NCBI GenBank assembly: GCA_028819475.1
Contig: JAPPLJ010000019.1
Location: 62,001-126,000, forward strand
Direction: 5' to 3'
Length of the DNA stretch: 64,000 nt
Source of the DNA: Rhodospirillaceae bacterium
GTDB taxonomy: Bacteria > Pseudomonadota > Alphaproteobacteria > Bin65
Each line of letters begins with the position of its first letter. Position 1 is the first letter of the stretch. Below are positions 1 through 64,000 of the stretch, one piece after another. The notes beneath the pieces are model-generated. The model had not been told where the DNA came from. It searched no databases and saw only the letters and a list, made by a program, of their open reading frames with translations. The position numbers and the translations under genes are program-made.

Positions 1-46
1 CGACGATCCGGGGGCCAGAGTCGTCCGGCACGGTTTCGCCTCATGA

Positions 47-73
47 CCCCTTCGACAGGCTCAGGGCAGGCCC
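47..73 (+). repeat. CTTCGACAGGCTCAGG intergenic repeat, copy 1
   Basis: The core CTTCGACAGGCTCAGG recurs in inverted orientation at 3478-3507, where it again lies in a short gap between genes. It looks like a small dispersed intergenic motif of the REP type. Only two copies are visible here, so the family assignment is inferred. Confidence 0.55.
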
Positions 74-77
74 CTGG

Positions 78-98
78 GCCCCGGATCGGGTCCGGGGC
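78..98. terminator. GC-rich hairpin
   Basis: Perfect 8-bp arms GCCCCGGA and TCCGGGGC flank a 5-nt loop. A weak T-containing stretch follows (AATTTGGGTTTT). It could terminate a gene that enters from the left edge. The same CCCCGGAT...TCCGGGG kernel also occurs inside the inverted-repeat elements at 2421 and 21183, so it may be a repeat fragment. Confidence 0.4.
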
Positions 99-125
99 GG
101 CAATTTGGGTTTTAGGATATCGACA

Positions 126-185
126 GACCGGGCGCGAATTGACCGGGCGCGAATTGGCCGGGCGCGAATTGACCGGGCGGGCGTT
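126..185. repeat. 15-bp tandem repeat, about four units
   Basis: Units of GACCGGGCGCGAATT start at 126, 141 and 156, with a degenerate fourth at 171. The array ends 44 bases before the MFS start codon. A second array with a 15-bp period lies at 6601-6675; its complement shares the ATTGACC core with this one. This is a minisatellite; there are no spacers as in CRISPR. Confidence 0.8.
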
Positions 186-228
186 TTCCGCTTGATCGCC
201 GGCCCGTCCCGCTCTTTGACACGCCCTC

Positions 229-1536
229 ATGGCCGACAAGACGCCCGATACGCAAGGGGACAAGCCCCTCTTCCGCAGGCTCTGGGTGCTGTGCCTGATC
301 GTGTTCATCGACATGGTCGGCTTCGGCGTCATCATCCCGTCCCAGCCGTTCTGGACCAAATCCTTCGGCGCGACCGCCTTCGAGGTCGCACTGGTCATGT
401 CGGTCTATTCCGCCTGCCAGTTCGTCTTCGCCTTTCCGCTCGGCTGGCTGTCCGACCGGGTCGGGCGCAAGCCGATCCTGCTGTTCAGCCTCCTGGGCTC
501 GGTCGTCAGCTTTACCCTGGTCGGTCTCGCCGATACGCTGCTCATGATCGTGCTGGCGCGCGCGCTGGGCGGTGCGATGAGCGCCAACATCGCGGTCGCC
601 TACGCCTATGTCGCCGACGTGACGGGCGGCGAAGAGCGCGCCCGCGCCATGGGCCTGCTCGGCGCCTCCATCGGCGCGGGCTTCGTGCTCGGCCCGTTCA
701 TCGGCGGGGTCGTGGCCGGCCCGGACCCGGCCAATCCGGGCCAGATCGCCTTCTTCGTCGGCGCCGCCATCAGCGCCTTCGCCCTAGTCGCCGCCATCCC
801 ACTGCTGAAAGAGCCGGAGAAACACCGTTCGAGCGCCGAGACCGGCGGGTTCCGGGCGCGGCTGCGCGGCTTCGGCCTCGCCCTGTCGATCCCGATCGTC
901 CTGATCCCGATCGCCGTCGCCGGCATCGCCGGCCTCGCCATGGCCGGGCTGGAGGCGACCTACGCCCTGTGGGTCAACGAGGAACACGGCTGGGGCGCGC
1001 GCGAGACCGGCCTGTTCTTCGGCTATATCGGCGTGCTGCTGGTCATCGTGCAGGGCGGCCTGGTCGGGCCGGTGACCCGCGCGATCGGCGAGCGCGGCAT
1101 GCTCTATCTCGGCCTCGCCTTCGTGACCGCGGGCATGGCGGTGGTCGCCGTGTCGGATACCATCCCGCTGGTCTTCGTCAACGGCGCGCTGATCGCCTGC
1201 GGCTACGGCTTCATCGACCCGGCGGTGAGCAGCCTGATCTCGCGCAACACGCCGGCGGGCCGGCAGGGCGCGATCATGGGCGTGCTGCAATCGGTCGGCA
1301 GCCTTGCCCGGATCGTCGGCCCGGCGGCGGCGGGCCTGCTGTTCCACGAGCTGGGCCATAACGCGCCCTACGTCGCCGGGGCCGGCGTGGTCGCCTTCGC
1401 GCTGGCCTTCGCCTGGCGGCGGCTCGCCGGCGTCGAGATGCCGCCCTCTCCGCGGGCGCGCACCCGGGCCGCGGCGGAGGCGCCGCCCGAACCGCAGGCG
1501 GAAGTACGGGCAGAGGCACAAAGCCCGCCGCGCTGA
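229..1536 (+). CDS. MFS transporter, DHA1 (TetA-like) drug/solute exporter
   Basis: A 435-residue polytopic inner-membrane protein of the major facilitator superfamily, expected to export small molecules by proton antiport. The MFS motif A is present after TM2 as GWLSDRVGRKP (residues about 71-81). A motif-C-like stretch, GASIGAGFVLGPFIGG, is in TM5 (about residues 144-160), and this is a hallmark of antiporters. About twelve hydrophobic segments can be counted. The last 35 residues form a Pro/Arg/Glu-rich tail outside the fold. ATG at 229 is the first start before the conserved region; no clear ribosome binding site precedes it, and a tandem repeat lies just upstream. The substrate cannot be deduced. 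Confidence 0.85.
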   Translation: MADKTPDTQGDKPLFRRLWVLCLIVFIDMVGFGVIIPSQPFWTKSFGATAFEVALVMSVYSACQFVFAFPLGWLSDRVGRKPILLFSLLGSVVSFTLVGLADTLLMIVLARALGGAMSANIAVAYAYVADVTGGEERARAMGLLGASIGAGFVLGPFIGGVVAGPDPANPGQIAFFVGAAISAFALVAAIPLLKEPEKHRSSAETGGFRARLRGFGLALSIPIVLIPIAVAGIAGLAMAGLEATYALWVNEEHGWGARETGLFFGYIGVLLVIVQGGLVGPVTRAIGERGMLYLGLAFVTAGMAVVAVSDTIPLVFVNGALIACGYGFIDPAVSSLISRNTPAGRQGAIMGVLQSVGSLARIVGPAAAGLLFHELGHNAPYVAGAGVVAFALAFAWRRLAGVEMPPSPRARTRAAAEAPPEPQAEVRAEAQSPPR

Positions 1537-1630
1537 CCGGGCGGCGGATTTTACTGGCGGGCGAATCGCGCTATGAACCCGCCCAGTACGATCAGGGGAA
1601 CGATCAGGGGAACAGTTGGGAGGGAACCCG

Positions 1631-2398
1631 ATGGATCTGAACGGACATTCGGCAATCGTGACCGGCGGCGGCTCCGGTCTGGGCGAATCGACGGCGCGCC
1701 TGTTGGCGGCCAAAGGCATGAAGGTCGCGATCTGGGACCTGAACCTGGACGGCGCGAACCGCGTCGCCGGCGAGATCGGCGGCGTGGCGGTCCAGTGCGA
1801 GGTGTCGGACGCGGGCGCGGCCGAAGCGGCGCTCGAGCAATCGCGCGCCGCCATCGGCACCGCCCGCGTGCTGGTCAATTGCGCCGGCATCGGCCCGGCC
1901 CGCACCATCGTCAGCCGCGACGGCGAGCCGATGCCGCTCGAAGCCTTCGCGAAGATCGTCCAGGTCAACCTGATCGGCACCTTCAACTGCCTGCGCCTCG
2001 CCGCGGCCGACATGTCGAAGGCGGAGCCCCTCGACGGCGGGGAGCGCGGCGTCATCATCAACACCGCCTCGGTCGCCGCCTTCGAGGGCCAGATCGGCCA
2101 GGCGGCCTACGGCGCGTCCAAGGGCGGCGTGGTCGGCCTGATGGTGCCGGCGATGCGCGAGCTCGGCCGCCACGGCATCCGGCTGATGACGATCGCGCCG
2201 GGCTATGTCGAGACGCCGCTGCTGGAGGCCGTGCCCAAGGATTTCCAGGAAAACCTGAAATCATCGCAGATCTTCCCGCGCACCCGCTTCGGCCAGCCGG
2301 AGGAGTATGCCGAACTCTGCGTCCATATCTGCGAGAACCAGCTGCTCAACGGCGACACCATCCGCCTCGACGCCGGCACAAGAATGCCGCCGCGGTAA
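1631..2398 (+). CDS. SDR dehydrogenase, HSD10 / 3-hydroxyacyl-CoA dehydrogenase type 2-like
   Basis: A 255-residue short-chain dehydrogenase/reductase. The NAD-binding TGGGSGLG motif is at residues 11-18, NCAG at 83-86, catalytic Ser147, and Tyr160-x3-Lys164 (YGASK). The segment RLMTIAPGYVETPLL and the insert after NLIGTFNC match the HSD17B10/3-hydroxyacyl-CoA dehydrogenase type 2 branch, so oxidation of short-chain 3-hydroxyacyl-CoA in the cytoplasm is likely. ATG 1631 is chosen because GGGAGGG at 1618-1624 sits at ideal spacing; a TTG at 1616 would overlap that site. It follows the MFS gene by 94 bases and may be separately transcribed. No acyl-CoA dehydrogenase or thiolase is adjacent, so the precise substrate is open. 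Confidence 0.85.
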   Translation: MDLNGHSAIVTGGGSGLGESTARLLAAKGMKVAIWDLNLDGANRVAGEIGGVAVQCEVSDAGAAEAALEQSRAAIGTARVLVNCAGIGPARTIVSRDGEPMPLEAFAKIVQVNLIGTFNCLRLAAADMSKAEPLDGGERGVIINTASVAAFEGQIGQAAYGASKGGVVGLMVPAMRELGRHGIRLMTIAPGYVETPLLEAVPKDFQENLKSSQIFPRTRFGQPEEYAELCVHICENQLLNGDTIRLDAGTRMPPR

Positions 2399-2420
2399 AG
2401 GGTGGGAGCACCAGACTTAC

Positions 2421-2555
2421 CCGTCATATCGACCGGAGCCCCGGATTCATCCGGGGCGGAGCGGAGAAATCTTTCACGCGCGGAACCGGGTCCGAAGCAC
2501 TTTACCGGAAAGATTTCTCCACTACGCGGCTTCGCCGCTCCGGTCGAAATGACGG
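2421..2555. repeat. Inverted-repeat intergenic element (family A), copy 1
   Basis: The ends CCGTCATATCGACCGGAG and CTCCGGTCGAAATGACGG are near-perfect inverted repeats. Inside are mirrored GGAGAAATCTTTC / GAAAGATTTCTCC stretches, so the whole 135 bp can fold on itself. Related copies are at 21183-21324 and 24694-24822. It has no coding capacity and sits between a stop codon and a tRNA gene. It resembles a MITE or large REP element. Confidence 0.85.
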
Positions 2556-2655
2556 GTGGGGCCTGCTATAGACCGTATCTCGAAGCGCCGCGAAGGGCGG
2601 CCCCTTTCGCCGCGTTGCCATCGGCGGGTTCCCTGTTTATGTCCCACACGCCTGC

Positions 2656-2732
2656 GCGCCAGTAGCTCAGCCGGATAGAGCGTCGCCCTCCGGAGGCGAA
2701 GGTCAGGGGTTCGAATCCTCTCTGGCGCGCCA
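2656..2732 (+). tRNA. tRNA-Arg (anticodon CCG)
   Basis: The 77-nt cloverleaf can be drawn by hand. Acceptor GCGCCAG (2656-2662) pairs with CTGGCGC (2722-2728). The D-stem GCTC/GAGC and anticodon stem TCGCC/GGCGA (2683-2687/2695-2699) enclose the loop CTCCGGA, which gives anticodon CCG at 2690-2692. The T-loop is TTCGAAT. Discriminator G is followed by an encoded CCA (2730-2732). It reads the CGG arginine codon, which is common in this GC-rich genome. Confidence 0.96.
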
Positions 2733-2887
2733 CTTTCCCGCCGCTGCCGAACGCCCGAACCCGGCGCGCCGATTGCGCCCACAGCCCCTTTCGTGGCATG
2801 GTTTTGCCATGCAGCGGCGCGCTTCGCTCCGATGCCGGACGGCCCTGCCGCGCGACGGCCTTCGACACACGGGAAAGGAGAAGGCGG

Positions 2888-3412
2888 ATGACCCAATCGA
2901 CAGCGGCGGTAAACGGTGGCCATAAGGGCACGGCCATCGTGGTCGGCCCCGAAGAGGGCGACAGCTACTGGCAGCCCCTGCCCTCGACCGGGCATATCAC
3001 CGCCAAGATCACGCCCTACACCGCGCCCTACGACGATTTCGCCTCCGGCATCCAGGTGCTGGAGCCCGGCGCGGCGATCCGCGAGCACGGCCACCAGCGC
3101 GCCCACGAGCTGATCTTCGTCTACCAGGGCACCGGCCACGCGATCATCGACGGCGAGCGCCATGAGCTCAAGCCGGAGACGCTGATCGTCGTCGGCCGGC
3201 GCGTGCTGCACTATCTGGAGAATGAGGGCGAGGACCAGATGCGCATGCTCTGGGTCATCTTCCCGCCCGGCCTGGAGGACTGGTTCCGCGCCATCGGCCG
3301 GCCGCGCACCCCCGGCGACGGCCCGCCCCCGGTGTTCGAGCGGCCGGACAATGTGCGCGACATCCAGGACCAGCAGAAGTTCCTGCGCCCGGAGGATGCG
3401 GCGGCGGGGTGA
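2888..3412 (+). CDS. Cupin domain-containing protein
   Basis: A 174-residue single-cupin protein. The first cupin motif reads around LEPGAAIREHGHQRAHELIFVYQG with histidines and a glutamate suited to bind a metal (G-x5-H-x-H-x4-E pattern). The second motif is weaker, around LKPETLIVVGRRVLHYLEN. ATG 2888 follows AAGGAG at 2875-2880 with seven bases of spacing; an earlier in-frame ATG at 2798 lacks such a site and would add 30 low-complexity residues. It stands alone between the tRNA and an opposing gene. Cupins of this size are oxygenases, isomerases or sensors; no specific reaction can be assigned. Confidence 0.8.
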   Translation: MTQSTAAVNGGHKGTAIVVGPEEGDSYWQPLPSTGHITAKITPYTAPYDDFASGIQVLEPGAAIREHGHQRAHELIFVYQGTGHAIIDGERHELKPETLIVVGRRVLHYLENEGEDQMRMLWVIFPPGLEDWFRAIGRPRTPGDGPPPVFERPDNVRDIQDQQKFLRPEDAAAG

Positions 3413-3477
3413 AGTCGCCAATTCTCAAGAAAGTCTCGTTCAACCCCGCCTTCCTGACGGACCGCCGCGCCGCCGAG

Positions 3478-3507
3478 GGCTTGTCCTGAGCCTGTCGAAG
3501 GGCCTGC
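3478..3507 (-). repeat. CTTCGACAGGCTCAGG intergenic repeat, copy 2
   Basis: The reverse complement carries CCCTTCGACAGGCTCAGGACAAG, matching the motif at 47-73. It lies between the convergent cupin and histidine phosphatase genes. Confidence 0.55.
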
Positions 3508-3543
3508 CGGTCCGAGGCGCCGCGCCCGGGCCGGATAACGGTC

Positions 3544-4143
3544 TCAGCGCCGGGGGCCGATGAGGATTTCGCCGACCACGGAGATCGTGCCGTCGCGCCC
3601 GATCCCGAGCAGCAGAACCTCGCCCGAGGCGACGCCGAGGCCGGTGAGCGCCCGGATGTTCACATAATGGGTGACGAGGATGACGGTCTCTCCCGGCGGC
3701 AGGCCGGACAGGAACTGCTGCAAGCCGGCGGTCTGCCGGTCGGAACGGGCCGGGTTCCGGAAGAACGAGTTGAGCGCGGGCAGGTCCTCGACCGGGCCGA
3801 GGCCGAGGAGCCGGGCCGTGTCGCGGCAGCGGCACCACTGGCTGGTGAGGACCCGGTCGACGCGCACGCCGGCGGCCCGGATCGCCGCGCCGATCTCCCG
3901 CGCCTGTTCCCAGCCCCGCGCGCCGAGATTGCGCTGGGTGGCGCAGTCGTCGAGCGCGAACGAGGCGGAGTCCCCGGTTCCGGGCGCGTCGGCGTGGCGC
4001 ATGATGGCGACGATGCCGGGCTCGGACAGGCGGGCGAAGCGCGCGTCGGCGGCGGCCGGCGCAGACGAGAGCAAGAGGGCCGCCAGAGAGGCGACGGCGA
4101 GAAGCCGGCGCGTCATCGGCAGGTGAAGGAGGCGAAGGGACAT
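3544..4143 (-). CDS. Periplasmic histidine phosphatase superfamily protein
   Basis: A 199-residue protein. The N-terminus has a basic start and a hydrophobic core ending in SSAPAAADA, a signal peptide with likely cleavage near residue 33, so it is probably exported. The RHG-type motif is IMRHAD with Arg49-His50, the phosphohistidine nucleophile. VLTSQWCRCRDTARLL and VILVTHYVNI carry the other conserved arginine and histidine. This layout fits small SixA/phosphoglycerate mutase-like phosphatases. An in-frame ATG at 4116 is an alternative start that keeps the signal peptide. The gene is monocistronic, convergent with the cupin gene, and the substrate is unknown. Confidence 0.82.
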   Translation of the reverse strand: MSLRLLHLPMTRRLLAVASLAALLLSSAPAAADARFARLSEPGIVAIMRHADAPGTGDSASFALDDCATQRNLGARGWEQAREIGAAIRAAGVRVDRVLTSQWCRCRDTARLLGLGPVEDLPALNSFFRNPARSDRQTAGLQQFLSGLPPGETVILVTHYVNIRALTGLGVASGEVLLLGIGRDGTISVVGEILIGPRR

Positions 4144-4354
4144 TCGGGTCTTTTACAGGATATCGCCGGCGATGCCGACCACGCCGCGCGCCGCCGGCGC
4201 CCGAGCCGGTCGGCGGCGGCGCCCGAGCCGGTCGTCGTCAGCCGGGACGCAGTTCCGCGATTCATCGCCTTGCGTTGCCTGGGGGTTGACGGGCGCGATA
4301 AAGAACATTAAATGAACAAAGGGCGGCACGGATCGGCCTGCCCGCCGGTCACGC

Positions 4355-4617
4355 CATGACGAATCATGACATTTCCTGACATCGCCGCACATCCCCTTCA
4401 AGGACCCCGTTCGAGTTCCCCCTCCCCTTGGGGGAGGGGGTTAGGGGGAGGGGTATGCGGCGGCGGGCAACCCCTCCCCCAAGGGGAGGGGGATTCGGTC
4501 AGCGCCCCTTTTGCAGAGGAATCCAACGCGCGGGCGTCGCCGGACCTGAGGCCCGGAATTTGGCCGGAAACGGAGAAACATGACGAATCATGACAAAACA
4601 TGACACATCATGACACC
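4355..4617. repeat. Composite intergenic element (family B), copy A with nested GC-rich palindrome
   Basis: Both ends carry arrays of CATGACGAATCATGACA-like motifs. The interior shares long matches with the reverse complement of 24465-24672, for example TTTTGCAGAGGAATCC, CCGGACCTGAGGCC and GGCCGGAAACGGAGAAACATG. Compared with that copy, this one has an extra segment at 4418-4492 made of CCCCCTCCCC / GGGGAGGGGG palindromes, which looks like a second element inserted into the first. It sits just beyond the aroC stop codon and fills the 483-bp gap between aroC and the phosphatase gene. No gene is seen here. Confidence 0.85.
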
Positions 4618-4626
4618 CGCAGGCGG

Positions 4627-5712
4627 CTACCGCCCCTGTTGCCCCAGGTGGCGCAGCCAGTGGTCGGCGAGGACGCAGGCCATCATGGCCTCGCCGATCG
4701 GCACCGCGCGAATGCCGACGCAGGGATCGTGCCGGCCCTTCGTGACGGCGGTGGCGTCCTCGCCGGCGACCGTGACGGTGGGCCGCGGCAGGGGCAGCGA
4801 CGAGGTCGGCTTGACGGCGAATCGCACGACCAGCGGTTCGCCGTTGGTGATGCCGCCCAGCGTGCCGCCGGCCCGGTTGCTGTCGAACACCATGGCGCCG
4901 TCTTCCATATGCATGGTGTCGTGGGCGTCCTCGCCGGGCAGCGCCGCGCCGGCGAAGCCGTCGCCGATCTCGACCGCCTTGACCGCGTTGATCGACATCA
5001 TCGCCTTGGCGAGGTCGGCGTCCATCTTGTCGTAGACCGGCTCGCCCAGGCCGGCGGGCACGCCCTCGCCGTGGATTTCCAGCACCGCCCCGGCCGAGGA
5101 GCCGGCCTTGCGCACGTCGCTCAGGAAGCGCTCCCACTCGGGCACGGCCGCCGCGTCCGGGCACCAGAAGGGGTTGTCGGCGACGATGTCCCAGTCCCAG
5201 CGCGCGCGGTCGATGTCCAGCGATCCCATCTTCACCATCGCGCCGCGGATGCGGAAGGCGCCGCCCCAGGCCGCCTTCAGGACCTGCCGGGCGACCGCAC
5301 CGGCGGCGACCCGCATGGCGGTTTCGCGCGCCGAGGCCCGGCCGCTGCCGCGATAGTCGCGGATGCCGTATTTCTTCCAGTAGGTGAAATCGGCGTGGCC
5401 GGGCCGGAACAGGTCCTTGACCTCGGCATAGTCCCGCGGGCGCTGGTCGACATTCTCGACGATCAGGCTGACCGGCGTGCCGGTGGTCAGCCCCTCGAAG
5501 GTGCCGGAGAGGATGCGCACCTTGTCCGGCTCCTTGCGCTGGGTGACGAATTTCGACCCGCCCGGCCGGCGCCTGTCGAGCCAGGGCTGGATATCGTCCT
5601 CGGTCAGCGGCAGGCGCGGCGGCACGCCGTCGACCACGCCGCCGATGGCGGGCCCGTGGCTCTCGCCCCAGGTGGTGAACCGGAACGCCGTGCCGAAGGC
5701 GTTGCCGGGCAT
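4627..5712 (-). CDS. aroC: Chorismate synthase
   Basis: A 361-residue enzyme converting 5-enolpyruvylshikimate-3-phosphate to chorismate, the last step of the shikimate pathway, with reduced FMN. Family signatures are [14 protein letters not shown] near the N-terminus, [30 protein letters not shown] in the middle, and [25 protein letters not shown] towards the C-terminus, where the FMN-binding region lies. Length is typical. The ATG at 5712 begins two bases after the fabI stop (TGA, 5717-5715), so the two genes are almost certainly cotranscribed. A longer upstream frame lies inside fabI and is not needed. aroA is 4.3 kb away on the other strand. Confidence 0.97.
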
Positions 5713-5714
5713 GG

Positions 5715-6542
5715 TCAGTCCGTCCCGCGCGCTTCGGCGATCAGGTCGGGCGCGTCGATCGCCTTCATGCCGACGACGTGATAGCCGCTGTCGACATGAT
5801 GGACCTCGCCGGTCACGCCGGTCGACAGGCCGGAAAGCAGATACAGGCCGGCGCCGCCGACCTGGTCGGTGGTCACGTTGCGGCGCAGCGGCGCGTTGTC
5901 GGCGTTCCATTTCAGGATATAGCGGAAGTCGCCAATGCCCGAGGCCGCCAGCGTCTTGATCGGCCCGGCCGAGATGGCGTTGACCCTGATGCCCCGGTCG
6001 CCGAGGTCGACGGCGAGATATTTCACGCTCGCCTCCAGCGCCGCCTTGGCGACGCCCATCACGTTGTAGTGCGGCATGACCCGCTCGGCGCCGTAGTAGG
6101 TCAGCGTGAGCAGGCTGCCGCCGTCGTTCATCATGGCGGCGGCGCGGCGGCAGACGTCGGTGAAGGAATAGCAGGAGACCAGCATCGAGCGGACGAAATT
6201 GTCCTTCGAGGTCTGGAGATACTTGCCCTTCAGCTCGTCCTTGTCGGCGTAGGCGATGGCGTGGACGACGAAATCGAGGCGGCCCCAGGCACGCTCGACC
6301 GCCGCGAAGGTCGAATCGAGGGACTCATCCTCGGTGACGTCGCAGGGCAGGACGAGCGTCGCGCCGACGCTTTCCGCGAGCGGGCGCACGCGGCGTTCGA
6401 GCGCCTCGCCCTGGAAGGTGAAGGCCAGTTCCGCGCCCTGGTCCGCCACGGCCCGGGCGATACCCCAGGCGATCGACCGGTCGTTGGCGACGCCCATAAC
6501 GAGGCCGCGCCTGCCGGCCATAAGTCCCGCTTGTGCGGTCAT
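5715..6542 (-). CDS. fabI: Enoyl-[acyl-carrier-protein] reductase (NADH)
   Basis: A 275-residue SDR-type enoyl-ACP reductase that reduces trans-2-enoyl-ACP in each round of fatty acid elongation. The cofactor region reads [17 protein letters not shown] (residues 13-29), with the SIAWGIA signature of FabI in place of the usual glycine-rich loop. Catalytic Tyr159-x6-Lys166 lies in [15 protein letters not shown]. Length and ends are normal. It is the first gene of a fabI-aroC pair reading leftwards. The region upstream of its ATG (6543-6753) is shared with the divergent YihY gene and holds a tandem repeat. It is expected to be essential and the target of FabI inhibitors. Confidence 0.97.
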
Positions 6543-6600
6543 GTAGCGAATTCGTCCATGCTGCCGAAAAGCGGGTGCATCCTACACCGCGCGGACCACC

Positions 6601-6675
6601 GGTCAATCGGAGGGCGGTCAATCAGAGGGCGGTCAATCAAAGGGCGGTCAATCGGAGGGCGTTCTATCGGCAGGC
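6601..6675. repeat. 15-bp tandem repeat, five units
   Basis: GGTCAATCGGAGGGC is repeated at 6601, 6616, 6631 and 6646 with one or two changes, and a diverged fifth unit is at 6661. It lies in the divergent promoter region of fabI and the YihY gene. Its complement shares the ATTGACC core and the 15-bp period with the array at 126-185. The copy number could vary between strains. Confidence 0.85.
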
Positions 6676-6753
6676 GCTCGATTGCGCGACACGGCCGGCG
6701 AAGCGGGGTATGGTCGCTTGCCGGTCCAATCGGGGAGAACCAGCGCGCCGGGC

Positions 6754-8082
6754 ATGACGGAAGCCGGAGCCAGCAGCGAAAGCCGCAACGAAAACCGGGG
6801 CGCCGCCGCAGGGCGGGTGCTTCGGGCCGCGGGCGATTTCTGCGCCTATCTCTGCCTGCGTTTCTGGAAGGACCACAATTTCAGCGCAGCGGCCTCGCTC
6901 AGCTACACCACCCTGCTCGCCGTCGTGCCGCTGGCCGCCATCGGCTTCTCGATCCTGGCCGCCTTCCCGGTGTTCGACCGGATCCGGTCCGACCTGCTGG
7001 CCTTCATCCTCGAGATATTCCTGCCGCAGAATGTCGAGGCGGTGCGCGGCCAGTTCGACCTGTTCCTGCGCAACACGCGGGAGTTGACCGCGGTCGGCAC
7101 AGTCGCGCTGGCGGTCACGGCGGTCATTCTGCTCGATACGGTCGATACCTGGTTCAACCGCATCTGGCGCCAGCCGGAGGTCCGGCCGCTGGTCCAGCGC
7201 ATGACCATGTACTGGGCGGTGCTCACGGTCACGCCGCTGCTCGCCGGCGGCAGTATCGCGATCTCCACCTACCTGTTCGCGCAGGCCAATCTGGGCATCG
7301 CGGAGGGCAACTGGATCCAGAGCACCGCCGTCAGCTGGCTGCCGCCGCTGCTGCTCTTCGGGTCCTTCGCCGTGGCCTACATGGTCATTCCCTACCGCAA
7401 GGTCCGGCTTGGCTACGCCGCGCTCGGCGCGCTGGTCGCGCTGCTGCTCTACGACGGGCTGAAATGGGGCTTTTCCCTCTATTTCCGCGCTTTCCCGTCC
7501 TACGAAACGCTGTATGGCGCGCTGTCCTACATCCCGCTGCTGCTGATCTGGATGTATCTGGTGTGGTGCGCGGTCCTGTTCGGGGCGCAGACCGCAGCGG
7601 CGCTGCCCGAATGGCTGGCCCTGCAGCGCCACGGGCCGCCCGGCGAGGGCCGCATGACGCGACGGCTCGTCCAGGCGATGGTCATCCTGCACGGGCTCTA
7701 CCGCGCCGGCGAGACCGGCCGGCCGGTCGATACCGAGACGCTGCTCGACCCGCTGCCCGATTCCGCCGAACTGCTGGAGCCGTTGCTCGAGCAGCTCGAA
7801 GCCCTGCACTACGTCGCGCGCTCCAACGAGGACGCCTGGATTCTGTCGCGGGATCCGGCCGCGCTGACCGTCTACGAGATCGCCCGCGACCTCGGAATCA
7901 CCATCCGGCCCGGACTGGGCGAGCTGGAAGAAGAGGCAGTCTGGACGGACCGGCTGGACGGCCTGATTGCGCGCTCGGAAACGGCGCAACGGTCCGCGCT
8001 GGACGTATCGCTGCGCGATCTGTTCGGCGCCGGCGGAACCGGCGGGTCGAACGAGTCGGCGAAACCGGAAGGGCCCGGATAA
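6754..8082 (+). CDS. YihY/BrkB family inner-membrane protein
   Basis: A 442-residue protein. The N-terminal 270 residues hold six hydrophobic segments with the family hallmarks FSAAASLSYTTLLAVVPLAA, TWFNRIW, and YETLYGALSYIPLLLIWMYLVWCAVLFGAQ. The C-terminal 150 residues are soluble and resemble the winged-helix-like tail found in many alphaproteobacterial members (LLDPLPDSAELLEPLLEQLEAL...). The family was once called ribonuclease BN in error; its actual role is unclear and possibly transport-related. ATG 6754 is chosen over an in-frame TTG at 6682 that would add 24 unconserved residues; GGGGAG at 6732-6737 is rather distant. The start is moderately certain. Confidence 0.85.
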   Translation: MTEAGASSESRNENRGAAAGRVLRAAGDFCAYLCLRFWKDHNFSAAASLSYTTLLAVVPLAAIGFSILAAFPVFDRIRSDLLAFILEIFLPQNVEAVRGQFDLFLRNTRELTAVGTVALAVTAVILLDTVDTWFNRIWRQPEVRPLVQRMTMYWAVLTVTPLLAGGSIAISTYLFAQANLGIAEGNWIQSTAVSWLPPLLLFGSFAVAYMVIPYRKVRLGYAALGALVALLLYDGLKWGFSLYFRAFPSYETLYGALSYIPLLLIWMYLVWCAVLFGAQTAAALPEWLALQRHGPPGEGRMTRRLVQAMVILHGLYRAGETGRPVDTETLLDPLPDSAELLEPLLEQLEALHYVARSNEDAWILSRDPAALTVYEIARDLGITIRPGLGELEEEAVWTDRLDGLIARSETAQRSALDVSLRDLFGAGGTGGSNESAKPEGPG

Positions 8083-8128
8083 CCGGCTCCCGGCGGGCCG
8101 GGCGGCTATCGCGGCAAACGCACCCGGT

Positions 8129-8623
8129 TCAGGTGGCGACGACCGACCAGGGGCGTCCCTTCGTCCGGCAGCGGCGGCCTTCTACGGTTTCCGTCCGGCC
8201 GTCGGAGAGTTCCGTCGTCTCGGTGAAATTGCGGCAGCGCCAGACCCTGCCCCGGCGGTCCTTGAACCGGTACGGCGGCGAGGTCGGGGTGACGAACCCG
8301 CGGTTGCCCGAACGCTTGTTGCGCCAGCCATGCCGCCGGCCGGTCCTGCCCCGCTCCATCGCTTCCTGGGCGTTCGAATCCGCCATTTCGCGGTCCTTGC
8401 GGTCGAGCGCGGCGCCGATCCGGCTGCCGATAAAGCCGCCGACCAGTCCGCCGATCGCCGCGCCGGCCAGGCGGCCGCTCGTGTCGCCCTTGCGGGCCAG
8501 CGCCGCTCCGGCGAGTCCACCGATCACGGCGCCGCCCGCCGCCCCGGCCATTTCCTTGTTCGCCGTGCAGCCCGCAAGGACGAGGGCAGCGCTCAAACCA
8601 ACGGCCAGAAACGTGTTGCGCAC
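8129..8623 (-). CDS. Glycine-zipper outer-membrane lipoprotein (17 kDa surface antigen-like)
   Basis: A 164-residue lipoprotein. The signal peptide VRNTFLAVGLSAALVLAGC ends in a clear LAGC lipobox, with Cys19 as the lipidation site (counted from the GTG start). Residues 25-70 are an alternating Gly/Ala glycine zipper (GAAGGAVIGGLAGAAL ... GAAIGGLVGGFIGSRIGAAL), which inserts in or packs on membranes. The C-terminal 70 residues are basic with two cysteines. GTG at 8623 is chosen because it begins directly at the signal peptide and is preceded by GGGAGA with good spacing; no ATG fits. Such proteins are usually outer-membrane structural lipoproteins. It is convergent with the YihY gene. Confidence 0.85.
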   Translation of the reverse strand: MRNTFLAVGLSAALVLAGCTANKEMAGAAGGAVIGGLAGAALARKGDTSGRLAGAAIGGLVGGFIGSRIGAALDRKDREMADSNAQEAMERGRTGRRHGWRNKRSGNRGFVTPTSPPYRFKDRRGRVWRCRNFTETTELSDGRTETVEGRRCRTKGRPWSVVAT

Positions 8624-8833
8624 CGTTCGATCTCCCGTTTTCCAAGCGAATCCGGCAGGCTGCGCGAACCGCACGGCATCCGCGGTCCGCTGCCTGTTTG
8701 ATTTGCTGTACGCAGGAAGCGCCGATAACCGTCGCCGGAAAACACGCGGGAGGCAGTCACCCGTCCGCCGCGGCGTTCCCCGGGCTTTCCCACCGGTATC
8801 CCCGGAGGTGCGGATCGGCCTATAGTATCCGCC

Positions 8834-9424
<591 letters not shown>

Positions 9425-9446
9425 GACGATCCCGGCTCAGCGCCGA

Positions 9447-9818
9447 TCAGCCTTCCTTCTCGGGCTTCTCGACATGCTCCATGACCTCGTCTAGGTCGGA
9501 TTCGTCCTCGCCCAGGTCCGACGCATCCTCAAGAACGTCATCGTCGTCGTCCCCGTCGCCGTCGACACTGACATCTTCGAGTTCTTCCGGCAGCGTCACT
9601 TCGTCGTCGCCCGCTTCACTGTCGCCAGCCGGCTTTTCGGCGTCCTTCTCCTTGGTGTCTTCCTGCGTCGGCGGCTTCCGGTTGCGGCCGCGTATCAGGT
9701 CGTCCGGGTTGAACACCGCGCCGCAATAGGGGCACTCTGCCGGCACTTTCAAGAGATCGTAGAATTTGCCGCTGCACGAAGGGCAGGCGCGTTTCTGTCC
9801 GAGGTCGGCGTCAGCCAA
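9447..9818 (-). CDS. TIGR02300 (FYDLN acid) zinc-ribbon protein
   Basis: A 123-residue protein. The N-terminus has a zinc ribbon with two CxxC pairs, CPSC and CPYC, around the name-giving KFYDLLK motif. The remainder, from about residue 45, is strongly acidic and low in complexity (runs of Asp and Glu), probably disordered. TIGR02300 is found in alphaproteobacteria and often lies next to aroA, as here, transcribed divergently. Its function is not established; a nucleic-acid or protein chaperone-like role is only a guess. Confidence 0.9.
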   Translation of the reverse strand: MADADLGQKRACPSCSGKFYDLLKVPAECPYCGAVFNPDDLIRGRNRKPPTQEDTKEKDAEKPAGDSEAGDDEVTLPEELEDVSVDGDGDDDDDVLEDASDLGEDESDLDEVMEHVEKPEKEG

Positions 9819-10042
9819 GGCAGGTCTCCGGGTCGTGGCGAGAATCCTGTGCGCATTCTTTCGGCAGGAGTGCCGGGCGGCGGCAACCTGCGCCGTGCGA
9901 AATTCTGGTGAGGCGGCTATGTGGTAGAGAGGCGCCCGCCGTCAAGACCCGAATTGCCCGTCCAATACGGCCCGGCCGCTTCACCGGCCCGGCCAAATGT
10001 CCAACCGCACCGCCCACCGAGCCCCCGCCCGATCGCCACCCG

Positions 10043-11443
10043 ATGTCCGCTGCCCCGCCCGAATATTCCGACAGTGCGGCCCGCCCGGCCATCGCCCGGC
10101 CCGCCGCGCGGCTCGACGGCGTGGCGGCGCTGCCCGGCGACAAGTCGATCTCGCACCGCGCCCTGATGCTTGGCGCACTTGCCGTCGGCCGGACGCGGGT
10201 CACCGGCCTGCTGGAAGGCGCGGATGTGCTGGCCACAGCGAACGCCCTGCACCATCTGGGCGTGACGGTGGCGCGGCAGCCGGACGGCGCCTGGACAATC
10301 GACGGCGTCGGCATCGGCGGGCTGGTTGCGCCGGATTCGGTCCTGGACATGGGCAACGCGGGCACCGCAGCTCGGTTGCTGCTCGGCATACTTGCGAGCC
10401 ACGACCTGCGCGCCGTGATGACCGGCGACACCTCGCTGTGCCGGCGGCCGATGGCGCGGGTGACCGAACCGCTGTCGCAAGTGGGCGCGCGTTTCGACTG
10501 CGCCGAAGGCGGCAGGTTGCCGCTGACTGTCTGGGGCGCGCGGGCGCCGGTTCCCATCGTGTACGCCCTGCCCGTCGCGTCGGCCCAGGTCAGCTCGGCC
10601 GTGCTGTTGGCCGGCCTCAACACAATGGGCGAGACTTCGGTGATCGAAACCGCGCCGACGCGCGACCATACCTTCCGCATGATGCGCCATTTCGGCTGCA
10701 GGATATCCTCGGCGCACGGAAGAACCGGAACGCGCTATACGGTCGACGGCTGGCAGGAATATTCCGCCGCCGATCTTCGGGTGCCGGCCGATCCGTCGTC
10801 GGCCGCCTACCCGTTGGTCGCGGCCCTGCTGGCAGGCAGCGGCGCCGTAACCGTTCGCGGCGTTTGCCTCAATCCGCTGCGCGCCGGCCTGTACGATACC
10901 CTTGCCGAGATGGGTGCCAACCTTGCCATCGAGAACCGGCGCGAGGTTTCCGGCGAGCCGGTCGGCGACCTTGTGGCGGAGGCGGGCGCGCTGAACGCCG
11001 CCGCGGTGCCGGAGGGGCGCGCGGCCTCGATGATCGATGAATATCCGGTCCTTGCCGTGGCGGCCGCGCTGGCGAACGGCACCAGCCGGTTCGACGGGAT
11101 CGGCGAGTTGCGCGTCAAGGAAAGCGACCGCCTGGCCGCTACCGCGGACGGCCTCGCCCGCTGCGGCGTATCCGTGCGGAGCGGCGACGACTGGATGGAG
11201 ATCGACGGCTCCGGTGGACGGCCCGTCGCCGGCACCGGCCCGGACAATCCGGTCGCCACGATGCACGACCACCGCATCGCCATGAGTTTCCTGGTTCTCG
11301 GCCTCGCCAGCAGGGATGGCGTGGCCGTGGACGATACGGCTATGATCGGCACCAGCTTTCCAGGCTTCGTTCCGCTGATGCAGTCGCTGGGCGCGCCGAT
11401 CGAAGACCTTGGAGATCCGGCTGACCGCCCGACCGGAGAATGA
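10043..11443 (+). CDS. aroA: 5-enolpyruvylshikimate-3-phosphate synthase
   Basis: A 466-residue shikimate-pathway enzyme joining phosphoenolpyruvate to shikimate-3-phosphate. The sequence follows the class II (CP4-like) pattern: LPGDKSISHRALM, GLLEGADVL, RRPMARV, LPVASAQVSSAVLLAGLN, DPSSAAYPLVAALL, IDEYPVLAVAAALANG, LRVKESDRL and DHRIAMSFLVLG. The loop lining the PEP site reads GNAGTAARL, with Gly where CP4 has the alanine linked to glyphosate tolerance. ATG 10043 is preferred; frames further upstream encode unconserved sequence, and 20 extra residues already precede the fold. Its stop overlaps the next start by four bases. cmk and rpsA, frequent followers of aroA, are absent. Confidence 0.95.
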   Translation: MSAAPPEYSDSAARPAIARPAARLDGVAALPGDKSISHRALMLGALAVGRTRVTGLLEGADVLATANALHHLGVTVARQPDGAWTIDGVGIGGLVAPDSVLDMGNAGTAARLLLGILASHDLRAVMTGDTSLCRRPMARVTEPLSQVGARFDCAEGGRLPLTVWGARAPVPIVYALPVASAQVSSAVLLAGLNTMGETSVIETAPTRDHTFRMMRHFGCRISSAHGRTGTRYTVDGWQEYSAADLRVPADPSSAAYPLVAALLAGSGAVTVRGVCLNPLRAGLYDTLAEMGANLAIENRREVSGEPVGDLVAEAGALNAAAVPEGRAASMIDEYPVLAVAAALANGTSRFDGIGELRVKESDRLAATADGLARCGVSVRSGDDWMEIDGSGGRPVAGTGPDNPVATMHDHRIAMSFLVLGLASRDGVAVDDTAMIGTSFPGFVPLMQSLGAPIEDLGDPADRPTGE

Positions 11444-12231
11444 GCATGACCACCGTTACGGCCATCCGCCCCTTCGGCAACGTCCGCAACCGGGTATCCG
11501 ACGAGGAATGGGCCGTTCGCGTCGATCTTGCCGCCGCCTATCGGCTGGTCGCCCATTACGGTTGGGACGACCTGATCTACACCCATATCTCCGCCCGGGT
11601 ACCCGGTCCGGAACATTATTTCCTGATCAACCCCTACGGGATGATGTTCGAGGAGATCACCGCCTCCAGCCTGATCAAGATCGACATGGACGGCGAGCTT
11701 GTCATGGAGAGCGACTACGGCGTCAACAAGGCCGGATTCACCATCCACAGCGCGGTCCACGAGGCGCGGGAGGATGCCCGCTGCGTCATCCATCTCCACA
11801 CGCTGGACGGCATGGCGGTGTCGACCGACAGCCGCGGCCTGCTGCCGCTCAACCAGACTGCGCTGCTGATCCGCGACCTGATCGCCTGGCACGAATATGA
11901 AGGCGTCGCGGTCGATCTCGACGAACGGCCGCGCCTGCAAAAGGACCTGGGCGACCGGAACTACATGCTGCTGTGGAATCACGGAACGCTGACCTGTGGC
12001 GCAACCGTCGCCGAAGCGTTCCAGCGCATGTATTTCCTCGAGCGTGCCTGTTCGATGCAGGTGCGGACGCTTTCGACCGGCGCCGAGATCCACCCGCCAA
12101 GTGAGGAAATTATCGAAAGGACCGCGCGTCAGGGGGACAATGACGAGTATTTCGCCATGCTTTCCAACACCATGGCCTGGCCGGCGCTGCTGCGTATGCT
12201 CGACCGGCGCGATCCGTCCTTCCGGGAGTAG
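11440..12231 (+). CDS. Class II aldolase/adducin family protein
   Basis: A 263-residue member of the AraD/FucA fold. Zinc-binding histidines are visible in VIHLHTLDG (HxH) and LLWNHGTL; an upstream YTHISARVPG segment matches the substrate-phosphate region of the family. In this alphaproteobacterial branch the enzymes are usually annotated only as class II aldolase or adducin-like, and the substrate is not known. The ATG at 11440 overlaps the aroA stop; another ATG two codons later (11446) is possible. Tight coupling to aroA suggests translation from the same message, though the product has no evident link to aromatic biosynthesis. Confidence 0.85.
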   Translation: MSMTTVTAIRPFGNVRNRVSDEEWAVRVDLAAAYRLVAHYGWDDLIYTHISARVPGPEHYFLINPYGMMFEEITASSLIKIDMDGELVMESDYGVNKAGFTIHSAVHEAREDARCVIHLHTLDGMAVSTDSRGLLPLNQTALLIRDLIAWHEYEGVAVDLDERPRLQKDLGDRNYMLLWNHGTLTCGATVAEAFQRMYFLERACSMQVRTLSTGAEIHPPSEEIIERTARQGDNDEYFAMLSNTMAWPALLRMLDRRDPSFRE

Positions 12232-12305
12232 GGGAAGACAGTTCCGCCGCGACGCCGCTGTAACGGTTCCATAGAGAGGTCCGGTCCCGGACCGGGAGGA
12301 GTCTC

Positions 12306-13190
12306 GTGGGCGTTATAACCAATGTGATCCTGCCGCTGGCGCTGGCGCTGATCATGTTCGCCATGGGGCTGGGCCTGACGGGACGCGATTTCGCCCGGGT
12401 GTTCGCCCAGCCGAAGGACTTCCTCGCGGGCGCCGGGCTGCAGCTGATCGTGCTGCCGGCGGCCGCCTTCGCACTGGCGTCGGTCTGGCCGATGGCCGCG
12501 ATCCTGGCGGTTGGCCTGATGATCCTCGCGTCCTGCCCGGGCGGGACGACCTCCAATCTGATGACCCTGATCGCCCGGGGCGACGTTGCGCTCTCGATCT
12601 CGCTCACCGCGGTAATCAGCCTGCTCGCCGTCCTGACCGTGCCGCTCATCGTCGGCAACAGCCTGACCCATTTCCTGGGACAGGACGCACCGCCCCTGCC
12701 GGTACTGGAGACCGTGCTGAAGATCACCGCCATCGTCGTGGTGCCGACGGCCCTCGGCATGCGGGTGCGCCGGCTCGCGCCGGCCTTCGCCGAATGGGCC
12801 GGAGGCCACACCCGGTTGCTGTCGACTGTTGTGTTCATCCTGGTCGTGATCGCCGGCCTGATCTCGTCGCGCGAAGACATCCTTCCCTTCTTCGCCCAGG
12901 CCGGGCTGGTCTGCCTGGTCTTCAACCTGCTGATGCTGGCGATCGCCCACGGCATCGCGACCGGCCTGCGCCTCAAAAGGCCGCAGCGGATCGCCGTCAC
13001 CATCGAATGCGGCTTCCAGAATGCGACGCTGGGCATCGTCGTCGGGACCACACTGCTCAACGATGTCCGCTTCGCCATCCCAAGCGCCGTTTACGGCCTC
13101 ATCATGCTGTTCACCGGCCTGGGCTACAGCATTCTGGTCGCACGCCGCAGCGCGGCCGAAGACGCCGGACAGGACAGGACCGGCTCTTGA
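12306..13190 (+). CDS. Bile acid:sodium symporter (SBF/BASS) family transporter
   Basis: A 294-residue membrane protein with eight to nine hydrophobic segments. The family core MILASCPGGTTSNLMTLIARGDVALS (about residues 75-100) and the second crossover ECGFQNATLGIVVG (about 237-250) are both present; these form the discontinuous helices that bind sodium. It would import an organic anion with sodium across the inner membrane. GTG at 12306 is chosen because GGGAGGAG ends five bases before it. It lies 74 bases after the aldolase gene and overlaps the phosphatase gene that follows, so the run aroA-aldolase-SBF-phosphatase may be one transcript. Confidence 0.88.
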   Translation: MGVITNVILPLALALIMFAMGLGLTGRDFARVFAQPKDFLAGAGLQLIVLPAAAFALASVWPMAAILAVGLMILASCPGGTTSNLMTLIARGDVALSISLTAVISLLAVLTVPLIVGNSLTHFLGQDAPPLPVLETVLKITAIVVVPTALGMRVRRLAPAFAEWAGGHTRLLSTVVFILVVIAGLISSREDILPFFAQAGLVCLVFNLLMLAIAHGIATGLRLKRPQRIAVTIECGFQNATLGIVVGTTLLNDVRFAIPSAVYGLIMLFTGLGYSILVARRSAAEDAGQDRTGS

Positions 13191-13858
13191 CCCACGAACC
13201 GACGGGCCGTGCCCCCGGGAAACCCGCTACGGCGCTCGGCGCGGCAACTGACGCCCTGTTGCGCGACCATGCGGTGTTCCGTCTGGTCTTCAACCGGTTC
13301 CATCGCGTGTCGCCGCGCCTGTTCCGTTCCGGCCAGCCGACGCCGGCCCAGTTGCGCCGCTGGACCCGCCGCCACGGGCTCAGGACGGTGATCAACTTGC
13401 GCGGCCGGCATCCCTTTTCCACCTACGGCCAGGAAATCGCCGTATGCCGGGAGCTCGGTCTCGCCCACATCGATTTCCGGCTCGACTCCCGCGGCGCGCC
13501 GCCCAGGGACCGGCTGCTGCAACTGCTCGATATGGCCGGCGGGCTGGACTACCCGATTCTCGCTCACTGCAAGACCGGGGCCGACCGGGCCGGCCTGTTC
13601 GCCGCCGCCTTCCTGCACGGCGTCGAAGAGCAGCCGATCGGGCTGGCGCAACGGCAGCTCAGCCTGCGCCACGGGCATTTCCGCCAGGCCAAGACCGGCA
13701 TTCTGGATTTCTTCTTCGAGCGCTATGTCCGGGACACCGGCGGGCAGGGGTTCCGCCGCTGGATCGAGGAAGATTACGATCCCGCCGCCCTGAAGGCCGA
13801 TTTCATGAGCCAGTGGTGGGCGAGCCTCCTGGTCGACCGGATTCTGCGCCGCGAATAG
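13187..13858 (+). CDS. Protein-tyrosine/dual-specificity phosphatase-like protein
   Basis: A 223-residue protein with the CX5R phosphatase loop HCKTGADRAG (Cys128, Arg134) and the preceding TVINLRGRHP strand typical of bacterial DSP-like phosphatases. C-terminal residues 150-223 are helical and unassigned. The chosen start is TTG 13187, which overlaps the stop of the symporter gene (TTGA); no ATG precedes the conserved region. The open frame continues far upstream, but that part lies inside the symporter gene and is not conserved. Related proteins act on phosphotyrosine or inositol phosphates; the substrate here is unknown. Confidence 0.8.
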   Translation: MTHEPTGRAPGKPATALGAATDALLRDHAVFRLVFNRFHRVSPRLFRSGQPTPAQLRRWTRRHGLRTVINLRGRHPFSTYGQEIAVCRELGLAHIDFRLDSRGAPPRDRLLQLLDMAGGLDYPILAHCKTGADRAGLFAAAFLHGVEEQPIGLAQRQLSLRHGHFRQAKTGILDFFFERYVRDTGGQGFRRWIEEDYDPAALKADFMSQWWASLLVDRILRRE

Positions 13859-13963
13859 CGCATCGCGCTGCCGTCGGACAGGCGTTCGGCAGGCGCCCGG
13901 AGGCCGTGCCAGCGCCGCGTGCCATCCCTTGCACGCACCCCGCCGCCGCACCACTTTCCCGCC

Positions 13964-14977
13964 ATGCCCGACGCTTCCTCCGCCGCGGCCGCGCTGCCGG
14001 ACGACATCGTACCCGCCGTCCGGGTCCGCGGCCTCGCCAAGACCTATTGCGGCTCGAAGAATTTCGCCCCGAGCCGGGCGCTGAAGGGAATCGACCTCGA
14101 TATTCCCAAAGGGTCCGTCTTCGGACTGCTCGGGCCGAACGGGGCCGGCAAATCGACCCTGATCAACATCCTGGCAGGCCTGGTCAACAAGACCGCCGGA
14201 TCGGCTTCGATCTGGGGCATCGATATCGACCGCCATCCGCGCCGGTCGCGCGCCGCGATCGGCGTGGTGCCGCAGGAGTTGAACATCGACGCCTTTTTCA
14301 CGCCGCGCGAACTGCTGGATTTCCAGGCCGGTCTCTACGGGGTGCCGGCGCGCGAACGGATAACCGAGGAATTGCTCGCGGCCGTCCAGCTGAGCGACAA
14401 GGCCGAAAACTACTCGCGCACCCTTTCCGGCGGCATGCGGCGGCGGCTTATGGTCGCCAAGGCAATGGTCCACAAGCCGCCGGTGCTGGTGCTGGATGAA
14501 CCGACCGCCGGCGTCGACGTCGAATTGCGCCAGCAGTTGTGGAGCCAGATCCGGGCCCTGAACCGGTCGGGCACGACCATTCTGCTGACGACCCATTATC
14601 TCGCGGAAGCGCAGGAACTGTGCGACCGGATCGCCTTTATCAATCATGGCGAGGTCATCGCCTGCGACACCACAGAGGCGCTGCTCGAGCGGGTGGACCG
14701 CAAGGAAGTCACGTTCCTGTTGGGCGAGCGGCTAAGCGAGCTGCCGGCGGGGCTGGCGCATTACAGTGCCGAACTCATCCCGCCGCGCCGGCTGATCATC
14801 CGCTACCGCCCGAGCCGGACGCGGTTTCGCGATCTTATCAACGACGTGCGCGAGAACGGCCTCACTATCGTCGATCTGTCGACCCACGAAAGCGATCTCG
14901 AAGACCTGTTCCTGCAGCTGACCGCTGCGCCGGCCGAGGGCGCCGCCGGCGAAGGCGGCCCGGCCCGGTCCCGCTGA
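13964..14977 (+). CDS. ABC transporter ATP-binding protein (ABC-2 exporter type)
   Basis: A 337-residue ATPase. Walker A is GPNGAGKS, signature LSGGMRRRL, Walker B VLVLDEPTAGVD, and the H-loop is TTHYL. The YhbB/NodI-like C-terminal region (residues 240-315) resembles ABC-2 drug or polysaccharide exporters. ATG 13964 is taken; an in-frame GTG at 13919 would add 15 proline-rich residues, and neither has a good ribosome site. Such ATPases are normally followed by an ABC-2 permease; here the next gene is on the other strand, so the permease is missing or encoded elsewhere. Confidence 0.87.
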   Translation: MPDASSAAAALPDDIVPAVRVRGLAKTYCGSKNFAPSRALKGIDLDIPKGSVFGLLGPNGAGKSTLINILAGLVNKTAGSASIWGIDIDRHPRRSRAAIGVVPQELNIDAFFTPRELLDFQAGLYGVPARERITEELLAAVQLSDKAENYSRTLSGGMRRRLMVAKAMVHKPPVLVLDEPTAGVDVELRQQLWSQIRALNRSGTTILLTTHYLAEAQELCDRIAFINHGEVIACDTTEALLERVDRKEVTFLLGERLSELPAGLAHYSAELIPPRRLIIRYRPSRTRFRDLINDVRENGLTIVDLSTHESDLEDLFLQLTAAPAEGAAGEGGPARSR

Positions 14978-14995
14978 GGCTGCCGCGCCGCCGGA

Positions 14996-16021
14996 TCAAG
15001 CGCCCCAGCCGGCTCCGCACACCTTGCCGAAATGGCGGCCTTCGGGGAAGGCGCGCAGGGCCTCGGCGACATCCTCGAAGGCAAATCCGTGCGCTTCGTC
15101 CACCGCCGGCCGCGTGCCGAACAGGGCGAGTGCCCGGTTCATCGCCTCGAACATGGTCCGGCTGCCGACCGTCACGCCCTGGAGCCGGACATTCTGGGTG
15201 ACGACCGGACCGAGATTGAGCGTGCCCGCCGCGCCCGAAAGCACGCCGATCAGGCTGATCGTGCCGCCCGGCCGCACCGCCCGCAGCGACTGCTCCAACG
15301 TGCCGCCGCCGCCGACCTCGACGATATGGTCGACGCCGCGGCCCAGCATCGACCGCGCCGCCTTCCCCCAATCCGGCGTTCTGCGGTAGTTGATCAGGTA
15401 ATCGGCGCCCAGCGCCTCCGCTTTCGACAGCTTGTCGTCGCTCGAAGAGGTCGCGACCACTTCCGCCCCGTGCATCTTGGCGAACTGCAGGGCGAACAGG
15501 GAAACGCCGCCGGTACCCTGGACCAGAACGGCATCGCCGGCCCTGACCTGCCCTTGTTCGACAACGGCGTTCCACGCGGTCACGGCGGCACACGGCAGCG
15601 TCGCCGCCTCAACCGCCGTCATGTGCGCCGGCGCCTTGACGACGCCGTTCTCGGAGAGGAGCATCTTCTCCTGCACGGTGCCGTCGTTGGGGCCGCCCAG
15701 CGTGCCGCCCCAGCATTCTTCCCGGAACGTGCCGTCGATCCAGTTCTGGCCGAAGATCGGGCAGACCAGATCGCCGAGCGCGACCCGGCCGACGCCCTCG
15801 CCGACCGCTTCGACCGTCCCCGCACCGTCGGACAACGGCACCAGAGGCAGCTCGCCGGAGCGACGGCCGTAGCCGCGGTTGACCATGACCGTATCGCGGT
15901 AGTTGATGGACACCGCCTGCATCCGCACGACGATCTCGCCCGGACCGGGCACCGGATCGGGCCGTTCGGCCAGCCGGATATTGTCGAGGCCCCAGTCCCC
16001 CTCGATCTGCATGACGCGCAT
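14996..16021 (-). CDS. MDR-family NAD(P)-dependent alcohol dehydrogenase / quinone oxidoreductase-like
   Basis: A 341-residue medium-chain dehydrogenase. The GroES-like N-domain (VSINYRDTVMVNRGYG, PLSDGAGTVEAVGEGV) is followed by a Rossmann domain with VLVQGTGGVSLFALQFAK. The catalytic zinc ligands of classic alcohol dehydrogenases are not in their usual places (SDGAG replaces GHE), so it is more like the zinc-free quinone oxidoreductase/YhdH side of the family. The ATG at 16021 gives the normal length. The gene stands alone, divergent from comM. Substrate unknown. Confidence 0.87.
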   Translation of the reverse strand: MRVMQIEGDWGLDNIRLAERPDPVPGPGEIVVRMQAVSINYRDTVMVNRGYGRRSGELPLVPLSDGAGTVEAVGEGVGRVALGDLVCPIFGQNWIDGTFREECWGGTLGGPNDGTVQEKMLLSENGVVKAPAHMTAVEAATLPCAAVTAWNAVVEQGQVRAGDAVLVQGTGGVSLFALQFAKMHGAEVVATSSSDDKLSKAEALGADYLINYRRTPDWGKAARSMLGRGVDHIVEVGGGGTLEQSLRAVRPGGTISLIGVLSGAAGTLNLGPVVTQNVRLQGVTVGSRTMFEAMNRALALFGTRPAVDEAHGFAFEDVAEALRAFPEGRHFGKVCGAGWGA

Positions 16022-16158
16022 GGCGGTTGTCCCCCGGTTTGGAAATTGTCATTCGAGGCGGACCTTAGCGGCCGCACACGGCGGGTCAACCGGCCTGCGA
16101 ACCGGACAGGATAAACGAATAAATTGCCGTTCCAGGGCCGCTCTGCTATCGCCGGTTC

Positions 16159-17673
16159 ATGGTTGCGCGGGTTAAAACGATTGCCTTTCACGGAATCGAC
16201 GTGCTGGACATCGATGTCCAGGTGCAGATTTCCAGCGGCATGGTCGCCTACAAGATCGTCGGGCTGCCGGACAAGGCCGTGGGCGAATCCCAGGAACGGG
16301 TGCGCAGTGCGCTGAGCGCGCTGGGTCTTGCGCTCCCGGCCAAGCGGATCACCGTGAACCTGGCGCCGGCCGACGTGCTGAAGGAAGGCAGCCATTTCGA
16401 CCTGCCGATCGCAGTCGGCATGCTGATGGCGATGGGCGCCCTGCCGGCCGATGCGCTGGACGGCTACACGGTGGTCGGCGAACTGGCGCTGGACGGCCAG
16501 ATCGCCCCGGTCGCCGGTGTATTGCCTGCGGCGATGGCGGCGGTCGGCGAGGGACGGCGCGGCATCGTCTGCCCGGCGGCCTGCGGCGGCGAGGCGGCCT
16601 GGGCCGGCGATCTGGATGTGCTCGCACCGCGTTCGCTGATCGCCCTGGTTAACCATTTCAAGGGCACCCAGGTGCTGAGTCCGCCCGCGCCGGCGCTGGC
16701 AGACGACGACGGCCGCTATCCGGACCTTGCCGATATCAAGGGGCAGGAGACCGCCAAGCGTGCGCTGGAAATCGCTGCGGCGGGCGGCCACAACCTGCTG
16801 ATGATCGGCCCGCCCGGCTCCGGCAAGTCGATGCTGGCGGCGCGCCTGCCCGGCATCCTGCCGCCGCTCGACGCCGCCGAGGCGCTCGAGGTCAGCATGA
16901 TCCACTCGGTCGCCGGCATGCTGGAGAACGGCCGCATCACAAGGCGCCGGCCGTTCCGCGACCCGCACCATTCGGCGTCGCTGCCCGCCCTGGTCGGCGG
17001 CGGCCTGCGCGCCAGGCCGGGCGAAGCCTCGCTCGCCCATCTCGGCGTGCTGTTCCTCGACGAACTGCCGGAATTCAACCGCCAGACCCTGGAGGCGCTG
17101 CGCCAGCCGGTCGAATCGGGCCGGGCGGTCGTGGCGCGCGCCAACCATCATGTCACCTATCCGGCGCGCTTCCAGCTCATAGCCGCGATGAACCCCTGCC
17201 GTTGCGGCCACCTCGACGATCCGGCGCTTGCCTGTTCGCGCGCGCCGCGCTGCGCCCGGGAATACCAGACGCGGATCTCCGGCCCGATGTTCGACCGGAT
17301 CGACCTGCATGTCGACGTTCCGGCGGTGAGCGCCGCCGATCTGTCTCTGCCGCCGCCGCGCGAGAGCAGCACGGACGTGGCGCAGCGGGTGGCTGCCGCG
17401 CGCGCTGGCCAGAAGGCGCGTTATGCCGGGCAGGGCATCCGGACCAATGCCGAAGCCGACGGCGACCTGCTGGAGGAGGCTGCCGGGCTGGATGCAAGTG
17501 GCCGGGCCTTACTCACGGAGGCGGCCGGGAAACTGCGGCTCAGCGCCCGCGGCTATCACCGGGTCCTGCGCGTCGCGCGAACTCTGGCGGATATGGACGG
17601 GGCCGGCGCCGTCGGTCGCCTCCACATCGCCGAGGCCCTGAGCTACCGCCGCATCGCGCCGGGCGCGGGATAA
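16159..17673 (+). CDS. comM: YifB/ComM family Mg-chelatase-like AAA+ ATPase
   Basis: A 504-residue protein. The N-terminal 180 residues are a Lon-protease-like (ChlI) domain (GLPDKAVGESQERVRSAL; VNLAPADVLKEGSHFDLPIA). The AAA+ module holds Walker A GPPGSGKS, Walker B VLFLDELPEF and the sensor region FQLIAAMNPCRCG. The C-terminal Mg-chelatase domain ends at SYRRIAPG. ComM is a hexameric helicase that drives branch migration when single-stranded DNA is integrated during natural transformation. Start ATG 16159 agrees with the family MVARVKTIAF beginning. Length is normal and the gene is monocistronic. Confidence 0.94.
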   Translation: MVARVKTIAFHGIDVLDIDVQVQISSGMVAYKIVGLPDKAVGESQERVRSALSALGLALPAKRITVNLAPADVLKEGSHFDLPIAVGMLMAMGALPADALDGYTVVGELALDGQIAPVAGVLPAAMAAVGEGRRGIVCPAACGGEAAWAGDLDVLAPRSLIALVNHFKGTQVLSPPAPALADDDGRYPDLADIKGQETAKRALEIAAAGGHNLLMIGPPGSGKSMLAARLPGILPPLDAAEALEVSMIHSVAGMLENGRITRRRPFRDPHHSASLPALVGGGLRARPGEASLAHLGVLFLDELPEFNRQTLEALRQPVESGRAVVARANHHVTYPARFQLIAAMNPCRCGHLDDPALACSRAPRCAREYQTRISGPMFDRIDLHVDVPAVSAADLSLPPPRESSTDVAQRVAAARAGQKARYAGQGIRTNAEADGDLLEEAAGLDASGRALLTEAAGKLRLSARGYHRVLRVARTLADMDGAGAVGRLHIAEALSYRRIAPGAG

Positions 17674-17810
17674 TACCCCTTGACCCCCCGACGGTTCTCC
17701 CAGTCGGGGACGGAACCCGGAACAGGCACCCGCAGCGGCAAATCGGTTTCCGGCTCGACAAGGTCGAAACGGGGTCGCGACCTGCCCGCCCAATGTGCCG
17801 GTCGAAATCG

Positions 17811-19190
17811 CTAACCCTGTGCCGGCGCACCCGCCCTCTGCCCGGCCGGGCCATCGCTCTCGTCGAACAGGGCGGCGAAGCGGCGGCGGGTCCAGGCGCT
17901 GGTCGGGCGGCGTTCGGCGCGCTCGGCGATCAGCGCCTTCGCCCGCGCCGTCCGTCCCGCGCGGATCGTAGCCTCGATCTGCATCTGGACGAACAGGTCG
18001 CGCTGGGCGTGGCTGCCGCCGATCCGCCGCAGCTCGTAGCGCACGCCGTCCAGCAGGTCGGCAGCGCGGCCGTAGTCGCCGGTGTAGTAAGCCGCCGCAG
18101 CCTCGCACAAAGGAGCCGCGACATCCCGGTAGACCGGCGCCTGGCTGCCGTCGGCCCGGGCCGCTTCTCCGATACCCGCCCGATGGGCCGCCACCGCTGT
18201 GCTGTCGCCGGTCCGGGCGATGGCGACGGCATAGTGGGCATCGACGAAGGCGAGCAGCAGGTCGGTCGCGTGCTCGGCGCAGTGGCCCGCCACTTCGGCC
18301 CAGCGGTCGCCGACATCGACGCCCTCCGATTCGAGGCGCCACAACAGCGCCACCGCGTTGGTCAGGTCGAGATAGTCGGCCGATTCCTCCTCGCGCACGC
18401 CGCGGTCGTAAAGGTCGAGCACCGCGTCGAAGTCGCCGAGTTCGAAATGGAACAGCGCCCGGTGCCACCAGAGGTGGAAGCGGAAATTCTGGACCTGGCT
18501 CCAGTGCGGTTCGAGGCCCGACAGCCAGGCGATGCCTTCGGCCTGCCGGCCTTGCATCTCCATGACATGGGCAACGGCATGGGTGCCCCAGGGATCGTCC
18601 GGGTTGATGCCGACGGCCTCCCGGCCGCGCTGCTCGGCGCGGGCATAGTCGCCGTCCTCTTCCAGCGCGAAAGCGTAGCAGCCGGCGACGAAGCCGTAGT
18701 CCGGCACCGTCGGGTCCCAGGCATGCATGATCCGGGCGAGCGAATCGCGCATGGCGGTGCTGTCGCCGCTGTAGAAATGCGTGTAGTGCGCCAGCCGCAT
18801 CGCGAGAAGATCGAGCGGATGGTCGGTCAGGATGCCGTCCCACAGGGCAGTCGCGCCCGCCATGTCGCCGTCGGCCCAGCGTTCGAGCGCCGCGATATGG
18901 GCGGATTCGCGCCCGGTGACCGGGCGGTCGGCCGCGGCCTGCTGCGCTTTCGCCAGGGATTTGCGTCCGGCCGACCAGCGGCCCGCCTCGCTGAACAGCA
19001 GCATGAAATAGCCGCGCAGGCAGTGCGCCATCGCCATGTCGGCATCGGCGGCGTAGGCCTCCTTCAGCCGGTCGCCGGTGTCGCGCCGCATGCCGAGATA
19101 GCTGCGCACCGTGCGGTCCCATGCCTCGACCGCCTCGGGCGATGCGGCCGTCAGCGCAAGGCCACGGCAATCGCGATGAATATCCGCCAT
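17811..19190 (-). CDS. TTC38-like tetratricopeptide repeat protein
   Basis: A 459-residue soluble helical-repeat protein with the order and wording of the TTC38 family: AMAHCLRGYFMLLF, ALERWADGDMAGATALWDGILTDHPLDLLAMRLAHYTHFYSGD, and the most conserved DPWGTHAVAHVMEMQGRQAEGIAWL. No signal peptide, catalytic motif or membrane segment is visible. The family is widespread in alphaproteobacteria and eukaryotes without a defined function; protein binding is presumed. It precedes the GST gene's stop on the same strand by 46 bases, so GST and TTC38 genes may be cotranscribed in the order GST then TTC38. Confidence 0.88.
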   Translation of the reverse strand: MADIHRDCRGLALTAASPEAVEAWDRTVRSYLGMRRDTGDRLKEAYAADADMAMAHCLRGYFMLLFSEAGRWSAGRKSLAKAQQAAADRPVTGRESAHIAALERWADGDMAGATALWDGILTDHPLDLLAMRLAHYTHFYSGDSTAMRDSLARIMHAWDPTVPDYGFVAGCYAFALEEDGDYARAEQRGREAVGINPDDPWGTHAVAHVMEMQGRQAEGIAWLSGLEPHWSQVQNFRFHLWWHRALFHFELGDFDAVLDLYDRGVREEESADYLDLTNAVALLWRLESEGVDVGDRWAEVAGHCAEHATDLLLAFVDAHYAVAIARTGDSTAVAAHRAGIGEAARADGSQAPVYRDVAAPLCEAAAAYYTGDYGRAADLLDGVRYELRRIGGSHAQRDLFVQMQIEATIRAGRTARAKALIAERAERRPTSAWTRRRFAALFDESDGPAGQRAGAPAQG

Positions 19191-19236
19191 TCCTGTCTCC
19201 TTGCCGGTTTTCCAGCCGGGACCGACGCACCCGCGC

Positions 19237-19857
19237 TCAGGAGAGCGGCAGCATGATGTGTTTCCGGAAGGCCGGGCGTTTCTCTAGCCGGTCCATCCAG
19301 TCGGCGATATGGAGCAGTTCGGGCCGCTCGATATGCAGGTTGAGATAGCGCCAGGTTGCCGCCCCGATCGGGATATCGCCCATGGTGAAACGGCTGCCGG
19401 CAATATAGTCCCGGCGCGCCAGAGCGGCATCGAGAATCTGGAAGACGTGGCCGGACTCGATGGCTTTCTCGGTGATCAGGCCCATGTCGCGCTGGTCCGG
19501 CGGCGTGCGCACCAGCCCGAAGAACACCGGGATCAACGCCCCGATGACGGTGGTCTGCATCCAGTCCATCCACATGTCCGCCGCCGCCCGCTCGGCGAGG
19601 TCGGTCGGCCACAGGTCGCCCTCGCTCCATTTCGCGGCCACGTAGCGCACGACGGCGTTCGATTCCCAGACAACGGTATCGCCGTCGATCAGGGTCGGAA
19701 CGCGGCGGTTGGGATTGAGCCGGCCGTAACTCTCCGTATCGAGCTGGCCGAACTCGAGGCCGGCGTCGATCCGGTCGAACGGCACGCCCGCTTCGTCGAG
19801 CGCCCAGATCGCCTTCTGCACATTGAGCGAATTCTTGCGGCCCCACACAGTGACCAT
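19237..19857 (-). CDS. Glutathione S-transferase family protein
   Basis: A 206-residue GST. The thioredoxin-like N-domain has WGRKNSLNVQKAIWALDEAGVPF and NPNRRVPTLIDGD (cis-proline) and WESNAVVRYVA, the glutathione gamma-glutamyl site. The C-domain carries the N-capping motif TMGDIPIGA (a variant of the S/TxxDx motif). The start ATG 19857 follows GGGAGGAG closely; an upstream extension to 19944 adds unconserved Arg-rich sequence. It would conjugate or isomerise electrophiles with glutathione. Divergent from the LLM oxidoreductase gene; probably in one transcript with the TPR gene. Confidence 0.9.
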   Translation of the reverse strand: MVTVWGRKNSLNVQKAIWALDEAGVPFDRIDAGLEFGQLDTESYGRLNPNRRVPTLIDGDTVVWESNAVVRYVAAKWSEGDLWPTDLAERAAADMWMDWMQTTVIGALIPVFFGLVRTPPDQRDMGLITEKAIESGHVFQILDAALARRDYIAGSRFTMGDIPIGAATWRYLNLHIERPELLHIADWMDRLEKRPAFRKHIMLPLS

Positions 19858-20041
19858 GCCGCGGTCTCCTCCCTGAAACGACGTTGTCCCACGACGATAG
19901 CGCCGCTGCCTCCGCCGCCCAAGGGAAATACTGACTCGAAACACGGACCTGCATAACGGGTTTGACCTGCCGCACCGGCACCGGGCATGGTCGGATGCGA
20001 TTGCAGACCGTCGACAGCGCCTTATTGGGAAAGCCGGAACC

Positions 20042-21121
20042 TTGGACTTCTGCCTGTTTCACCTGCCGACCTGGCGCAGCGCCTATCCGGTGACGCTGAA
20101 CCGGTTCTACGAGGAGTTGATCGGCTCGGTGAAGCTGGCGGACGATCTCGGCTGGCGCAGCTACCGGACGACCGAACACCACTTCCACTATTACGGCGGT
20201 GCGGTGCCCAACCCGGCGCTCTACCTGACTGCCCTCGCCCGCGAGACAAGGCAGATTCGGCTGGGCACGGCCGTCTCTCTGCTGCCGCTGCGCCATCCGC
20301 TCCAGGTCGCCGAAGACCTGGCCTCGCTCGACCAGTTTTCCGGCGGCCGGGCCGAGATCGGCCTGTCCCGCGGCTTCGTGCCCCACGAATTCGCAGCCTT
20401 CGGCGTGACAAGGGAGGAAAGCGCCGAGCGGATGTACGAGGGCCTGGAGGTCATCGAGAAATTCTGGGCCAGAGAGCCTTTCGCACACGCCGGCCGCTTC
20501 TGGTCGTTCGACACGGTCGAGCCTTGGCCGGCGCCGGTTCAGCCCGCGCCTTCGGTGTGGATCGCGGCGTCGAACGACCGCAACAGTTTCGAGGCGGCCG
20601 GCCGGCGCGGCTACAACCTGATGATGAACCAGTATCCGATGAGCCTGGAGAGCCTGACGCAGAAATTGCGCTGGTACCGCAACGCGCTCGCCGGCGCGGG
20701 CCATCCCGACGTGAGCCCCGGACCGGGCGGGCGCAAGGCCATGGTCGCCCTGCTGACCGTGATTGCCGATACCGAGGAGGAGGCCGTGGCGATCGGCCAG
20801 CCCGCGGTGCAGGAGCATGTCGCCGCCTTCGGCAAGGTGCTGGCGGGCGACACCTGGAACCGGGATTTCGCCGCCAGCGAGGCGGCGCTCACCGGCAGCA
20901 CCGGGATCGACGACCTGACCACCCTGTTCCGCGAACGCTGCCTCATGACGACGGCGGACCGGGCGGCGGAAAAGATCGCCGCCTATCGCGATCTGGGCTT
21001 CACCGAAACCGCCTTCATCGCGCGCTTCACGAGCATATCCGCCGAACGGGAGCGCGAGACCGTCGAGCGGCTGACCCGGGACGTGTTGCCCCTGCTGGGC
21101 GTGGAGGCCGCAGCGGCCTGA
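20042..21121 (+). CDS. LLM-class flavin-dependent oxidoreductase
   Basis: A 359-residue luciferase-like monooxygenase fold protein. FHLPTWR near the start, the YRTTEHHFHYYGG strand, IRLGTAVSLLPLRHPLQVAEDLASLDQFSGGRAEIGLSRG with the central Gly-rich phosphate site, and WIAASN later are all typical. It would use FMNH2 supplied by a separate reductase to oxidise an alkane, sulfonate or aldehyde substrate. TTG at 20042 is chosen because it matches the family N-terminus and follows GGGAAAG; no ATG lies nearby. No sulfonate or reductase gene is beside it, so the substrate is open. Confidence 0.88.
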   Translation: MDFCLFHLPTWRSAYPVTLNRFYEELIGSVKLADDLGWRSYRTTEHHFHYYGGAVPNPALYLTALARETRQIRLGTAVSLLPLRHPLQVAEDLASLDQFSGGRAEIGLSRGFVPHEFAAFGVTREESAERMYEGLEVIEKFWAREPFAHAGRFWSFDTVEPWPAPVQPAPSVWIAASNDRNSFEAAGRRGYNLMMNQYPMSLESLTQKLRWYRNALAGAGHPDVSPGPGGRKAMVALLTVIADTEEEAVAIGQPAVQEHVAAFGKVLAGDTWNRDFAASEAALTGSTGIDDLTTLFRERCLMTTADRAAEKIAAYRDLGFTETAFIARFTSISAERERETVERLTRDVLPLLGVEAAAA

Positions 21122-21182
21122 TGCCGGCCGCACCGCGGCGCGGTCCCTTCCTGCTGACCTGCCGGTTCCCTGCTTCCCTCCC

Positions 21183-21324
21183 CCGTCATTTCGACCGGAA
21201 TGGCCCGCAAGGGCCATGAAGCGGAGAAATCTTTCCGCTATGGCGCCCTGGTCCTTGCGTTCCGCGTGAGAGATTTCTCCACTCCGCCCCGGATCAAGTC
21301 CGGGGCTACGGTCGAAATGACGGG
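21183..21324. repeat. Inverted-repeat intergenic element (family A), copy 2
   Basis: The ends CCGTCATTTCGACCGGAA and TACGGTCGAAATGACGGG mirror each other. The interior again has GGAGAAATCTTTC and GAGATTTCTCCACTCCG, plus a CCCCGGATCAAGTCCGGGG hairpin. It fills most of the 322-bp gap between the LLM and molybdopterin oxidoreductase genes and could fold as a long hairpin in RNA, perhaps acting as a terminator. No gene is present in this gap. Confidence 0.85.
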
Positions 21325-21443
21325 GTTGGGTAGTTCCGGGCACAGCGTTCAAAACGGGAGACCACCGGCGGTTCGCATTTGTTGACGCCTCGGCCCGCGC
21401 TTCCTACGCTCGTTTGAACCGGGCCTGAGAGGAAGGGAAGTTC

Positions 21444-23588
21444 ATGCCGCTCGATAGCGCACATCCTGCCGCCGGAACCGCAACGGCGCCGGCCGCCGGC
21501 GCGGTCGCGACCGTCCGCTCCGCCTGCCCCCACGATTGCCCGAGCGCCTGCGCCCTGGAAGTCGAGCGCCTGTCGCCGACGCGCATCGGCCGGATCAGGG
21601 GCAACAAGGAATTGCCCTACACGGCCGGCGTCGTGTGCGAGAAGGTCTCGCGCTACGCCGAGCGCGTCCACCACCCGGACCGGCTGGGCCGGCCGCTGCG
21701 CCGCACCGGCACCAAGGGCGAGGGCAATTTCGCCCCGATTTCCTGGGACGACGCCCTGGACGAGATCGCCGAGGCCTTTCTGCGCGCCGAGGCCCGCTAC
21801 GGCAGCGAGACGGTCTGGCCCTATCATTCCGGCGGCACCCTGGGCCTCGTCAGCCGCTGGGGCCTCGACCGGCTGCGCAACGCCAAGCGCTATTCGAAAC
21901 AGCGCTCGACCATTTGCGTCGGCCCGTCGTCCTCGGGCTGGAAGGCCGGCGTCGGCATGCTGACCGGCCCCGACCCGGCCGAGGCGACGAAATCCGACCT
22001 GGTCGTCGTGTGGGGCGGCAATCCGGTCGCCACCCATGTCAACCTGATGAGCCACATCCGGCGCGCCCGCAAGGAGCGCGGCGCCGAGTTCGTGGTAGTC
22101 GACGTCTACGACACGCCGACGGTGCAGGCGGCCGACCGGGCGCTGATCCTGCGCCCGGGCACCGACGGCGCGCTGGCGCTGGCCATGATGCAGGTGATCC
22201 TGGCCGAAGGGCTGGCAGACCGGGCCTATCTCGCCCGGCTGACCGACTTCGACCCGGAAGTCGAGCGCCATATCCTCAGCCGGACGCCGGCCTGGGCGGC
22301 AGAGATTACCGGCCTGCCGGAGCAGGACATTATCGATTTCGCCCGCCTGTACGGCCGGACCAGGCGGAGCTTCCTGCGCCTCGGCCTCGGCTTCACCCGG
22401 TCGCGCAACGGCGCCGTCGCCATGCACGCCGTGAGCTGCCTGCCGGCCCTCACCGGCGCGTGGCAGGAGGAGGGCGGCGGCGCCTTCTATGCCCGGCTGG
22501 AGGACTGGGGCCTGGATCTCACCCTTGCCCACGGCCTCGATCTTGCCGATCCGGCGATCCGCTCGCTCGACCAGTCGCGCATCGGCCCGGTGCTGACCGG
22601 CGCGCCCGGCGCGCTGGAAGGTGGTCCGCCGGTCACGGCGATGCTGATCCAGAACGCCAATTCCGCCGAGGTGGCGCCGGACAGCCGCGCGGTGCGCGCC
22701 GGGCTGGCGCGGAACGACCTGTTCCTGTGCGTCCACGAGCAGTTCATGACGGCGACCGCCCGCTACGCCGATATCGTGCTGCCGGCGACCACCTTCCTGG
22801 AGTGCGACGACTTCTACATGGGCTGGGGCCATTCGGCGTTGACCATCGGCAAGCGGGTGCTGGAGCCTTTCGCCGAAACCCGCAGCAACCACGACGTCGT
22901 GTGCGGGCTGGCCAAACGGCTGGGTGCCGAAAGCCCGGCCTTCGACATGAGCGCTTGGGAGCTGGTAGACGCCACGCTGCAACGCTCGGGCAAAGGCAGC
23001 GCCGACGCCGCGGCGGCCAAAGGCTGGATCGACTGCAACCATCCGTTCGAGGACGCGCATTTCCTGAACGGCTTCCCGACCGCGGACGGCAAGTTCCACT
23101 TCAGGCCGGACTGGGCGGCCGTCGGCCCCTACCATGCCGGGATGCCGGCGCTGCCCGACCATTGGGCGGTCACCGAGGCGGCCGACGACGCCCGGCCCTT
23201 CCGCATGGTGGCGCCGCCGGCCCGGACCTTCCTGAATTCCAGCTTCACCGAGACGCGGGGCTCGCAGCGGCGGGAAGGTGCGCCGACCGTCCTGATCCTT
23301 GCCGACGACGCCGCGGCCCACGGCATCGCCGACGGCGCCCGCGTGCGGGTCGGCAACGGCCGGGGCGCGGTCACGCTGACGGCGCGTATCGCTGACGGCC
23401 TGTTGCCCGGCACGGCGATCGTCGAAGGCATCTGGCCGGGCGACAGCTTCAGCGATCCGGCGGACGAAGGCATGGGCATCAACCAGCTTGTCTCGGCCGA
23501 GGCGGTCGGTCCGGTCGGCGGCGTGGCGTTCCACGACACGGCGGTCTGGATCGAGCCGGTAGAGCGCGAGGCCACCGGGACGGCCTGA
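21444..23588 (+). CDS. Molybdopterin-dependent oxidoreductase (DMSO reductase superfamily)
   Basis: A 714-residue molybdo-/bis-MGD enzyme. An N-terminal [4Fe-4S] site is formed by Cys28, Cys32, Cys36 and Cys65 (CPHDCPSAC ... VCEK). Cofactor-binding segments follow: PISWDDALDEIAEAF, ICVGPSSSGWKAG, VVVWGGNPVATH, and the C-terminal molydopterin dinucleotide-binding domain from about residue 600 (FLNSSFTETRG). The HxxCPS/GPSSSG context places it among the BisC/thiosulfate-reductase/formate-like subfamily often called molybdopterin oxidoreductase family protein; there is no twin-arginine signal, so it is cytoplasmic. No electron-transfer or membrane subunits are adjacent. The substrate is unknown. 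Confidence 0.88.
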   Translation: MPLDSAHPAAGTATAPAAGAVATVRSACPHDCPSACALEVERLSPTRIGRIRGNKELPYTAGVVCEKVSRYAERVHHPDRLGRPLRRTGTKGEGNFAPISWDDALDEIAEAFLRAEARYGSETVWPYHSGGTLGLVSRWGLDRLRNAKRYSKQRSTICVGPSSSGWKAGVGMLTGPDPAEATKSDLVVVWGGNPVATHVNLMSHIRRARKERGAEFVVVDVYDTPTVQAADRALILRPGTDGALALAMMQVILAEGLADRAYLARLTDFDPEVERHILSRTPAWAAEITGLPEQDIIDFARLYGRTRRSFLRLGLGFTRSRNGAVAMHAVSCLPALTGAWQEEGGGAFYARLEDWGLDLTLAHGLDLADPAIRSLDQSRIGPVLTGAPGALEGGPPVTAMLIQNANSAEVAPDSRAVRAGLARNDLFLCVHEQFMTATARYADIVLPATTFLECDDFYMGWGHSALTIGKRVLEPFAETRSNHDVVCGLAKRLGAESPAFDMSAWELVDATLQRSGKGSADAAAAKGWIDCNHPFEDAHFLNGFPTADGKFHFRPDWAAVGPYHAGMPALPDHWAVTEAADDARPFRMVAPPARTFLNSSFTETRGSQRREGAPTVLILADDAAAHGIADGARVRVGNGRGAVTLTARIADGLLPGTAIVEGIWPGDSFSDPADEGMGINQLVSAEAVGPVGGVAFHDTAVWIEPVEREATGTA

Positions 23589-23702
23589 CGCGCCGGCCCG
23601 GATCCTGCGTATCGTGCGGCAGATCGGGGCTTGCGCCGCTCCGGGCCGCGCGACATCTGAAGAGCCCCGGTCGCCAACAGCCTTCCCGCCCGCTCGCCCG
23701 CC

Positions 23703-24380
23703 ATGTCCGACGCCGCCCCGAAACCGCCGATCCAGGCGGTGATGATTCCGGTCACGCCGTTCCAGCAGAACTGCTCGCTGCTCTGGTGCACCGAGACCAT
23801 GCGCGGCGCGGTGACCGATCCCGGCGGCGACCTGGAGCTGATCGAGCACGCGATCGCCGAGCGCTCCGTCACGGTCGAGAAGATCCTCGTCACCCACGGC
23901 CATCTGGACCATGCCGGCGGCACGAAAGACCTGGCCGAGCGCCTGAAGGTGCCGGTGGAAGGCCCGCACGAAGCCGACATGTTCTGGATCGGCCAAATGG
24001 AGGAGCAGGGCCGCATGTTCGGCCTCGCCGGCGCCCGGGAATTCGAGCCGGACCGCTGGCTGAACGACGGCGATACGGTCAGCTTCGGCAACGTCACGAT
24101 GGACGTGATCCACTGCCCCGGCCACACGCCCGGCCATGTCGTCTTCGTCCATCGCGCGGCCGGCTTCGCCGTGGTCGGCGACGTGCTGTTCCAGGGCTCG
24201 ATCGGCCGGACCGACTTCCCGATGGGCAATCACGACGACCTGATCGCCAGCATCCGCAACAAGCTGTTCCCGCTCGGCGACGACATCGCCTTCATCCCCG
24301 GCCACGGCCCGCCGTCCACCTTCGGGCAGGAACGGCAGACCAACCCCTTCGTCTCCGACATCGCGCTCGGCCTGGCCTGA
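23703..24380 (+). CDS. MBL-fold metallo-hydrolase, glyoxalase II-like (YcbL type)
   Basis: A 225-residue metallo-beta-lactamase-fold hydrolase. Metal ligands are THGHLDHAGG (His65, His67, Asp69, His70), the later HCPGHTPGHV histidine, GDVLFQGSIGRTD aspartate and FIPGHGPPSTFGQE histidine. This pattern matches the short YcbL/GloC hydroxyacylglutathione hydrolase-like group, which lacks the C-terminal substrate domain of classic glyoxalase II. It is expected to hydrolyse a thioester. The ATG at 23703 follows the molybdoenzyme gene by 114 bases and may share its transcript. It is the last core-like gene before the composition changes. Confidence 0.9.
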   Translation: MSDAAPKPPIQAVMIPVTPFQQNCSLLWCTETMRGAVTDPGGDLELIEHAIAERSVTVEKILVTHGHLDHAGGTKDLAERLKVPVEGPHEADMFWIGQMEEQGRMFGLAGAREFEPDRWLNDGDTVSFGNVTMDVIHCPGHTPGHVVFVHRAAGFAVVGDVLFQGSIGRTDFPMGNHDDLIASIRNKLFPLGDDIAFIPGHGPPSTFGQERQTNPFVSDIALGLA

Positions 24381-24464
24381 CGCCGTTCGCCGGATCGAGC
24401 CGGACCCATCGACCCGCTCCGCCTGGCCGGGATGACGGATGGGCGGCAGGAGAGGGGTTCGCGG

Positions 24465-24672
24465 ATGTCATGATGTGTCAGGAAATGTCATGATTCGTCA
24501 TGTTTCTCCGTTTCCGGCCAATTCCAGGCCTCAGGTCCGGCAGTCCCTTCCCCATGGATTCCTCTGCAAAATGGGCACCGACCGAATCCCCCTCCCGTTG
24601 GCGGCGGGGACTCGAACGGGGCCGTGAGGGGGGATGTGCGGCGATGTCATGAAATGTCATGATTCGTCATGA
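24465..24672. repeat. Composite intergenic element (family B), copy B, inverted
   Basis: The reverse complement aligns with 4355-4617 over almost its whole length: same terminal TGACGAATCATGACA arrays and the same interior blocks (TTTTGCAGAGGAATCC, CCGGACCTGAGGCC, GGCCGGAAACGGAGAAAC). It lacks most of the GC-rich nested palindrome present in copy A. The copies face each other 20 kb apart, enclosing the core segment. A lone extra motif (GTGTCATGAAATGTCATG) follows at 24883-24900. Confidence 0.85.
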
Positions 24673-24693
24673 TCGCCTCCCTCCTCGCCCTCT

Positions 24694-24822
24694 CCCGTCA
24701 TTCCGACCGGAGCAGTCCGCAGGACTGCGGAGTGGAGGAATCCCGGCGCCGAACTCCGGGTTCCTGTCGGATAGATCGAGCTGAGTTCCCTCCACTCGCT
24801 GGCGCTCGGTCGGGATGACGGG
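24694..24822. repeat. Inverted-repeat intergenic element (family A), copy 3
   Basis: Diverged member of the family at 2421 and 21183: it begins CCCGTCATTCCGACCGGAG and ends CGGTCGGGATGACGGG. The interior differs from the other two (GGAGGAATCCC ... GAGTTCCCTCCACTCG in place of GGAGAAATCTTTC). It lies directly after family B copy B, so two repeat families are stacked at the edge of the composition change. Confidence 0.8.
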
Positions 24823-24882
24823 AAGGGGAGCGGCCGGTCGGGACGACGGTTCGGGTCCGGGCGGCTGCCGGTGCCTCGCAGG

Positions 24883-24900
24883 GTGTCATGAAATGTCATG
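24883..24900. repeat. Solitary family B end motif
   Basis: GTGTCATGAAATGTCATG matches the terminal motif of the composite element but stands alone, immediately left of the AT-rich stretch. It could be the remaining end of a third copy whose rest was lost when DNA to the right was acquired. Confidence 0.6.
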
Positions 24901-24910
24901 GCACATGGCG

Positions 24911-25010
24911 TTCGCGTTTCTATAATTTATTCCTATTTTGTCATTAATCTGTTGAATTTTAGACATTTTATATTGAGAATTCAGACCCAACTAATTGTTT
25001 CTTGCATTTG
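24911..25010. other. AT-rich junction segment
   Basis: About 100 bases here are mostly A and T (for example TATAATTTATTCC and ACATTTTATATTGAG), in sharp contrast with the surrounding GC-rich sequence. No gene is seen. The whole 24381-25865 interval has no convincing coding region apart from the repeats and the tRNA fragment described here; one plus-strand frame near 25720-25820 reads as a hydrophobic peptide but has stops around it and cannot be assigned. Confidence 0.7.
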
Positions 25011-25349
25011 CGTAATCGTCTCGCAAGCAGATTCTTTCAAACCGGAGAGCATAGTAGCGCATGGCTGTCCATCAATCCGCCCGTAAAGGCACGACCGAGC
25101 AGTAGGTGGCCGATAGACTTTAGCCATCGGGCGGGTTCGATTCCAATCCTTTCGGAAGATCCGGTGCTCAGCGGTCTTTTTTGACTCACCAACACAAAGG
25201 GACTGGGATAGGCACAGTGCCTGGCCTGGAGGTCGCGCAACGAGCCTGTGCCGAGGCGGCGGCGGAGTACAATCGCATCGCTGTGCACAATTCGCCGTCA
25301 GGAGCGGCGATTGGAGAACGGGGATCGGACACATCACATCCAGAAAATC

Positions 25350-25377
25350 GTAGGTTCAAACCCTGCCCGCCCAACCA
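25350..25377 (+). pseudogene. 3' tRNA fragment (T-arm, acceptor strand, CCA); possible attachment-site remnant
   Basis: GTAGG-TTCAAAC-CCTGC (25350-25366) forms a perfect-length T-arm with a canonical T-loop. CCGCCCA (25367-25373), discriminator A and CCA (25375-25377) complete a tRNA 3' end. No matching 5' acceptor strand (TGGGCGG), D-arm or anticodon arm is found within 90 bases upstream. Partial 3' tRNA copies are what tyrosine-recombinase integration leaves behind, and this one lies at the composition change. No integrase gene is in the window. The parent tRNA is not determined; an initiator-tRNA-like T-arm is one option. Confidence 0.6.
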
Positions 25378-25379
25378 CC

Positions 25380-25414
25380 GAGACCGAATTTCCGGATGAG
25401 GGGGTGTCGGTCTC
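25380..25414 (+). terminator. Hairpin after the tRNA fragment
   Basis: Perfect 8-bp arms GAGACCGA and TCGGTCTC surround a 19-nt loop, two bases after the CCA. The position fits the terminator of the original tRNA gene carried along with the fragment. The T-tract behind it is weak. Confidence 0.5.
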
Positions 25415-25865
25415 TGTCGTTTCGGGCCCTTTCCGACCTAGCCTAGGATCTTCTTGATGTCAGCCCCGGTTGGCCTCGACCTCTTGACGTCGACCGGCTC
25501 GCATTCGGCGAAGTCAGGCACGTGGCTGCGTCGACCGGCAGAAGACGATGAATTTGTACAATACCTGCGGCTGTTTCGACCAGTTACACCGTGCAATGGC
25601 GAACGTCGTCCTGCAGGCGTATAGCCTTGAAAACAAGAATTCGGAGGCGGGTTCATCGGGGATGAAGAACCGGACCTCCTGACCCGCGACCTGGACCTCG
25701 TGACGCGCCACCCGACCGCCCTGCCGGTGGTTTCTGGTCATGGTGTTCGCGGTCTTCCGGATCGTCGTCTTCCCCGATACCGTGATGTTCCTGCCCGACA
25801 GCATGGCCGGTCCGCTGCGGTGACACCGGCGGCACTGCCGCGGCAGCTTCGTGGCGAAAACTGCT

Positions 25866-26819
25866 TTAACGATGGTCGAGGGTCGTCGCGGAATTCGTGT
25901 GGGCGAGTGTCGCGGCCGCCAGGTCTGCAAGCGCGGTTCCGGTGGCCTTGAACAGCGTGATTTCCCGCCCGGCGGTTCGGCCGGCGGCAGTTCCCCGGCA
26001 CAGGCCGAACAGATCGCCGGCAATCTCCTCCTCGGTCAGGGCACCGGACCGGATCGGCGCGATGAGATCTCCGCTCTCCTTCAAAGCCGCTTCCGTATCG
26101 ATGTAGACGCGCGCGCGGCGTATCGCGTCGTCGTCGGCTTCGCGCATGCCGGGCGTGAAGCTGCCGATCAGATCGAGATGTTGTCCCGCCTTCAGCCAGG
26201 CACCCCGGATCAGCGGCTTGGTCGCCAGTGTCGCGCAACTGACGATATCAGCGTCTGCGACCGCGGCCTCGAGGTTCGTCGCGGCCGAAGCGCGAAACCC
26301 CGCGCCGGTGAGCCTTTTCGTCAGCGTTTCGGCCAATCCCGCATCGATGTCCCAGATGACGACGTCCTCGATCGGGCACACCGCCCGAAAGGCCTCGGGC
26401 AGGTTGCCGGCGACGCGGCCGGCCCCGACCACGAGGAGCCGGCGCGCATCCGCGGGGGCCAGGTAGCTCGCAGCCAGAGCCGCGGCAGCGGCTGTCCGCC
26501 GGTTGGTGATCTCGCCACCGTCCAGCATTGCCAGATGCCGGCCGGTCTGCGCATCGAACAGCAGGTAGGATGCGGAGACTGCGGGCATTCCGGCAGCCGC
26601 ATTTCCCGGGTTGACGTTCACGAACTTGACTCCGCCCAGCCCCTCCGGGTTCCACGCGGGCATCAGGAGCAGCGTCGCGTCGGGCTGTGCGCCGAGCGGA
26701 ATGGTGTGGTGTTGGCGCAAGGGTGCGGTCGCTCGGGCCCTGAACATCTCCCGAAGGGCTTCGACAAGCGCGCTGAACGGCAGCAGGTCTCGGGTTTCTG
26801 CGGCACTGAAGATGCGCAT
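25866..26819 (-). CDS. Ornithine cyclodeaminase/mu-crystallin family protein, possible delta1-pyrroline-2-carboxylate reductase
   Basis: A 317-residue NAD(P)-dependent enzyme. VKFVNVNPGN, MLDGGEITNRRTAAAAALAASYLA and the Rossmann motif LLVVGAGRVAGNL (about residues 127-139) define the family; DLIGSFTPGMREAD follows. Family members are ornithine cyclodeaminases, ketimine reductases, or delta1-pyrroline-2-carboxylate reductases. Context favours the last: it is preceded on the same strand by an aconitase-X stub and putA, which together make the 3-hydroxyproline to glutamate route. ATG 26819 follows GAGGAACGG and starts 15 bases after the stub's stop codon. The exact substrate remains inferred. 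Confidence 0.88.
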   Translation of the reverse strand: MRIFSAAETRDLLPFSALVEALREMFRARATAPLRQHHTIPLGAQPDATLLLMPAWNPEGLGGVKFVNVNPGNAAAGMPAVSASYLLFDAQTGRHLAMLDGGEITNRRTAAAAALAASYLAPADARRLLVVGAGRVAGNLPEAFRAVCPIEDVVIWDIDAGLAETLTKRLTGAGFRASAATNLEAAVADADIVSCATLATKPLIRGAWLKAGQHLDLIGSFTPGMREADDDAIRRARVYIDTEAALKESGDLIAPIRSGALTEEEIAGDLFGLCRGTAAGRTAGREITLFKATGTALADLAAATLAHTNSATTLDHR

Positions 26820-26834
26820 CGTTCCGTTCCTCGT

Positions 26835-27089
26835 TCACGTTGCAGGCGATCCGACATTCGTGGTCGCGGGGACCGCCACCCGGGCGCCGTCGTCCGCCAA
26901 TTTCTCGCAGTACAGCACCCCGGCATCGCCGCGATAGAGGCACCCGTCGATATGGCCCGACACGATGGGAACCAGCCGATCCGCCCCCATCATCCGGGTC
27001 GTCTCGACGACGAACTCCATCGCCATTCGCTCGCCCCCGGTTCCGTTGGCACCGGAGAGAACGCGCCGTTCGTGATCGCTCAGGTTCAT
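26835..27089 (-). pseudogene. Truncated aconitase X (AcnX, cis-3-hydroxyproline dehydratase family) N-terminal stub
   Basis: Only 84 codons remain. The product starts MNLSDHERRVLSGANG and contains AMEFVVETTRMMGADRLVPIVSGHIDGCLY and ARVAVPATTNVGS, matching the first 75-80 residues of AcnX proteins (about 400 residues for the large part). A stop follows five codons later and the next gene begins at once, so over 300 codons have been deleted. The family includes cis-3-hydroxy-L-proline dehydratase, which feeds a pyrroline-2-carboxylate reductase like the neighbour downstream. The stub may still be translated but cannot be active. Confidence 0.75.
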
Positions 27090-27134
27090 GGCCGGCCTCG
27101 GGTTGCTCGGTTCAGTGTGCGGCCCGCGCCCCGT

Positions 27135-30100
27135 TCACGGCCGATCGCCGAGCGCGAGGAGAGCGGCGTTGCCGCCGGCAGCCGTAGTGTCGGTCGAGAC
27201 CGTGCGCTCGACGGCAAAGCGGTGCAGGTAGCGGGGACCGCCGGCCTTCGGACCGGTCCCGGAGAGTCCCTCGCCGCCGAACGGCTGGCTGCCGACGACG
27301 GCGCCGATCATGTTGCGGTTGACGTAGATGTTGCCGACACGGGCGCGCCCGGCGATGCGGCGGGCCAGCGAATCGATCCGGGTATGGATACCGAGCGTCA
27401 GGCCGTAACCGGTCGCCTCGATCTCGTCGATCAGCGCGTTCAGCCGGTCGCGCCGGAACCGCAGGACGTGGAGTACCGGGCCGAATACTTCGCGCTCCAG
27501 CACCGACATGCGGTCGATCTCGACCAGGGCGGGCGCGACGAAGGTGCCGTGTCGGGTGCCGTCGTCGAGCTCGCAGCGGTACAGGATGCGTGCCTCCCCC
27601 GCCATTCTCGTCATGTGGTCCTCGATCGTACGCCGCGCGTCCTCGTCGATCACCGGGCCGACATCGGTCTCGATGAAGGCGGGATCGCCAATGCTGAGTT
27701 CCGCCATAGCGCCGGTGAGCATTGCGATGACCCGCTCGGCGATCTCCTCCTGCAGGCACAGCACGCGCAGCGCCGAGCAGCGCTGGCCCGCGCTGGCGAT
27801 CCCGGAGCGGATGACGTCCGCCGTCACCTGTTCCGGCAGCGCCGTCGAATCGACGATCATGGCGTTCTGGCCGCCGGTCTCGGCAATGAGCGGCACGATT
27901 GGGCCCTGTCGGTTGGCGAGGATGCGGTTGATGGCCCGGGCGGTTTCCGTCGAGCCTGTAAAGGCGACTCCGGCAAGGCGCGGGTCGGCGACCAGCCGGG
28001 CACCGACTTCTTCCCTGGTCCCGGGCAGGAGTTGCACGACGTCGGGCGGAACCCCGGACCGGTGCAACAGCCTCACCGCGAACGCCGCCATCAGCGGCGT
28101 CTGCTCGGCCGGCTTGGCGATCACCGCGTTGCCGGCGGCCAGTGCGGCGGCGACCTGGCCGCAGAAGATCGCGAGCGGAAAATTCCAGGGCGAGATGCAG
28201 GCGAAGACGCCCCGGCCGTGCAACGCGATGCGGTTCGTCTCGCCGGTCGGCCCCGGAAGATCGGCCGGATCGGCGAAGTCCGCGCGCGCCCGTTTTGCAT
28301 AATAGCGGCAGAAATCCACCGCCTCGCGGACCTCGGCGACTCCGTCGGCGAGGGTCTTGCCGGCCTCGAGGACCGCAATCGCCATGGCCTGCGCCATGTT
28401 CGCCTCGAGGAGGTTGGCGGCGCGTTCCAGGCAGACGGCCCGTTCGCCGGCCGGCGTCGCCGACCATCCGGGCGCGGCCTGCCGTGCGGCCTCGAGCGCG
28501 GCCTCGACATGGCCGGCCTCCGCTTCGACCACCTCGCCGACGACCTTGCGCCGGTCAGCCGGATTCACGATGCTGCGGACCCGTCCGCCCGGCGCACCGC
28601 TGCCGGGCGCCGCGCGCCAGGGCATGCCCGCGGCGGCCTCCGCCATCTCGCCGGCAAGCCGGCCAAGCGTATCCGGGTCTTCGAGATCGAGGCCCTCCGA
28701 ATTGCGGCGCGAGGGACCGAACAGCGCCGCTGGCGACGCGATGCCCGGATGTGGCCCCGCATCCGCCGCCGCGACGGCGTCGACCGGGTTCTCGACCAGT
28801 GCGTCGATCGGCAGGGCGTCGTCGGTGATGCGGTTGACGAACGAGGTGTTGGCGCCGTTCTCCAGGAGCCGGCGGACCAGGTAGGAGAGCAGGTCTTCGT
28901 GGCTCCCGACCGGCGCGTAGACGCGGCAGAAGACGCCGCGGCCCACATCGGCGGCCGCCTCGCGGTAGAGCGCCTCGCCCATGCCGTTCAGGCGCTGGAA
29001 CTCGAAACCCTCGCGTTCGTCGCCTGCCACCACCAGCATCGTCGCCAGGGTCTGGGCGTTGTGCGTTGCGAACTGAGGGTAGAAGGAGGCCGGCCGCGCC
29101 AGCAGCCGGCGGGCGCAGGCGATGTAGGACACGTCCGTCGACGCCTTGCGGGTGAATACCGGAAACCCGTCGAGGCCGCGCTCCTGGGCGCGCTTGATCT
29201 CCGTGTCCCAGTAGGCGCCCTTGACCAGGCGAACCGGGATCCGCCGGCCGGTGTCCCGCGCCAGTTCGTCGAGCCACGCGATGACGTGGACGGCACGCTT
29301 CTGGTAGGCCTGCACCGCGAGGCCAAGCCCGTTCCATCCGGCGAGCGACGGCGTACGGGCGGCGGCCTCGAAGACATCGAGCGACAGGTCGAGGCGGTCG
29401 GCCTCCTCGGCGTCCATCGTGAGCGCGACGCCGGCGGCGCGGGCGCACTCGGCGAGATCGACAAATCGCGGAACCAGCTCGCAGCGTACCCGATCGCGTT
29501 GCGCCGTCTCGCAGCGCGGATGCAGGGCGGAGAGCTTGACCGACACGCCTGGCCCGGAAAGCGGGCCGCTCGTCTGCGCGGCCTTTCCGACACGGTCGAT
29601 TGCATGGCGGTAGGCCTCGAAATAGCGCGCCGCGTCACTTGCGGTCAGCGCGGCCTCACCGAGCATGTCGAACGAGTATCGCTCACCCTGCACCCGAGAT
29701 TTGTGCGCGCGCTCGAGCGCCTCTTCGATCGTGCGCCCCATCACGAACTGCTGCCCGACGATCCGCATGGCGTGGATCATCGCCTCGCGGATAACCGGCT
29801 CGCCAAGGCGGCTGACCAGGCGGCCGATCAGCCCGCCCGCGCCATCGCCCCATTCGGAGTCGGGGCGGACGATCTGCCCGGTCAGCATCAATCCCCAGGT
29901 CGACGCGTTAACGAACAGCGAATCGCTGTCGCCGAGATGACGCTTCCAGTCCGCCAGGCCGATCTTGTCCCCGATCAGCCGCTCCGCGGTCTCCGGGTCA
30001 GGAACCCGGAGCAGGGCTTCGGCTAGGCACATCAGCGCCACGCCCTCCTTGGTCGAAAGGTCGTAGGCATGCAGGAAAGCGTCGATGCCGCCGGCGGTCC

Positions 30101-30290
30101 TGCGCGCCGCCCGGACCTGGGCGACAAGCCCGCGCGCCAGCTGCTCCACCCGGTCCACGTCCGTTGGTGGGAGTGCTGCTTCGATCAGCAGCGGCCGCAC
30201 CGCGTCGGACTCGTCGCCGCGGCAGGCGGCGCGGACGCGCGCGCGCAGCGCACTCACCTCTTCGTCAGCTTCGCGAAAGACGAATCGCAT
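27135..30290 (-). CDS. putA: Bifunctional proline dehydrogenase / L-glutamate gamma-semialdehyde dehydrogenase
   Basis: A 1051-residue PutA that oxidises proline to glutamate in two steps with FAD and NAD. The proline dehydrogenase barrel spans about residues 120-430 (VSVKLSALHPRCE, RIPVRLVKGAYWDTEIKRAQ, FATHNAQTLATML). The aldehyde dehydrogenase half has ACISPWNFPLAIF, FTGSTETARAI, ETGGQNAMIVD and catalytic Cys in SAGQRCSALRVL. There is no ribbon-helix-helix DNA-binding domain at the N-terminus and no long C-terminal extension, so this is a minimal type A enzyme that does not repress its own gene. ATG 30290 is preferred to an in-frame TTG at 30323. It leads a leftward unit with the AcnX stub and the OCD-family gene. 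Confidence 0.95.
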   Translation of the reverse strand: MRFVFREADEEVSALRARVRAACRGDESDAVRPLLIEAALPPTDVDRVEQLARGLVAQVRAARRTAGGIDAFLHAYDLSTKEGVALMCLAEALLRVPDPETAERLIGDKIGLADWKRHLGDSDSLFVNASTWGLMLTGQIVRPDSEWGDGAGGLIGRLVSRLGEPVIREAMIHAMRIVGQQFVMGRTIEEALERAHKSRVQGERYSFDMLGEAALTASDAARYFEAYRHAIDRVGKAAQTSGPLSGPGVSVKLSALHPRCETAQRDRVRCELVPRFVDLAECARAAGVALTMDAEEADRLDLSLDVFEAAARTPSLAGWNGLGLAVQAYQKRAVHVIAWLDELARDTGRRIPVRLVKGAYWDTEIKRAQERGLDGFPVFTRKASTDVSYIACARRLLARPASFYPQFATHNAQTLATMLVVAGDEREGFEFQRLNGMGEALYREAAADVGRGVFCRVYAPVGSHEDLLSYLVRRLLENGANTSFVNRITDDALPIDALVENPVDAVAAADAGPHPGIASPAALFGPSRRNSEGLDLEDPDTLGRLAGEMAEAAAGMPWRAAPGSGAPGGRVRSIVNPADRRKVVGEVVEAEAGHVEAALEAARQAAPGWSATPAGERAVCLERAANLLEANMAQAMAIAVLEAGKTLADGVAEVREAVDFCRYYAKRARADFADPADLPGPTGETNRIALHGRGVFACISPWNFPLAIFCGQVAAALAAGNAVIAKPAEQTPLMAAFAVRLLHRSGVPPDVVQLLPGTREEVGARLVADPRLAGVAFTGSTETARAINRILANRQGPIVPLIAETGGQNAMIVDSTALPEQVTADVIRSGIASAGQRCSALRVLCLQEEIAERVIAMLTGAMAELSIGDPAFIETDVGPVIDEDARRTIEDHMTRMAGEARILYRCELDDGTRHGTFVAPALVEIDRMSVLEREVFGPVLHVLRFRRDRLNALIDEIEATGYGLTLGIHTRIDSLARRIAGRARVGNIYVNRNMIGAVVGSQPFGGEGLSGTGPKAGGPRYLHRFAVERTVSTDTTAAGGNAALLALGDRP

Positions 30291-30380
30291 GCCCCGAAGC
30301 CTTTGTTCCGGTCGACCCGGCAACGTTTGGTCTTCCGCGGCGCTTTCCTGCGGCGCTTCGGTCGCCGGTGTCCCCGCCGT

Positions 30381-30745
30381 TTACGCGATGCTGCCCTCGG
30401 AGGTGTCGGGGCGGGGGCTGAACAGGCCGGTCTGCATGTAGATGATGCCGATGACCGGCGCCGTCCAGCAGGCGAAGGCCAGCAAAATGCGAAGCAGGAC
30501 GTTGCGCCCCCGTCCGCTAGGCTCAGCCCGAGCGCCCCCATCGCAAAAGCGCCGCCGGCGCTCCAGGGCGCCAGCGGAGACATCAGGGTGCCGCCTTCCT
30601 CGATGGCGTGCGAGGGATAGACATCGCCGGACGCGACATTGGCCGCGAACGAGCTGACGATGGCGTTGGTCTGCAGGCCCCCGAACCCTTTGATCATCCG
30701 CATGATGGCGTCGACGATGGATTCGAGGCAGCGGATACGCTCCAG
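30381..30745 (-). pseudogene. NhaC-family Na+/H+ antiporter, C-terminal remnant
   Basis: Two frames joined by a frameshift near 30510 encode the end of an NhaC-type antiporter: IKGFGGLQTNAIVSSFAANVASGDVY, then EEGGTLMSPLAPWSAGGAFAMGALGLS in one frame, then LLAFACWTAPVIGIIYMQTGLFSP in the next. About 20 residues normally found between SGDVY and EEGGT are missing, and the whole N-terminal two thirds are absent. The gene is thus deleted at its 5' end, internally shortened and frameshifted. Confidence 0.75.
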
Positions 30746-30859
30746 CTGCATCTCTCAATAGGTTGTCCATCCGGGACTGACCTGGGAAGCTGATGGGTGA
30801 CGAATGCCTGTCAGCGAACCGAGAAGAGAGCCCCGGGTGAACGTCCACAAGAATGCAAA

Positions 30860-31150
30860 ACTCAGGCCGTGCAGTCGAGCCGAGATCGTGCGGCGGGTCG
30901 GGACCGGAAAAGGCGTCGTCGAGATAATGCATGATGATGCTCGCTTCGACGAACACCCGTCCGTCATGAACATGCATCGGCATCACGCCTTGCGGATTGA
31001 GGGCGCGGTAGGCCGGCGTGTTCAGCGCTCCGGCGTCGCGGTCGAGCACCCGCGAAAGATAGTCGACGCCCTTCTCCTCGGCGGCGAGACGCGCCTTGAG
31101 ACTGCAGGTCGCCGTTGGGAAAACAGTAGAGTTCGAGTATTTTCCTTCCT
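30860..31150 (-). pseudogene. Glutathione S-transferase-like N-terminal remnant
   Basis: ILELYCFPNGDLQSQ begins a thioredoxin-like GST domain. After a frameshift the text resumes in another frame as LDRDAGALNTPAYRALNPQGVMPMHVHDGR and VFVEASIIMHYLDDAF, with the cis-proline region VMPMHVHDG and the glutathione-site EASIIMHYLDD. The C-terminal helical domain is not recognisable. It abuts the NhaC remnant, so 30.38-31.15 kb is a stretch of decaying genes. Confidence 0.65.
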
Positions 31151-31207
31151 GATGTAGCTGCGGTGCGCCCCTTGCAGAAATGGGGCCGTCTGCACATGAC
31201 AGCGCCG

Positions 31208-31885
31208 CTATACCGACGCCTTCGTTCTTCGACGTCTCAAGCGGTCTTCCCAGGCCAACATGAGTCTCGAGGTCGCATAAGTCAGAGCGAAATACATGAA
31301 GGCGACAACGGTATACACCTCGATCGGGCGGTAGGTTCGGGTGTTGAGCTCGTCGCCCCGACGCATGAGCTCATCTACGGCGATTACCGAAACGAGGGAG
31401 GAATCCTTGATGAGGGAAATGAAGATGTTGCCGAGGGCAGGCAGGATAATCACGATGGCCTGCGGCAGGATGACTCGGCGCATGACTGTGAAACGAGACA
31501 TCGCGACCGAAAGGCCCGCCTCTATATGCCCGACGGGGACCGCCTGTATTCCGGCGCGAAAAACTTCTGACAGGAATGCGCCGGCGTTGAGTCCGAGCGC
31601 TATTGTGCACGAGACCTCGCCGGGAATTTGCACGCCGAGCAGGATCGGCATGCCAAAAAAAAACCACATGATCTGCACGAGCGGGGGCGTGCCGCGGAAG
31701 AACTCCACATATCCGACCAGGACCGGTGTCAGGATTGGCACCTTGGCCAAGCGGATGATCGCCGTAATTAGTCCGATTACGACTCCCATGCTCAAGGCAA
31801 GACTGGTGATGATCAAGGTGAGCCGTACCCCTTCCAACAAGAAGGAGAAATTCGAGAAAACAACATCGAAGCGAAAGTCGTACAT
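31208..31885 (-). CDS. Amino-acid-type ABC transporter permease (HisM/GlnP family)
   Basis: A 225-residue inner-membrane permease. About five hydrophobic segments, with YVEFFRGTPPLVQIMWFFFG at the cytoplasmic coupling region, GAFLSEVFRAGIQAVPVGHIEAGLSVAMSRFTVMRRVILPQA (the EAA loop that docks with the ATPase) and FISLIKDSSLVSVIAVDEL. The ATG at 31885 follows GGAGG by six bases. It is the last gene of the leftward run; the upstream neighbours encode the binding protein and ATPase of the same importer. Only one permease is encoded, so it probably works as a homodimer. A strong hairpin separates it from the binding protein gene. Confidence 0.9.
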   Translation of the reverse strand: MYDFRFDVVFSNFSFLLEGVRLTLIITSLALSMGVVIGLITAIIRLAKVPILTPVLVGYVEFFRGTPPLVQIMWFFFGMPILLGVQIPGEVSCTIALGLNAGAFLSEVFRAGIQAVPVGHIEAGLSVAMSRFTVMRRVILPQAIVIILPALGNIFISLIKDSSLVSVIAVDELMRRGDELNTRTYRPIEVYTVVAFMYFALTYATSRLMLAWEDRLRRRRTKASV

Positions 31886-31906
31886 GCACGCCTCCACACA
31901 AGGGCC

Positions 31907-31943
31907 TGCGGCCCGGCACACCCGTTTGGGCGTCCGGGCCGCA
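31907..31943 (-). promoter_or_regulatory. Intra-operon hairpin between binding-protein and permease genes
   Basis: TGCGGCCCGG (31907-31916) pairs perfectly with CCGGGCCGCA (31934-31943) and the loop can pair further (CACCC/GGGCG-like). It lies 20 bases after the binding-protein stop in the direction of transcription. Hairpins at this place usually protect the upstream mRNA or partly terminate transcription so that binding protein exceeds permease. Confidence 0.65.
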
Positions 31944-31962
31944 TACAAGTCCATCTTCTATG

Positions 31963-32817
31963 TCAGTTGTCTCCCCAGCCCCTTACCAGAATGGTCTCGG
32001 GCAAGCCGTACTTCGCGGCGAGCCGCTTATACACGCCGGTGTTCTTCATCTTTGTGACGAAGAGGTTGAGCCAGTTCAGGAACTCGATGTCGCCTTTTGC
32101 CACGGCGTAGCCGTTGCCTTCGCCGTGCGTTGCAAACGGCACTGAAATGATCGTCAAACCGGCTTCCGGATGCGCCTTGGCGAACATCGATGTGCTCACA
32201 ACGTCTTCTATCCACGCGGTCGCCTGGCCGCCGATCACCGACTGCCCGCAAAGAGTAAGCTCCTTCAGCGGCAATACTTTGGCGCGCTTGATGGAGTCGG
32301 CATGGTCCCGGGTAAGGGCTAAGTGCGCCGCGCCGCCCAACACGCTGCAGATCACTGCACCGTCCTTGTCCAGATCGGCCCATGCCTTGATGTTGTCGCT
32401 CTTTCGCACCAGGGCATGCTCGGTCAGCGATACGTAGGGCTCGGTGAAATTCACGGCCATTGCGCGCTGGAGCGTGCGCTTGCTGCCGCTCATCACGACG
32501 TCGTACTTGTTGGCATGCAACCCGGCGAAGAGGGTCGCCCAGGTGCCTTCAACAATCTCGAGTTTGACATCGAGCTCTTTCGCGAGCCGCGCCGCCATCT
32601 CGACTTCGAGCCCCTCGAGCTTGTTCGTGCTCGGGTTCTTCGAAACGAAGGGCGAAAATTGTGCCATGCCCACGCGAACCTTACCGGCTTTCTGGATCTG
32701 TTCTAATTTGCCTCCGGAATCTTGGGCATGAGTGGCATTCATCCCCGCACCAGACCATCCCAAGCCAACCGCTGCGATTAAGGCAAGCAATCCGGCCTTA
32801 ACTGTCTTGCGTGTCAT
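31963..32817 (-). CDS. Amino-acid-type ABC transporter substrate-binding protein
   Basis: A 284-residue periplasmic protein of family SBP_bac_3. The N-terminus has Lys/Arg then a hydrophobic core and THAQDSGG, a signal peptide cleaved near residue 32. The mature part begins LEQIQKAGKVRVGMAQFSPFVSKN and contains LEGLEVEMAARLAKELDVKLEIVEG, VMSGSKRTLQRAMAVNFTEPY and GYAVAKGDIEFLNWLNLFV. ATG 32817 is preceded by AGGAGA. It is the middle gene of ATPase-binding protein-permease. The hydantoinase, amidohydrolase and nitrilase genes upstream suggest the ligand is an amide, lactam or hydantoin-like compound, but this is inference. Confidence 0.9.
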   Translation of the reverse strand: MTRKTVKAGLLALIAAVGLGWSGAGMNATHAQDSGGKLEQIQKAGKVRVGMAQFSPFVSKNPSTNKLEGLEVEMAARLAKELDVKLEIVEGTWATLFAGLHANKYDVVMSGSKRTLQRAMAVNFTEPYVSLTEHALVRKSDNIKAWADLDKDGAVICSVLGGAAHLALTRDHADSIKRAKVLPLKELTLCGQSVIGGQATAWIEDVVSTSMFAKAHPEAGLTIISVPFATHGEGNGYAVAKGDIEFLNWLNLFVTKMKNTGVYKRLAAKYGLPETILVRGWGDN

Positions 32818-32946
32818 TTTCTTTCTCCTCGCTTTCGATTGAGTCAGATTTTTCTGACCGTTTTGAGCCAATCGCGTTTTGAAGCTATGGCTCTGAAGCA
32901 CAAACCTTCATGTGTCATACCTCCCTTTCGTAATATCCACGAACCG

Positions 32947-33747
32947 CTACCCAAGTATTCTGGACAGGAATTGCTTTGTCCGTTCATGTTCGGGGTTACG
33001 GATCACCTTATCGGGCGGGCCCTCTTCCAAAATGATACCGTCTTCCATGAAAAGGATCCGGTCGGACACCTCCCGTGCGAATTCCATGAGGTGCGTAACG
33101 ATAATCATCGTCATGCCCTCATTGGCGAGGACTTTCATCGCGTCCAGCACTTCGCCGGTTAACTCGGGGTCAAGCGCCGAAGTCGGTTCGTCGAACAGCA
33201 TGACCTTCGGAGACATTGCCAGGGCGCGTGCGATCGCGACACGTTGCTGCTGCCCGCCGGAGAGCCGCTCCGGATATTCGTGAAGTTTGTCCGACAATCC
33301 GACTTTGTCGAGCAGCGCCTCGCCGATTTCGACAGCTTCCTGGCGACTCATCCCCTTTACCATGCGTGGCGCTTCGATCACGTTCTCCAGCGCCGTCCTG
33401 TGCGGCCACAAATTGAACAGCTGGAACACCATGCCGACCTTCTGCCGCATCGCGTAGATCTCCTTGCGCGGCGAACGCACAAGGCTCCCGTCCGGGGTCT
33501 CCCGGTAACCGAGGAGTTGTCCTCCGATGTAAATTCGGCCTTCGGTCGGTTCTTCGAGAAAATTCAGACACCGCAGGAGCGTGCTCTTGCCGGAGCCGCT
33601 CGAGCCAATCAGCGACACGACCTCCTGGCGCGCGATCCGCATGTCGATGCCCTTTAGAACCTCCAGAGCGCCGAAGTGCTTATGCAAATTGACGACGCGA
33701 ACAATGGCCGAATTCTCATCTCGAGTGGCGCGGGTTGTGCTTGCCAT
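32947..33747 (-). CDS. Amino-acid-type ABC transporter ATP-binding protein
   Basis: A 266-residue ATPase with Walker A SGSGKS, Q-loop [10 protein letters not shown], signature LSGGQQQR, Walker [14 protein letters not shown] and switch histidine in [10 protein letters not shown] (the usual VTHEM here reads VTHLM). ATG 33747 follows a GTG at 33750; both are possible. It shares a leftward transcript with hyuB upstream (147-base gap) and the binding protein downstream (129-base gap). It is closely similar in layout to the ATPase at 62.6 kb, both carrying an insertion after the first strand ([18 protein letters not shown] here) seen in a subgroup of polar amino acid importers. Confidence 0.93.
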
Positions 33748-33894
33748 CACGATGCACCGAGCTCAATTTCAGGGGCGCGGCACCAGATTTCCGCACGCTG
33801 CCGCGCGATCGCATGACACTTTCTTTCGTCGCCAGTACTTCTTTGCGTCTCGGTTCTCATAATCTCGCGCACGATAGCCGAGTGCGATCGATCG

Positions 33895-35601
33895 TTACCT
33901 GGTGTGGCGGCCCGCATCCTCGGGTGCCCGGTGCCGTTCCGGGGCAAGTTGGTTCATCGAGTCTTGCGCGCGTCGAGCGGGAGATCGTGAGGCCGAATCG
34001 CCAAAACCGCCGCCGCCAGCCGTCGCCAGATAGAGCTTGCTGCCGCGTTTTACGTGGCGCGTTACCTTCGGGGGCAGGGCGAACTGCCGGCCGCCAGGCA
34101 GGGTGAGGAGGCATTGTGCGGCTCCGCCCGGACCTCCGCCGAACAAACCCCAGGGGCGAACCACGTGGCGGTCGGAGACGATGCTGATCGTGGAGTCCGC
34201 CTCGAAGGCAATCTCTCTGAGCAGACCGAGGCCGCCACGGAACTCGCCGGCGCCACCGGAGCCGTCGACCAAGCCATAACGGAGAACGCGTAGCGGATAA
34301 TATCGTTCGATGACCTCGGCCGGGGCATTGCGTGTATTGCTCGTTGTGCTCTGCATCCCATCCATTCCGTCATGGCCCTGTGCGGCCCCCTGACCGCCGC
34401 CATAGGCCTCGATGTAGGCGAATGGCTCGCCGCGCCGAGGGTCATGGCCGCCGATGGTCACCACGTTCATGGTCCCGGACGATGCGGCGGTCACACGGCT
34501 TGGAAAGATCTCGCTTAGTGCGCCGAACAGCACATCCACGATGCGCAAGCCAAGAATGGAGGAATTGTTCGACATCGCTGCAGGGAAGCGCGCATCCACG
34601 ATCGAGCCCGGCCTGGTGATCACATTGAACGGCCTGAAAATGCCTTCGTTCGCCGGCACGGAGGGATCGAGGATCGCCTTCGCCGCAAACCCGACGCAGG
34701 CGAGCGTGAAAGGGCGCGCCGCATTTATGGGACCGCGCACCTGACGGCTCGAGCGACTGAAGTCAAAACTCAATCGGCCGGGCCCGGCCGATACGGTGAC
34801 ACGGATGGGGATGCGTCGCCGCGTTATGCCGTCGCCTTCCAGAACGTCCTCGAATGAGCTGGCTGCAACGGGAAGCGCCGCCATGGCCGCGCGCATGCGC
34901 CGCTCGGCGTAGGCGATCACATGACGCATGTAGGCGACCAGCGTTTCGGCGCCATAGCGCGCGATCAAGTCGCGGATCTTCTGTTCACCGGCGTTCAATG
35001 CGGCAATCTGGGCGTAGCAGTCGCCGCGGTTTTCTCGCTCGGTGCGCGTATTGGACAGCAGAAAATTCAATATATCTTCGTTCACCTGTCCCTTCCGGAC
35101 GATCCGAACAGGCGGAATCCGTATGCCCTCCTGGAACGCCTCTTGGGCGCCGCTATAGAGGCTGCCCGGGGCGAACCCGCCGACATCGACATGATGGGCG
35201 AGATTCGCCACGATCCCGACTAGGCTGGATCCGCAAAATACGGGCTTGACCATCAGGATGTCGGGGAAATGCGCCCCGGTTACCTGTGTGTCATTGACCA
35301 TGAATATGGTGTCAGGCTCGAGTGCATCCGCCGGCAGGCACGCAAGCAGATTCTTGATGCCCCACGACAGTTGACCCAAATGCAGGGGAATGTGTTCGGC
35401 CTGCGCAACCAGCGAGCCATCGGCCGCGTAGACGGCGCAGGAAAAGTCCAACCGGTCCTTTATGTTGGTGGAGTAAGCCGTCCGCTGGAGAGCCGTTCCC
35501 ATTTCTTCCGCGACCGTGGCAAATGCATTCTGCATGACCTCGAGGAGAATCGGGTCGGGCCCGTCGACGCGGGAGTCGGCCTGAGCGGACACTGCGGTCA
35601 T
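33895..35601 (-). CDS. hyuB: Hydantoinase B/oxoprolinase family protein (HyuB)
   Basis: A 568-residue subunit. Family marks: DPILLEVMQNAFATVAEEMGTALQRTAYS, NIKDRLDFSCAVYAADG, HIPLHLGQL, DTIFMVNDTQVTGAHFPDI, LAHHVDVGG, and late GGAGEFRGGLGL and GGGPGG. HyuB pairs with HyuA to open five-membered cyclic amides with ATP, as in N-methylhydantoinase and 5-oxoprolinase; related pairs carboxylate ketones. ATG 35601 starts two bases after the hyuA stop; another ATG at 35619 would overlap hyuA. Coupled translation with hyuA is clear. The C-terminal 40 residues are Arg/Pro-rich and unconserved. Confidence 0.92.
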   Translation of the reverse strand: MTAVSAQADSRVDGPDPILLEVMQNAFATVAEEMGTALQRTAYSTNIKDRLDFSCAVYAADGSLVAQAEHIPLHLGQLSWGIKNLLACLPADALEPDTIFMVNDTQVTGAHFPDILMVKPVFCGSSLVGIVANLAHHVDVGGFAPGSLYSGAQEAFQEGIRIPPVRIVRKGQVNEDILNFLLSNTRTERENRGDCYAQIAALNAGEQKIRDLIARYGAETLVAYMRHVIAYAERRMRAAMAALPVAASSFEDVLEGDGITRRRIPIRVTVSAGPGRLSFDFSRSSRQVRGPINAARPFTLACVGFAAKAILDPSVPANEGIFRPFNVITRPGSIVDARFPAAMSNNSSILGLRIVDVLFGALSEIFPSRVTAASSGTMNVVTIGGHDPRRGEPFAYIEAYGGGQGAAQGHDGMDGMQSTTSNTRNAPAEVIERYYPLRVLRYGLVDGSGGAGEFRGGLGLLREIAFEADSTISIVSDRHVVRPWGLFGGGPGGAAQCLLTLPGGRQFALPPKVTRHVKRGSKLYLATAGGGGFGDSASRSPARRAQDSMNQLAPERHRAPEDAGRHTR

Positions 35602-35602
35602 C

Positions 35603-37669
35603 CTACGTTTCCCTGTCATTGAGCGTGATCAGCAGAGCGCCGGCGCGGTCGGTTCGACAGGTTGCCCCGGCCGGAATCAGCGTTGTCGAATCCTCGCCCT
35701 CGATGATGGCTGGCCCTTGCACGTCCGCCTCACACGGCAGTCGATCCCGGGCAAAGACTCCGGCGATTTCATCTCCGGATTCGAATCGAACCGGCCGCTC
35801 ATCGGTCTGCGCTGCCTTCACGTCGATCGCGGCGTGCCCCGGCCGCGAGTACTGGAACTCCGACATACCGCCCCTTGCCGTCACGCCGATGTTGACGAGC
35901 TCGACGGCTTCCTCGCGCATTGCGAATCCGTAACGGCGCTCGTGCGTATCGTGGAAGGCTTCGCCGAGCGCCAATTCAGGGCTGTTCAGCAGTCGATCGT
36001 CGACCGGCCTGATAGCCAGCTCGAATCCCTGGCCCCGGTACCGCATCTCGATCCAGCGCTCCATGGCAACGTCGTCGGGTCTAAAACCCTCCCGTTCCAT
36101 CACGCGCAGCGCCTCGTCCTCGACCGACGCAAAATCTTGCCGAATGCCGTCTGCGGTGAGATCGGCCGCAAGCGCGATCCGCGTTCGAACGAAATCGTGC
36201 TTGATGGCCGTCGTCAGCATGCCCAGCGCCGAGAGTACACCGGCGGCCGGCGGAACCAGGACCTTCCCGATGCCAAGGGATCGCGCCAGCGCGACAGCGT
36301 GAAGGGGACCGGCACCGCCCAGGGCAATGAGGGCGAAGTCTTTCGGGTCCAGGCCCCGCTGAACGGTGAGGACGCGAATTGCGCGCAGCATGATGGCGTT
36401 GGCAACGTCAAGAATGCCGGACGCCGCATTGGCAAGCGGCAAATTCAACGGGGTCGCGATTTCCGCAAGAATGCCATCTGCGGCGGCTTCGGCGTCCAGC
36501 GCCACGCAGCCACCGAGAGCGGCTTCCGCGCCTATGTTTCCCAAGACCACATGCGCGTCGGTCAGCGTCGGCTCCGATCCGCCGCGGCCGTAACAGATCG
36601 GCCCCGGATCTGCGCCGGCACTATGGGGCCCGACACGCAATGCGCGGCCGCTATCGATCCAGGCAACGCTGCCGCCTCCGGCGCCGACCGAATGGATTTC
36701 AAGGAGCGGCACGCGGATCGGCAACCCGCCAATGAAACCATCGCGGGCCTCCTCGAGACGCTGCCCCACGATGACTCCGACGTCGGCACTGGTTCCACCG
36801 ACGTCCAGCGTCACGGAATTCTCCAGACCGGCCCGTCGAGCAAAGTATTGCGCTCCGATCAGGCCGCCCGCCGGCCCGGAATACATCGTGTGAACGCTCT
36901 TTTTTGCGGCAACCTCCGGTCCCATGGCACCGCCATTGGATTGCATGATGTAAATCTGGCATCCGCCCCGAAAACTTTGGAATTCGCGCTTGAGCCCGGA
37001 GACGTAGCGTACAACCAGTGGCATGACGCTGGCGTTCACGACCGTGGTGCTGGCGCGCTCGTATTCTCCAATCTCGGGACAGATTTCAGAGGACAGGCAA
37101 ACCGGCAAATCCGGAAGCAATCTCGCCAAAGCGTCCCGGATCGCGATTTCATGGGCCGGGTTCACATAGGCGTGGATTAGGCAGATGGCAGCTGATTCCA
37201 CCGCTTCGGATTTCAGGCGGCGCGCAATTTCCCCAACCTCATCCGGCGCAACGGGTTTCTCAACCTCTCCGGACCATGCGATGCGTTCGTCAAGCTCGAA
37301 GGTCAGGTGTCTGGGCGCCAGCGGCGCAGGGTGCCGGGCGCCGAGATCATAAAGGCTGGGTCGCGCCTGCCGACCAACGTAAAGTATATCCTTGAATCCC
37401 TTGGTAACGATCAGCGCTGTTTTGGCCGTCTTGCGCTCGAGCACGGCGTTTGTGGCGATCGTCGTGCCATGGCGCAGCGAAGCCACATCTTTCAGGCCGT
37501 ACCCGCTTTCGCGGAGCGCGATCCGGATCCCCTCAAGCACACCAAGCGAGGGTGCCTCGGGCGTCGACAGAGTCTTGGCTATTGCGGTGCGGCCATCGGA
37601 AGTACTGTGCGCAACAACATCGGTGAAGGTGCCACCGACGTCGACAGCGACCTGAACCCCGTCGCTCAT
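35603..37669 (-). CDS. hyuA: Hydantoinase A/oxoprolinase family protein (HyuA)
   Basis: A 688-residue ATP-binding subunit. The actin-like phosphate loop VAVDVGGTFTDVV opens the N-domain; RHGTTIATNAVLERK follows; the core has MQSNGGAMG, MYSGPAGGLIGAQ, TLDVGGTSADVGV and HSVGAGGGSVAWID; the C-terminal domain ends with EGEDSTTLIPAGA. With HyuB it couples ATP hydrolysis to ring opening of hydantoin, 5-oxoproline or similar lactams/imides. ATG 37669 follows AAGGAAAAAGG; the frame upstream is not conserved. It lies between an amidohydrolase gene and hyuB in one leftward operon that ends with an ABC importer. Confidence 0.93.
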   Translation of the reverse strand: MSDGVQVAVDVGGTFTDVVAHSTSDGRTAIAKTLSTPEAPSLGVLEGIRIALRESGYGLKDVASLRHGTTIATNAVLERKTAKTALIVTKGFKDILYVGRQARPSLYDLGARHPAPLAPRHLTFELDERIAWSGEVEKPVAPDEVGEIARRLKSEAVESAAICLIHAYVNPAHEIAIRDALARLLPDLPVCLSSEICPEIGEYERASTTVVNASVMPLVVRYVSGLKREFQSFRGGCQIYIMQSNGGAMGPEVAAKKSVHTMYSGPAGGLIGAQYFARRAGLENSVTLDVGGTSADVGVIVGQRLEEARDGFIGGLPIRVPLLEIHSVGAGGGSVAWIDSGRALRVGPHSAGADPGPICYGRGGSEPTLTDAHVVLGNIGAEAALGGCVALDAEAAADGILAEIATPLNLPLANAASGILDVANAIMLRAIRVLTVQRGLDPKDFALIALGGAGPLHAVALARSLGIGKVLVPPAAGVLSALGMLTTAIKHDFVRTRIALAADLTADGIRQDFASVEDEALRVMEREGFRPDDVAMERWIEMRYRGQGFELAIRPVDDRLLNSPELALGEAFHDTHERRYGFAMREEAVELVNIGVTARGGMSEFQYSRPGHAAIDVKAAQTDERPVRFESGDEIAGVFARDRLPCEADVQGPAIIEGEDSTTLIPAGATCRTDRAGALLITLNDRET

Positions 37670-37761
37670 AAATGCACCTTTTTCCTTCGCAACATTCGAG
37701 CGCCTCAACTAGACCGTCCGGCCGTCGCTGCAGTCTGCGCAGTCCGGGAGCGCTTCACGTC

Positions 37762-39153
37762 TCATTGACCGCCCGTCCAGCGCAGCGAGGTGATCTCGCG
37801 TTCGATGCCGCTTTCTCGAATGAAGGTCCGCATAACTTCTTGTGTCGCCGAGATAAGGTCGGTCTCATCGACAGTCGTCACACAACCTTCGGCAACCACG
37901 CGCCGGCCGTCGACATAGACATCAGAGACGTCATGCCCGGTGGCCGAATAGATAAGGTGGTTGATCACGGTCGGACGAGGCCGGTCGAGCAGCGGCACGA
38001 AATGGGCGCCATCGAGCCGAATCGTTATGACGTCTGCTTTCTTGCCCACCTCCAGAGAACCGATCACGTCATCCATCCCGAGCGCGCGGGCCGGAAGGCA
38101 GGTTATCATCTCCAGCGCCTGTTCCGCCGGCAGGATCTCTGCGTCGAAGGGGTAGACCACCTTTTGCAGCACCGCTCCCAATTTCGCTTCTCGGAACAGA
38201 TCGGCCGAATTGTTGACGCAGGTGGCGTCGATAGCCGTGGCGACGCATACGCCATCGGCAAGCAAGCGGGCCACCGGCGGGATACCGTCGGCCATTTTCG
38301 TCTCTGAGGACGGACAGTAGCTGACCGCGACATCGCGCTTCTTTATGACGGCAATGTCACGTTCGTTCACCCAGCAACAATGGGCTGCAACGACACGGTT
38401 ATTCTCGAGCAGGCCACAGCTCTCGACGTATTCCAGGACAGACTTGCCATGGATCCGTTTGACGAGATTACACCCCTCGAGGGTTTCCCCCAGATGGATC
38501 TGGACTCCCGCATCCCATTCCCGTGCCAGGTCGCCCGATCGGCGCAACAGTTCAGGTCCCGCTGAGAGATCGGTAAAAGGCGCGGGCCAGACGGCAATTC
38601 GGTCGTTTCCCGCACCGTGCCACCCTTCTCGCAGTTCCTTGACCTCTTCTATCGCCTCGTCTGTAGTCGTGATGACCGGCCGTTCCTCGCCGCCGAGCCA
38701 TGTGTCCATCATGGCCGGTGAAACGATGCCCCGGATTCCGCTGTCGACCATTGCCTTGGCCGTGGCCTGGGGCAGCAGGTAGGCGTCGGCGACTGTCGTC
38801 ACGCCGTTTTTCAGCAGTTCCAGGCATGAGAGAAGTGACGCGTAGTACACATTCTCCGGGTTCATCGCCCGCTGGCCGGGGAACAGGAAACGCACGTCGT
38901 GTTCGAGGAGCGGCAAATCGTCAATGTAGCCACGGAACAGACTGCACGACAGGTGCATGTGGCTGTTGACGAGACCCGGCAACACGGCAAGGTGCGTGCC
39001 GCCCGACTCCGAGATGCCTGGGAAACGCTTGCGTATCGATTCGATCGAATCGACCGCGACGATCTCGGATCCTTCCAGAACAACGCCGGCGTCCTGAAGG
39101 ATCTGCCGTTCTCCATCCATCGTCAGCAGGTATCGTCCCCACACAGCTTCCAT
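37762..39153 (-). CDS. Amidohydrolase family protein (TRZ/ATZ deaminase-chlorohydrolase type)
   Basis: A 463-residue metal-dependent deaminase/hydrolase of the AtzA/TrzN/guanine deaminase group. The metal site is built from LPGLVNSHMHLSCSLFRG (HxH), QIHLGET (His), VAAHCCWVNE (His) and, in the expected place for the last Asp, ATAIDATCVNNSADLFRE. The C-terminal composite domain returns with GKKADVITIRLDG. The start ATG at 39153 follows AGAGAGGAG; the long upstream open frame is unconserved. Substrates in the family are amino- or halo-substituted N-heterocycles. Together with hyuAB and the nitrilase it forms a set for breaking cyclic C-N bonds. Confidence 0.9.
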   Translation of the reverse strand: MEAVWGRYLLTMDGERQILQDAGVVLEGSEIVAVDSIESIRKRFPGISESGGTHLAVLPGLVNSHMHLSCSLFRGYIDDLPLLEHDVRFLFPGQRAMNPENVYYASLLSCLELLKNGVTTVADAYLLPQATAKAMVDSGIRGIVSPAMMDTWLGGEERPVITTTDEAIEEVKELREGWHGAGNDRIAVWPAPFTDLSAGPELLRRSGDLAREWDAGVQIHLGETLEGCNLVKRIHGKSVLEYVESCGLLENNRVVAAHCCWVNERDIAVIKKRDVAVSYCPSSETKMADGIPPVARLLADGVCVATAIDATCVNNSADLFREAKLGAVLQKVVYPFDAEILPAEQALEMITCLPARALGMDDVIGSLEVGKKADVITIRLDGAHFVPLLDRPRPTVINHLIYSATGHDVSDVYVDGRRVVAEGCVTTVDETDLISATQEVMRTFIRESGIEREITSLRWTGGQ

Positions 39154-39286
39154 AGCGACTCCTCTCTCTTCTTCTGACGGACTTGATTTTCGACCTGTCC
39201 AGGCCACGCAATGCAATCGTGGTCGATTAGGGTTCCGTCCCGGGATGCGTGCTGTCTCTACTGACGATGTGCGCCGGTCTCCATAC

Positions 39287-40210
39287 TTACGCGAGCGAAC
39301 CTGATTTCGTGGCCGGCAGTTCGGCCATCTTATCCGTCCGCGATATCTCGGAATAGAGTTCCGGCCGACGGCGCCGGGCCAAAGAGAAGGTGGATTCGAC
39401 GCGATGCCGGAGTGAGAGGTCGATCTCGCCAACGAGAAGTTGCCGCGCGTCCGGCCCCCATCCCCCCTGCGCGATCACCTGCCCGAGCGGCGAAATGATG
39501 CGGCTGCCGCCGAAGAATTCGATGCCCCCCTGTTTCCCCGCCGAATTCACCGCCAACCAGTAGACATTGTTGTCGACTGCCCGGGTCGGAGAAGCGCTGC
39601 AATGGTTCCAGATGCGCTCGGCGAGATCGTCGCCGTCGACCTGCCAGGGCGAGCGAAAATCGCCGGAACTCACACACACGATTTCTGCGCCCCTCAATGC
39701 CAGCACGCGGGCCGGCTCGGGACAGGTCGCGTCCGCGCATATGAGAAGGCCGAAACTGCCGAGGGCGGTCGGGACGACTTCATGCCCGTTGCCCCGCGCC
39801 AACCCACGGGTCTCCAGTCCCGGCGTCAGCATGGTCTTCCGGTGCCGCAGAAGCAGCGAACCATCGGGGCCGATCAGCATCGACGCGTTGTAGATTCGGC
39901 CCGACTCGTCGTCCTTTTCCAGCTGCGTGAAGACAACATGGACAGCGTGTGATTTCGCCATCCTGCAAGCTTCGTCGCTGATGGGACCCGGTATCGGTTG
40001 CGCGGAATCACGAAACGCCGGCAACACTTGGCGGTCGCCGCGCCAGCCGCTCAACAACTTGTGAAAGCCCGGAAAGAACAGCTCCGGAAATACAACAAGG
40101 TCTGCGCCCCGAGACGCGGCGCGTGCAATCCAGTCCGCCACCTCTTCGCAAATCTCGTCAGCTTGCGGCGAGGGCGAGCTCTGGACCAGGGCGACGCGAA
40201 CTCGTGCCAT
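39287..40210 (-). CDS. Carbon-nitrogen hydrolase (nitrilase superfamily amidase)
   Basis: A 307-residue nitrilase-fold enzyme. The catalytic triad is visible: Glu43 in FPELFF, Lys125 in HRKTML and Cys158 in LLICADATCPEP. It resembles N-carbamoyl-amino acid amidohydrolase and aliphatic amidase branches more than true nitrilases. It is the first gene of the leftward operon and diverges from the GntR regulator across a 174-base gap. Likely role: releasing ammonia or carbamate from a ring-opened amide or ureide made by the HyuAB/amidohydrolase pair. This is inferred from context. Confidence 0.9.
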   Translation of the reverse strand: MARVRVALVQSSPSPQADEICEEVADWIARAASRGADLVVFPELFFPGFHKLLSGWRGDRQVLPAFRDSAQPIPGPISDEACRMAKSHAVHVVFTQLEKDDESGRIYNASMLIGPDGSLLLRHRKTMLTPGLETRGLARGNGHEVVPTALGSFGLLICADATCPEPARVLALRGAEIVCVSSGDFRSPWQVDGDDLAERIWNHCSASPTRAVDNNVYWLAVNSAGKQGGIEFFGGSRIISPLGQVIAQGGWGPDARQLLVGEIDLSLRHRVESTFSLARRRRPELYSEISRTDKMAELPATKSGSLA

Positions 40211-40346
40211 GGGAACAGAAACCTCCCGATACTGGGCGTCAAATCCTGAAAGACGTACGAAGGGCGAAAGAGGCCTGCCGCAGGAAATCCGTCAATCGAT
40301 GACGCGCATACGACTTTTTGAGTGAAACGGTATGTTTAAGTCCGTG

Positions 40347-40395
40347 GGTTGTCAACTAAAATATATAATGATATATCTTTTGTTATGCGACAACC
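40347..40395. promoter_or_regulatory. Nested inverted repeats at the GntR start, likely operator
   Basis: Outer arms GGTTGTC (40347-40353) and GACAACC (40389-40395) bracket an inner palindrome ATATAT-AATG-ATATAT (40361-40376). The site overlaps the translation start region of the GntR gene and lies in the divergent gap with the catabolic operon. GntR/UTRA proteins bind such palindromes as dimers and usually repress their own and the divergent promoter. Which of the two repeats is bound is not known. Confidence 0.6.
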
Positions 40396-41101
40396 GTTCT
40401 ACCGTAATATCGCCCATCAGATCGAAGCGAGAATCGCTGCCGGCGATTACGCTCCGGGTACGTCGCTTCCGTCGGAAGCACGATTGGAGCGAGAGTTCCA
40501 CGTAAGCCGGATCACGATCCGCAAGGCCCTCGGCCTCTTGAAGCACCGCGGGATCCTGTACTCGCGGTCAGGCGCGGGGACCCATGTCCGGGCCTCAATC
40601 TCCGACCCCACGTCCATGCGCGCCACCGGCTCGCTGGAAGATCTCTCCTACTATGCGGCGGAAACCGCATACCAGGCCGTAGATCGCCGGCTGGTCGTGC
40701 CGCCTTCCGAGATAGCAGCGACATTGGATATCCCGGAGGACGAACATGTCCTCTGTTTTCGTGGGATTCGAAGCAAGGGCGACACAACCAAGATCGCATT
40801 CGAGGAAATCTACGTGCCCGAACCCTTGGGTAGGGCGATCGATAACGCAGGTCTCGGCAGCCGGACGCTCTTCAGCATCATCGAAGAGGTGAATTGTCTT
40901 GCGATTGCGGAGGCTCGCCAGACGATCACCGCGGTCACGGTGCCTGCAGCCGTCGCGCGGCACTTGGGGATTGCGCGTCGAACGCCGATGCTTCGGGTCA
41001 CGCGCGCCTACATGGTCGCGAGCGGGCAAACCGTCGAAGTTGCCGTCAGCTACTACAATGCTGCAATGTTCCAGTATGTGATGACGCTTTTTCCGGCTTG
41101 A
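40385..41101 (+). CDS. GntR-family transcriptional regulator (HutC/UTRA type)
   Basis: A 238-residue regulator. The N-terminal winged helix reads FYRNIAHQIEARIAAGDYAPGTSLPSEARLEREFHVSRITIRKALGLLKHRGILYSRSGAGTHV, the classic GntR pattern. Residues 85-235 form a UTRA ligand domain (RRLVVPPSEIAATLDIPEDEHVLCFRGIR; FEEIYVPEPLGRAI). UTRA regulators sense small sugars, amino acids or catabolic intermediates. ATG 40385 is chosen; an in-frame TTG at 40349 would place the N-terminus inside the presumed operator. It diverges from the nitrilase operon and is followed by the AtuA-like and DUF4387 genes, so it probably controls both. Confidence 0.9.
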   Translation: MRQPFYRNIAHQIEARIAAGDYAPGTSLPSEARLEREFHVSRITIRKALGLLKHRGILYSRSGAGTHVRASISDPTSMRATGSLEDLSYYAAETAYQAVDRRLVVPPSEIAATLDIPEDEHVLCFRGIRSKGDTTKIAFEEIYVPEPLGRAIDNAGLGSRTLFSIIEEVNCLAIAEARQTITAVTVPAAVARHLGIARRTPMLRVTRAYMVASGQTVEVAVSYYNAAMFQYVMTLFPA

Positions 41102-41172
41102 GTTTAAGTCATGCGTCGGGTGACCGTGAATTCGTCCATCCATACCTCTGAGGACAGAAGCGGGGGAAAGAC

Positions 41173-42522
41173 ATGGAAACCATGACCGTGCTGGCGCCAA
41201 CCGGGACACTCGGTTACGGCTTCGACCCTGATGCCCTCGCTCGCGGCATGACCCTCGAGCCGGCGCTCATCGTGGTCGACGCCGGGTCCACCGACCCCGG
41301 TCCCCACTATCTCGGCACCGGTGAGTCTCTGGTCCCGAGGATTTCGATCGAGCGGGAGCTCGAACTGCTGTTGGCCGCGGCGCTCGACCGCGGAATCCCG
41401 CTTGTCGTCGGAAGCTGCGGCGGCAGCGGACGCAACGATCAGGTCACCGAGACGGCCAAAGTGGTGCGTGATCTGGCTCACAGACACGGCTGGCATTTTC
41501 GTATGGCAACCATTGAGGCGGAGATTCCCAATCGGGTTGTCCTTGAGGCCTTACGGGACGGACGGGTCTTCGATTTCGAGGCAGGCGCCTTGCCGAGCGA
41601 GGCCGAGGTGGAGGCGAGCACGACGATCGTCGCCCAAATGGGCCCTGAACCGATCATGGCCGCCATCGAGGCTGGAGCCCGGGTCGTGCTGGCCGGACGG
41701 GCCTGCGACGATGCCTTGATTGCCGCGGTTCCAATTCTCAAGGGTTATGACCGTGGCTCGGCGATACACATGGGCAAGATCCTGGAGTGCGGCGCATTCT
41801 GTGCGGACCCCTTTGCCATGGATGTGATCCTCGGCACATTGGATGACGAAGGCTTTACGCTCGAACCGGGAAGCCTCGGGCGACGCTGCACGGTCGCCAC
41901 CGTTGCCGGACATTCGCTCTACGAGCGTGAAGACCCGTACATACAGGTTGGGCCCGGGGGCCGCGTCGACATGACGAAGACGCGGTTCAGCCAACTGGAC
42001 GATCGGCGCGTGCGCGTGACGGGGACGCGGTTCGTACCCGAGGACCGTTACTGCATAAAACTCGAAGGCGCGCGCCGGGTCGGCTATCGGACCATTTCCA
42101 TTGCCGGGGTTCGCTGTCCGACGATGATCGAAAGGATCGATCCAATACTCGAGGATGTCCGCCGGAGAATTGAAGATTATTTCTCGGATGAAACCTCATT
42201 TACCCTCCTTTTCCATCAGTACGGCAGGGACGCGGTAATGGGGCAGCTGGAGCAAAATCGTAACTGGCTTCCTCACGAGCTCGGACTAGTGACCGAAGCA
42301 ATCGCGCCCACGCAAGATCTGGCCCACGCGATCTGCCATGTGACGACGGGAACCCTGCTGCATTACAGCTACGATGGTCAGAAGAACAACGCCGGGAATC
42401 TCGCCTTTCTCCACTCTCCGTCGGAAGTCGATGCTGGACCCACCTACGAGTTTTCGCTTTACCACTTGATGGAGGTTTCCGATCCCACGGAATTTTTCCC
42501 AGTCGAGATCGAGGACATCTGA
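41173..42522 (+). CDS. AtuA family protein (acyclic terpene utilisation family, DUF1446)
   Basis: A 449-residue protein of unknown chemistry. Family features are MTVLAPTGTLGYGFD at the start, VVGSCGGSGRNDQV (Gly-rich loop), VVLAGRACDDALIAAVPI, AIHMGKILECGAFCADP, and AHAICHVTTGTLLHYSY near the end. AtuA was named from the Pseudomonas citronellol/geraniol cluster but its reaction is not defined; the other atu genes are absent here. GGGGGAAAGAC precedes ATG 41173. Its stop overlaps the DUF4387 start (TGATG), a pairing seen widely, and some proteins fuse the two domains, which suggests a two-subunit enzyme. Confidence 0.85.
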   Translation: METMTVLAPTGTLGYGFDPDALARGMTLEPALIVVDAGSTDPGPHYLGTGESLVPRISIERELELLLAAALDRGIPLVVGSCGGSGRNDQVTETAKVVRDLAHRHGWHFRMATIEAEIPNRVVLEALRDGRVFDFEAGALPSEAEVEASTTIVAQMGPEPIMAAIEAGARVVLAGRACDDALIAAVPILKGYDRGSAIHMGKILECGAFCADPFAMDVILGTLDDEGFTLEPGSLGRRCTVATVAGHSLYEREDPYIQVGPGGRVDMTKTRFSQLDDRRVRVTGTRFVPEDRYCIKLEGARRVGYRTISIAGVRCPTMIERIDPILEDVRRRIEDYFSDETSFTLLFHQYGRDAVMGQLEQNRNWLPHELGLVTEAIAPTQDLAHAICHVTTGTLLHYSYDGQKNNAGNLAFLHSPSEVDAGPTYEFSLYHLMEVSDPTEFFPVEIEDI

Positions 42523-42845
42523 TGTCGACGCGCACCCTGGGCGAACTCGCCCAGATCATCCGCAGCAAGAACGCAAAGCCCTTCCGCCTAACTTTCGACA
42601 TCGTGTTCAGCGATGCGGCCACCTACGAGCGGGTCAAAGGTGCGCGGGTGTTGACGCGCGCATCGATCGCCAGACTATACGGGGTCGATCCTGACGAGAT
42701 CATGTCCGTGCACGAATTCGATCCCGGCCTTGCCATCAAGTTCACGTTGAAGCGGCGAATCCGCCAAGGCAATGCCGGGGACACCGACATCTACGGCTGT
42801 CAGCAGCACGCGCCGTTGCTAGAAATCGAAGTTCCCTGGACCTGA
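42522..42845 (+). CDS. DUF4387 domain-containing protein
   Basis: A 107-residue small protein: LGELAQIIRSKNAKPFRLTFDIVF at the start and YGCQQHAPLLEIEVPW at the end are the conserved parts of DUF4387. No catalytic motif is recognised. Translationally coupled to the AtuA-family gene, whose last codon overlaps its ATG, so it is presumably the small subunit of that protein. The last gene of the rightward unit beginning with the GntR regulator. Confidence 0.85.
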   Translation: MSTRTLGELAQIIRSKNAKPFRLTFDIVFSDAATYERVKGARVLTRASIARLYGVDPDEIMSVHEFDPGLAIKFTLKRRIRQGNAGDTDIYGCQQHAPLLEIEVPWT

Positions 42846-44011
42846 CCTTGCTTTGCCGTGCAGACGGACGAGCAAGACGGGTGCGCACGTCCGTGCCGTC
42901 AACTGCCACTACGTTATCTCCACTAGTACATAAATCGACTGTGCGGCATTGAGGTTTATTTTATTGCATTATTTCAATAGATTAGACAACGATAAGTTAG
43001 CAATTTCCTAGCGTCGCTATTTCCTGGTACCGGATAGGTACCGCTTTGATTCCAATTCCTGCACATCCCCGCACGGGAGGCTCTGCCGTCATCCGGCATA
43101 CCGGTCGGATCGCCAACTTCTTGACGGTGCCCGACGCTAGGGTGTCAGGAGCAGATACGCAGCGACAGCCCTATGCCGGGAAGGAAAGTGCCGAGAGGAG
43201 CCGAGCGCATGCCCGATCCGCATGGTGAAACCGGATCGCGACAGCATAAGGACTCTGGTCTGGATTCGATCCAAGCCGGACGACGGGGTGCTGACGCGGA
43301 GGCCGCACATCGAGGGTTATGCCGGGCGATCGCCGACGCGAAACCCGCAATCGCAACGCCGGGCGGTGGCAGCGATTCAGTTTCCAACTGGCACTGGTAG
43401 TCCCGTTAACGGGCATCGGGACGACCCAAAATACGCCATCGCCAGCGAGGTGTTGGACAATATGAGGGTGCAGGTGAGCGGTCAATACCAAGCTGGTGTG
43501 ACAACGGACCCGACGTCAAGCGGCATAACCTCATGAATGGCCACACGCAGTCTGGAGTCTGAACGCAACTGCTTCCGGCATGATGACGGGCGTCCGCGCC
43601 TGTTTTCGCGAGTGAACGAAGAATCAAGAAATTCCGCAGAGTTGAGCGGGCACTCTAGGCGCCAGATCGCGGCACCTTACATGACCCGCATATGCCGGTG
43701 TCGGGTTGGGATCGGCCTGTTGTTCGGCACATGCGTTGCACGCTGATCGGCGTGCCAAACGATTGAGGTGCTACAGTCTCGTGGGGTCAAAGGCCTGCGC
43801 GGAACAACAGATGCGAATTCAGCCTTTTTGGCGCTCGCGACAGACTTTCAATCTCAGTCACGCGGGCACCAGAGAATACCAGGTGCAACGCACGATACGG
43901 ATCGGCCGAAGCTTCCCCGCATGTCACGGTTTGGACCGAACGCCATCGGAACAGTCCGGCTATGCCGAAAAATTGGCGCGTAACGTCCATACCTGTTGGC
44001 GGCGCCGCGCT
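42846..44011. other. 1.17-kb stretch without a recognisable gene
   Basis: The interval begins with normal composition, has an AT-rich patch at about 42940-43030 (TTTATTTTATTGCATTATTTCAA region), then GC-rich sequence with only short frames interrupted by stops. None reads as a known protein. A segment at 43578-43694 shares spaced blocks with 61251-61369 (GATGATGACGGG and CATGACCCGCATATG about 100 bases apart). It looks like debris of inserted or lost DNA separating two catabolic modules. Confidence 0.6.
43578..43694. repeat. Degenerate repeat pair, copy 1
   Basis: Contains ATGATGACGGG then CGTCCG, GTGAACGAAGAAT and, about 100 bases later, CATGACCCGCATATG. The same blocks in the same order and spacing are found at 61251-61369. 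This looks like two diverged copies of a roughly 117-bp piece, perhaps the ends of a lost mobile element. Confidence 0.5.
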
Positions 44012-44812
44012 TCATCGCCACCGCAGGAAGTAGCGTTCTGCCGAAGCCGTGGCCCAGAATACGAGGAGGCCAAGCATCATGCTCACGATGATCGTTGCCC
44101 ATAAGAGTTCGAGCTCTCTGAGGGAAGCGGTGTCAAGAATGAGATAACCGAGACCATGGTTGCCCGTCAGCCACTCGGACAACATGGCCCCGAGGACGGC
44201 GATCGGGGCGGCCGTGCGCAAGCCTGAAAAGATATACGGAAAGGCGAAAGGAAAGCGGAGGAGGTAAAGCATCTGCCATCGGCTCGCGCCGTAGAGGTGC
44301 ATGAGTTCGACATGGGCCTGGCGGGCTCCGAGAAACCCTCTGAGGCTGGTCACCAGAATGGGAAAGAAGGACGCGATAACGACTACGGTCACCCCGGTCC
44401 AGAAACCGCGACCGACGATCAGCGTGATGATCGGCGCGATGGCCACGACAGGAACGCTGCGCATCGAAATGGCGAAGGGGAAGGTCGCCTGGGCCGCGGC
44501 CGGCGAAACGACGAACACGCCAGCTGTGCCCACCGCCAATACCGTGCTGATCGCAAGGCCGCAGACTCCCTCTCCCAGCGTGAACAGCAGGTGGCCGAAG
44601 ATCATGGAACGATTGAGTATCAGCGATTCGATCGCTGCCTGGGGCAACGGCATCAGATACGGTTTGATGTCCTGCAGAACCACGAAACCGTGCCAGAAGG
44701 ACAGGAACAACAGCGCAAAGATCGCAAAGGATACGAAGGGCCGTGCAGCGGCGTTCGACCAGACGGACCGCCACGCATCGGTAAACCAGAGCCTGTCTCT
44801 TCCAACGACCAC
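44012..44812 (-). CDS. ABC transporter permease (SsuC/TauC type), first of two
   Basis: A 266-residue BPD-type permease with six hydrophobic segments. The EAA-type loop is HVELMHLYGASRWQMLYLLRFPFAFPYIFSGLRTAAPIAVLGAMLSEWL, and GLGYLILDTAS follows. It belongs to the nitrate/sulfonate/pyrimidine-precursor class of importers. Last gene of a leftward four-gene run: binding protein, ATPase, permease, permease. A 48-base gap separates it from the second permease; two different permeases probably form a heterodimer. Confidence 0.9.
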   Translation of the reverse strand: MVVGRDRLWFTDAWRSVWSNAAARPFVSFAIFALLFLSFWHGFVVLQDIKPYLMPLPQAAIESLILNRSMIFGHLLFTLGEGVCGLAISTVLAVGTAGVFVVSPAAAQATFPFAISMRSVPVVAIAPIITLIVGRGFWTGVTVVVIASFFPILVTSLRGFLGARQAHVELMHLYGASRWQMLYLLRFPFAFPYIFSGLRTAAPIAVLGAMLSEWLTGNHGLGYLILDTASLRELELLWATIIVSMMLGLLVFWATASAERYFLRWR

Positions 44813-44860
44813 TGAGCTATGCTCCCGACGTCCGGTTCGCTCTTCTTTCCCGCCTGAACC

Positions 44861-45667
44861 CTAATCAGCTATCATCTCGGCAGGCCGCTCCCAGTGGACG
44901 ACCCATTTCTCGACGAGGCCGACGAGCGAGTACGCCAGTATGGCGCTGACGATCGAGACGATGAGCGTGAGCCACACCAGCGCCACGTTGAACGAGAAAA
45001 GGGCGTAGGCCATCATAAGGCCGAGACCTTTCTCCGCACCCACCCATTCCGAAATGATGGCGCCCAGGAGCGCGCTGGCGGCTGAGATCTTAAGGCCGGC
45101 GAAAAGGTAGGGCAGCGCGCTCGGCAGGGCCAGAAGCCGGAACTCCTGCAGCTTGGAGGCCGAGAGGCAGTGAAAGAGTTCCGCAGCCTGCCGGTCGACG
45201 GCGCGGAGACCCTGGATCGCGCCGACCAGGACGGGAAAGAAGCCGGCAATCGCGGCGATGATGATCCGGACCGTCGAGCCGACACCGAACCACATGACCA
45301 GGATCGGCGCCGACGCAATGAGGGGAATGCTGTATATGACGACGGCGAAGTTGTAGACGATTCCTTCCGAGCGTTTGACGAGAACCGCAAGCATCGCGAG
45401 CGCCATCGCCGTGGTGCACGCGAAGAAATAGCCGACGACCGTCGCCCACAGGGTCGGCTTGAGATGGAACCACAGATCGTCGGCGTGGGCGACAAAAGTC
45501 GCGTAGATCTCGCTTGGCGCGGCGATGGAAATGGGGAACACGCCCAAGGCCCGCATCAGCTCGACGAAGCCGAGAAATACGACGAAGACGCCGCTGGCAA
45601 AGGCAAAGCGAAGCAGCGAACGTACGGAACTTCGCTTTCCCGCCAGTGTCCCATGAAGCGCGCGCAT
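44861..45667 (-). CDS. ABC transporter permease (SsuC/TauC type), second of two
   Basis: A 268-residue inner-membrane permease. AELFHCLSASKLQEFRLLALPSALPYLFAGLKISAASALLGAIISEWVGAEKGLGLMM is the ATPase-docking EAA region and following helix. Six hydrophobic segments are seen. It is only distantly similar to its neighbour at 44.0 kb, consistent with a heterodimeric pore as in ThiX/RutG-independent pyrimidine importers. It starts 17 bases after the ATPase stop. Confidence 0.9.
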   Translation of the reverse strand: MRALHGTLAGKRSSVRSLLRFAFASGVFVVFLGFVELMRALGVFPISIAAPSEIYATFVAHADDLWFHLKPTLWATVVGYFFACTTAMALAMLAVLVKRSEGIVYNFAVVIYSIPLIASAPILVMWFGVGSTVRIIIAAIAGFFPVLVGAIQGLRAVDRQAAELFHCLSASKLQEFRLLALPSALPYLFAGLKISAASALLGAIISEWVGAEKGLGLMMAYALFSFNVALVWLTLIVSIVSAILAYSLVGLVEKWVVHWERPAEMIAD

Positions 45668-45684
45668 GCCCCGAAGCCGTTCGT

Positions 45685-46482
45685 CTAGCCTTGCGGCAAG
45701 CCGGATTCGGACGGCGACTCGTCGGAGTAGAGCGCGTCGCGCACGAAGTTGACCGTCTCGAAAAAGGGTTGCGAGCGCATCATGTCGAGCGTTCTTGGGC
45801 GGGTCAGCCGCACGTGTCTTTCCGCCTTGATCTGCCCGGGTCCCGCGGTCAGCACGAACACCCGGTCCGCCATGAAAACGGCTTCGGCGATGCTGTGCGT
45901 CACCAGAAGGGCCGAGGTCTGGCTCTCCGCCCAGATGCGCAGAAGCTCCAGATTCATTCGCTGGCGCGTAATCTCGTCGAGCGCCCCGAAAGGTTCGTCG
46001 AGCAGCAAAACCTGGGGATTGAGAACCAGGGCCCGTGCGATCGCAACGCGCTGCTGCATGCCGCCGGAAAGCTGGGAGGGCATCGCCTTCTCGAAACCCG
46101 TAAGGCCGACCAGATCGACGAGTTGCTGCGGACTGCGTTCCAGCTGCCGGTTGCTGTCGCGCAGGATGATCAGCGGCAGCTTTATGTTGTCGATCACGTT
46201 GCGCCAGGGGAGCAGGGTGGCGTCCTGGAAAACGAAACCGATGAGCTGATTCAGCCGGATCTCGGCCGGCGGCCGGTCGCCGATCGAAATGGAACCGTGG
46301 GTCGGCTGAATGATGTCCGCAACGACCCGCAGGAGGGTCGATTTTCCGCAGCCGCTCGGACCGATGATCGCGCCGAACTCTCCTGGCGCCAGCGACAGGC
46401 TCACATCCTTGAGCGCGGTGAGCGTCTCTTGGCCGAGGCGAAATTCGACGGTCACATTACTGAGCTTGAGATGCTCCGCCAT
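45685..46482 (-). CDS. ABC transporter ATP-binding protein (SsuB/TauB type)
   Basis: A 265-residue ATPase: Walker A GPSGCGKS, Q-loop VFQDATLLPWRNV, signature LSGGMQQR, Walker B VLLLDEPFGALDE and switch His in LLVTHSIAEA. LLPW after the Q-loop glutamine is characteristic of nitrate/sulfonate/taurine-type ATPases. Its ATG at 46482 is preceded by a 159-base gap to the binding-protein gene, which contains a perfect hairpin. Confidence 0.93.
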   Translation of the reverse strand: MAEHLKLSNVTVEFRLGQETLTALKDVSLSLAPGEFGAIIGPSGCGKSTLLRVVADIIQPTHGSISIGDRPPAEIRLNQLIGFVFQDATLLPWRNVIDNIKLPLIILRDSNRQLERSPQQLVDLVGLTGFEKAMPSQLSGGMQQRVAIARALVLNPQVLLLDEPFGALDEITRQRMNLELLRIWAESQTSALLVTHSIAEAVFMADRVFVLTAGPGQIKAERHVRLTRPRTLDMMRSQPFFETVNFVRDALYSDESPSESGLPQG

Positions 46483-46554
46483 TGTCAGGGCAATGCCACC
46501 AGCCAGACCGTCTCGCGCGAGCGATTCCGACGTCTTCGCTGACCGCGAACGGCG

Positions 46555-46582
46555 TCACGAACCCCCGGTCGAGGGTTCGTGA
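46555..46582 (-). promoter_or_regulatory. Intra-operon hairpin between binding-protein and ATPase genes
   Basis: TCACGAACCC (46555-46564) and GGGTTCGTGA (46573-46582) form a perfect 10-bp stem with an 8-nt loop. It lies 60 bases downstream of the binding-protein stop in the transcription direction. Like the hairpin at 31907-31943, it would allow more binding protein than membrane subunits. There is no T-tract, so full termination is unlikely. Confidence 0.7.
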
Positions 46583-46641
46583 TACCGTGAGCGGCATGAC
46601 CCGGCAAGCGTGGGCGTCCGGCACGCCCGCGGGTCGGCGCC

Positions 46642-47721
46642 TCACATCCCGAGCGCTTCCTTGACGAGGGACTGGTCGACGAGGTCGGCGACGGGGATCT
46701 TTTTCTTGATCAGGCCGGCGCTCGCGCCCAGTTCCATTCCCTGCTCGAAAATGTCGGTGCCGATCCAGAGGGGCCCCTTGGTCTTCGCGTCGCCGCCAAG
46801 GATGTAGGGCCCGTAGGTCTTGGACTCGACTTTCTGCTGAGCCAGGTTGAGGCCCCGCTGCCCGTATTTTTCGACCGTGATCTTGGCCGTCGCCTCAGGG
46901 TTCTCCGCGAACCACTTCCAGCCCTGGATCTCCGCTTTCAGCCACCGCACGATCAGGTCCCGTTTCTCCTTCAGGGTTTCCTCCAGAGCGAAGAAGACCA
47001 TCGCGTAGGTGACGTCGCCGAGGTCGTTCAGGGAGACGATATGAAGGTCTACCCCCCGCATCCTCAGCATCACGCCCTGGTTGGTCGCCCAGCCGAAGTA
47101 GGCGTCGACCTGTCCGGTCGGAAGAATGCCGGGATCGGTTCCCGTGGGCACGAACTTGACGCTGTTGACGTCGATGCCGCCCGCCTTGAGAAGGGCCCTC
47201 ATCGTCGGCCGCCTCTGCGAGGGGATGGCGATCGTCTTGCCGGCCATGTCCTGCAGGTTGCGGACCGGCTTCGATTTGAGGCTCATCATCGAGTAGGGAT
47301 TCTGCTGAAGTGCGGCGGCAAAGGCCTTGATCGGAATCCCCTTGCTCCTCGCGAGAATGATGTTGGTCGAATCCCGGTCCCCAAGCATCGAGTTCTTGGA
47401 TGCGACCAGGTTGATCGAATCGATGCCCGGACCGCCCGATATGATCTCGGCCTCGATGCCCTGCTTCTTGAAATAGCCGTTCTCCTGAGCCACGAAGTGA
47501 CCGCCGAACTGGACGCTCTTGACCCAGTTCAGGACGATCGAAACCTTCTCGAGCTTGCCGCTCTGGCCCAAAGCCGCAGGTGCGAACGCCGAAAGACCGA
47601 CCGACGCCGCAGCCGCGCCGCCGGCAAGCCCGACGCCCGCCCGCAGGGCATCGCGCCGCGAAACGCCTTCGATTGCCGGGGTCCCCCGGGAAAGGGCACG
47701 AAGTTTTTTCTCCTGATTCAT
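46642..47721 (-). CDS. ABC transporter substrate-binding protein (NMT1/THI5-SsuA family), Tat-exported
   Basis: A 359-residue periplasmic protein. The N-terminus has a twin-arginine signal: SRRDALRAGVGLAGGAAAASVGLSAFAP, cleaved near the GQSGK at about residue 55. The mature domain starts VSIVLNWVKSVQFGGHFVAQENGYFKKQGIEAEIISGG, the NMT1/THI5-like pattern shared with hydroxymethylpyrimidine and sulfonate binders. ATG 47721 follows GGGAGGA at good spacing. The family prefers small aromatic or heterocyclic, nitrogen-rich ligands, which fits the ring-opening hydrolases next to it. Divergent from the AtzH-like gene; an operator lies in the 318-base gap. Confidence 0.9.
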   Translation of the reverse strand: MNQEKKLRALSRGTPAIEGVSRRDALRAGVGLAGGAAAASVGLSAFAPAALGQSGKLEKVSIVLNWVKSVQFGGHFVAQENGYFKKQGIEAEIISGGPGIDSINLVASKNSMLGDRDSTNIILARSKGIPIKAFAAALQQNPYSMMSLKSKPVRNLQDMAGKTIAIPSQRRPTMRALLKAGGIDVNSVKFVPTGTDPGILPTGQVDAYFGWATNQGVMLRMRGVDLHIVSLNDLGDVTYAMVFFALEETLKEKRDLIVRWLKAEIQGWKWFAENPEATAKITVEKYGQRGLNLAQQKVESKTYGPYILGGDAKTKGPLWIGTDIFEQGMELGASAGLIKKKIPVADLVDQSLVKEALGM

Positions 47722-47961
47722 CGCTAGTCCTCCCATAGGCCCGTAAGGTCGAGAGCCTGTTGATTATCGGCATGGAAAAATGTGCCCCGTTTTGGGGCCG
47801 CGAACCGCACAGAGCAAGGCGTCAGCCACGTCTCTCGTCCGCCCATCGGTCGCGCTCGCCTGCAGAGATTTCGGCCCGGCACCGGGTTCCGGCGCATAGG
47901 GCCTGAGGTTCAAATCGGGTCCACGACGTATGAGCACCAGCAGAGTTCAATTGGCCCGAAA

Positions 47962-47978
47962 AGTCAAGTAACTTGACT
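47962..47978. promoter_or_regulatory. 17-bp perfect palindrome, presumed XRE-cupin operator 1
   Basis: AGTCAAGTAACTTGACT is a perfect palindrome 62 bases before the start of the AtzH-like gene. The same core occurs at 50902-50916 (13 of 15 bases) and 53267-53281 (14 of 15), each in a divergent promoter region within this cluster. The rest of the 47722-48039 gap holds nothing else recognised. Confidence 0.75.
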
Positions 47979-48039
47979 GATGGGAACGATTTTGGCATGC
48001 TCGGCGCACTTGTTGAGATTCTGGCTTCGGGAGAAGAAT

Positions 48040-48429
48040 GTGCAGATCAACATTCCCGGAGTGTTGGCCGAGCTGACGGAAGCGTTTCGCGGCTACGAAG
48101 ACGCGTTGTCGTCCAATAAACCGGAGAGGCTCAACGGCTATTTCTGGAAATCGCCGCATGCGGTCCGCTACGGAGTCGCGGAAAATCTCTACGGCCACGA
48201 CGAGATTGCCGCGTATCGTCTGCGGAGGGCACAGGTCGGCGGCGCACCGGACCGAGAGGTGATCCGCGAGGTCATCACAAGCTACGGGCGGGATTTCGGC
48301 ACGACCTGCATCGATTACGTGCGCACCGAAACCGGCCTTGCGGGCCGGCAGTCGCAAACCTGGGCGCGGATGCCCGAAGGCTGGCGAATCGTTGCCGCAC
48401 ACGTCTCGCTGCTGCAGGAGGCCGACTGA
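48040..48429 (+). CDS. AtzH/HpxZ-like protein (DUF3225, SnoaL-like fold)
   Basis: A 129-residue protein. VQINIPGVLAELTEAFRGYEDALSSN, KSPHAVRYGVAENLYGHDEIAAYR and QTWARMPEGWRIVAAHVSLL match the family of HpxZ (oxalurate utilisation) and AtzH, the 1,3-dicarboxyurea amidohydrolase of the cyanuric acid pathway. GTG 48040 is taken as start because it begins at the family N-terminus and GGGAGAAG precedes it; an ATG at 47980 would lie beside the operator and add 20 unconserved residues. It is followed by the ring-opening amidohydrolase gene 37 bases later, an order recalling cyanuric acid operons. Function by homology and context. Confidence 0.88.
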   Translation: MQINIPGVLAELTEAFRGYEDALSSNKPERLNGYFWKSPHAVRYGVAENLYGHDEIAAYRLRRAQVGGAPDREVIREVITSYGRDFGTTCIDYVRTETGLAGRQSQTWARMPEGWRIVAAHVSLLQEAD

Positions 48430-48466
48430 GTTCGGCGCCTCGATGCCGAGTGCCGGGAGTCTAGGA

Positions 48467-49579
48467 ATGGGCCGGCTTTACACCGCATACAAGTTCCCGA
48501 TGTCCGCTCCGGACGACGTCACCGGTCTGGAGGCGCTGCTGGATGACGGCACGGTCGATGCCGAGGAGGTAGTCTGTTTAATCGGCAAGACCGAGGGCAA
48601 CGGCCGGGTCAACGACTATTCGCGGCCGTTGGCCCACCGGTGCCTGCGCGATCTCCTTTCCCGGCGCATCGGGCGGTCCGCCGAAGAAACCGACAGGCGC
48701 GTCGCGTTCGTCATGTCGGGCGGATGCGAGGGAATAATTTCGCCCCACGCCACGGTCTTCGTCAGCAGGCAAACCACGTCGAGCGGCGCGCGCGGGCAGA
48801 AAAGACTCGCTTTCGCGATGGCAAACACGCGGGAGCTTCTGCCGGAAGAGATCGGCACGATCGTGCAGGTCGAGCTCGTTGCGGAAGCCGTGAAGGCGGC
48901 TCTCGAGAGCGCGGAAATCGCCGGCACGGAGGACGTTCACTACGTGCAGGTAAAGTGCCCCCTCCTGACGACGGAGCGGATCAATGCCGCCAAAGCGCGC
49001 GGATCCATGACCGTGACCGAGGACACGCTGAGATCCATGGGCTATTCGAACGGCGCCTCCGGTCTCGGTATCGCCGTCGGCCTCGGCGAGGTCGCCGCCG
49101 TCGATCCCGCAGACATCTGCACCAACCCGGACATATTCACGACTCGGGGCGGCTCGTCGTCGGGAATCGAACTGATGAATTGCCAGGTGTTCGTTGTCGG
49201 AAACTCGGTTCGTTCGGAGAGTCCGTACGTTGCCGCCCACTGCCGCCTCGACGACCTAATCGATGCCGACGGGGTCCGCCAGGCGCTCAGGAGAGCGGGA
49301 CTGCAGGTCGAAGGTTCGGTCGATGAATCCGCCCGCCCGCGGGTGCTCAACGTGTTCGCGAAGGGCCAGGTGCCGCTCGATGGCCTGCTGCGGGGCTGGC
49401 GCACCACATTGTTGACGGATTCCGATCTCAACACGCGCCCGGCCCGCGCGGTCCTCGGCGCCGTGGTGGCGTCCGTTGTCGGCGATCCGGCAATCTACGC
49501 CTCGGCCGGCTGGGGATACCACCAGGGGCCGACCGGCGGCGGCGTGGCGGCCGCCATCGTCCGGGCCGCGGACGACTGA
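48467..49579 (+). CDS. Ring-opening amidohydrolase (cyanuric acid hydrolase/barbiturase family)
   Basis: A 370-residue member of the small family whose known members hydrolyse cyanuric acid (AtzD, TrzD) or barbituric acid. The threefold repeat is visible with a Lys-Ser pair in each unit: Lys41 (GKTEGNG) with Ser84 (VMSGGCEGI), Lys163 (QVKCPLL) with a serine of GGSSSGIEL (230-232), and Lys299 (FAKGQ) with Ser346 (YASAGWGYHQGPTGGG). ATG 48467 follows GGGAG and gives the usual length of about 365. It is translated after the AtzH-like gene. AtzD makes 1-carboxybiuret; barbiturase makes ureidomalonate. Which substrate is used cannot be told from sequence alone. Confidence 0.9.
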   Translation: MGRLYTAYKFPMSAPDDVTGLEALLDDGTVDAEEVVCLIGKTEGNGRVNDYSRPLAHRCLRDLLSRRIGRSAEETDRRVAFVMSGGCEGIISPHATVFVSRQTTSSGARGQKRLAFAMANTRELLPEEIGTIVQVELVAEAVKAALESAEIAGTEDVHYVQVKCPLLTTERINAAKARGSMTVTEDTLRSMGYSNGASGLGIAVGLGEVAAVDPADICTNPDIFTTRGGSSSGIELMNCQVFVVGNSVRSESPYVAAHCRLDDLIDADGVRQALRRAGLQVEGSVDESARPRVLNVFAKGQVPLDGLLRGWRTTLLTDSDLNTRPARAVLGAVVASVVGDPAIYASAGWGYHQGPTGGGVAAAIVRAADD

Positions 49580-49587
49580 TACGGCCC

Positions 49588-50808
49588 TTATTTCTCAGAG
49601 TTCCTAACGGCCAGAAACCGCGCGAGTTCGACCGCCCGCTCGAGCGTTTCGAAGTCCCGGCCGCGCGGCGCAACGAGCGACAGGCCGATCGGGCAGTCCT
49701 CGACCTGCCCGCCGGGCAAGGTGACTTGCGGCAGGCCGCCGAGAGTGGCGACACAGGTCAGCGGCAGGATACGCTGGCGGATCGGCTCCAGCGCTTCGGC
49801 GTCCAGGCGCGGCGGAAGCGCAATGCAGGGCGTCGTCGGCCAGAGCAGGACCCTGTCGTCCCCCAGGATGTCGTCGAGATAGGCCCGTGCTTCCCGGCAT
49901 GCCGAGAGCGCGGTTTCATATTGCGCCGCGGTAACCGTACTGGCCCAGGCGAACCTCTCCCCGATGGCCGTCCCGAAGCCGGGTTGCGCCTCGCGAATCC
50001 ATTCTCCGTGGGCTTGCCAGGCTTCGAAAGCCTGAAGGATGCGCATCGTGGCCGACCATGCGCTGAGATCGCGCTCCCATACGGCCGTCTGGACCGGCGT
50101 ATGCTCCGCGATACGACCGATCGCGCGCTCAAGGGCGGTGCGCACCGGCTGATCGCAGAGGTCGAATGCCGGTTCGGCGACGAGGAAGGTTACCGGAGCC
50201 GAACCGGCTGTCTCCGGGGTCAGCAGAACCCGGCCGACATCGCGGAGCAATTCGGGTGAATCCGCGAGCCATCCCACGGTGTCGAAGCTCGGGGCAAGGG
50301 GAACATAACCCTTCGCAGACAGCCGTCCGTGCGTCGGGCGGATGCCATACAGTCCGCAATAGCTCGCCGGCAGGCGCACCGACGCGGCGGTGTCGGTGCC
50401 GATCGCAAAGTCGACGACACCTCCGGCAACGGCGGACGCCGAACCGCTCGAAGAGCCGCCGGGGATTCGGTTCGCGGCGCGCGGATTGACCGGTGTCCCG
50501 AAATGCACGTTCTCACCGTTGACGCTGTAGGCGAGCTCGTCGGTGTGTGTCTTCCCCACAAGGGTCGCGCCGGCGTCAAGCAGGGTGCGAATGACGGGCG
50601 CCGTCCGGACCGCGGGCGGATGGTTTCGTTCCCAGTCGGGATTGCCGCAACCGGTCACGTACCCCTGAACGTCGAAGAGATCCTTGGCCGCGAAGCGAAA
50701 TCCCGAAAGCGGGCCGGAGGACCGGCCGGGCACAGCTGACCCGAATATCGTGCGAAAAGCGCCGAGCGGATCCTGGGCAGGCGTGTCGGCAGTTCCTGCG
50801 GCGGGCAC
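49588..50808 (-). CDS. Amidase signature family enzyme with altered oxyanion motif
   Basis: A 406-residue Ser-cisSer-Lys hydrolase of the AMI1/indoleacetamide-amidase-like branch. Lys42 (FAAKDLFD), cis-Ser119 (GGSSSGSA) and nucleophile Ser143 are present. The usual DTGGSVR motif reads DTAASVR: both glycines before the nucleophile are Ala141 and Ala142, so oxyanion geometry may differ. Next to the AtzD- and AtzH-like genes it could play the AtzE role (1-carboxybiuret hydrolase) or a ureidomalonase-like one, but no AtzG partner is seen. It converges with the ring-opening gene and diverges from the XRE-cupin gene across an operator. Confidence 0.88.
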   Translation of the reverse strand: MPAAGTADTPAQDPLGAFRTIFGSAVPGRSSGPLSGFRFAAKDLFDVQGYVTGCGNPDWERNHPPAVRTAPVIRTLLDAGATLVGKTHTDELAYSVNGENVHFGTPVNPRAANRIPGGSSSGSASAVAGGVVDFAIGTDTAASVRLPASYCGLYGIRPTHGRLSAKGYVPLAPSFDTVGWLADSPELLRDVGRVLLTPETAGSAPVTFLVAEPAFDLCDQPVRTALERAIGRIAEHTPVQTAVWERDLSAWSATMRILQAFEAWQAHGEWIREAQPGFGTAIGERFAWASTVTAAQYETALSACREARAYLDDILGDDRVLLWPTTPCIALPPRLDAEALEPIRQRILPLTCVATLGGLPQVTLPGGQVEDCPIGLSLVAPRGRDFETLERAVELARFLAVRNSEK

Positions 50809-50901
50809 AATTCTCTTCCGATTCCAACGATGCGTCGATCGGCAGCGCGGTTGATTCGTCGGCAGTTCGACCGCGGGAAAATCGAGGGAACGGGTTAAGT
50901 C

Positions 50902-50916
50902 GTCAAGTATATTGAC
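50902..50916. promoter_or_regulatory. Presumed XRE-cupin operator 2
   Basis: GTCAAGTATATTGAC has arms GTCAA/TTGAC and matches operator 1 at 13 of 15 bases. It lies between the amidase start (50808, leftward) and the XRE-cupin start (50964, rightward), so the regulator probably controls its own gene and the amidase. Confidence 0.7.
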
Positions 50917-50963
50917 TTCTCGACATGCGCCTGTAGTTGAAGCCGGTCAAAACGGGCGACTGA

Positions 50964-51611
50964 ATGATGAGTGCCAGACCAGCGACTAAACGGAAAATCT
51001 CGCGCAGGGACTTGCGTTCGACTCGCGCGAACCCGGTACCGCCGACCGAAATCAGGATCGGCATCCGCCTCAAACACGCAAGGCTGACGAAGGGTCTTGG
51101 CCTGCGCCAGCTCGCGGATGAGGTCGGATGCTCGGAAAGCTTTATCTCGAAGATCGAGAACGACAAGGTGCGCCCGTCCTTCTCGACGCTTCACCGGATC
51201 GTCGCCGCGCTGGAGATGAACGTCGCGCTGCTGTTCGCGGAGGAGACACCGGAGTCCGGCCGGGTATCCATAATGCGACCGAGCACGCGCCCCGTGATCC
51301 GGGTCGATCCGGTTTGGCGGGGCGAAGGAATCACGCTCGAGCGACTGATTCCGGGCGCCGCCGGAACCTTGCTTCAGGCCAACATTCATCACATCGACCC
51401 GGGCGCGAACACGGACGGTCCCATCGAGCACGACGGCGAGGAATTCGGATTCGTGCTGGAAGGGACGCTGCAGCTGGTGGTCGAGGATATCTCCTACGTC
51501 ATCCGCGCCGGCGAATCGTTCTCCTTCTCCTCTCATCTGCCACACGGTTACAGCAATCCCGACAAGACCATCGCCAAGGTCCTGTGGGTCAACACGCCGC
51601 CGACCTTCTGA
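50964..51611 (+). CDS. XRE-family regulator with C-terminal cupin domain
   Basis: A 215-residue regulator. After 30 basic residues the helix-turn-helix reads LKHARLTKGLGLRQLADEVGCSESFISKIENDKVRPSFSTLHRIVAAL. Residues 140-210 form a cupin (HIDPGANTDGPIEHDGEEFGFVLEGTLQLVVEDISYVIRAGESFSFSSHLPHGY), which senses a ligand or metal. It ends VLWVNTPPTF, the same ten residues as the regulator at 61.9 kb. PuuR-like proteins of this layout repress catabolic genes until an intermediate binds. An operator-like palindrome lies 48 bases before its ATG and two more lie at neighbouring promoters. Confidence 0.9.
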   Translation: MMSARPATKRKISRRDLRSTRANPVPPTEIRIGIRLKHARLTKGLGLRQLADEVGCSESFISKIENDKVRPSFSTLHRIVAALEMNVALLFAEETPESGRVSIMRPSTRPVIRVDPVWRGEGITLERLIPGAAGTLLQANIHHIDPGANTDGPIEHDGEEFGFVLEGTLQLVVEDISYVIRAGESFSFSSHLPHGYSNPDKTIAKVLWVNTPPTF

Positions 51612-51626
51612 CCTCCGCTTCCGCCG

Positions 51627-53117
51627 TCACGAAGGCAGCACCCCCGTTCCGAAGTCCGCCAAACGGTCGGCCCGGCTGCCGAAGTCCTGCCCGGTTCGTT
51701 TTCTGAGGCGTCGCACCATCGCCGCCGCCGACTCGTTTGCCGCCGAAGCCAGGCGGCGCGAATCCGCTTCTGCGAGCTGTCCGCCGCTCACGAGAACACG
51801 GCCGGCCACGATGGTCGTGTCGACCTGGCCCGTGTCACCGACGAACAGGATGCAGGCCAGGGGGTCGTGCAGGCCGCCGGCGTAACAGAGCTGCCCGAGA
51901 TCGATGAGCACGACGTCAGCCGCACAGCCTAAGGCCAGGCGGCCGATGTCGTCCCGGCCCAGAATGCGGGCCGCCTCGCGCGTCGCCATCCAGAGCACGT
52001 CATGCGCCGTCATCCAGTCCTCGGGACCGTACTCCTCATGGGTGCCCATCAAACGGTGGACCAGAGTCGCCAGGCGCAATTCCGTAAGCATGCTGCCGCC
52101 GTCGTTGCTGGCCGCCCCGTCGACGCCGATGCCGACAGGCACGCCCGCCGCCCGCATTTCCGGCACCGGACCGGCGGGCACACCCAGGCGCATGTTCTGG
52201 CTCGGGCAATGGGCCATGCCCGCGCCCGTGCCGGCGAGCACGGCGATGTCCTCGGCCGTGTGCATCGTACAGTGAATCAGGCAGGTCTTCGGCTTGAGCC
52301 AGCCGATGCGCTCCAGGTGGGCGGTGGGCCGGCAACCGTGCATCTCCGTCGAGAGCGCCACGTCGTCGGGCCTGGGGGTCACGTGCAGGTGCCGGTCGCA
52401 GTCCGCCTCGTCGGCCAGACGGCCCAGCCGATCCATCAGCTCCGGATGAAAATACGCGATCATCGTCGGCCCGATCCCGATGCGCACCATCGAAAGGCGC
52501 GCCGGGTCGTGGTAGGCGGCCAAGCCACGCTCGCAGGCCTTCAGGATGGCGTCCGGTTCTTCGGTGGTTGCGATTGCCGCGCCGCCGCGCATGGCGGAGA
52601 TGCGGTCGTCGATGGCCCCCTCGAGGCGCGGCACGCAACCGCGAATGGCGTGCTGGCGCAACCCCATCTCCCGCACGGCTCCGATTTCGACGTCCAGGAG
52701 GTCGTCCCGGCCGCCGGGATAGAAGTAGGCGTGATCGACGCTCGTGGTGACGCCCGACAGGAGGAGTTGTGCGGCGGTGAGGCGCGCCGCAGCGTCCATG
52801 GCTTCGCCGTTGAGTTCCTGCCACAGCGGATACATGCAGCCGAGCCAGTCCAGAGAACGGCCCTTCTGGCCGGCCGGCACGACCCGGGTCAGCGACTGGC
52901 TGTAGTGATGATGCATATTGACGAAGCCCGGCAGGACGAGATGGTTGCGGGCATCGATTTCCCGCGCCGCCGGCGCGCCCACGTACGGCTCCGGCCCGAG
53001 TCCGGCGACGACACCATTCTCGATGGCAACCCAGGCGTTGGTGAGCGGCGCCTCGTTCGGTGTCTCGCAGGGATAAAGGCACGCCGCGTGGCGAATGAGG
53101 AGAGTCGGTCGATTCAT
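51627..53117 (-). CDS. Amidohydrolase family protein, 8-oxoguanine/isocytosine deaminase-like
   Basis: A 496-residue zinc deaminase. LPGFVNMHHHYSQSLTRVVPAGQKGRSLDWLGCMYPLW is very close to the 8-oxoguanine deaminase signature (HHH...LTR...YPLW). Further ligands: HLHVTPRPDD, CLIHCTMHT and the metal Asp in GIGVDGAASNDG. The C-terminal 40 residues are Arg/Ala-rich. Family members deaminate amino-purines, isocytosine or hydroxytriazines; in this cluster it may feed the ring-opening enzyme by making a fully oxygenated ring such as barbiturate or cyanurate (inference). ATG 53117 gives the normal N-terminus; upstream frame is unconserved. Divergent from the M20 gene across operator 3. Confidence 0.9.
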   Translation of the reverse strand: MNRPTLLIRHAACLYPCETPNEAPLTNAWVAIENGVVAGLGPEPYVGAPAAREIDARNHLVLPGFVNMHHHYSQSLTRVVPAGQKGRSLDWLGCMYPLWQELNGEAMDAAARLTAAQLLLSGVTTSVDHAYFYPGGRDDLLDVEIGAVREMGLRQHAIRGCVPRLEGAIDDRISAMRGGAAIATTEEPDAILKACERGLAAYHDPARLSMVRIGIGPTMIAYFHPELMDRLGRLADEADCDRHLHVTPRPDDVALSTEMHGCRPTAHLERIGWLKPKTCLIHCTMHTAEDIAVLAGTGAGMAHCPSQNMRLGVPAGPVPEMRAAGVPVGIGVDGAASNDGGSMLTELRLATLVHRLMGTHEEYGPEDWMTAHDVLWMATREAARILGRDDIGRLALGCAADVVLIDLGQLCYAGGLHDPLACILFVGDTGQVDTTIVAGRVLVSGGQLAEADSRRLASAANESAAAMVRRLRKRTGQDFGSRADRLADFGTGVLPS

Positions 53118-53266
53118 TTCGTCATCCGCCCAAACAATTGTTCGGCCGCCCCGATACTGCCAAAGACTCCCGTTGCACATCGTCAACAGGTTCGGTTCGG
53201 ACCGCGAGGAGTCGCGGGCATGCGACCGATGGTTCTTGCGCTCGCATGCGCGTACTATGCCTCAAA

Positions 53267-53281
53267 ATCAAGTAACTTGAC
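53267..53281. promoter_or_regulatory. Presumed XRE-cupin operator 3
   Basis: ATCAAGTAACTTGAC matches operator 1 at 14 of 15 bases and lies 30 bases before the M20 hydrolase start, in the divergent gap with the deaminase gene. One site could control both directions. Confidence 0.72.
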
Positions 53282-53310
53282 AAAGCGCGCAGGAATCATT
53301 CCAAAGACGT

Positions 53311-54597
53311 ATGCAAGAGAGATCCGTTTGCTCCCAGTCGCCGATCCCGGCGGCCGTCGACGGCCGCCGTCTGTGGGAGCGGCACCTTGCCATGGCGAAG
53401 ATCGGCCGGACAGAGCGGGGCGGTGTCAATCGGCAGGCGCTGACGCCTGAGGACGCGGAAGGCCGGAACCTCCTTCTTTCCTGGGCGGCGCAACGAAACT
53501 ACGCAGCGTCGATCGATCCTATCGGGAACCTGTTCATCCGTCGTCCGGGACTGGACGCCCGGGCGGTCCCCGTCATGACCGGATCGCATCTCGATTCCCA
53601 GCCGACAGGCGGAAACTTCGACGGAGTCTTCGGCGTCCTGGCCGGACTGGAGGTGCTCGAAACTCTCGACGATAGTGGCCTGACGACGCTCCGTCCGATC
53701 GAACTTGTGGTCTGGATGAACGAGGAAGGCGCCCGATTCCCGCCGACGACCATGGGCTCCGCCGTATGTGCGGGAGAGTTGCCGCTGGAGACGGCGCTGG
53801 CAACCGTCGACAAGGAAGGTATCAGCGTTGGCGACGCCCTCGCCGAGCATCTACGCCGGATCCCGCCGCTGACCGAGCGGGAACTGGGCGAAGACGCATT
53901 CTCGTATGTCGAGGCGCACATAGAACAAGGCCCGGTGCTCGAGGAAAAGGGCTGCGCGATCGGCATCGTCACCGGGATCCAGGGCCTGAACCTGTTCGAG
54001 GTCGAGGTGCAAGGCGACGAGGCCCACGCGGGAACGACTCCGCTCGGAAACCGCCGGGATGCTTTCGTTGCGGCCTCTGCGCTTGCTCAGACGTTGCGGG
54101 AAATCGTCCACGATCCCGCGGACATTTTGCGCTTCACGATCGGCCGGTTCGATGTTTCGCCCGGCTCGCCCAACACAGTTCCCGGGCGGGTGTTTTTCAC
54201 GATCGATCTCCGGCATCCCGACACCGCAGTCCTGGCGCGCACTGGGCAACGCTTGCTCGACGCCTGTCGCCGGCAGGACGGCCCGTGTTCCGCGGATGCG
54301 CGCCTGTTGTTCGAATCGCGCCCCGTGACGTTCAACGACGACATCCTCGACGTCCTGCGCGAAGCCGCAAACGACCTGGGCGTCCCGCATATCGAGATGA
54401 TTTCGGGAGCGACTCACGATGCCAAGTTCATGGTTGGACAATGCCCGACCGCCATGATCTTTGTTCCCTGCAAAGACGGTATCAGCCACAACGAAGCCGA
54501 AAGCGCGCGTCCCGACGACCTGACCGCCGGAGCCCAGTTGCTGTGCGCCACGATCCACCGCCTCGCCATGGCCGAGTCTGCGCTCGCTCGGAATTGA
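53311..54597 (+). CDS. M20 Zn-dependent N-carbamoyl-L-amino acid hydrolase / allantoate amidohydrolase-like
   Basis: A 428-residue peptidase-M20-fold enzyme. Dinuclear metal ligands and active-site groups are all present: GSHLDSQPTGGNFDGVFGV, WMNEEGARF, HIEQGPVLE, GDEAHAGTTPLGNRRDAF (dimerisation lid), SGATHDAKFM and GISHNEAE. Known members remove the carbamoyl group from N-carbamoyl-amino acids, ureidopropionate, ureidoglycine or allantoate. In this cluster a ureido acid from ring opening is the likely substrate, releasing ammonia and carbon dioxide. ATG 53311 starts 30 bases after operator 3. Next gene follows after 125 bases. Confidence 0.92.
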   Translation: MQERSVCSQSPIPAAVDGRRLWERHLAMAKIGRTERGGVNRQALTPEDAEGRNLLLSWAAQRNYAASIDPIGNLFIRRPGLDARAVPVMTGSHLDSQPTGGNFDGVFGVLAGLEVLETLDDSGLTTLRPIELVVWMNEEGARFPPTTMGSAVCAGELPLETALATVDKEGISVGDALAEHLRRIPPLTERELGEDAFSYVEAHIEQGPVLEEKGCAIGIVTGIQGLNLFEVEVQGDEAHAGTTPLGNRRDAFVAASALAQTLREIVHDPADILRFTIGRFDVSPGSPNTVPGRVFFTIDLRHPDTAVLARTGQRLLDACRRQDGPCSADARLLFESRPVTFNDDILDVLREAANDLGVPHIEMISGATHDAKFMVGQCPTAMIFVPCKDGISHNEAESARPDDLTAGAQLLCATIHRLAMAESALARN

Positions 54598-54722
54598 ACC
54601 GGTAGCTTCCCCGGGAATCGTCCGTCATCCGGCCGGTGGTCGGGAAAACCGGATAGCAGTGCACCCTGCATGCTGGAGACGGGAATGTTGCGACGGTATC
54701 TATTGGATCTGGGGAGCAACGC

Positions 54723-55727
54723 GTGAACTTTGACAGGAGCATTCCCGGCCTGTCCCAACTACCGCGGGTCAGCCTCGGTTTCTTTCCCACACCCATTCAG
54801 GCTCTGCCCCGCCTGAGCCGTTTGGTCGGACGTGAAATCCTCATCAAGCGGGACGATCTGTCCGGACTGGCGATGGGCGGAAACAAGGCGCGCAAGCTCC
54901 GGTTTCTGGGCGGGGAGGCCATCGCTCAGGCGTGCGATACGCTGGTCGCGACGGGCTTTCTCCAGTCGAACAACGTCGTCCAGACCGCGGCGGCGGCGGC
55001 GAGGTCCGGGCTGAAGTGCATTCTCGCCCTCGAAGCGTACCGGCCGGGCGAGATTCGGGGAAACGTTCTTCTTTCGAACCTCCTGGGTGCGGAAATCCGG
55101 TATGCGGGCAATCGCCCGATTCGAGAGGTCATCGACGAAATCATCGCAGACGTCTCGGCCCGGGGCGGCAAGGCCTATGCCTTGCCTCCCGGAGGGTCCA
55201 CCGGGATCGGTGTCGCCGGCTTCGTGGAAGCGGCCCTCGAGGCCCGGGCACAGTTGGGCGAAATGGAGAAGGGTGTCGAGGCGATCGTCCTTCCGACCGG
55301 AACCGGAGGCACCCAGGCCGGCTTGCTGCTCGGGTCGCAAGTCCTCGATTGGCCGATCGCAATCGTCGGCATCAGTACCGGCAAATCCGAAGAGGAGCTG
55401 CACGTCGCCATACCGGCGATGGCGGCCGAATGCGCACGCGTACTGGCGGTCGACTGCCGGATCGGGTCCCGCGACGTCACTGTTTCCGAGGAATTTATCG
55501 GCGATGGTTACGCCCGGCCGGGACGAGCCGATTTCGAGGCGATCCGCACCGTTGCCCGAGAGGAAGGGATTCTGACGGACCCGGTTTACACGGGCCGGGC
55601 GATGCACGGAATGATCGAACTTCTCGAACAGGGTCGCATTTCCGGATCCGGACCGATCCTCTTCTGGCATACCGGCGGGTTGCCGGCGGTATTCTCCTTC
55701 GATGAGCCCGGCGACGCCGCGGATTGA
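54723..55727 (+). CDS. D-cysteine desulfhydrase / ACC deaminase family PLP enzyme
   Basis: A 334-residue fold type II PLP enzyme. The cofactor lysine is Lys55 in MGGNKARKLRFLG. SNNVVQTAAAAA follows, and TGTGGTQAGLLLG binds the phosphate. Members act on D-cysteine, 1-aminocyclopropane-1-carboxylate or other D-amino acids, releasing ammonia and a keto acid. It lies just after the M20 carbamoylase gene, so it may deaminate the amino acid set free, perhaps D-configured or beta-substituted. GTG 54723 is preceded by GGGGAGCAAC. Reaction specificity is not decided by the sequence. Confidence 0.88.
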   Translation: MNFDRSIPGLSQLPRVSLGFFPTPIQALPRLSRLVGREILIKRDDLSGLAMGGNKARKLRFLGGEAIAQACDTLVATGFLQSNNVVQTAAAAARSGLKCILALEAYRPGEIRGNVLLSNLLGAEIRYAGNRPIREVIDEIIADVSARGGKAYALPPGGSTGIGVAGFVEAALEARAQLGEMEKGVEAIVLPTGTGGTQAGLLLGSQVLDWPIAIVGISTGKSEEELHVAIPAMAAECARVLAVDCRIGSRDVTVSEEFIGDGYARPGRADFEAIRTVAREEGILTDPVYTGRAMHGMIELLEQGRISGSGPILFWHTGGLPAVFSFDEPGDAAD

Positions 55728-55761
55728 ATCCTTCAGATTCCCGCTTTCGCAGGCACGGGGT

Positions 55762-57042
55762 TCAGATCGTCAAGGGGTCGGTGAACGTTTCCAGGGCCGG
55801 ATTCCATACCGATCCGTTGAAACGGCTCCGCGCGACGACCCGGCCCCGTTTGAGCGTGATGCGCTCCGGGCTGAGGAGGGTCAGAGCCTCGAAAATCGAG
55901 GAAGCCTTCAGGAACACGAGGTCGGCCGCGCAACCCTCGGCAAGGCCGTAGTCCGGCAATCGGAGCGCTTTCGCGGGATTGGCGGTCAGCATGCGAAAGA
56001 CGGTCCCCAGACCTTCTTCGTCGGCAAGCTTGGCCGTGTACGCCATCAATTGCCCGGTAAACAGGGGGTCGGGAAATCGGAGATGGCGCGAGAAGACCGA
56101 TCGGTAGGCTTCCTGGGCGCAGGCCACGTTTATCCCGTGATCAAGCATCTCCTTCACCATGGTGATGCCGCGGGGCGGGTTCGCCTCGCCGTGGCCGCGG
56201 AACAGAAGCCCGGAAGTCGGGCTGCTGACCACGGTCGCATCCGCTTCTTTCAGGATCGCGTAGACCGACCGCCGGTACTCCGGACCCTGATGTGCGATCG
56301 CGCAGCCGTGGCCGAGACTCGTCCGCCCCCGGTATCCGTGCTCGACGGCCTTGCGGGCGCAGGTTTCCAGCCAACGGGAAGTCCTGCTGTCGGATTCGTC
56401 GACATGGAAGTCGGCGTCGACATCGAATGCGCGGGCGAACTGGAACACGAGGTCGATCTGCCGAAGCGTCTCGGCCTCGCTGGTCTCGAGCTCGGAATGG
56501 CCGCCGACGGCGTCGACTCCCATTTCGAGAGCCTCCTCGAGAAGCCGCCGGGTGTTATCGTGCGTGAAAATGCCCATCTGGGGGAAGGCCACGATCTGAA
56601 CGTCGATCAGGCCCTCGAGCCGGCGCCTGGCTTCCTTGAGGCCTTCGAGGATTCTCAGTTCCGCATATTGATCGATATCCGCGAAACTGCGCACGTGGAC
56701 CACGCCCCGGCTCGCCAGGATCCTCCCCATCCGACACGCCCGTTCGGCGACGGTCTCGGCGGAAAGGCGAGACTTGGCCTCGCAGAAGGCTTCGAGCTGT
56801 TCGTCTAGGGTGCCGCCCGGCAGTGCAACCTCGGCGGCCAGGCACTTGTCGAGGTGAAAATGCGGCTCGACGAAGCCCGGCGAGGCGAAGTAGCCCTCCA
56901 GGTCCAGCACCTCGGCCGGCTCGACGGCGCCATTGCCCTCCGAGATCCGTCGGATAAGCCCATCGGCTATGGCGATATCGACCTTTCTGCCGTCGTCGTA
57001 GCGCCGCACATTGCGCACCAGAAGTTCGATGGTTTCCGGCAT
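55762..57042 (-). CDS. Cytosine deaminase-like amidohydrolase with altered metal/active-site residues
   Basis: A 426-residue protein aligning well with cytosine deaminase. His61 and His63 (EPHFHLDK), Gln155 (AFPQMG), His213 and Glu216 (DFHVDE) and His245 (LGHG) match the E. coli enzyme's H61, H63, Q156, H214, E217 and H246. The last metal ligand, Asp313 in E. coli, aligns with Glu311, and the following active-site Asp314 with Ala312 (CAQEAY). The change suggests another substrate than cytosine. ATG 57042 follows AAGGGGACAGG; the frame upstream is unconserved. It converges with the desulfhydrase-like gene. Confidence 0.87.
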   Translation of the reverse strand: MPETIELLVRNVRRYDDGRKVDIAIADGLIRRISEGNGAVEPAEVLDLEGYFASPGFVEPHFHLDKCLAAEVALPGGTLDEQLEAFCEAKSRLSAETVAERACRMGRILASRGVVHVRSFADIDQYAELRILEGLKEARRRLEGLIDVQIVAFPQMGIFTHDNTRRLLEEALEMGVDAVGGHSELETSEAETLRQIDLVFQFARAFDVDADFHVDESDSRTSRWLETCARKAVEHGYRGRTSLGHGCAIAHQGPEYRRSVYAILKEADATVVSSPTSGLLFRGHGEANPPRGITMVKEMLDHGINVACAQEAYRSVFSRHLRFPDPLFTGQLMAYTAKLADEEGLGTVFRMLTANPAKALRLPDYGLAEGCAADLVFLKASSIFEALTLLSPERITLKRGRVVARSRFNGSVWNPALETFTDPLTI

Positions 57043-57491
57043 AACCTGTCCCCTTGGAAGCAAGCCGGGATTTTCGGTCCCGCTGGAATGAGTGTACCCC
57101 GGCGGCTTTGGGTTTTGCCTTCGGACGCGACCACAAGCTTTCATTGCCAAAGGGGCAGGCTCAAGGATTTTCCGCTATGGCGTCAGCGTCGATTGGTACA
57201 AACGGCGTTCGCACCTCGCCCGTCCATGACGCCCGCGGCGCGGTGGCCCGCTACGGCCGGGTCAGCGAACCCGATGCTCGCAACAACCCGGTCTTGATGA
57301 TCCGCTCATGGCGGCCGAATATGGAGGAGAATGCGCCGCTGTGTTTCCACGGACCGGCTTACGCAAGTAGCGTCGGTCGCAGGGACGGGTCTTTCTGCGG
57401 TGCCCGATTGCGAGCGATCGACGAGCAATGAGGGAATCGGCATTGCGCCGGGTGCGTAGAGCCACGGGAGGGTGACGGGGAGGGACTACGC
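57043..57491. other. Divergent gap without a recognisable gene
   Basis: This 449-base interval lies between the cytosine-deaminase-like gene (leftward) and an amidohydrolase gene (rightward). Short frames exist, but none resembles a known protein. No copy of the GTCAAGTAACTTGAC palindrome is seen here, so these two genes may not belong to the XRE-cupin regulon. Confidence 0.6.
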
Positions 57492-58982
57492 ATGCCGCAA
57501 GCGACAGAGACGCTTTTTACCCGCCGCCTGCTCGCGCAGCCCGGTGCCGAGTCCGCACGGCGGAACGTGCGGATCGAAATCTCGGCGGGCTCGATCGCGA
57601 CGGTCGAAGCCGCCGAGGCGCTGGCCCCTGCCGAGCGAGCCGCCCCGGACCATCTCGCCATGCCGGCCCTGGCCGATGCCCATGACCACGGCCGCGGGCT
57701 GAAATACCTCGCCTACGGCGGGAGCGACCGGCCGCTGGAGGCCTGGCTTCCATCGATCTATTTCCAGCCCGAAGTGGATCCTTATCTCAGCGCGCTCCTT
57801 GCCATGGCGCGCCTCGCCCGGGCCGGCGTCGGCGCGGCCGTACACTGCCACATCGTCAATCGACCCGAATGTTTCGAGGACGAGATCCGTGCCGTGGCGC
57901 GCGCCGCGGACGATCTTGGGATTCGGCTCGCGCTGGCGGTTCCGATGCGGGACCGAAACCTGCTCGCCTATGGAGAGGACGACGATCTCCTGTCGCTCCT
58001 GTCGCCCGAGGATCGTGCCGAAGTCGAGCGCCTGTGGCGGCAGCCGCCGCTTCCGGCCAGGGAGCAGCTTGCACGGGTCGATAGGCTTGCGGCCGAAGTC
58101 GAGACCGAACTGGTCGAGGTCTTGTACAGTCCTGTCGGCGTGCAGTGGGCTTCGGATGAGCTGCTCAAGCTCGTGGCCGAAGCGTCGGCGCGCACCGGCC
58201 GCCGCGTTCACATGCACTTTCTCGAGACCCGCTATCAGCGGGAGTGGGCGGATGCGGCCTATCCGGAGGGCGTCGTCGGCTTTCTGGATGAGATCGACCT
58301 GCTTTCCCCGCGCCTTACCCTTGCTCACGGCGTATGGCTCAGGCCCGACGAAATGGCCTGCCTTGCGGAAAGGGAGGTCATCGTCTCGGTCAACACCTGC
58401 TCCAACCTGAGGCTGCGTTCCGGGATTGCTCCGGTGCGCGAGTTTCTTGCGAAGTCGGTTCCCTTTGCATTCGGCGTCGATGCCCTGGCCCTGGACGACG
58501 ACGACGACGCCCTCAGGGACCTGAAGCTCGCCTACCTGCTCCACAACGGCCCGGGGTTCGATGAAACTCTCTCCACGGCGGCATTGTTCCACGCCGCGAT
58601 AGGCGTCGGCGGACGCGCCGTGACGGGGAAATCGGGTTTCGGCGCCCTGCGCCCGGGGGCGCCCGCCGATCTCCTGATCATCGACTACGGGGCCATGGCT
58701 CGTGACATTGTCGATGGGCTGAGCGACGAGGTCGCCGTGTTGCTCGCCCGCGGCAACAGTCGGTTCGTTCACACGCTTTACGTGGCCGGGCGGAAGGTGG
58801 TCGACGCCGGCCGCGTCGTCGGCCTGGATATCGAAGCGCTCGAGGCCGAGCTCACCCGCCAGACCCTGGAGGGAGGCGCCCTGCTCCACGGCATCAGGCC
58901 GCTGGTCGGGCGATACCAGGACGCACTTATGCGCTTCTACTCGGACCAACGCCACAAGCGGAGGAAGATTTCCGGGCGATAG
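57492..58982 (+). CDS. Amidohydrolase family protein (deaminase-like)
   Basis: A 496-residue metal-dependent hydrolase. The first metal motif is degenerate: MPALADAHDHGRGLKYLAYGG (HDH in place of HxH within the normal LPG...H frame). HMHFLET supplies the third histidine, LTLAHGVWLRPDE the fourth, and FAFGVDALALDDDDDA the aspartate. GAPADLLIIDYGA marks the second half of the composite beta domain. It belongs to the guanine deaminase/ATZ group, substrate unknown. ATG 57492 has GGGGAGGG upstream. It is the last hydrolase of module 3 and no gene follows it for 600 bases. Confidence 0.88.
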   Translation: MPQATETLFTRRLLAQPGAESARRNVRIEISAGSIATVEAAEALAPAERAAPDHLAMPALADAHDHGRGLKYLAYGGSDRPLEAWLPSIYFQPEVDPYLSALLAMARLARAGVGAAVHCHIVNRPECFEDEIRAVARAADDLGIRLALAVPMRDRNLLAYGEDDDLLSLLSPEDRAEVERLWRQPPLPAREQLARVDRLAAEVETELVEVLYSPVGVQWASDELLKLVAEASARTGRRVHMHFLETRYQREWADAAYPEGVVGFLDEIDLLSPRLTLAHGVWLRPDEMACLAEREVIVSVNTCSNLRLRSGIAPVREFLAKSVPFAFGVDALALDDDDDALRDLKLAYLLHNGPGFDETLSTAALFHAAIGVGGRAVTGKSGFGALRPGAPADLLIIDYGAMARDIVDGLSDEVAVLLARGNSRFVHTLYVAGRKVVDAGRVVGLDIEALEAELTRQTLEGGALLHGIRPLVGRYQDALMRFYSDQRHKRRKISGR

Positions 58983-59191
58983 CAGATTCCGGAGCCTGCC
59001 TGCCCCGCCCAGACGTGTGTACCGGCGTTATTTCCGTTGGGCCATAGATCGGTTGTCGGCCTGCGACGGTGATCGACCTCTCTGAATCGAACTAGATTGA
59101 CGTGCTGGCATACGGATCTGCGTGGAGCGCGCCCGTCGGCCGACACGTCGTCGGGGCTGGACGCCACTTTGGGGCAGGTTTCCACGTAGGC

Positions 59192-59480
59192 ATGCAGATA
59201 CCCTGCCCGCAATGCCGGGAGGGGCGCTTGGTACGCCGGGAAAACTGCGAGACGGGAGCAGATTTTCGGCTATTCCAACTTACCGTACCGCGGGCACAAG
59301 AGCCGTCCCTGTCCGGTCTGCTGAGTCGGCCTCCCGGCCAGGTCCGGATACGCACACCGCTGCCGTGACTGCGGCGAACTGCTGGAAGGCGGTACCCCCG
59401 CGGCGGCTGGCTGGAAACCAGTATGGGCCGATGCGGGCGCTTCCTGAGTGTATCGCTGTGCAGCAGAGACGTGTGTTGGC
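59192..59480 (+). pseudogene. Decayed topoisomerase-type C4 zinc-finger region (helicase C-terminus-like)
   Basis: Three frames must be joined to read it: MQIPCPQCREGRLVRRENCETGADF, then FGYSNLPYRGHKSRPCPVC and a stop, then AHRCRDCGELLEG, then GGWLETSMGRCGRFLS after another shift. The spaced CPxC, GYSNxP and GRFLxC-like blocks are the zinc-finger motifs found at the ends of type IA topoisomerases and some UvrD-like helicases. The rest of the gene is gone. It occupies part of the 610-base gap 58983-59592, which otherwise holds only the Fic promoter. Confidence 0.65.
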
Positions 59481-59530
59481 GCGTTGCAATTTACGTGCAC
59501 ATGTACAGCATCATTTACTTGAATTATTCC

Positions 59531-59562
59531 GACGTGTTACACTTGTATTGATACGACACGTC
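59531..59562. promoter_or_regulatory. Inverted repeat upstream of the Fic gene
   Basis: GACGTGT (59531-59537) and ACACGTC (59556-59562) are inverted 7-bp arms within an AT-rich stretch, with direct repeats ACACTTGT / AAACTTGT nearby. It lies 30 bases before the Fic start and is probably an operator or part of the promoter. The binding factor is unknown. Confidence 0.5.
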
Positions 59563-59592
59563 AAACTTGTGAAATGAAGCTGATAGTCCGGT

Positions 59593-61170
59593 ATGGCCAC
59601 ACCGAATGAGAAACTCGCTGCGTCGCTGGCGCAGTTCCGGAAGCTCCAGGGCCGAGGGCAACGGGTCCTTCGCTCCGGCGAGCTGACGCGTGTTCACCGC
59701 GAGCGGCTGGTCAGGAACGGTTTTTTGCGCGAGGTGATGAAGGGCTGGCTGATCTCCTGGAGCCCGGATGCCGATCCGGGCGATACGACGCCTTGGTCCG
59801 CGTCCTTCCGGGAGTTCTGCGCGGCCTATTGTACCGCCCGGTTCGGGCCGGACTGGCACCTTTCCCCGGAACAGTCCCTGCTGCTTCACGCGGAAAACAC
59901 CGTCATGCCGCAGCAGGTCATCGTCTATGCGCCCCGGGGCACCAACAACGCCGTCGAACTGCTGTTCGGCACGTCATTGTACGATCTCAGGCAAAGGGAC
60001 ATGCCGCCGGATGCCGACCTGACGGACCGGGACGGGCTGCGGCTGTTCGTGCCCGAGGCGGCACTGGTGCGCGTGCCGGCGGCGTTCTTCGTCCGGCACC
60101 CGGTCGAGGCGCAGGTCGTACTCTCAGGCGTCCGCGAGGCGGCCGACCTGCTCGGGCGGCTGCTCGATGGCGGCCGTTCGGTGGTTGCCGGGCGGCTGGC
60201 CGGCGCATTCCGCCGCATCGGCAGGGGCGAGGTGGCCGACGAGATTCTGGGCGTCATGAAACGCGCCGGCTACGACGTCCGCGAAGCCGATCCGTTCGAG
60301 CCGAAACGGGCCTTTGGTGCGCTGAGCCGGGCGCAGGCGCCGATTGTCGGCCGCCTGCAATCGCTGTGGGAGGCGATGCGGGAGCCTGTGATCGCGGCAT
60401 TTCCCGAAGCGCCCGGCCTGCCCGATGACCCCGAAGCCTATATGTCCTTCGTTGACGTTATCTATCGGAACGATGCCTATCACTCGCTGTCGATCGAGGG
60501 TTACCGCGTTACGCCGGAGCTGATTGACCGGGTGCGCGGGGGCAACTGGGACCCGGACAATTGCGACGCCGACCGGCAGGGCCGGGATGCGCTGGCAGCG
60601 CGCGGTTACTGGCAGGCGTTCCGGCTCGTGCGGGCGGCGGTGGGCGAGATCGTCGGCGGCGGTGAAGCCGGCGCCCTGGTCCGCAAGGCCCACCGCAACT
60701 GGTATCGCGAACTGTTTCAGCCTTGCGTCGCCGCCGGCCTGATCGCGGCTTCAGCTTTGGCGGGTTATCGCAACGATGCCGTGTTCCGGCGGGGATCGCG
60801 GCATGTACCGCCGCGCCGGGAGGCGGTGCGCGATGCCATGCCGGCCCTGTTCGATCTGCTGGAAGCCGAATCCGAACCTTCCGTTCGCGCCGTACTCGGG
60901 CACTGGCTGTTCGGCTATGTCCATCCCTACCCGGACGGCAACGGGCGCATGGCGCGGCTTGTCATGAACGCGATGCTGGCATCCGGCGGCTATCCGTGGA
61001 CCGTCATCCGGGTCGGGGATCGTGATGCCTACCTGGCGGCGCTTGAAAGCGCCAGCATCGATCAGGATATCCGGCCGTTCGCACAGTTTGTGGCGGACCG
61101 GGTTGCTTGGTCGCCGGGTCGGGCTGAGATGGCCTCGTATAGTGCGGAGTTTCGGGATCGGGACAGGTAG
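59593..61170 (+). CDS. Fic family protein (AMP-transferase), self-inhibited class II
   Basis: A 525-residue protein. The Fic core motif HPYPDGNGRMAR starts at His444 and is intact, with the invariant His and the NGR anchor for ATP phosphates. An inhibitory-helix motif SLSIEG (Ser298 to Gly303, with Glu302) precedes the core, which makes it a class II Fic that keeps itself inactive until relieved. The first 250 residues begin with a helix-turn-helix-like stretch (RSGELTRVHRERLVRNGFLREVMKGWL), as in AbiEi-type or transcriptional-regulator fusions. Fic enzymes attach AMP to target proteins such as gyrase. No separate antitoxin gene is adjacent. ATG 59593 fits. Confidence 0.9.
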   Translation: MATPNEKLAASLAQFRKLQGRGQRVLRSGELTRVHRERLVRNGFLREVMKGWLISWSPDADPGDTTPWSASFREFCAAYCTARFGPDWHLSPEQSLLLHAENTVMPQQVIVYAPRGTNNAVELLFGTSLYDLRQRDMPPDADLTDRDGLRLFVPEAALVRVPAAFFVRHPVEAQVVLSGVREAADLLGRLLDGGRSVVAGRLAGAFRRIGRGEVADEILGVMKRAGYDVREADPFEPKRAFGALSRAQAPIVGRLQSLWEAMREPVIAAFPEAPGLPDDPEAYMSFVDVIYRNDAYHSLSIEGYRVTPELIDRVRGGNWDPDNCDADRQGRDALAARGYWQAFRLVRAAVGEIVGGGEAGALVRKAHRNWYRELFQPCVAAGLIAASALAGYRNDAVFRRGSRHVPPRREAVRDAMPALFDLLEAESEPSVRAVLGHWLFGYVHPYPDGNGRMARLVMNAMLASGGYPWTVIRVGDRDAYLAALESASIDQDIRPFAQFVADRVAWSPGRAEMASYSAEFRDRDR

Positions 61171-61250
61171 GTCACCGGGGAAGCTCTGCAATCAGATGAC
61201 GAGGTCATGGAACGTCACCCGTGGTAGGTAGTTTGAATTCGACCGATTCC

Positions 61251-61369
61251 GAGATGATGACGGGTACCAGCGTCCGTTTGAGCAGATTGGGTGAAGAATT
61301 GGGGGAATTTGCTGGGCTGGGCGGTCCCTCGCTGGATCGAATCAGCAACATTTGCATGACCCGCATATG
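61251..61369. repeat. Degenerate repeat pair, copy 2
   Basis: GATGATGACGGG, CGTCCG, GTGAAGAAT and, about 100 bases on, GCATGACCCGCATATG repeat the layout of 43578-43694. The 14-base block ATGACCCGCATATG is identical in both. The stretch between is diverged. Confidence 0.5.
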
Positions 61370-61704
61370 AGGAGCGGACGCCAGCCTGCGTCGATAAGGG
61401 ACGATATCCGATCGAACGTCAAGCAGGTCCGGACGGAATGGCGGAAAGGTCTGACGGCGATTGCCCTCCCTGCCAAGGGGTTGGAAGCGGCAACCGTTAC
61501 TGGATAGGCGTCGCGAAACGCGGCTGGTCCGCCGCCGTCTCGGACCGGGCGTTGATCGGCCAGGGGCCGGTCGCCTGGTCCTTCGCCCAGCCGGGGATCG
61601 GCCCGCGACCCGTCCGCACGGCTCCCCTGCGCTCCTGCGGTCAGCCAGCCAGGCCGGCGACCGGCCGCCAGCGGCCTAGTCGTCGAGGATGATTCCCACT
61701 AGTT

Positions 61705-61718
61705 TCTCGAACGAGAAT
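61705..61718. promoter_or_regulatory. Palindrome upstream of the second XRE-cupin gene
   Basis: TTCTCG-AA-CGAGAA has perfect 6-bp arms. It lies 190 bases before the regulator's start, so a role as its operator is possible but weakly supported. It does not resemble the GTCAAGTAACTTGAC sites. Confidence 0.35.
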
Positions 61719-61908
61719 GAAAAGGCAGGGCCGGGCGGTCCTCTCTTCGCTGGATTTCCGGGCTAATGAGACATCGCCAATTGTCGTTGAGGGAATATTT
61801 CAAGAGTCGGACGAGCTGCCGCGTCCGAGCGGGACTGGGCGTCACAAACGGAGCCGAGCATTCCTCCTTGCTCCGGCGACCCCGGACCCGCCGACAGGAG
61901 AACGCTGA

Positions 61909-62496
61909 ATGAATGGTGATCTAGGCCAGGATGACGACAAGAGCCTCAGGCTCGGCAGACAGATACGTCACTGGCGCCTGGTGAAGGGCCTCACCCTGAG
62001 AGACATGGCAAAGCTCGTCGGGTGCTCGGAGAGCCTGTTGTCGAAAATCGAGAACGACCGGGCGACGCCCTCCTTGAGCACATTGCACAAGATCGCGGTC
62101 GCGCTAGGCTTGAACATCAGCGACATATTCGGGTCCGGAGAAAGCGAAGTCGTCACACGGGCGAATGAGAGGAATGTGCTTCTCGTCGACGGCGATGAGT
62201 CCGACGGGGACCGGATGCGCCTGGAACAGCTTGTGCCAGCGAAAAAGGGCCGGTTGCTTCAGGCCGACATGTACATCATTCCCCCGGGTGGCGGAAGCAA
62301 CGGAGAGATTCAGCATTCCGGAGAGGAGTTCGGTGTCGTAATGGAAGGGTCGCTTTTCCTTACCATCGAGAACACGTCCTATTTTCTGGAAGCAGGCGAC
62401 TCATTCGTCTTTCGTTCCGAGCTGGCACATTCATTTGCCAACAACGGAAGCACGGTCGCTCGTGTGCTCTGGGTGAACACGCCTCCCACCTTTTAG
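61909..62496 (+). CDS. XRE-family regulator with C-terminal cupin domain, second paralogue
   Basis: A 195-residue regulator with helix-turn-helix LVKGLTLRDMAKLVGCSESLLSKIENDRATPSLSTLHKIAVAL and a cupin (IIPPGGGSNGEIQHSGEEFGVVMEGSLFLTIENTSYFLEAGDSFVFRSELAHSF). It ends VLWVNTPPTF, identical to the end of the protein at 51.6 kb, but the N-terminal 25 residues differ and are shorter. It converges with the amino-acid-type ABC genes and is probably their regulator or that of genes beyond the window. A GGAGAACGCTGA site precedes ATG 61909. Confidence 0.9.
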   Translation: MNGDLGQDDDKSLRLGRQIRHWRLVKGLTLRDMAKLVGCSESLLSKIENDRATPSLSTLHKIAVALGLNISDIFGSGESEVVTRANERNVLLVDGDESDGDRMRLEQLVPAKKGRLLQADMYIIPPGGGSNGEIQHSGEEFGVVMEGSLFLTIENTSYFLEAGDSFVFRSELAHSFANNGSTVARVLWVNTPPTF

Positions 62497-62629
62497 CGAA
62501 CTACGAGGAATCGACCGGCCGGTGGTGGCCGGCAGGCGACGCGGGCTCTCCATTCGGCCCGGGGTTGAGGGGCTTGCCTGACCGGCACCCGGCGTCGTTT
62601 TCGCGCAGCGTCTTGCCCGATTCCCGTCG

Positions 62630-63436
62630 CTAGATCGTGCGCGACCGCCAGGTATCGAGGAATTCCCGCAGACGGTCGCTTTGCGGCCGCTTGAAGATGT
62701 CGTCCGGGGGGCCGCGTTCAACGACCTCGCCCTCATCCATGAACACGACCTCATCGGCCACATGGGCGGCGAAGCCCATTTCGTGGGTGACGACAACCAT
62801 GGTCATGCCGTCGCTCGCGAGTTCCTGCATCACCTGAAGCACCTCGCCGACGAGTTCCGGGTCCAGCGCCGAGGTCGGCTCGTCGAAATACATAACGTGC
62901 GGTCGGATCGCCAGGGCCCGGGCGATCGCGGTGCGCTGTTGCTGTCCGCCCGAGAGCTGGGCCGGGTAGTCGTGAGCCTTGTCGTCCACCCCGACCTTGG
63001 CCAGCATCTCCATGCCGATTGCCTCCGCCTCCGCCTTGCCAAGCCTTTTGACCACGCGCAACGCTTCGGTCACGTTGCCGAGCGCAGTCTTGTGTGGCCA
63101 AAGGTTGTAGTGCTGGAACACCATGCCGATGACGCTGCGGACGCTGTCGATTTTGCGGTCGCTGTCGGGCGTCCGTTTGCCGTCGACCTCGCTGTAGCCC
63201 AGCAGCCGGCCTTCGATAAACACCCGACCCTCGTCGTATCGGTCGAGAAAGGCCATGCATCGCAGAAGGGTGCTCTTGCCGGAACCGGACGGGCCGATGA
63301 CGCAGACGACCTGCGACCTGTCGACCGCAAGGTCGATTCCCTTCAGGACGTGAACCGGGCCGAACCGCTTGTGTACGCCCTCGACCAGAACCACGGGTTT
63401 GCCTTCCGCGGCGCCGCTTGTCGCCCGGTTGTTCAC
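62630..63436 (-). CDS. Amino-acid-type ABC transporter ATP-binding protein, second copy
   Basis: About 268 residues: Walker [10 protein letters not shown]-loop [13 protein letters not shown], signature [10 protein letters not shown], Walker [14 protein letters not shown] and [10 protein letters not shown]. It carries the same kind of insertion ([17 protein letters not shown]) after the first strands as the ATPase at 33.7 kb, so both belong to one subgroup. GTG 63436 just after the permease stop is taken as start; an in-frame TTG at 63490 would overlap the permease by 44 bases and add unconserved residues. The start is uncertain. The binding protein is not in the window. Confidence 0.88.
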
Positions 63437-63446
63437 AACGGGTCGC

Positions 63447-64000
63447 TCATGATGCGTGCCCGAACCGGCGTTCGAGCCTTCCGCCCGCAAGCGCGATGGC
63501 CTCGACGATCAGCCAATAGAGCAGGGCGACCGCGACATACGGTTCGACCACGGCAAAAGTTTCGTTGACCATCTGCGTCGTGTTTTTCGTCAACTCGGCG
63601 ACCGTGATGATAGACAGGAGCGCCGATTCCTTGACCAGGATAATCACCTGGTTGGTGGATGGCGGGATGATCAGCGTCAGCATCTGCGGGATCTGAATGC
63701 GGACGATGATCGCCCGGCGCGGGATACCGAGCATGCGCGCAGCTTCGATTTGCCCGGGCGGGATGGACTGGAACCCGGCCCGGAAGATTTCCGCGAAATA
63801 GCCGCCGCCGTAAAGTCCGAGACCGACGATCCCGACCGTTTCTGCCTCTAGGGTCAAGCCGACCGAGGGGCCGCCATAGTAAATTATGAACAGCAGGATC
63901 AGGATCGGGGTTCCGCGCATGACCTCGATGTAGGCCCGGCACGAAAGTTTCAGGAGACGGAACGGCAGGCCGTAGAGCAGCGCAGCCGCAAGACCGGCGG
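63447..64000 (-). CDS. Amino-acid-type ABC transporter permease (partial; N-terminus beyond the window)
   Basis: The open frame runs to the window edge with hydrophobic sequence before [21 protein letters not shown], so the real start is outside. The EAA loop [38 protein letters not shown] and [20 protein letters not shown] are present. About 184 residues are visible of a usual 220-230. It forms a unit with the following ATPase gene, 11 bases away. Its amino acid or opine-like substrate is unknown. Confidence 0.88.

Follow-up and report, generated by a model that had tools for sequence, protein, structure and literature searches.

Genes at the Locus

The window analysed here, a stretch of 64,000 nucleotides, contains a group of predicted hydrolase genes around a gene for an XRE-cupin regulator (XRE1, 50964-51611, forward strand). 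XRE1 has the expected layout of an N-terminal XRE helix-turn-helix and a C-terminal cupin, with HTH_31 (45.6 bits), HTH_3 (37.3 bits), and Cupin_2 (62.2 bits) all above their cut-offs. Its best NCBIfam match is PuuR, the putrescine utilisation repressor, which shares this domain layout; the assignment was rejected, as the score of 97.1 bits is below the equivalog cut-off of 211 bits. Unlike the case of PuuR, no putrescine genes are found in the cluster. His156, Glu160, and His194 are invariant in the regulator alignment and could hold a metal.

To the left of XRE1, an ABC importer consisting of two permeases, an ATPase, and an NMT1-type binding protein is encoded on the reverse strand (44012-47736), followed on the forward strand by genes for an AtzH-like protein (48040-48429) and an AtzD/TrzD-type ring-opening amidohydrolase (48467-49579). 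The GTG at 48040 was taken as the start of the former, since a protein beginning there matches AtzH of Pseudomonas sp. ADP from its first residue onward. It matches PF11533 with 159 bits and the HpxZ model above cut-off, and the catalytic Tyr and Arg of AtzH (Tyr22 and Arg46; PMC6219798), 24 residues apart, are both retained, at aligned positions 19 and 43. In Pseudomonas sp. ADP, AtzH probably converts 1,3-dicarboxyurea to allophanate (PMC6219798). The AtzD-like protein scores 421 bits against the 360-bit NCBIfam cut-off for cyanuric acid amidohydrolase, and its nearest solved structures are enzymes of that type, with barbiturase lower; by this model it is a predicted cyanuric acid amidohydrolase.

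An amidase matching the PRK08310 model (49588-50808, reverse strand) adjoins XRE1 on the left. It was rejected as AtzE, with 208-210 bits against AtzE cut-offs of 426-461. AtzE is thus not found beside AtzD and AtzH, and the full AtzDGEHF set is not assembled at this locus. To the right of XRE1 are an amidohydrolase nearest to the 8-oxoguanine deaminase model, although below its cut-off (51627-53117, reverse strand; the deaminase below), an M20 hydrolase of the hydantoinase/carbamoylase family (53311-54597, forward strand), and a PLP-dependent enzyme (54723-55727, forward strand) that is probably cotranscribed with the M20 gene, judging by the spacing.

The cyanuric acid operon atzDGEHF is controlled by the LysR-type regulator AtzR. 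In this operon of Pseudomonas sp. ADP, the AtzH-like and AtzD-like genes are adjacent, as they are here (PMC6219798), but the regulator of the present cluster is an XRE-cupin protein, the adjoining amidase falls short of the AtzE models, and neither AtzG nor AtzF is an immediate neighbour.

Three Palindromes in Divergent Gaps

Three palindromes, built on the odd palindrome TCAAGT-A-ACTTGA as a shared core, lie in the divergent gaps of this cluster. Site 1, AGTCAAGTAACTTGACT (47962-47978), has perfect 8-bp arms and ends 61 bases before the GTG at 48040, between the importer and the AtzH-AtzD genes. Site 2, GTCAAGTATATTGAC (50902-50916), has a right arm with two mismatches and ends 47 bases before the ATG at 50964, between the amidase and XRE1; its form of the core is TCAAGTATATTGA, ahead of the XRE-cupin gene. 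Site 3, ATCAAGTAACTTGAC (53267-53281), has perfect 6-bp arms and ends 29 bases before the ATG at 53311, between the deaminase and the M20 gene. The sequence-only reading of this DNA had reported these palindromes, and the letters, their coordinates, and the divergent gaps were all confirmed.

A promoter-like sequence directed towards the deaminase (53254-53283, reverse strand) overlaps site 3, one such match being expected by chance. A perfect small palindrome, GGAATCATTCC (53291-53301), also lies after site 3, ahead of the start codon of the M20 gene.

A lax search of the 64 kb, allowing up to three mismatches, gave six strand matches against 2.9 expected, and 7 of 100 shuffled sequences reached six. 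This count alone is unconvincing, the search being too lax for judging significance. The decision against chance comes from exact matches, counted in pattern scans of the whole genome (4,481,830 bases, or 4.48 Mb, in 72 contigs). The core TCAAGTAACTTGA has two exact copies in the genome, sites 1 and 3, and the shorter TCAAGTNACTTGA likewise occurs exactly at sites 1 and 3 only; TCAAGTAWMTTGA is found exactly at the three sites and nowhere else. The looser TCAAGNNNCTTGA matches three further places, two within genes and one on contig C70.

We also scored the window with a matrix trained on 21 sites, all of them outside this genome. The three top matches are the three palindromes, with scores of 28.8 (site 1), 27.4 (site 3), and 13.8 (site 2), the next being 7.4. 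In 30 simulated windows, the best score averaged 9.3 with a maximum of 14.7. Site 2 is therefore weak: what distinguishes it is its place in the 155-bp gap before the regulator and not its score in 64 kb.

The match on contig C70 (12188-12200; L038:9189), with a score of 26.9, is the sole strong one elsewhere in the genome. It is preceded by a low-GC, membrane-protein-like open reading frame, sits where two convergent genes face each other with their 3′ ends, and has a run of T after it. It was rejected as a promoter site on account of the convergent gap and the T-run, and looks like a terminator stem instead. The one-mismatch matches elsewhere in the genome were not accepted as regulon members either, as each of them falls within an open reading frame, across a stop codon, or into a convergent gap. 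Neither the matrix in the window nor the pattern scans of the whole genome gave a fourth promoter site, so the claim that the window holds no fourth copy stands, and exact copies of the motif are confined to this cluster rather than frequent outside promoters.

The Motif Follows the Regulator in Other Genomes

Searches for the regulator covered its family, class, and phylum as well as two further orders. Ten relatives from the family have neither AtzD nor an orthologue of the regulator, G006 possessing the paralogue only (see below); footprinting within the genus was therefore ruled out. A regulator scan of a set of named genomes returned distant relatives only.

From the wider search, 24 loci of about 20 kb were picked by homology to the regulator alone. 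Eleven of the 24 have one exact copy of TCAAGTNACTTGA each, and 16 of the 24 contain it with at most one mismatch, leaving about a third without a site at that level. As a control, each of the other 179 permutations of the six-letter half-site gave at most one exact site in the same loci. Regulators with and without a site did not form separate branches. Among 82 genomes of one order, the regulator was found in seven at the threshold used and the exact motif in 11, with both in six (Fisher p about 9e-6, an optimistic value as the genomes are related). A seventh motif-bearing genome, G401, encodes a 45%-identical regulator directly beside its site.

In a held-out test of the matrix, eight of nine newly fetched regulator loci had a site scoring at least 22.4 close to the regulator. 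By comparison, none of 19 loci fetched for an AtzD homologue, all of them lacking the regulator, had a site of at least 20, the best score being 17.8 (p about 3e-6, again optimistic since related genomes are not independent). The motif therefore belongs to the regulator and not to the enzyme, and the loci represent several families and at least two classes.

Exact sites without such a regulator nearby were found in several genomes (L103-L107). In two further loci (L108:9942 and L109:9871), whose genomes also possess the regulator, TCCGGATCAAGTCACTTGACCCGGA forms a longer inverted repeat around the motif before a metK-like gene. Being embedded in this repeat, which has the form TCCGG...CCGGA, these palindromes were set aside; the element is probably unrelated.

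In five regulator loci (L091, L094, L172, L173, and L177), the gap adjoining the regulator contains tandem palindromes whose centres are exactly 20 bp apart. This spacing corresponds to about two helical turns and suggests that two dimers may bind cooperatively there. The sites in the window are single, unlike these tandem ones.

Candidate Target Genes

Of the 34 regulator loci, 14 include an M20 gene in the sequence fetched, against 2 of the 30 control loci (p about 0.001). On this comparison, the M20 hydrolase is the best-conserved predicted target. In three genomes of one family (L171, L174, and L175), the regulator and an M20 gene are transcribed divergently with a site in between; the M20 gene is followed by importer genes for an ATPase and a permease in all three and for a binding protein in L171 and L175. 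On the far side of the regulator, these loci have a second site, ahead of genes for a ThuA-like protein and a nitrilase. In L096 and L098, ABC importer and M20 genes lie upstream of the regulator and have a site before them. These ingredients recur, in another order, in the window.

Conservation of the sites upstream of the same genes in relatives, which the sequence-only reading had proposed as a check, was thus borne out in part: the site is kept with the regulator and, in L171, L174, and L175, with a gene of the M20 type, while the link to AtzH-AtzD is seen only here. Among the loci fetched, AtzD was not found in regulator loci elsewhere, nor the regulator in AtzD loci elsewhere. Since AtzD and the regulator orthologue are both absent from the ten family relatives, their combination looks lineage-specific or acquired.

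The leftward genes are less certain. The amidase and the deaminase are possible targets of sites 2 and 3, respectively. Control of the importer by site 1 would be the least certain, as the importer start lies about 225 bases from the site.

Comparison with Characterised XRE-Cupin Regulators

Those XRE-cupin proteins of P. aeruginosa whose regulons are known act as repressors, chiefly of adjacent genes, and bind palindromes as dimers; each has one or two targets, with one exception (PMC7901475). ErfA, PsdR, PauR, PA0535, and others of this set have the same two-domain layout as XRE1 (PMC7901475). The arrangement is also shared: palindromes lie beside the regulator's own gene and the targets are few, mostly neighbouring, and metabolic, as predicted here for XRE1 with site 2 and for its relatives with the predicted intergenic sites beside their genes. 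The target pathway of the XRE1 cluster differs from theirs, however, and whereas the three consensus sites determined in P. aeruginosa are quite different from one another (PMC7901475), the XRE1 lineage has one site over many families.

DbuR of P. putida is a repressor whose footprint covers the -10 element (PMC12724383). It resembles the present system in being an XRE-cupin protein whose gene diverges from a catabolic operon that includes a transporter (PMC12724383), but its palindrome AATTCTCATATATTAGAATT is unrelated to TCAAGTNACTTGA. A comparative-genomics catalogue groups palindromes upstream of XRE regulators, a position shared by the present motif, into 223 motif clusters (PMC12565409). 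A full-text literature search with the motif letters, which did not extend to the supplementary motif table of PMC12565409, returned no paper on a bacterial regulator. The operator is thus apparently undescribed, although it may already be listed in that table.

Proposed Function of XRE1 and Alternatives

The proposal that the palindromes mark an XRE-cupin regulon is supported, as the sites track the relatives of this regulator in many bacteria. In our interpretation, the three palindromes are very probably operators of XRE1, which most likely acts as a repressor released by a ligand. A dimer of XRE1 would place one helix-turn-helix domain on each of two TCAAG half-sites, with three bases between them (TCAAG-N3-CTTGA), and so occupy three promoters, those of atzH-atzD, the M20 gene, and XRE1 itself; the promoters of the amidase and the deaminase, which diverge from these, would probably be covered too. 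Binding of a pathway metabolite by the cupin domain would make XRE1 let go, and the genes for ring opening and C-N hydrolysis would then be expressed together. We infer direct binding by XRE1 from the tracking described above, and repression by promoter occlusion with release on a cupin ligand is the most likely mode because characterised XRE-cupin proteins act in this way. Four observations speak against this interpretation: site 2, which would be autoregulatory, is the weakest of the three; about a third of the regulator loci have no site at up to one mismatch; AtzH-AtzD does not accompany the regulator elsewhere; and several genomes have the orphan exact sites described above.

XRE1 had been described as the only regulator inside the region of the three sites. 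This holds between 47962 and 53281, but a second XRE-cupin gene, XRE2 (61909-62496, forward strand), is present further along the window. The two proteins are 50% identical and their recognition helices almost the same, with SESFISKIEN in XRE1 and SESLLSKIEN in XRE2. The Leu form of the latter is the common one among motif-linked regulators, which makes XRE2 a possible second reader: it might mainly, or also, bind the sites, in which case the cluster would integrate two signals. We consider this unlikely, since XRE1 is the regulator encoded between the sites, with one of them before its own gene, while no motif adjoins XRE2 in the window by the matrix, nor is one found near its 91%-identical orthologue in the genus relative G006. 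That orthologue adjoins an amino-acid-type ABC importer and a ureohydrolase-like gene.

Phe at one position of the recognition helix (XRE1, L090, and L093) goes with CTTGAC arms, and Leu mostly with CTTGAA. A recognition code on this basis was not retained, the independent cases being few and some Leu regulators also having a CTTGAC arm. At 59593-61170 of the window, a further open reading frame encodes the Fic-type motif HPYPDGNGR.

A further alternative keeps XRE1 as the binding protein but lets it activate the rightward genes. The sites are 29-61 bases before start codons, and NceR, an XRE-family regulator, is reported to activate ompA (PMC10470515). Against this, both DbuR of P. putida and the P. 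aeruginosa XRE-cupin proteins whose regulons are known are repressors, and we regard activation by XRE1 as improbable. It is more improbable still that another regulator, such as the GntR-type protein encoded 7 kb upstream at 40349 or a global factor, owns the palindromes and XRE1 is a mere neighbour: similar palindromes do occur without a regulator nearby (the metK-linked and orphan sites above), but the sites accompany the XRE-cupin gene in many families with differing other neighbours, permuted half-sites are nearly absent from the same loci, and AtzD loci picked regardless of the regulator have no strong sites.

Implications

With XRE1 as a ligand-released repressor, the system is a local metabolic switch of a known type, of which it provides a new example. 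We tentatively suggest, as a possibility somewhat short of even, that TCAAG-N3-CTTGA is the common operator code of a widespread XRE-cupin lineage, found in several proteobacterial families, whose neighbouring pathways and presumably also ligands differ; in this genome the lineage would have captured the AtzH-AtzD module, and XRE1 and XRE2 could each read the promoters of the other. This poses the question of how paralogues with near-identical recognition helices avoid cross-talk. If XRE1 acts as proposed, the AtzH-AtzD ring-opening pathway would gain a new class of sensor, and the prediction that an XRE-cupin sensor switches an AtzD-type pathway would help to identify its natural substrate. 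For an unstudied branch of the XRE-cupin regulators, the motif offers a concrete candidate operator together with a rule for finding targets in other genomes.
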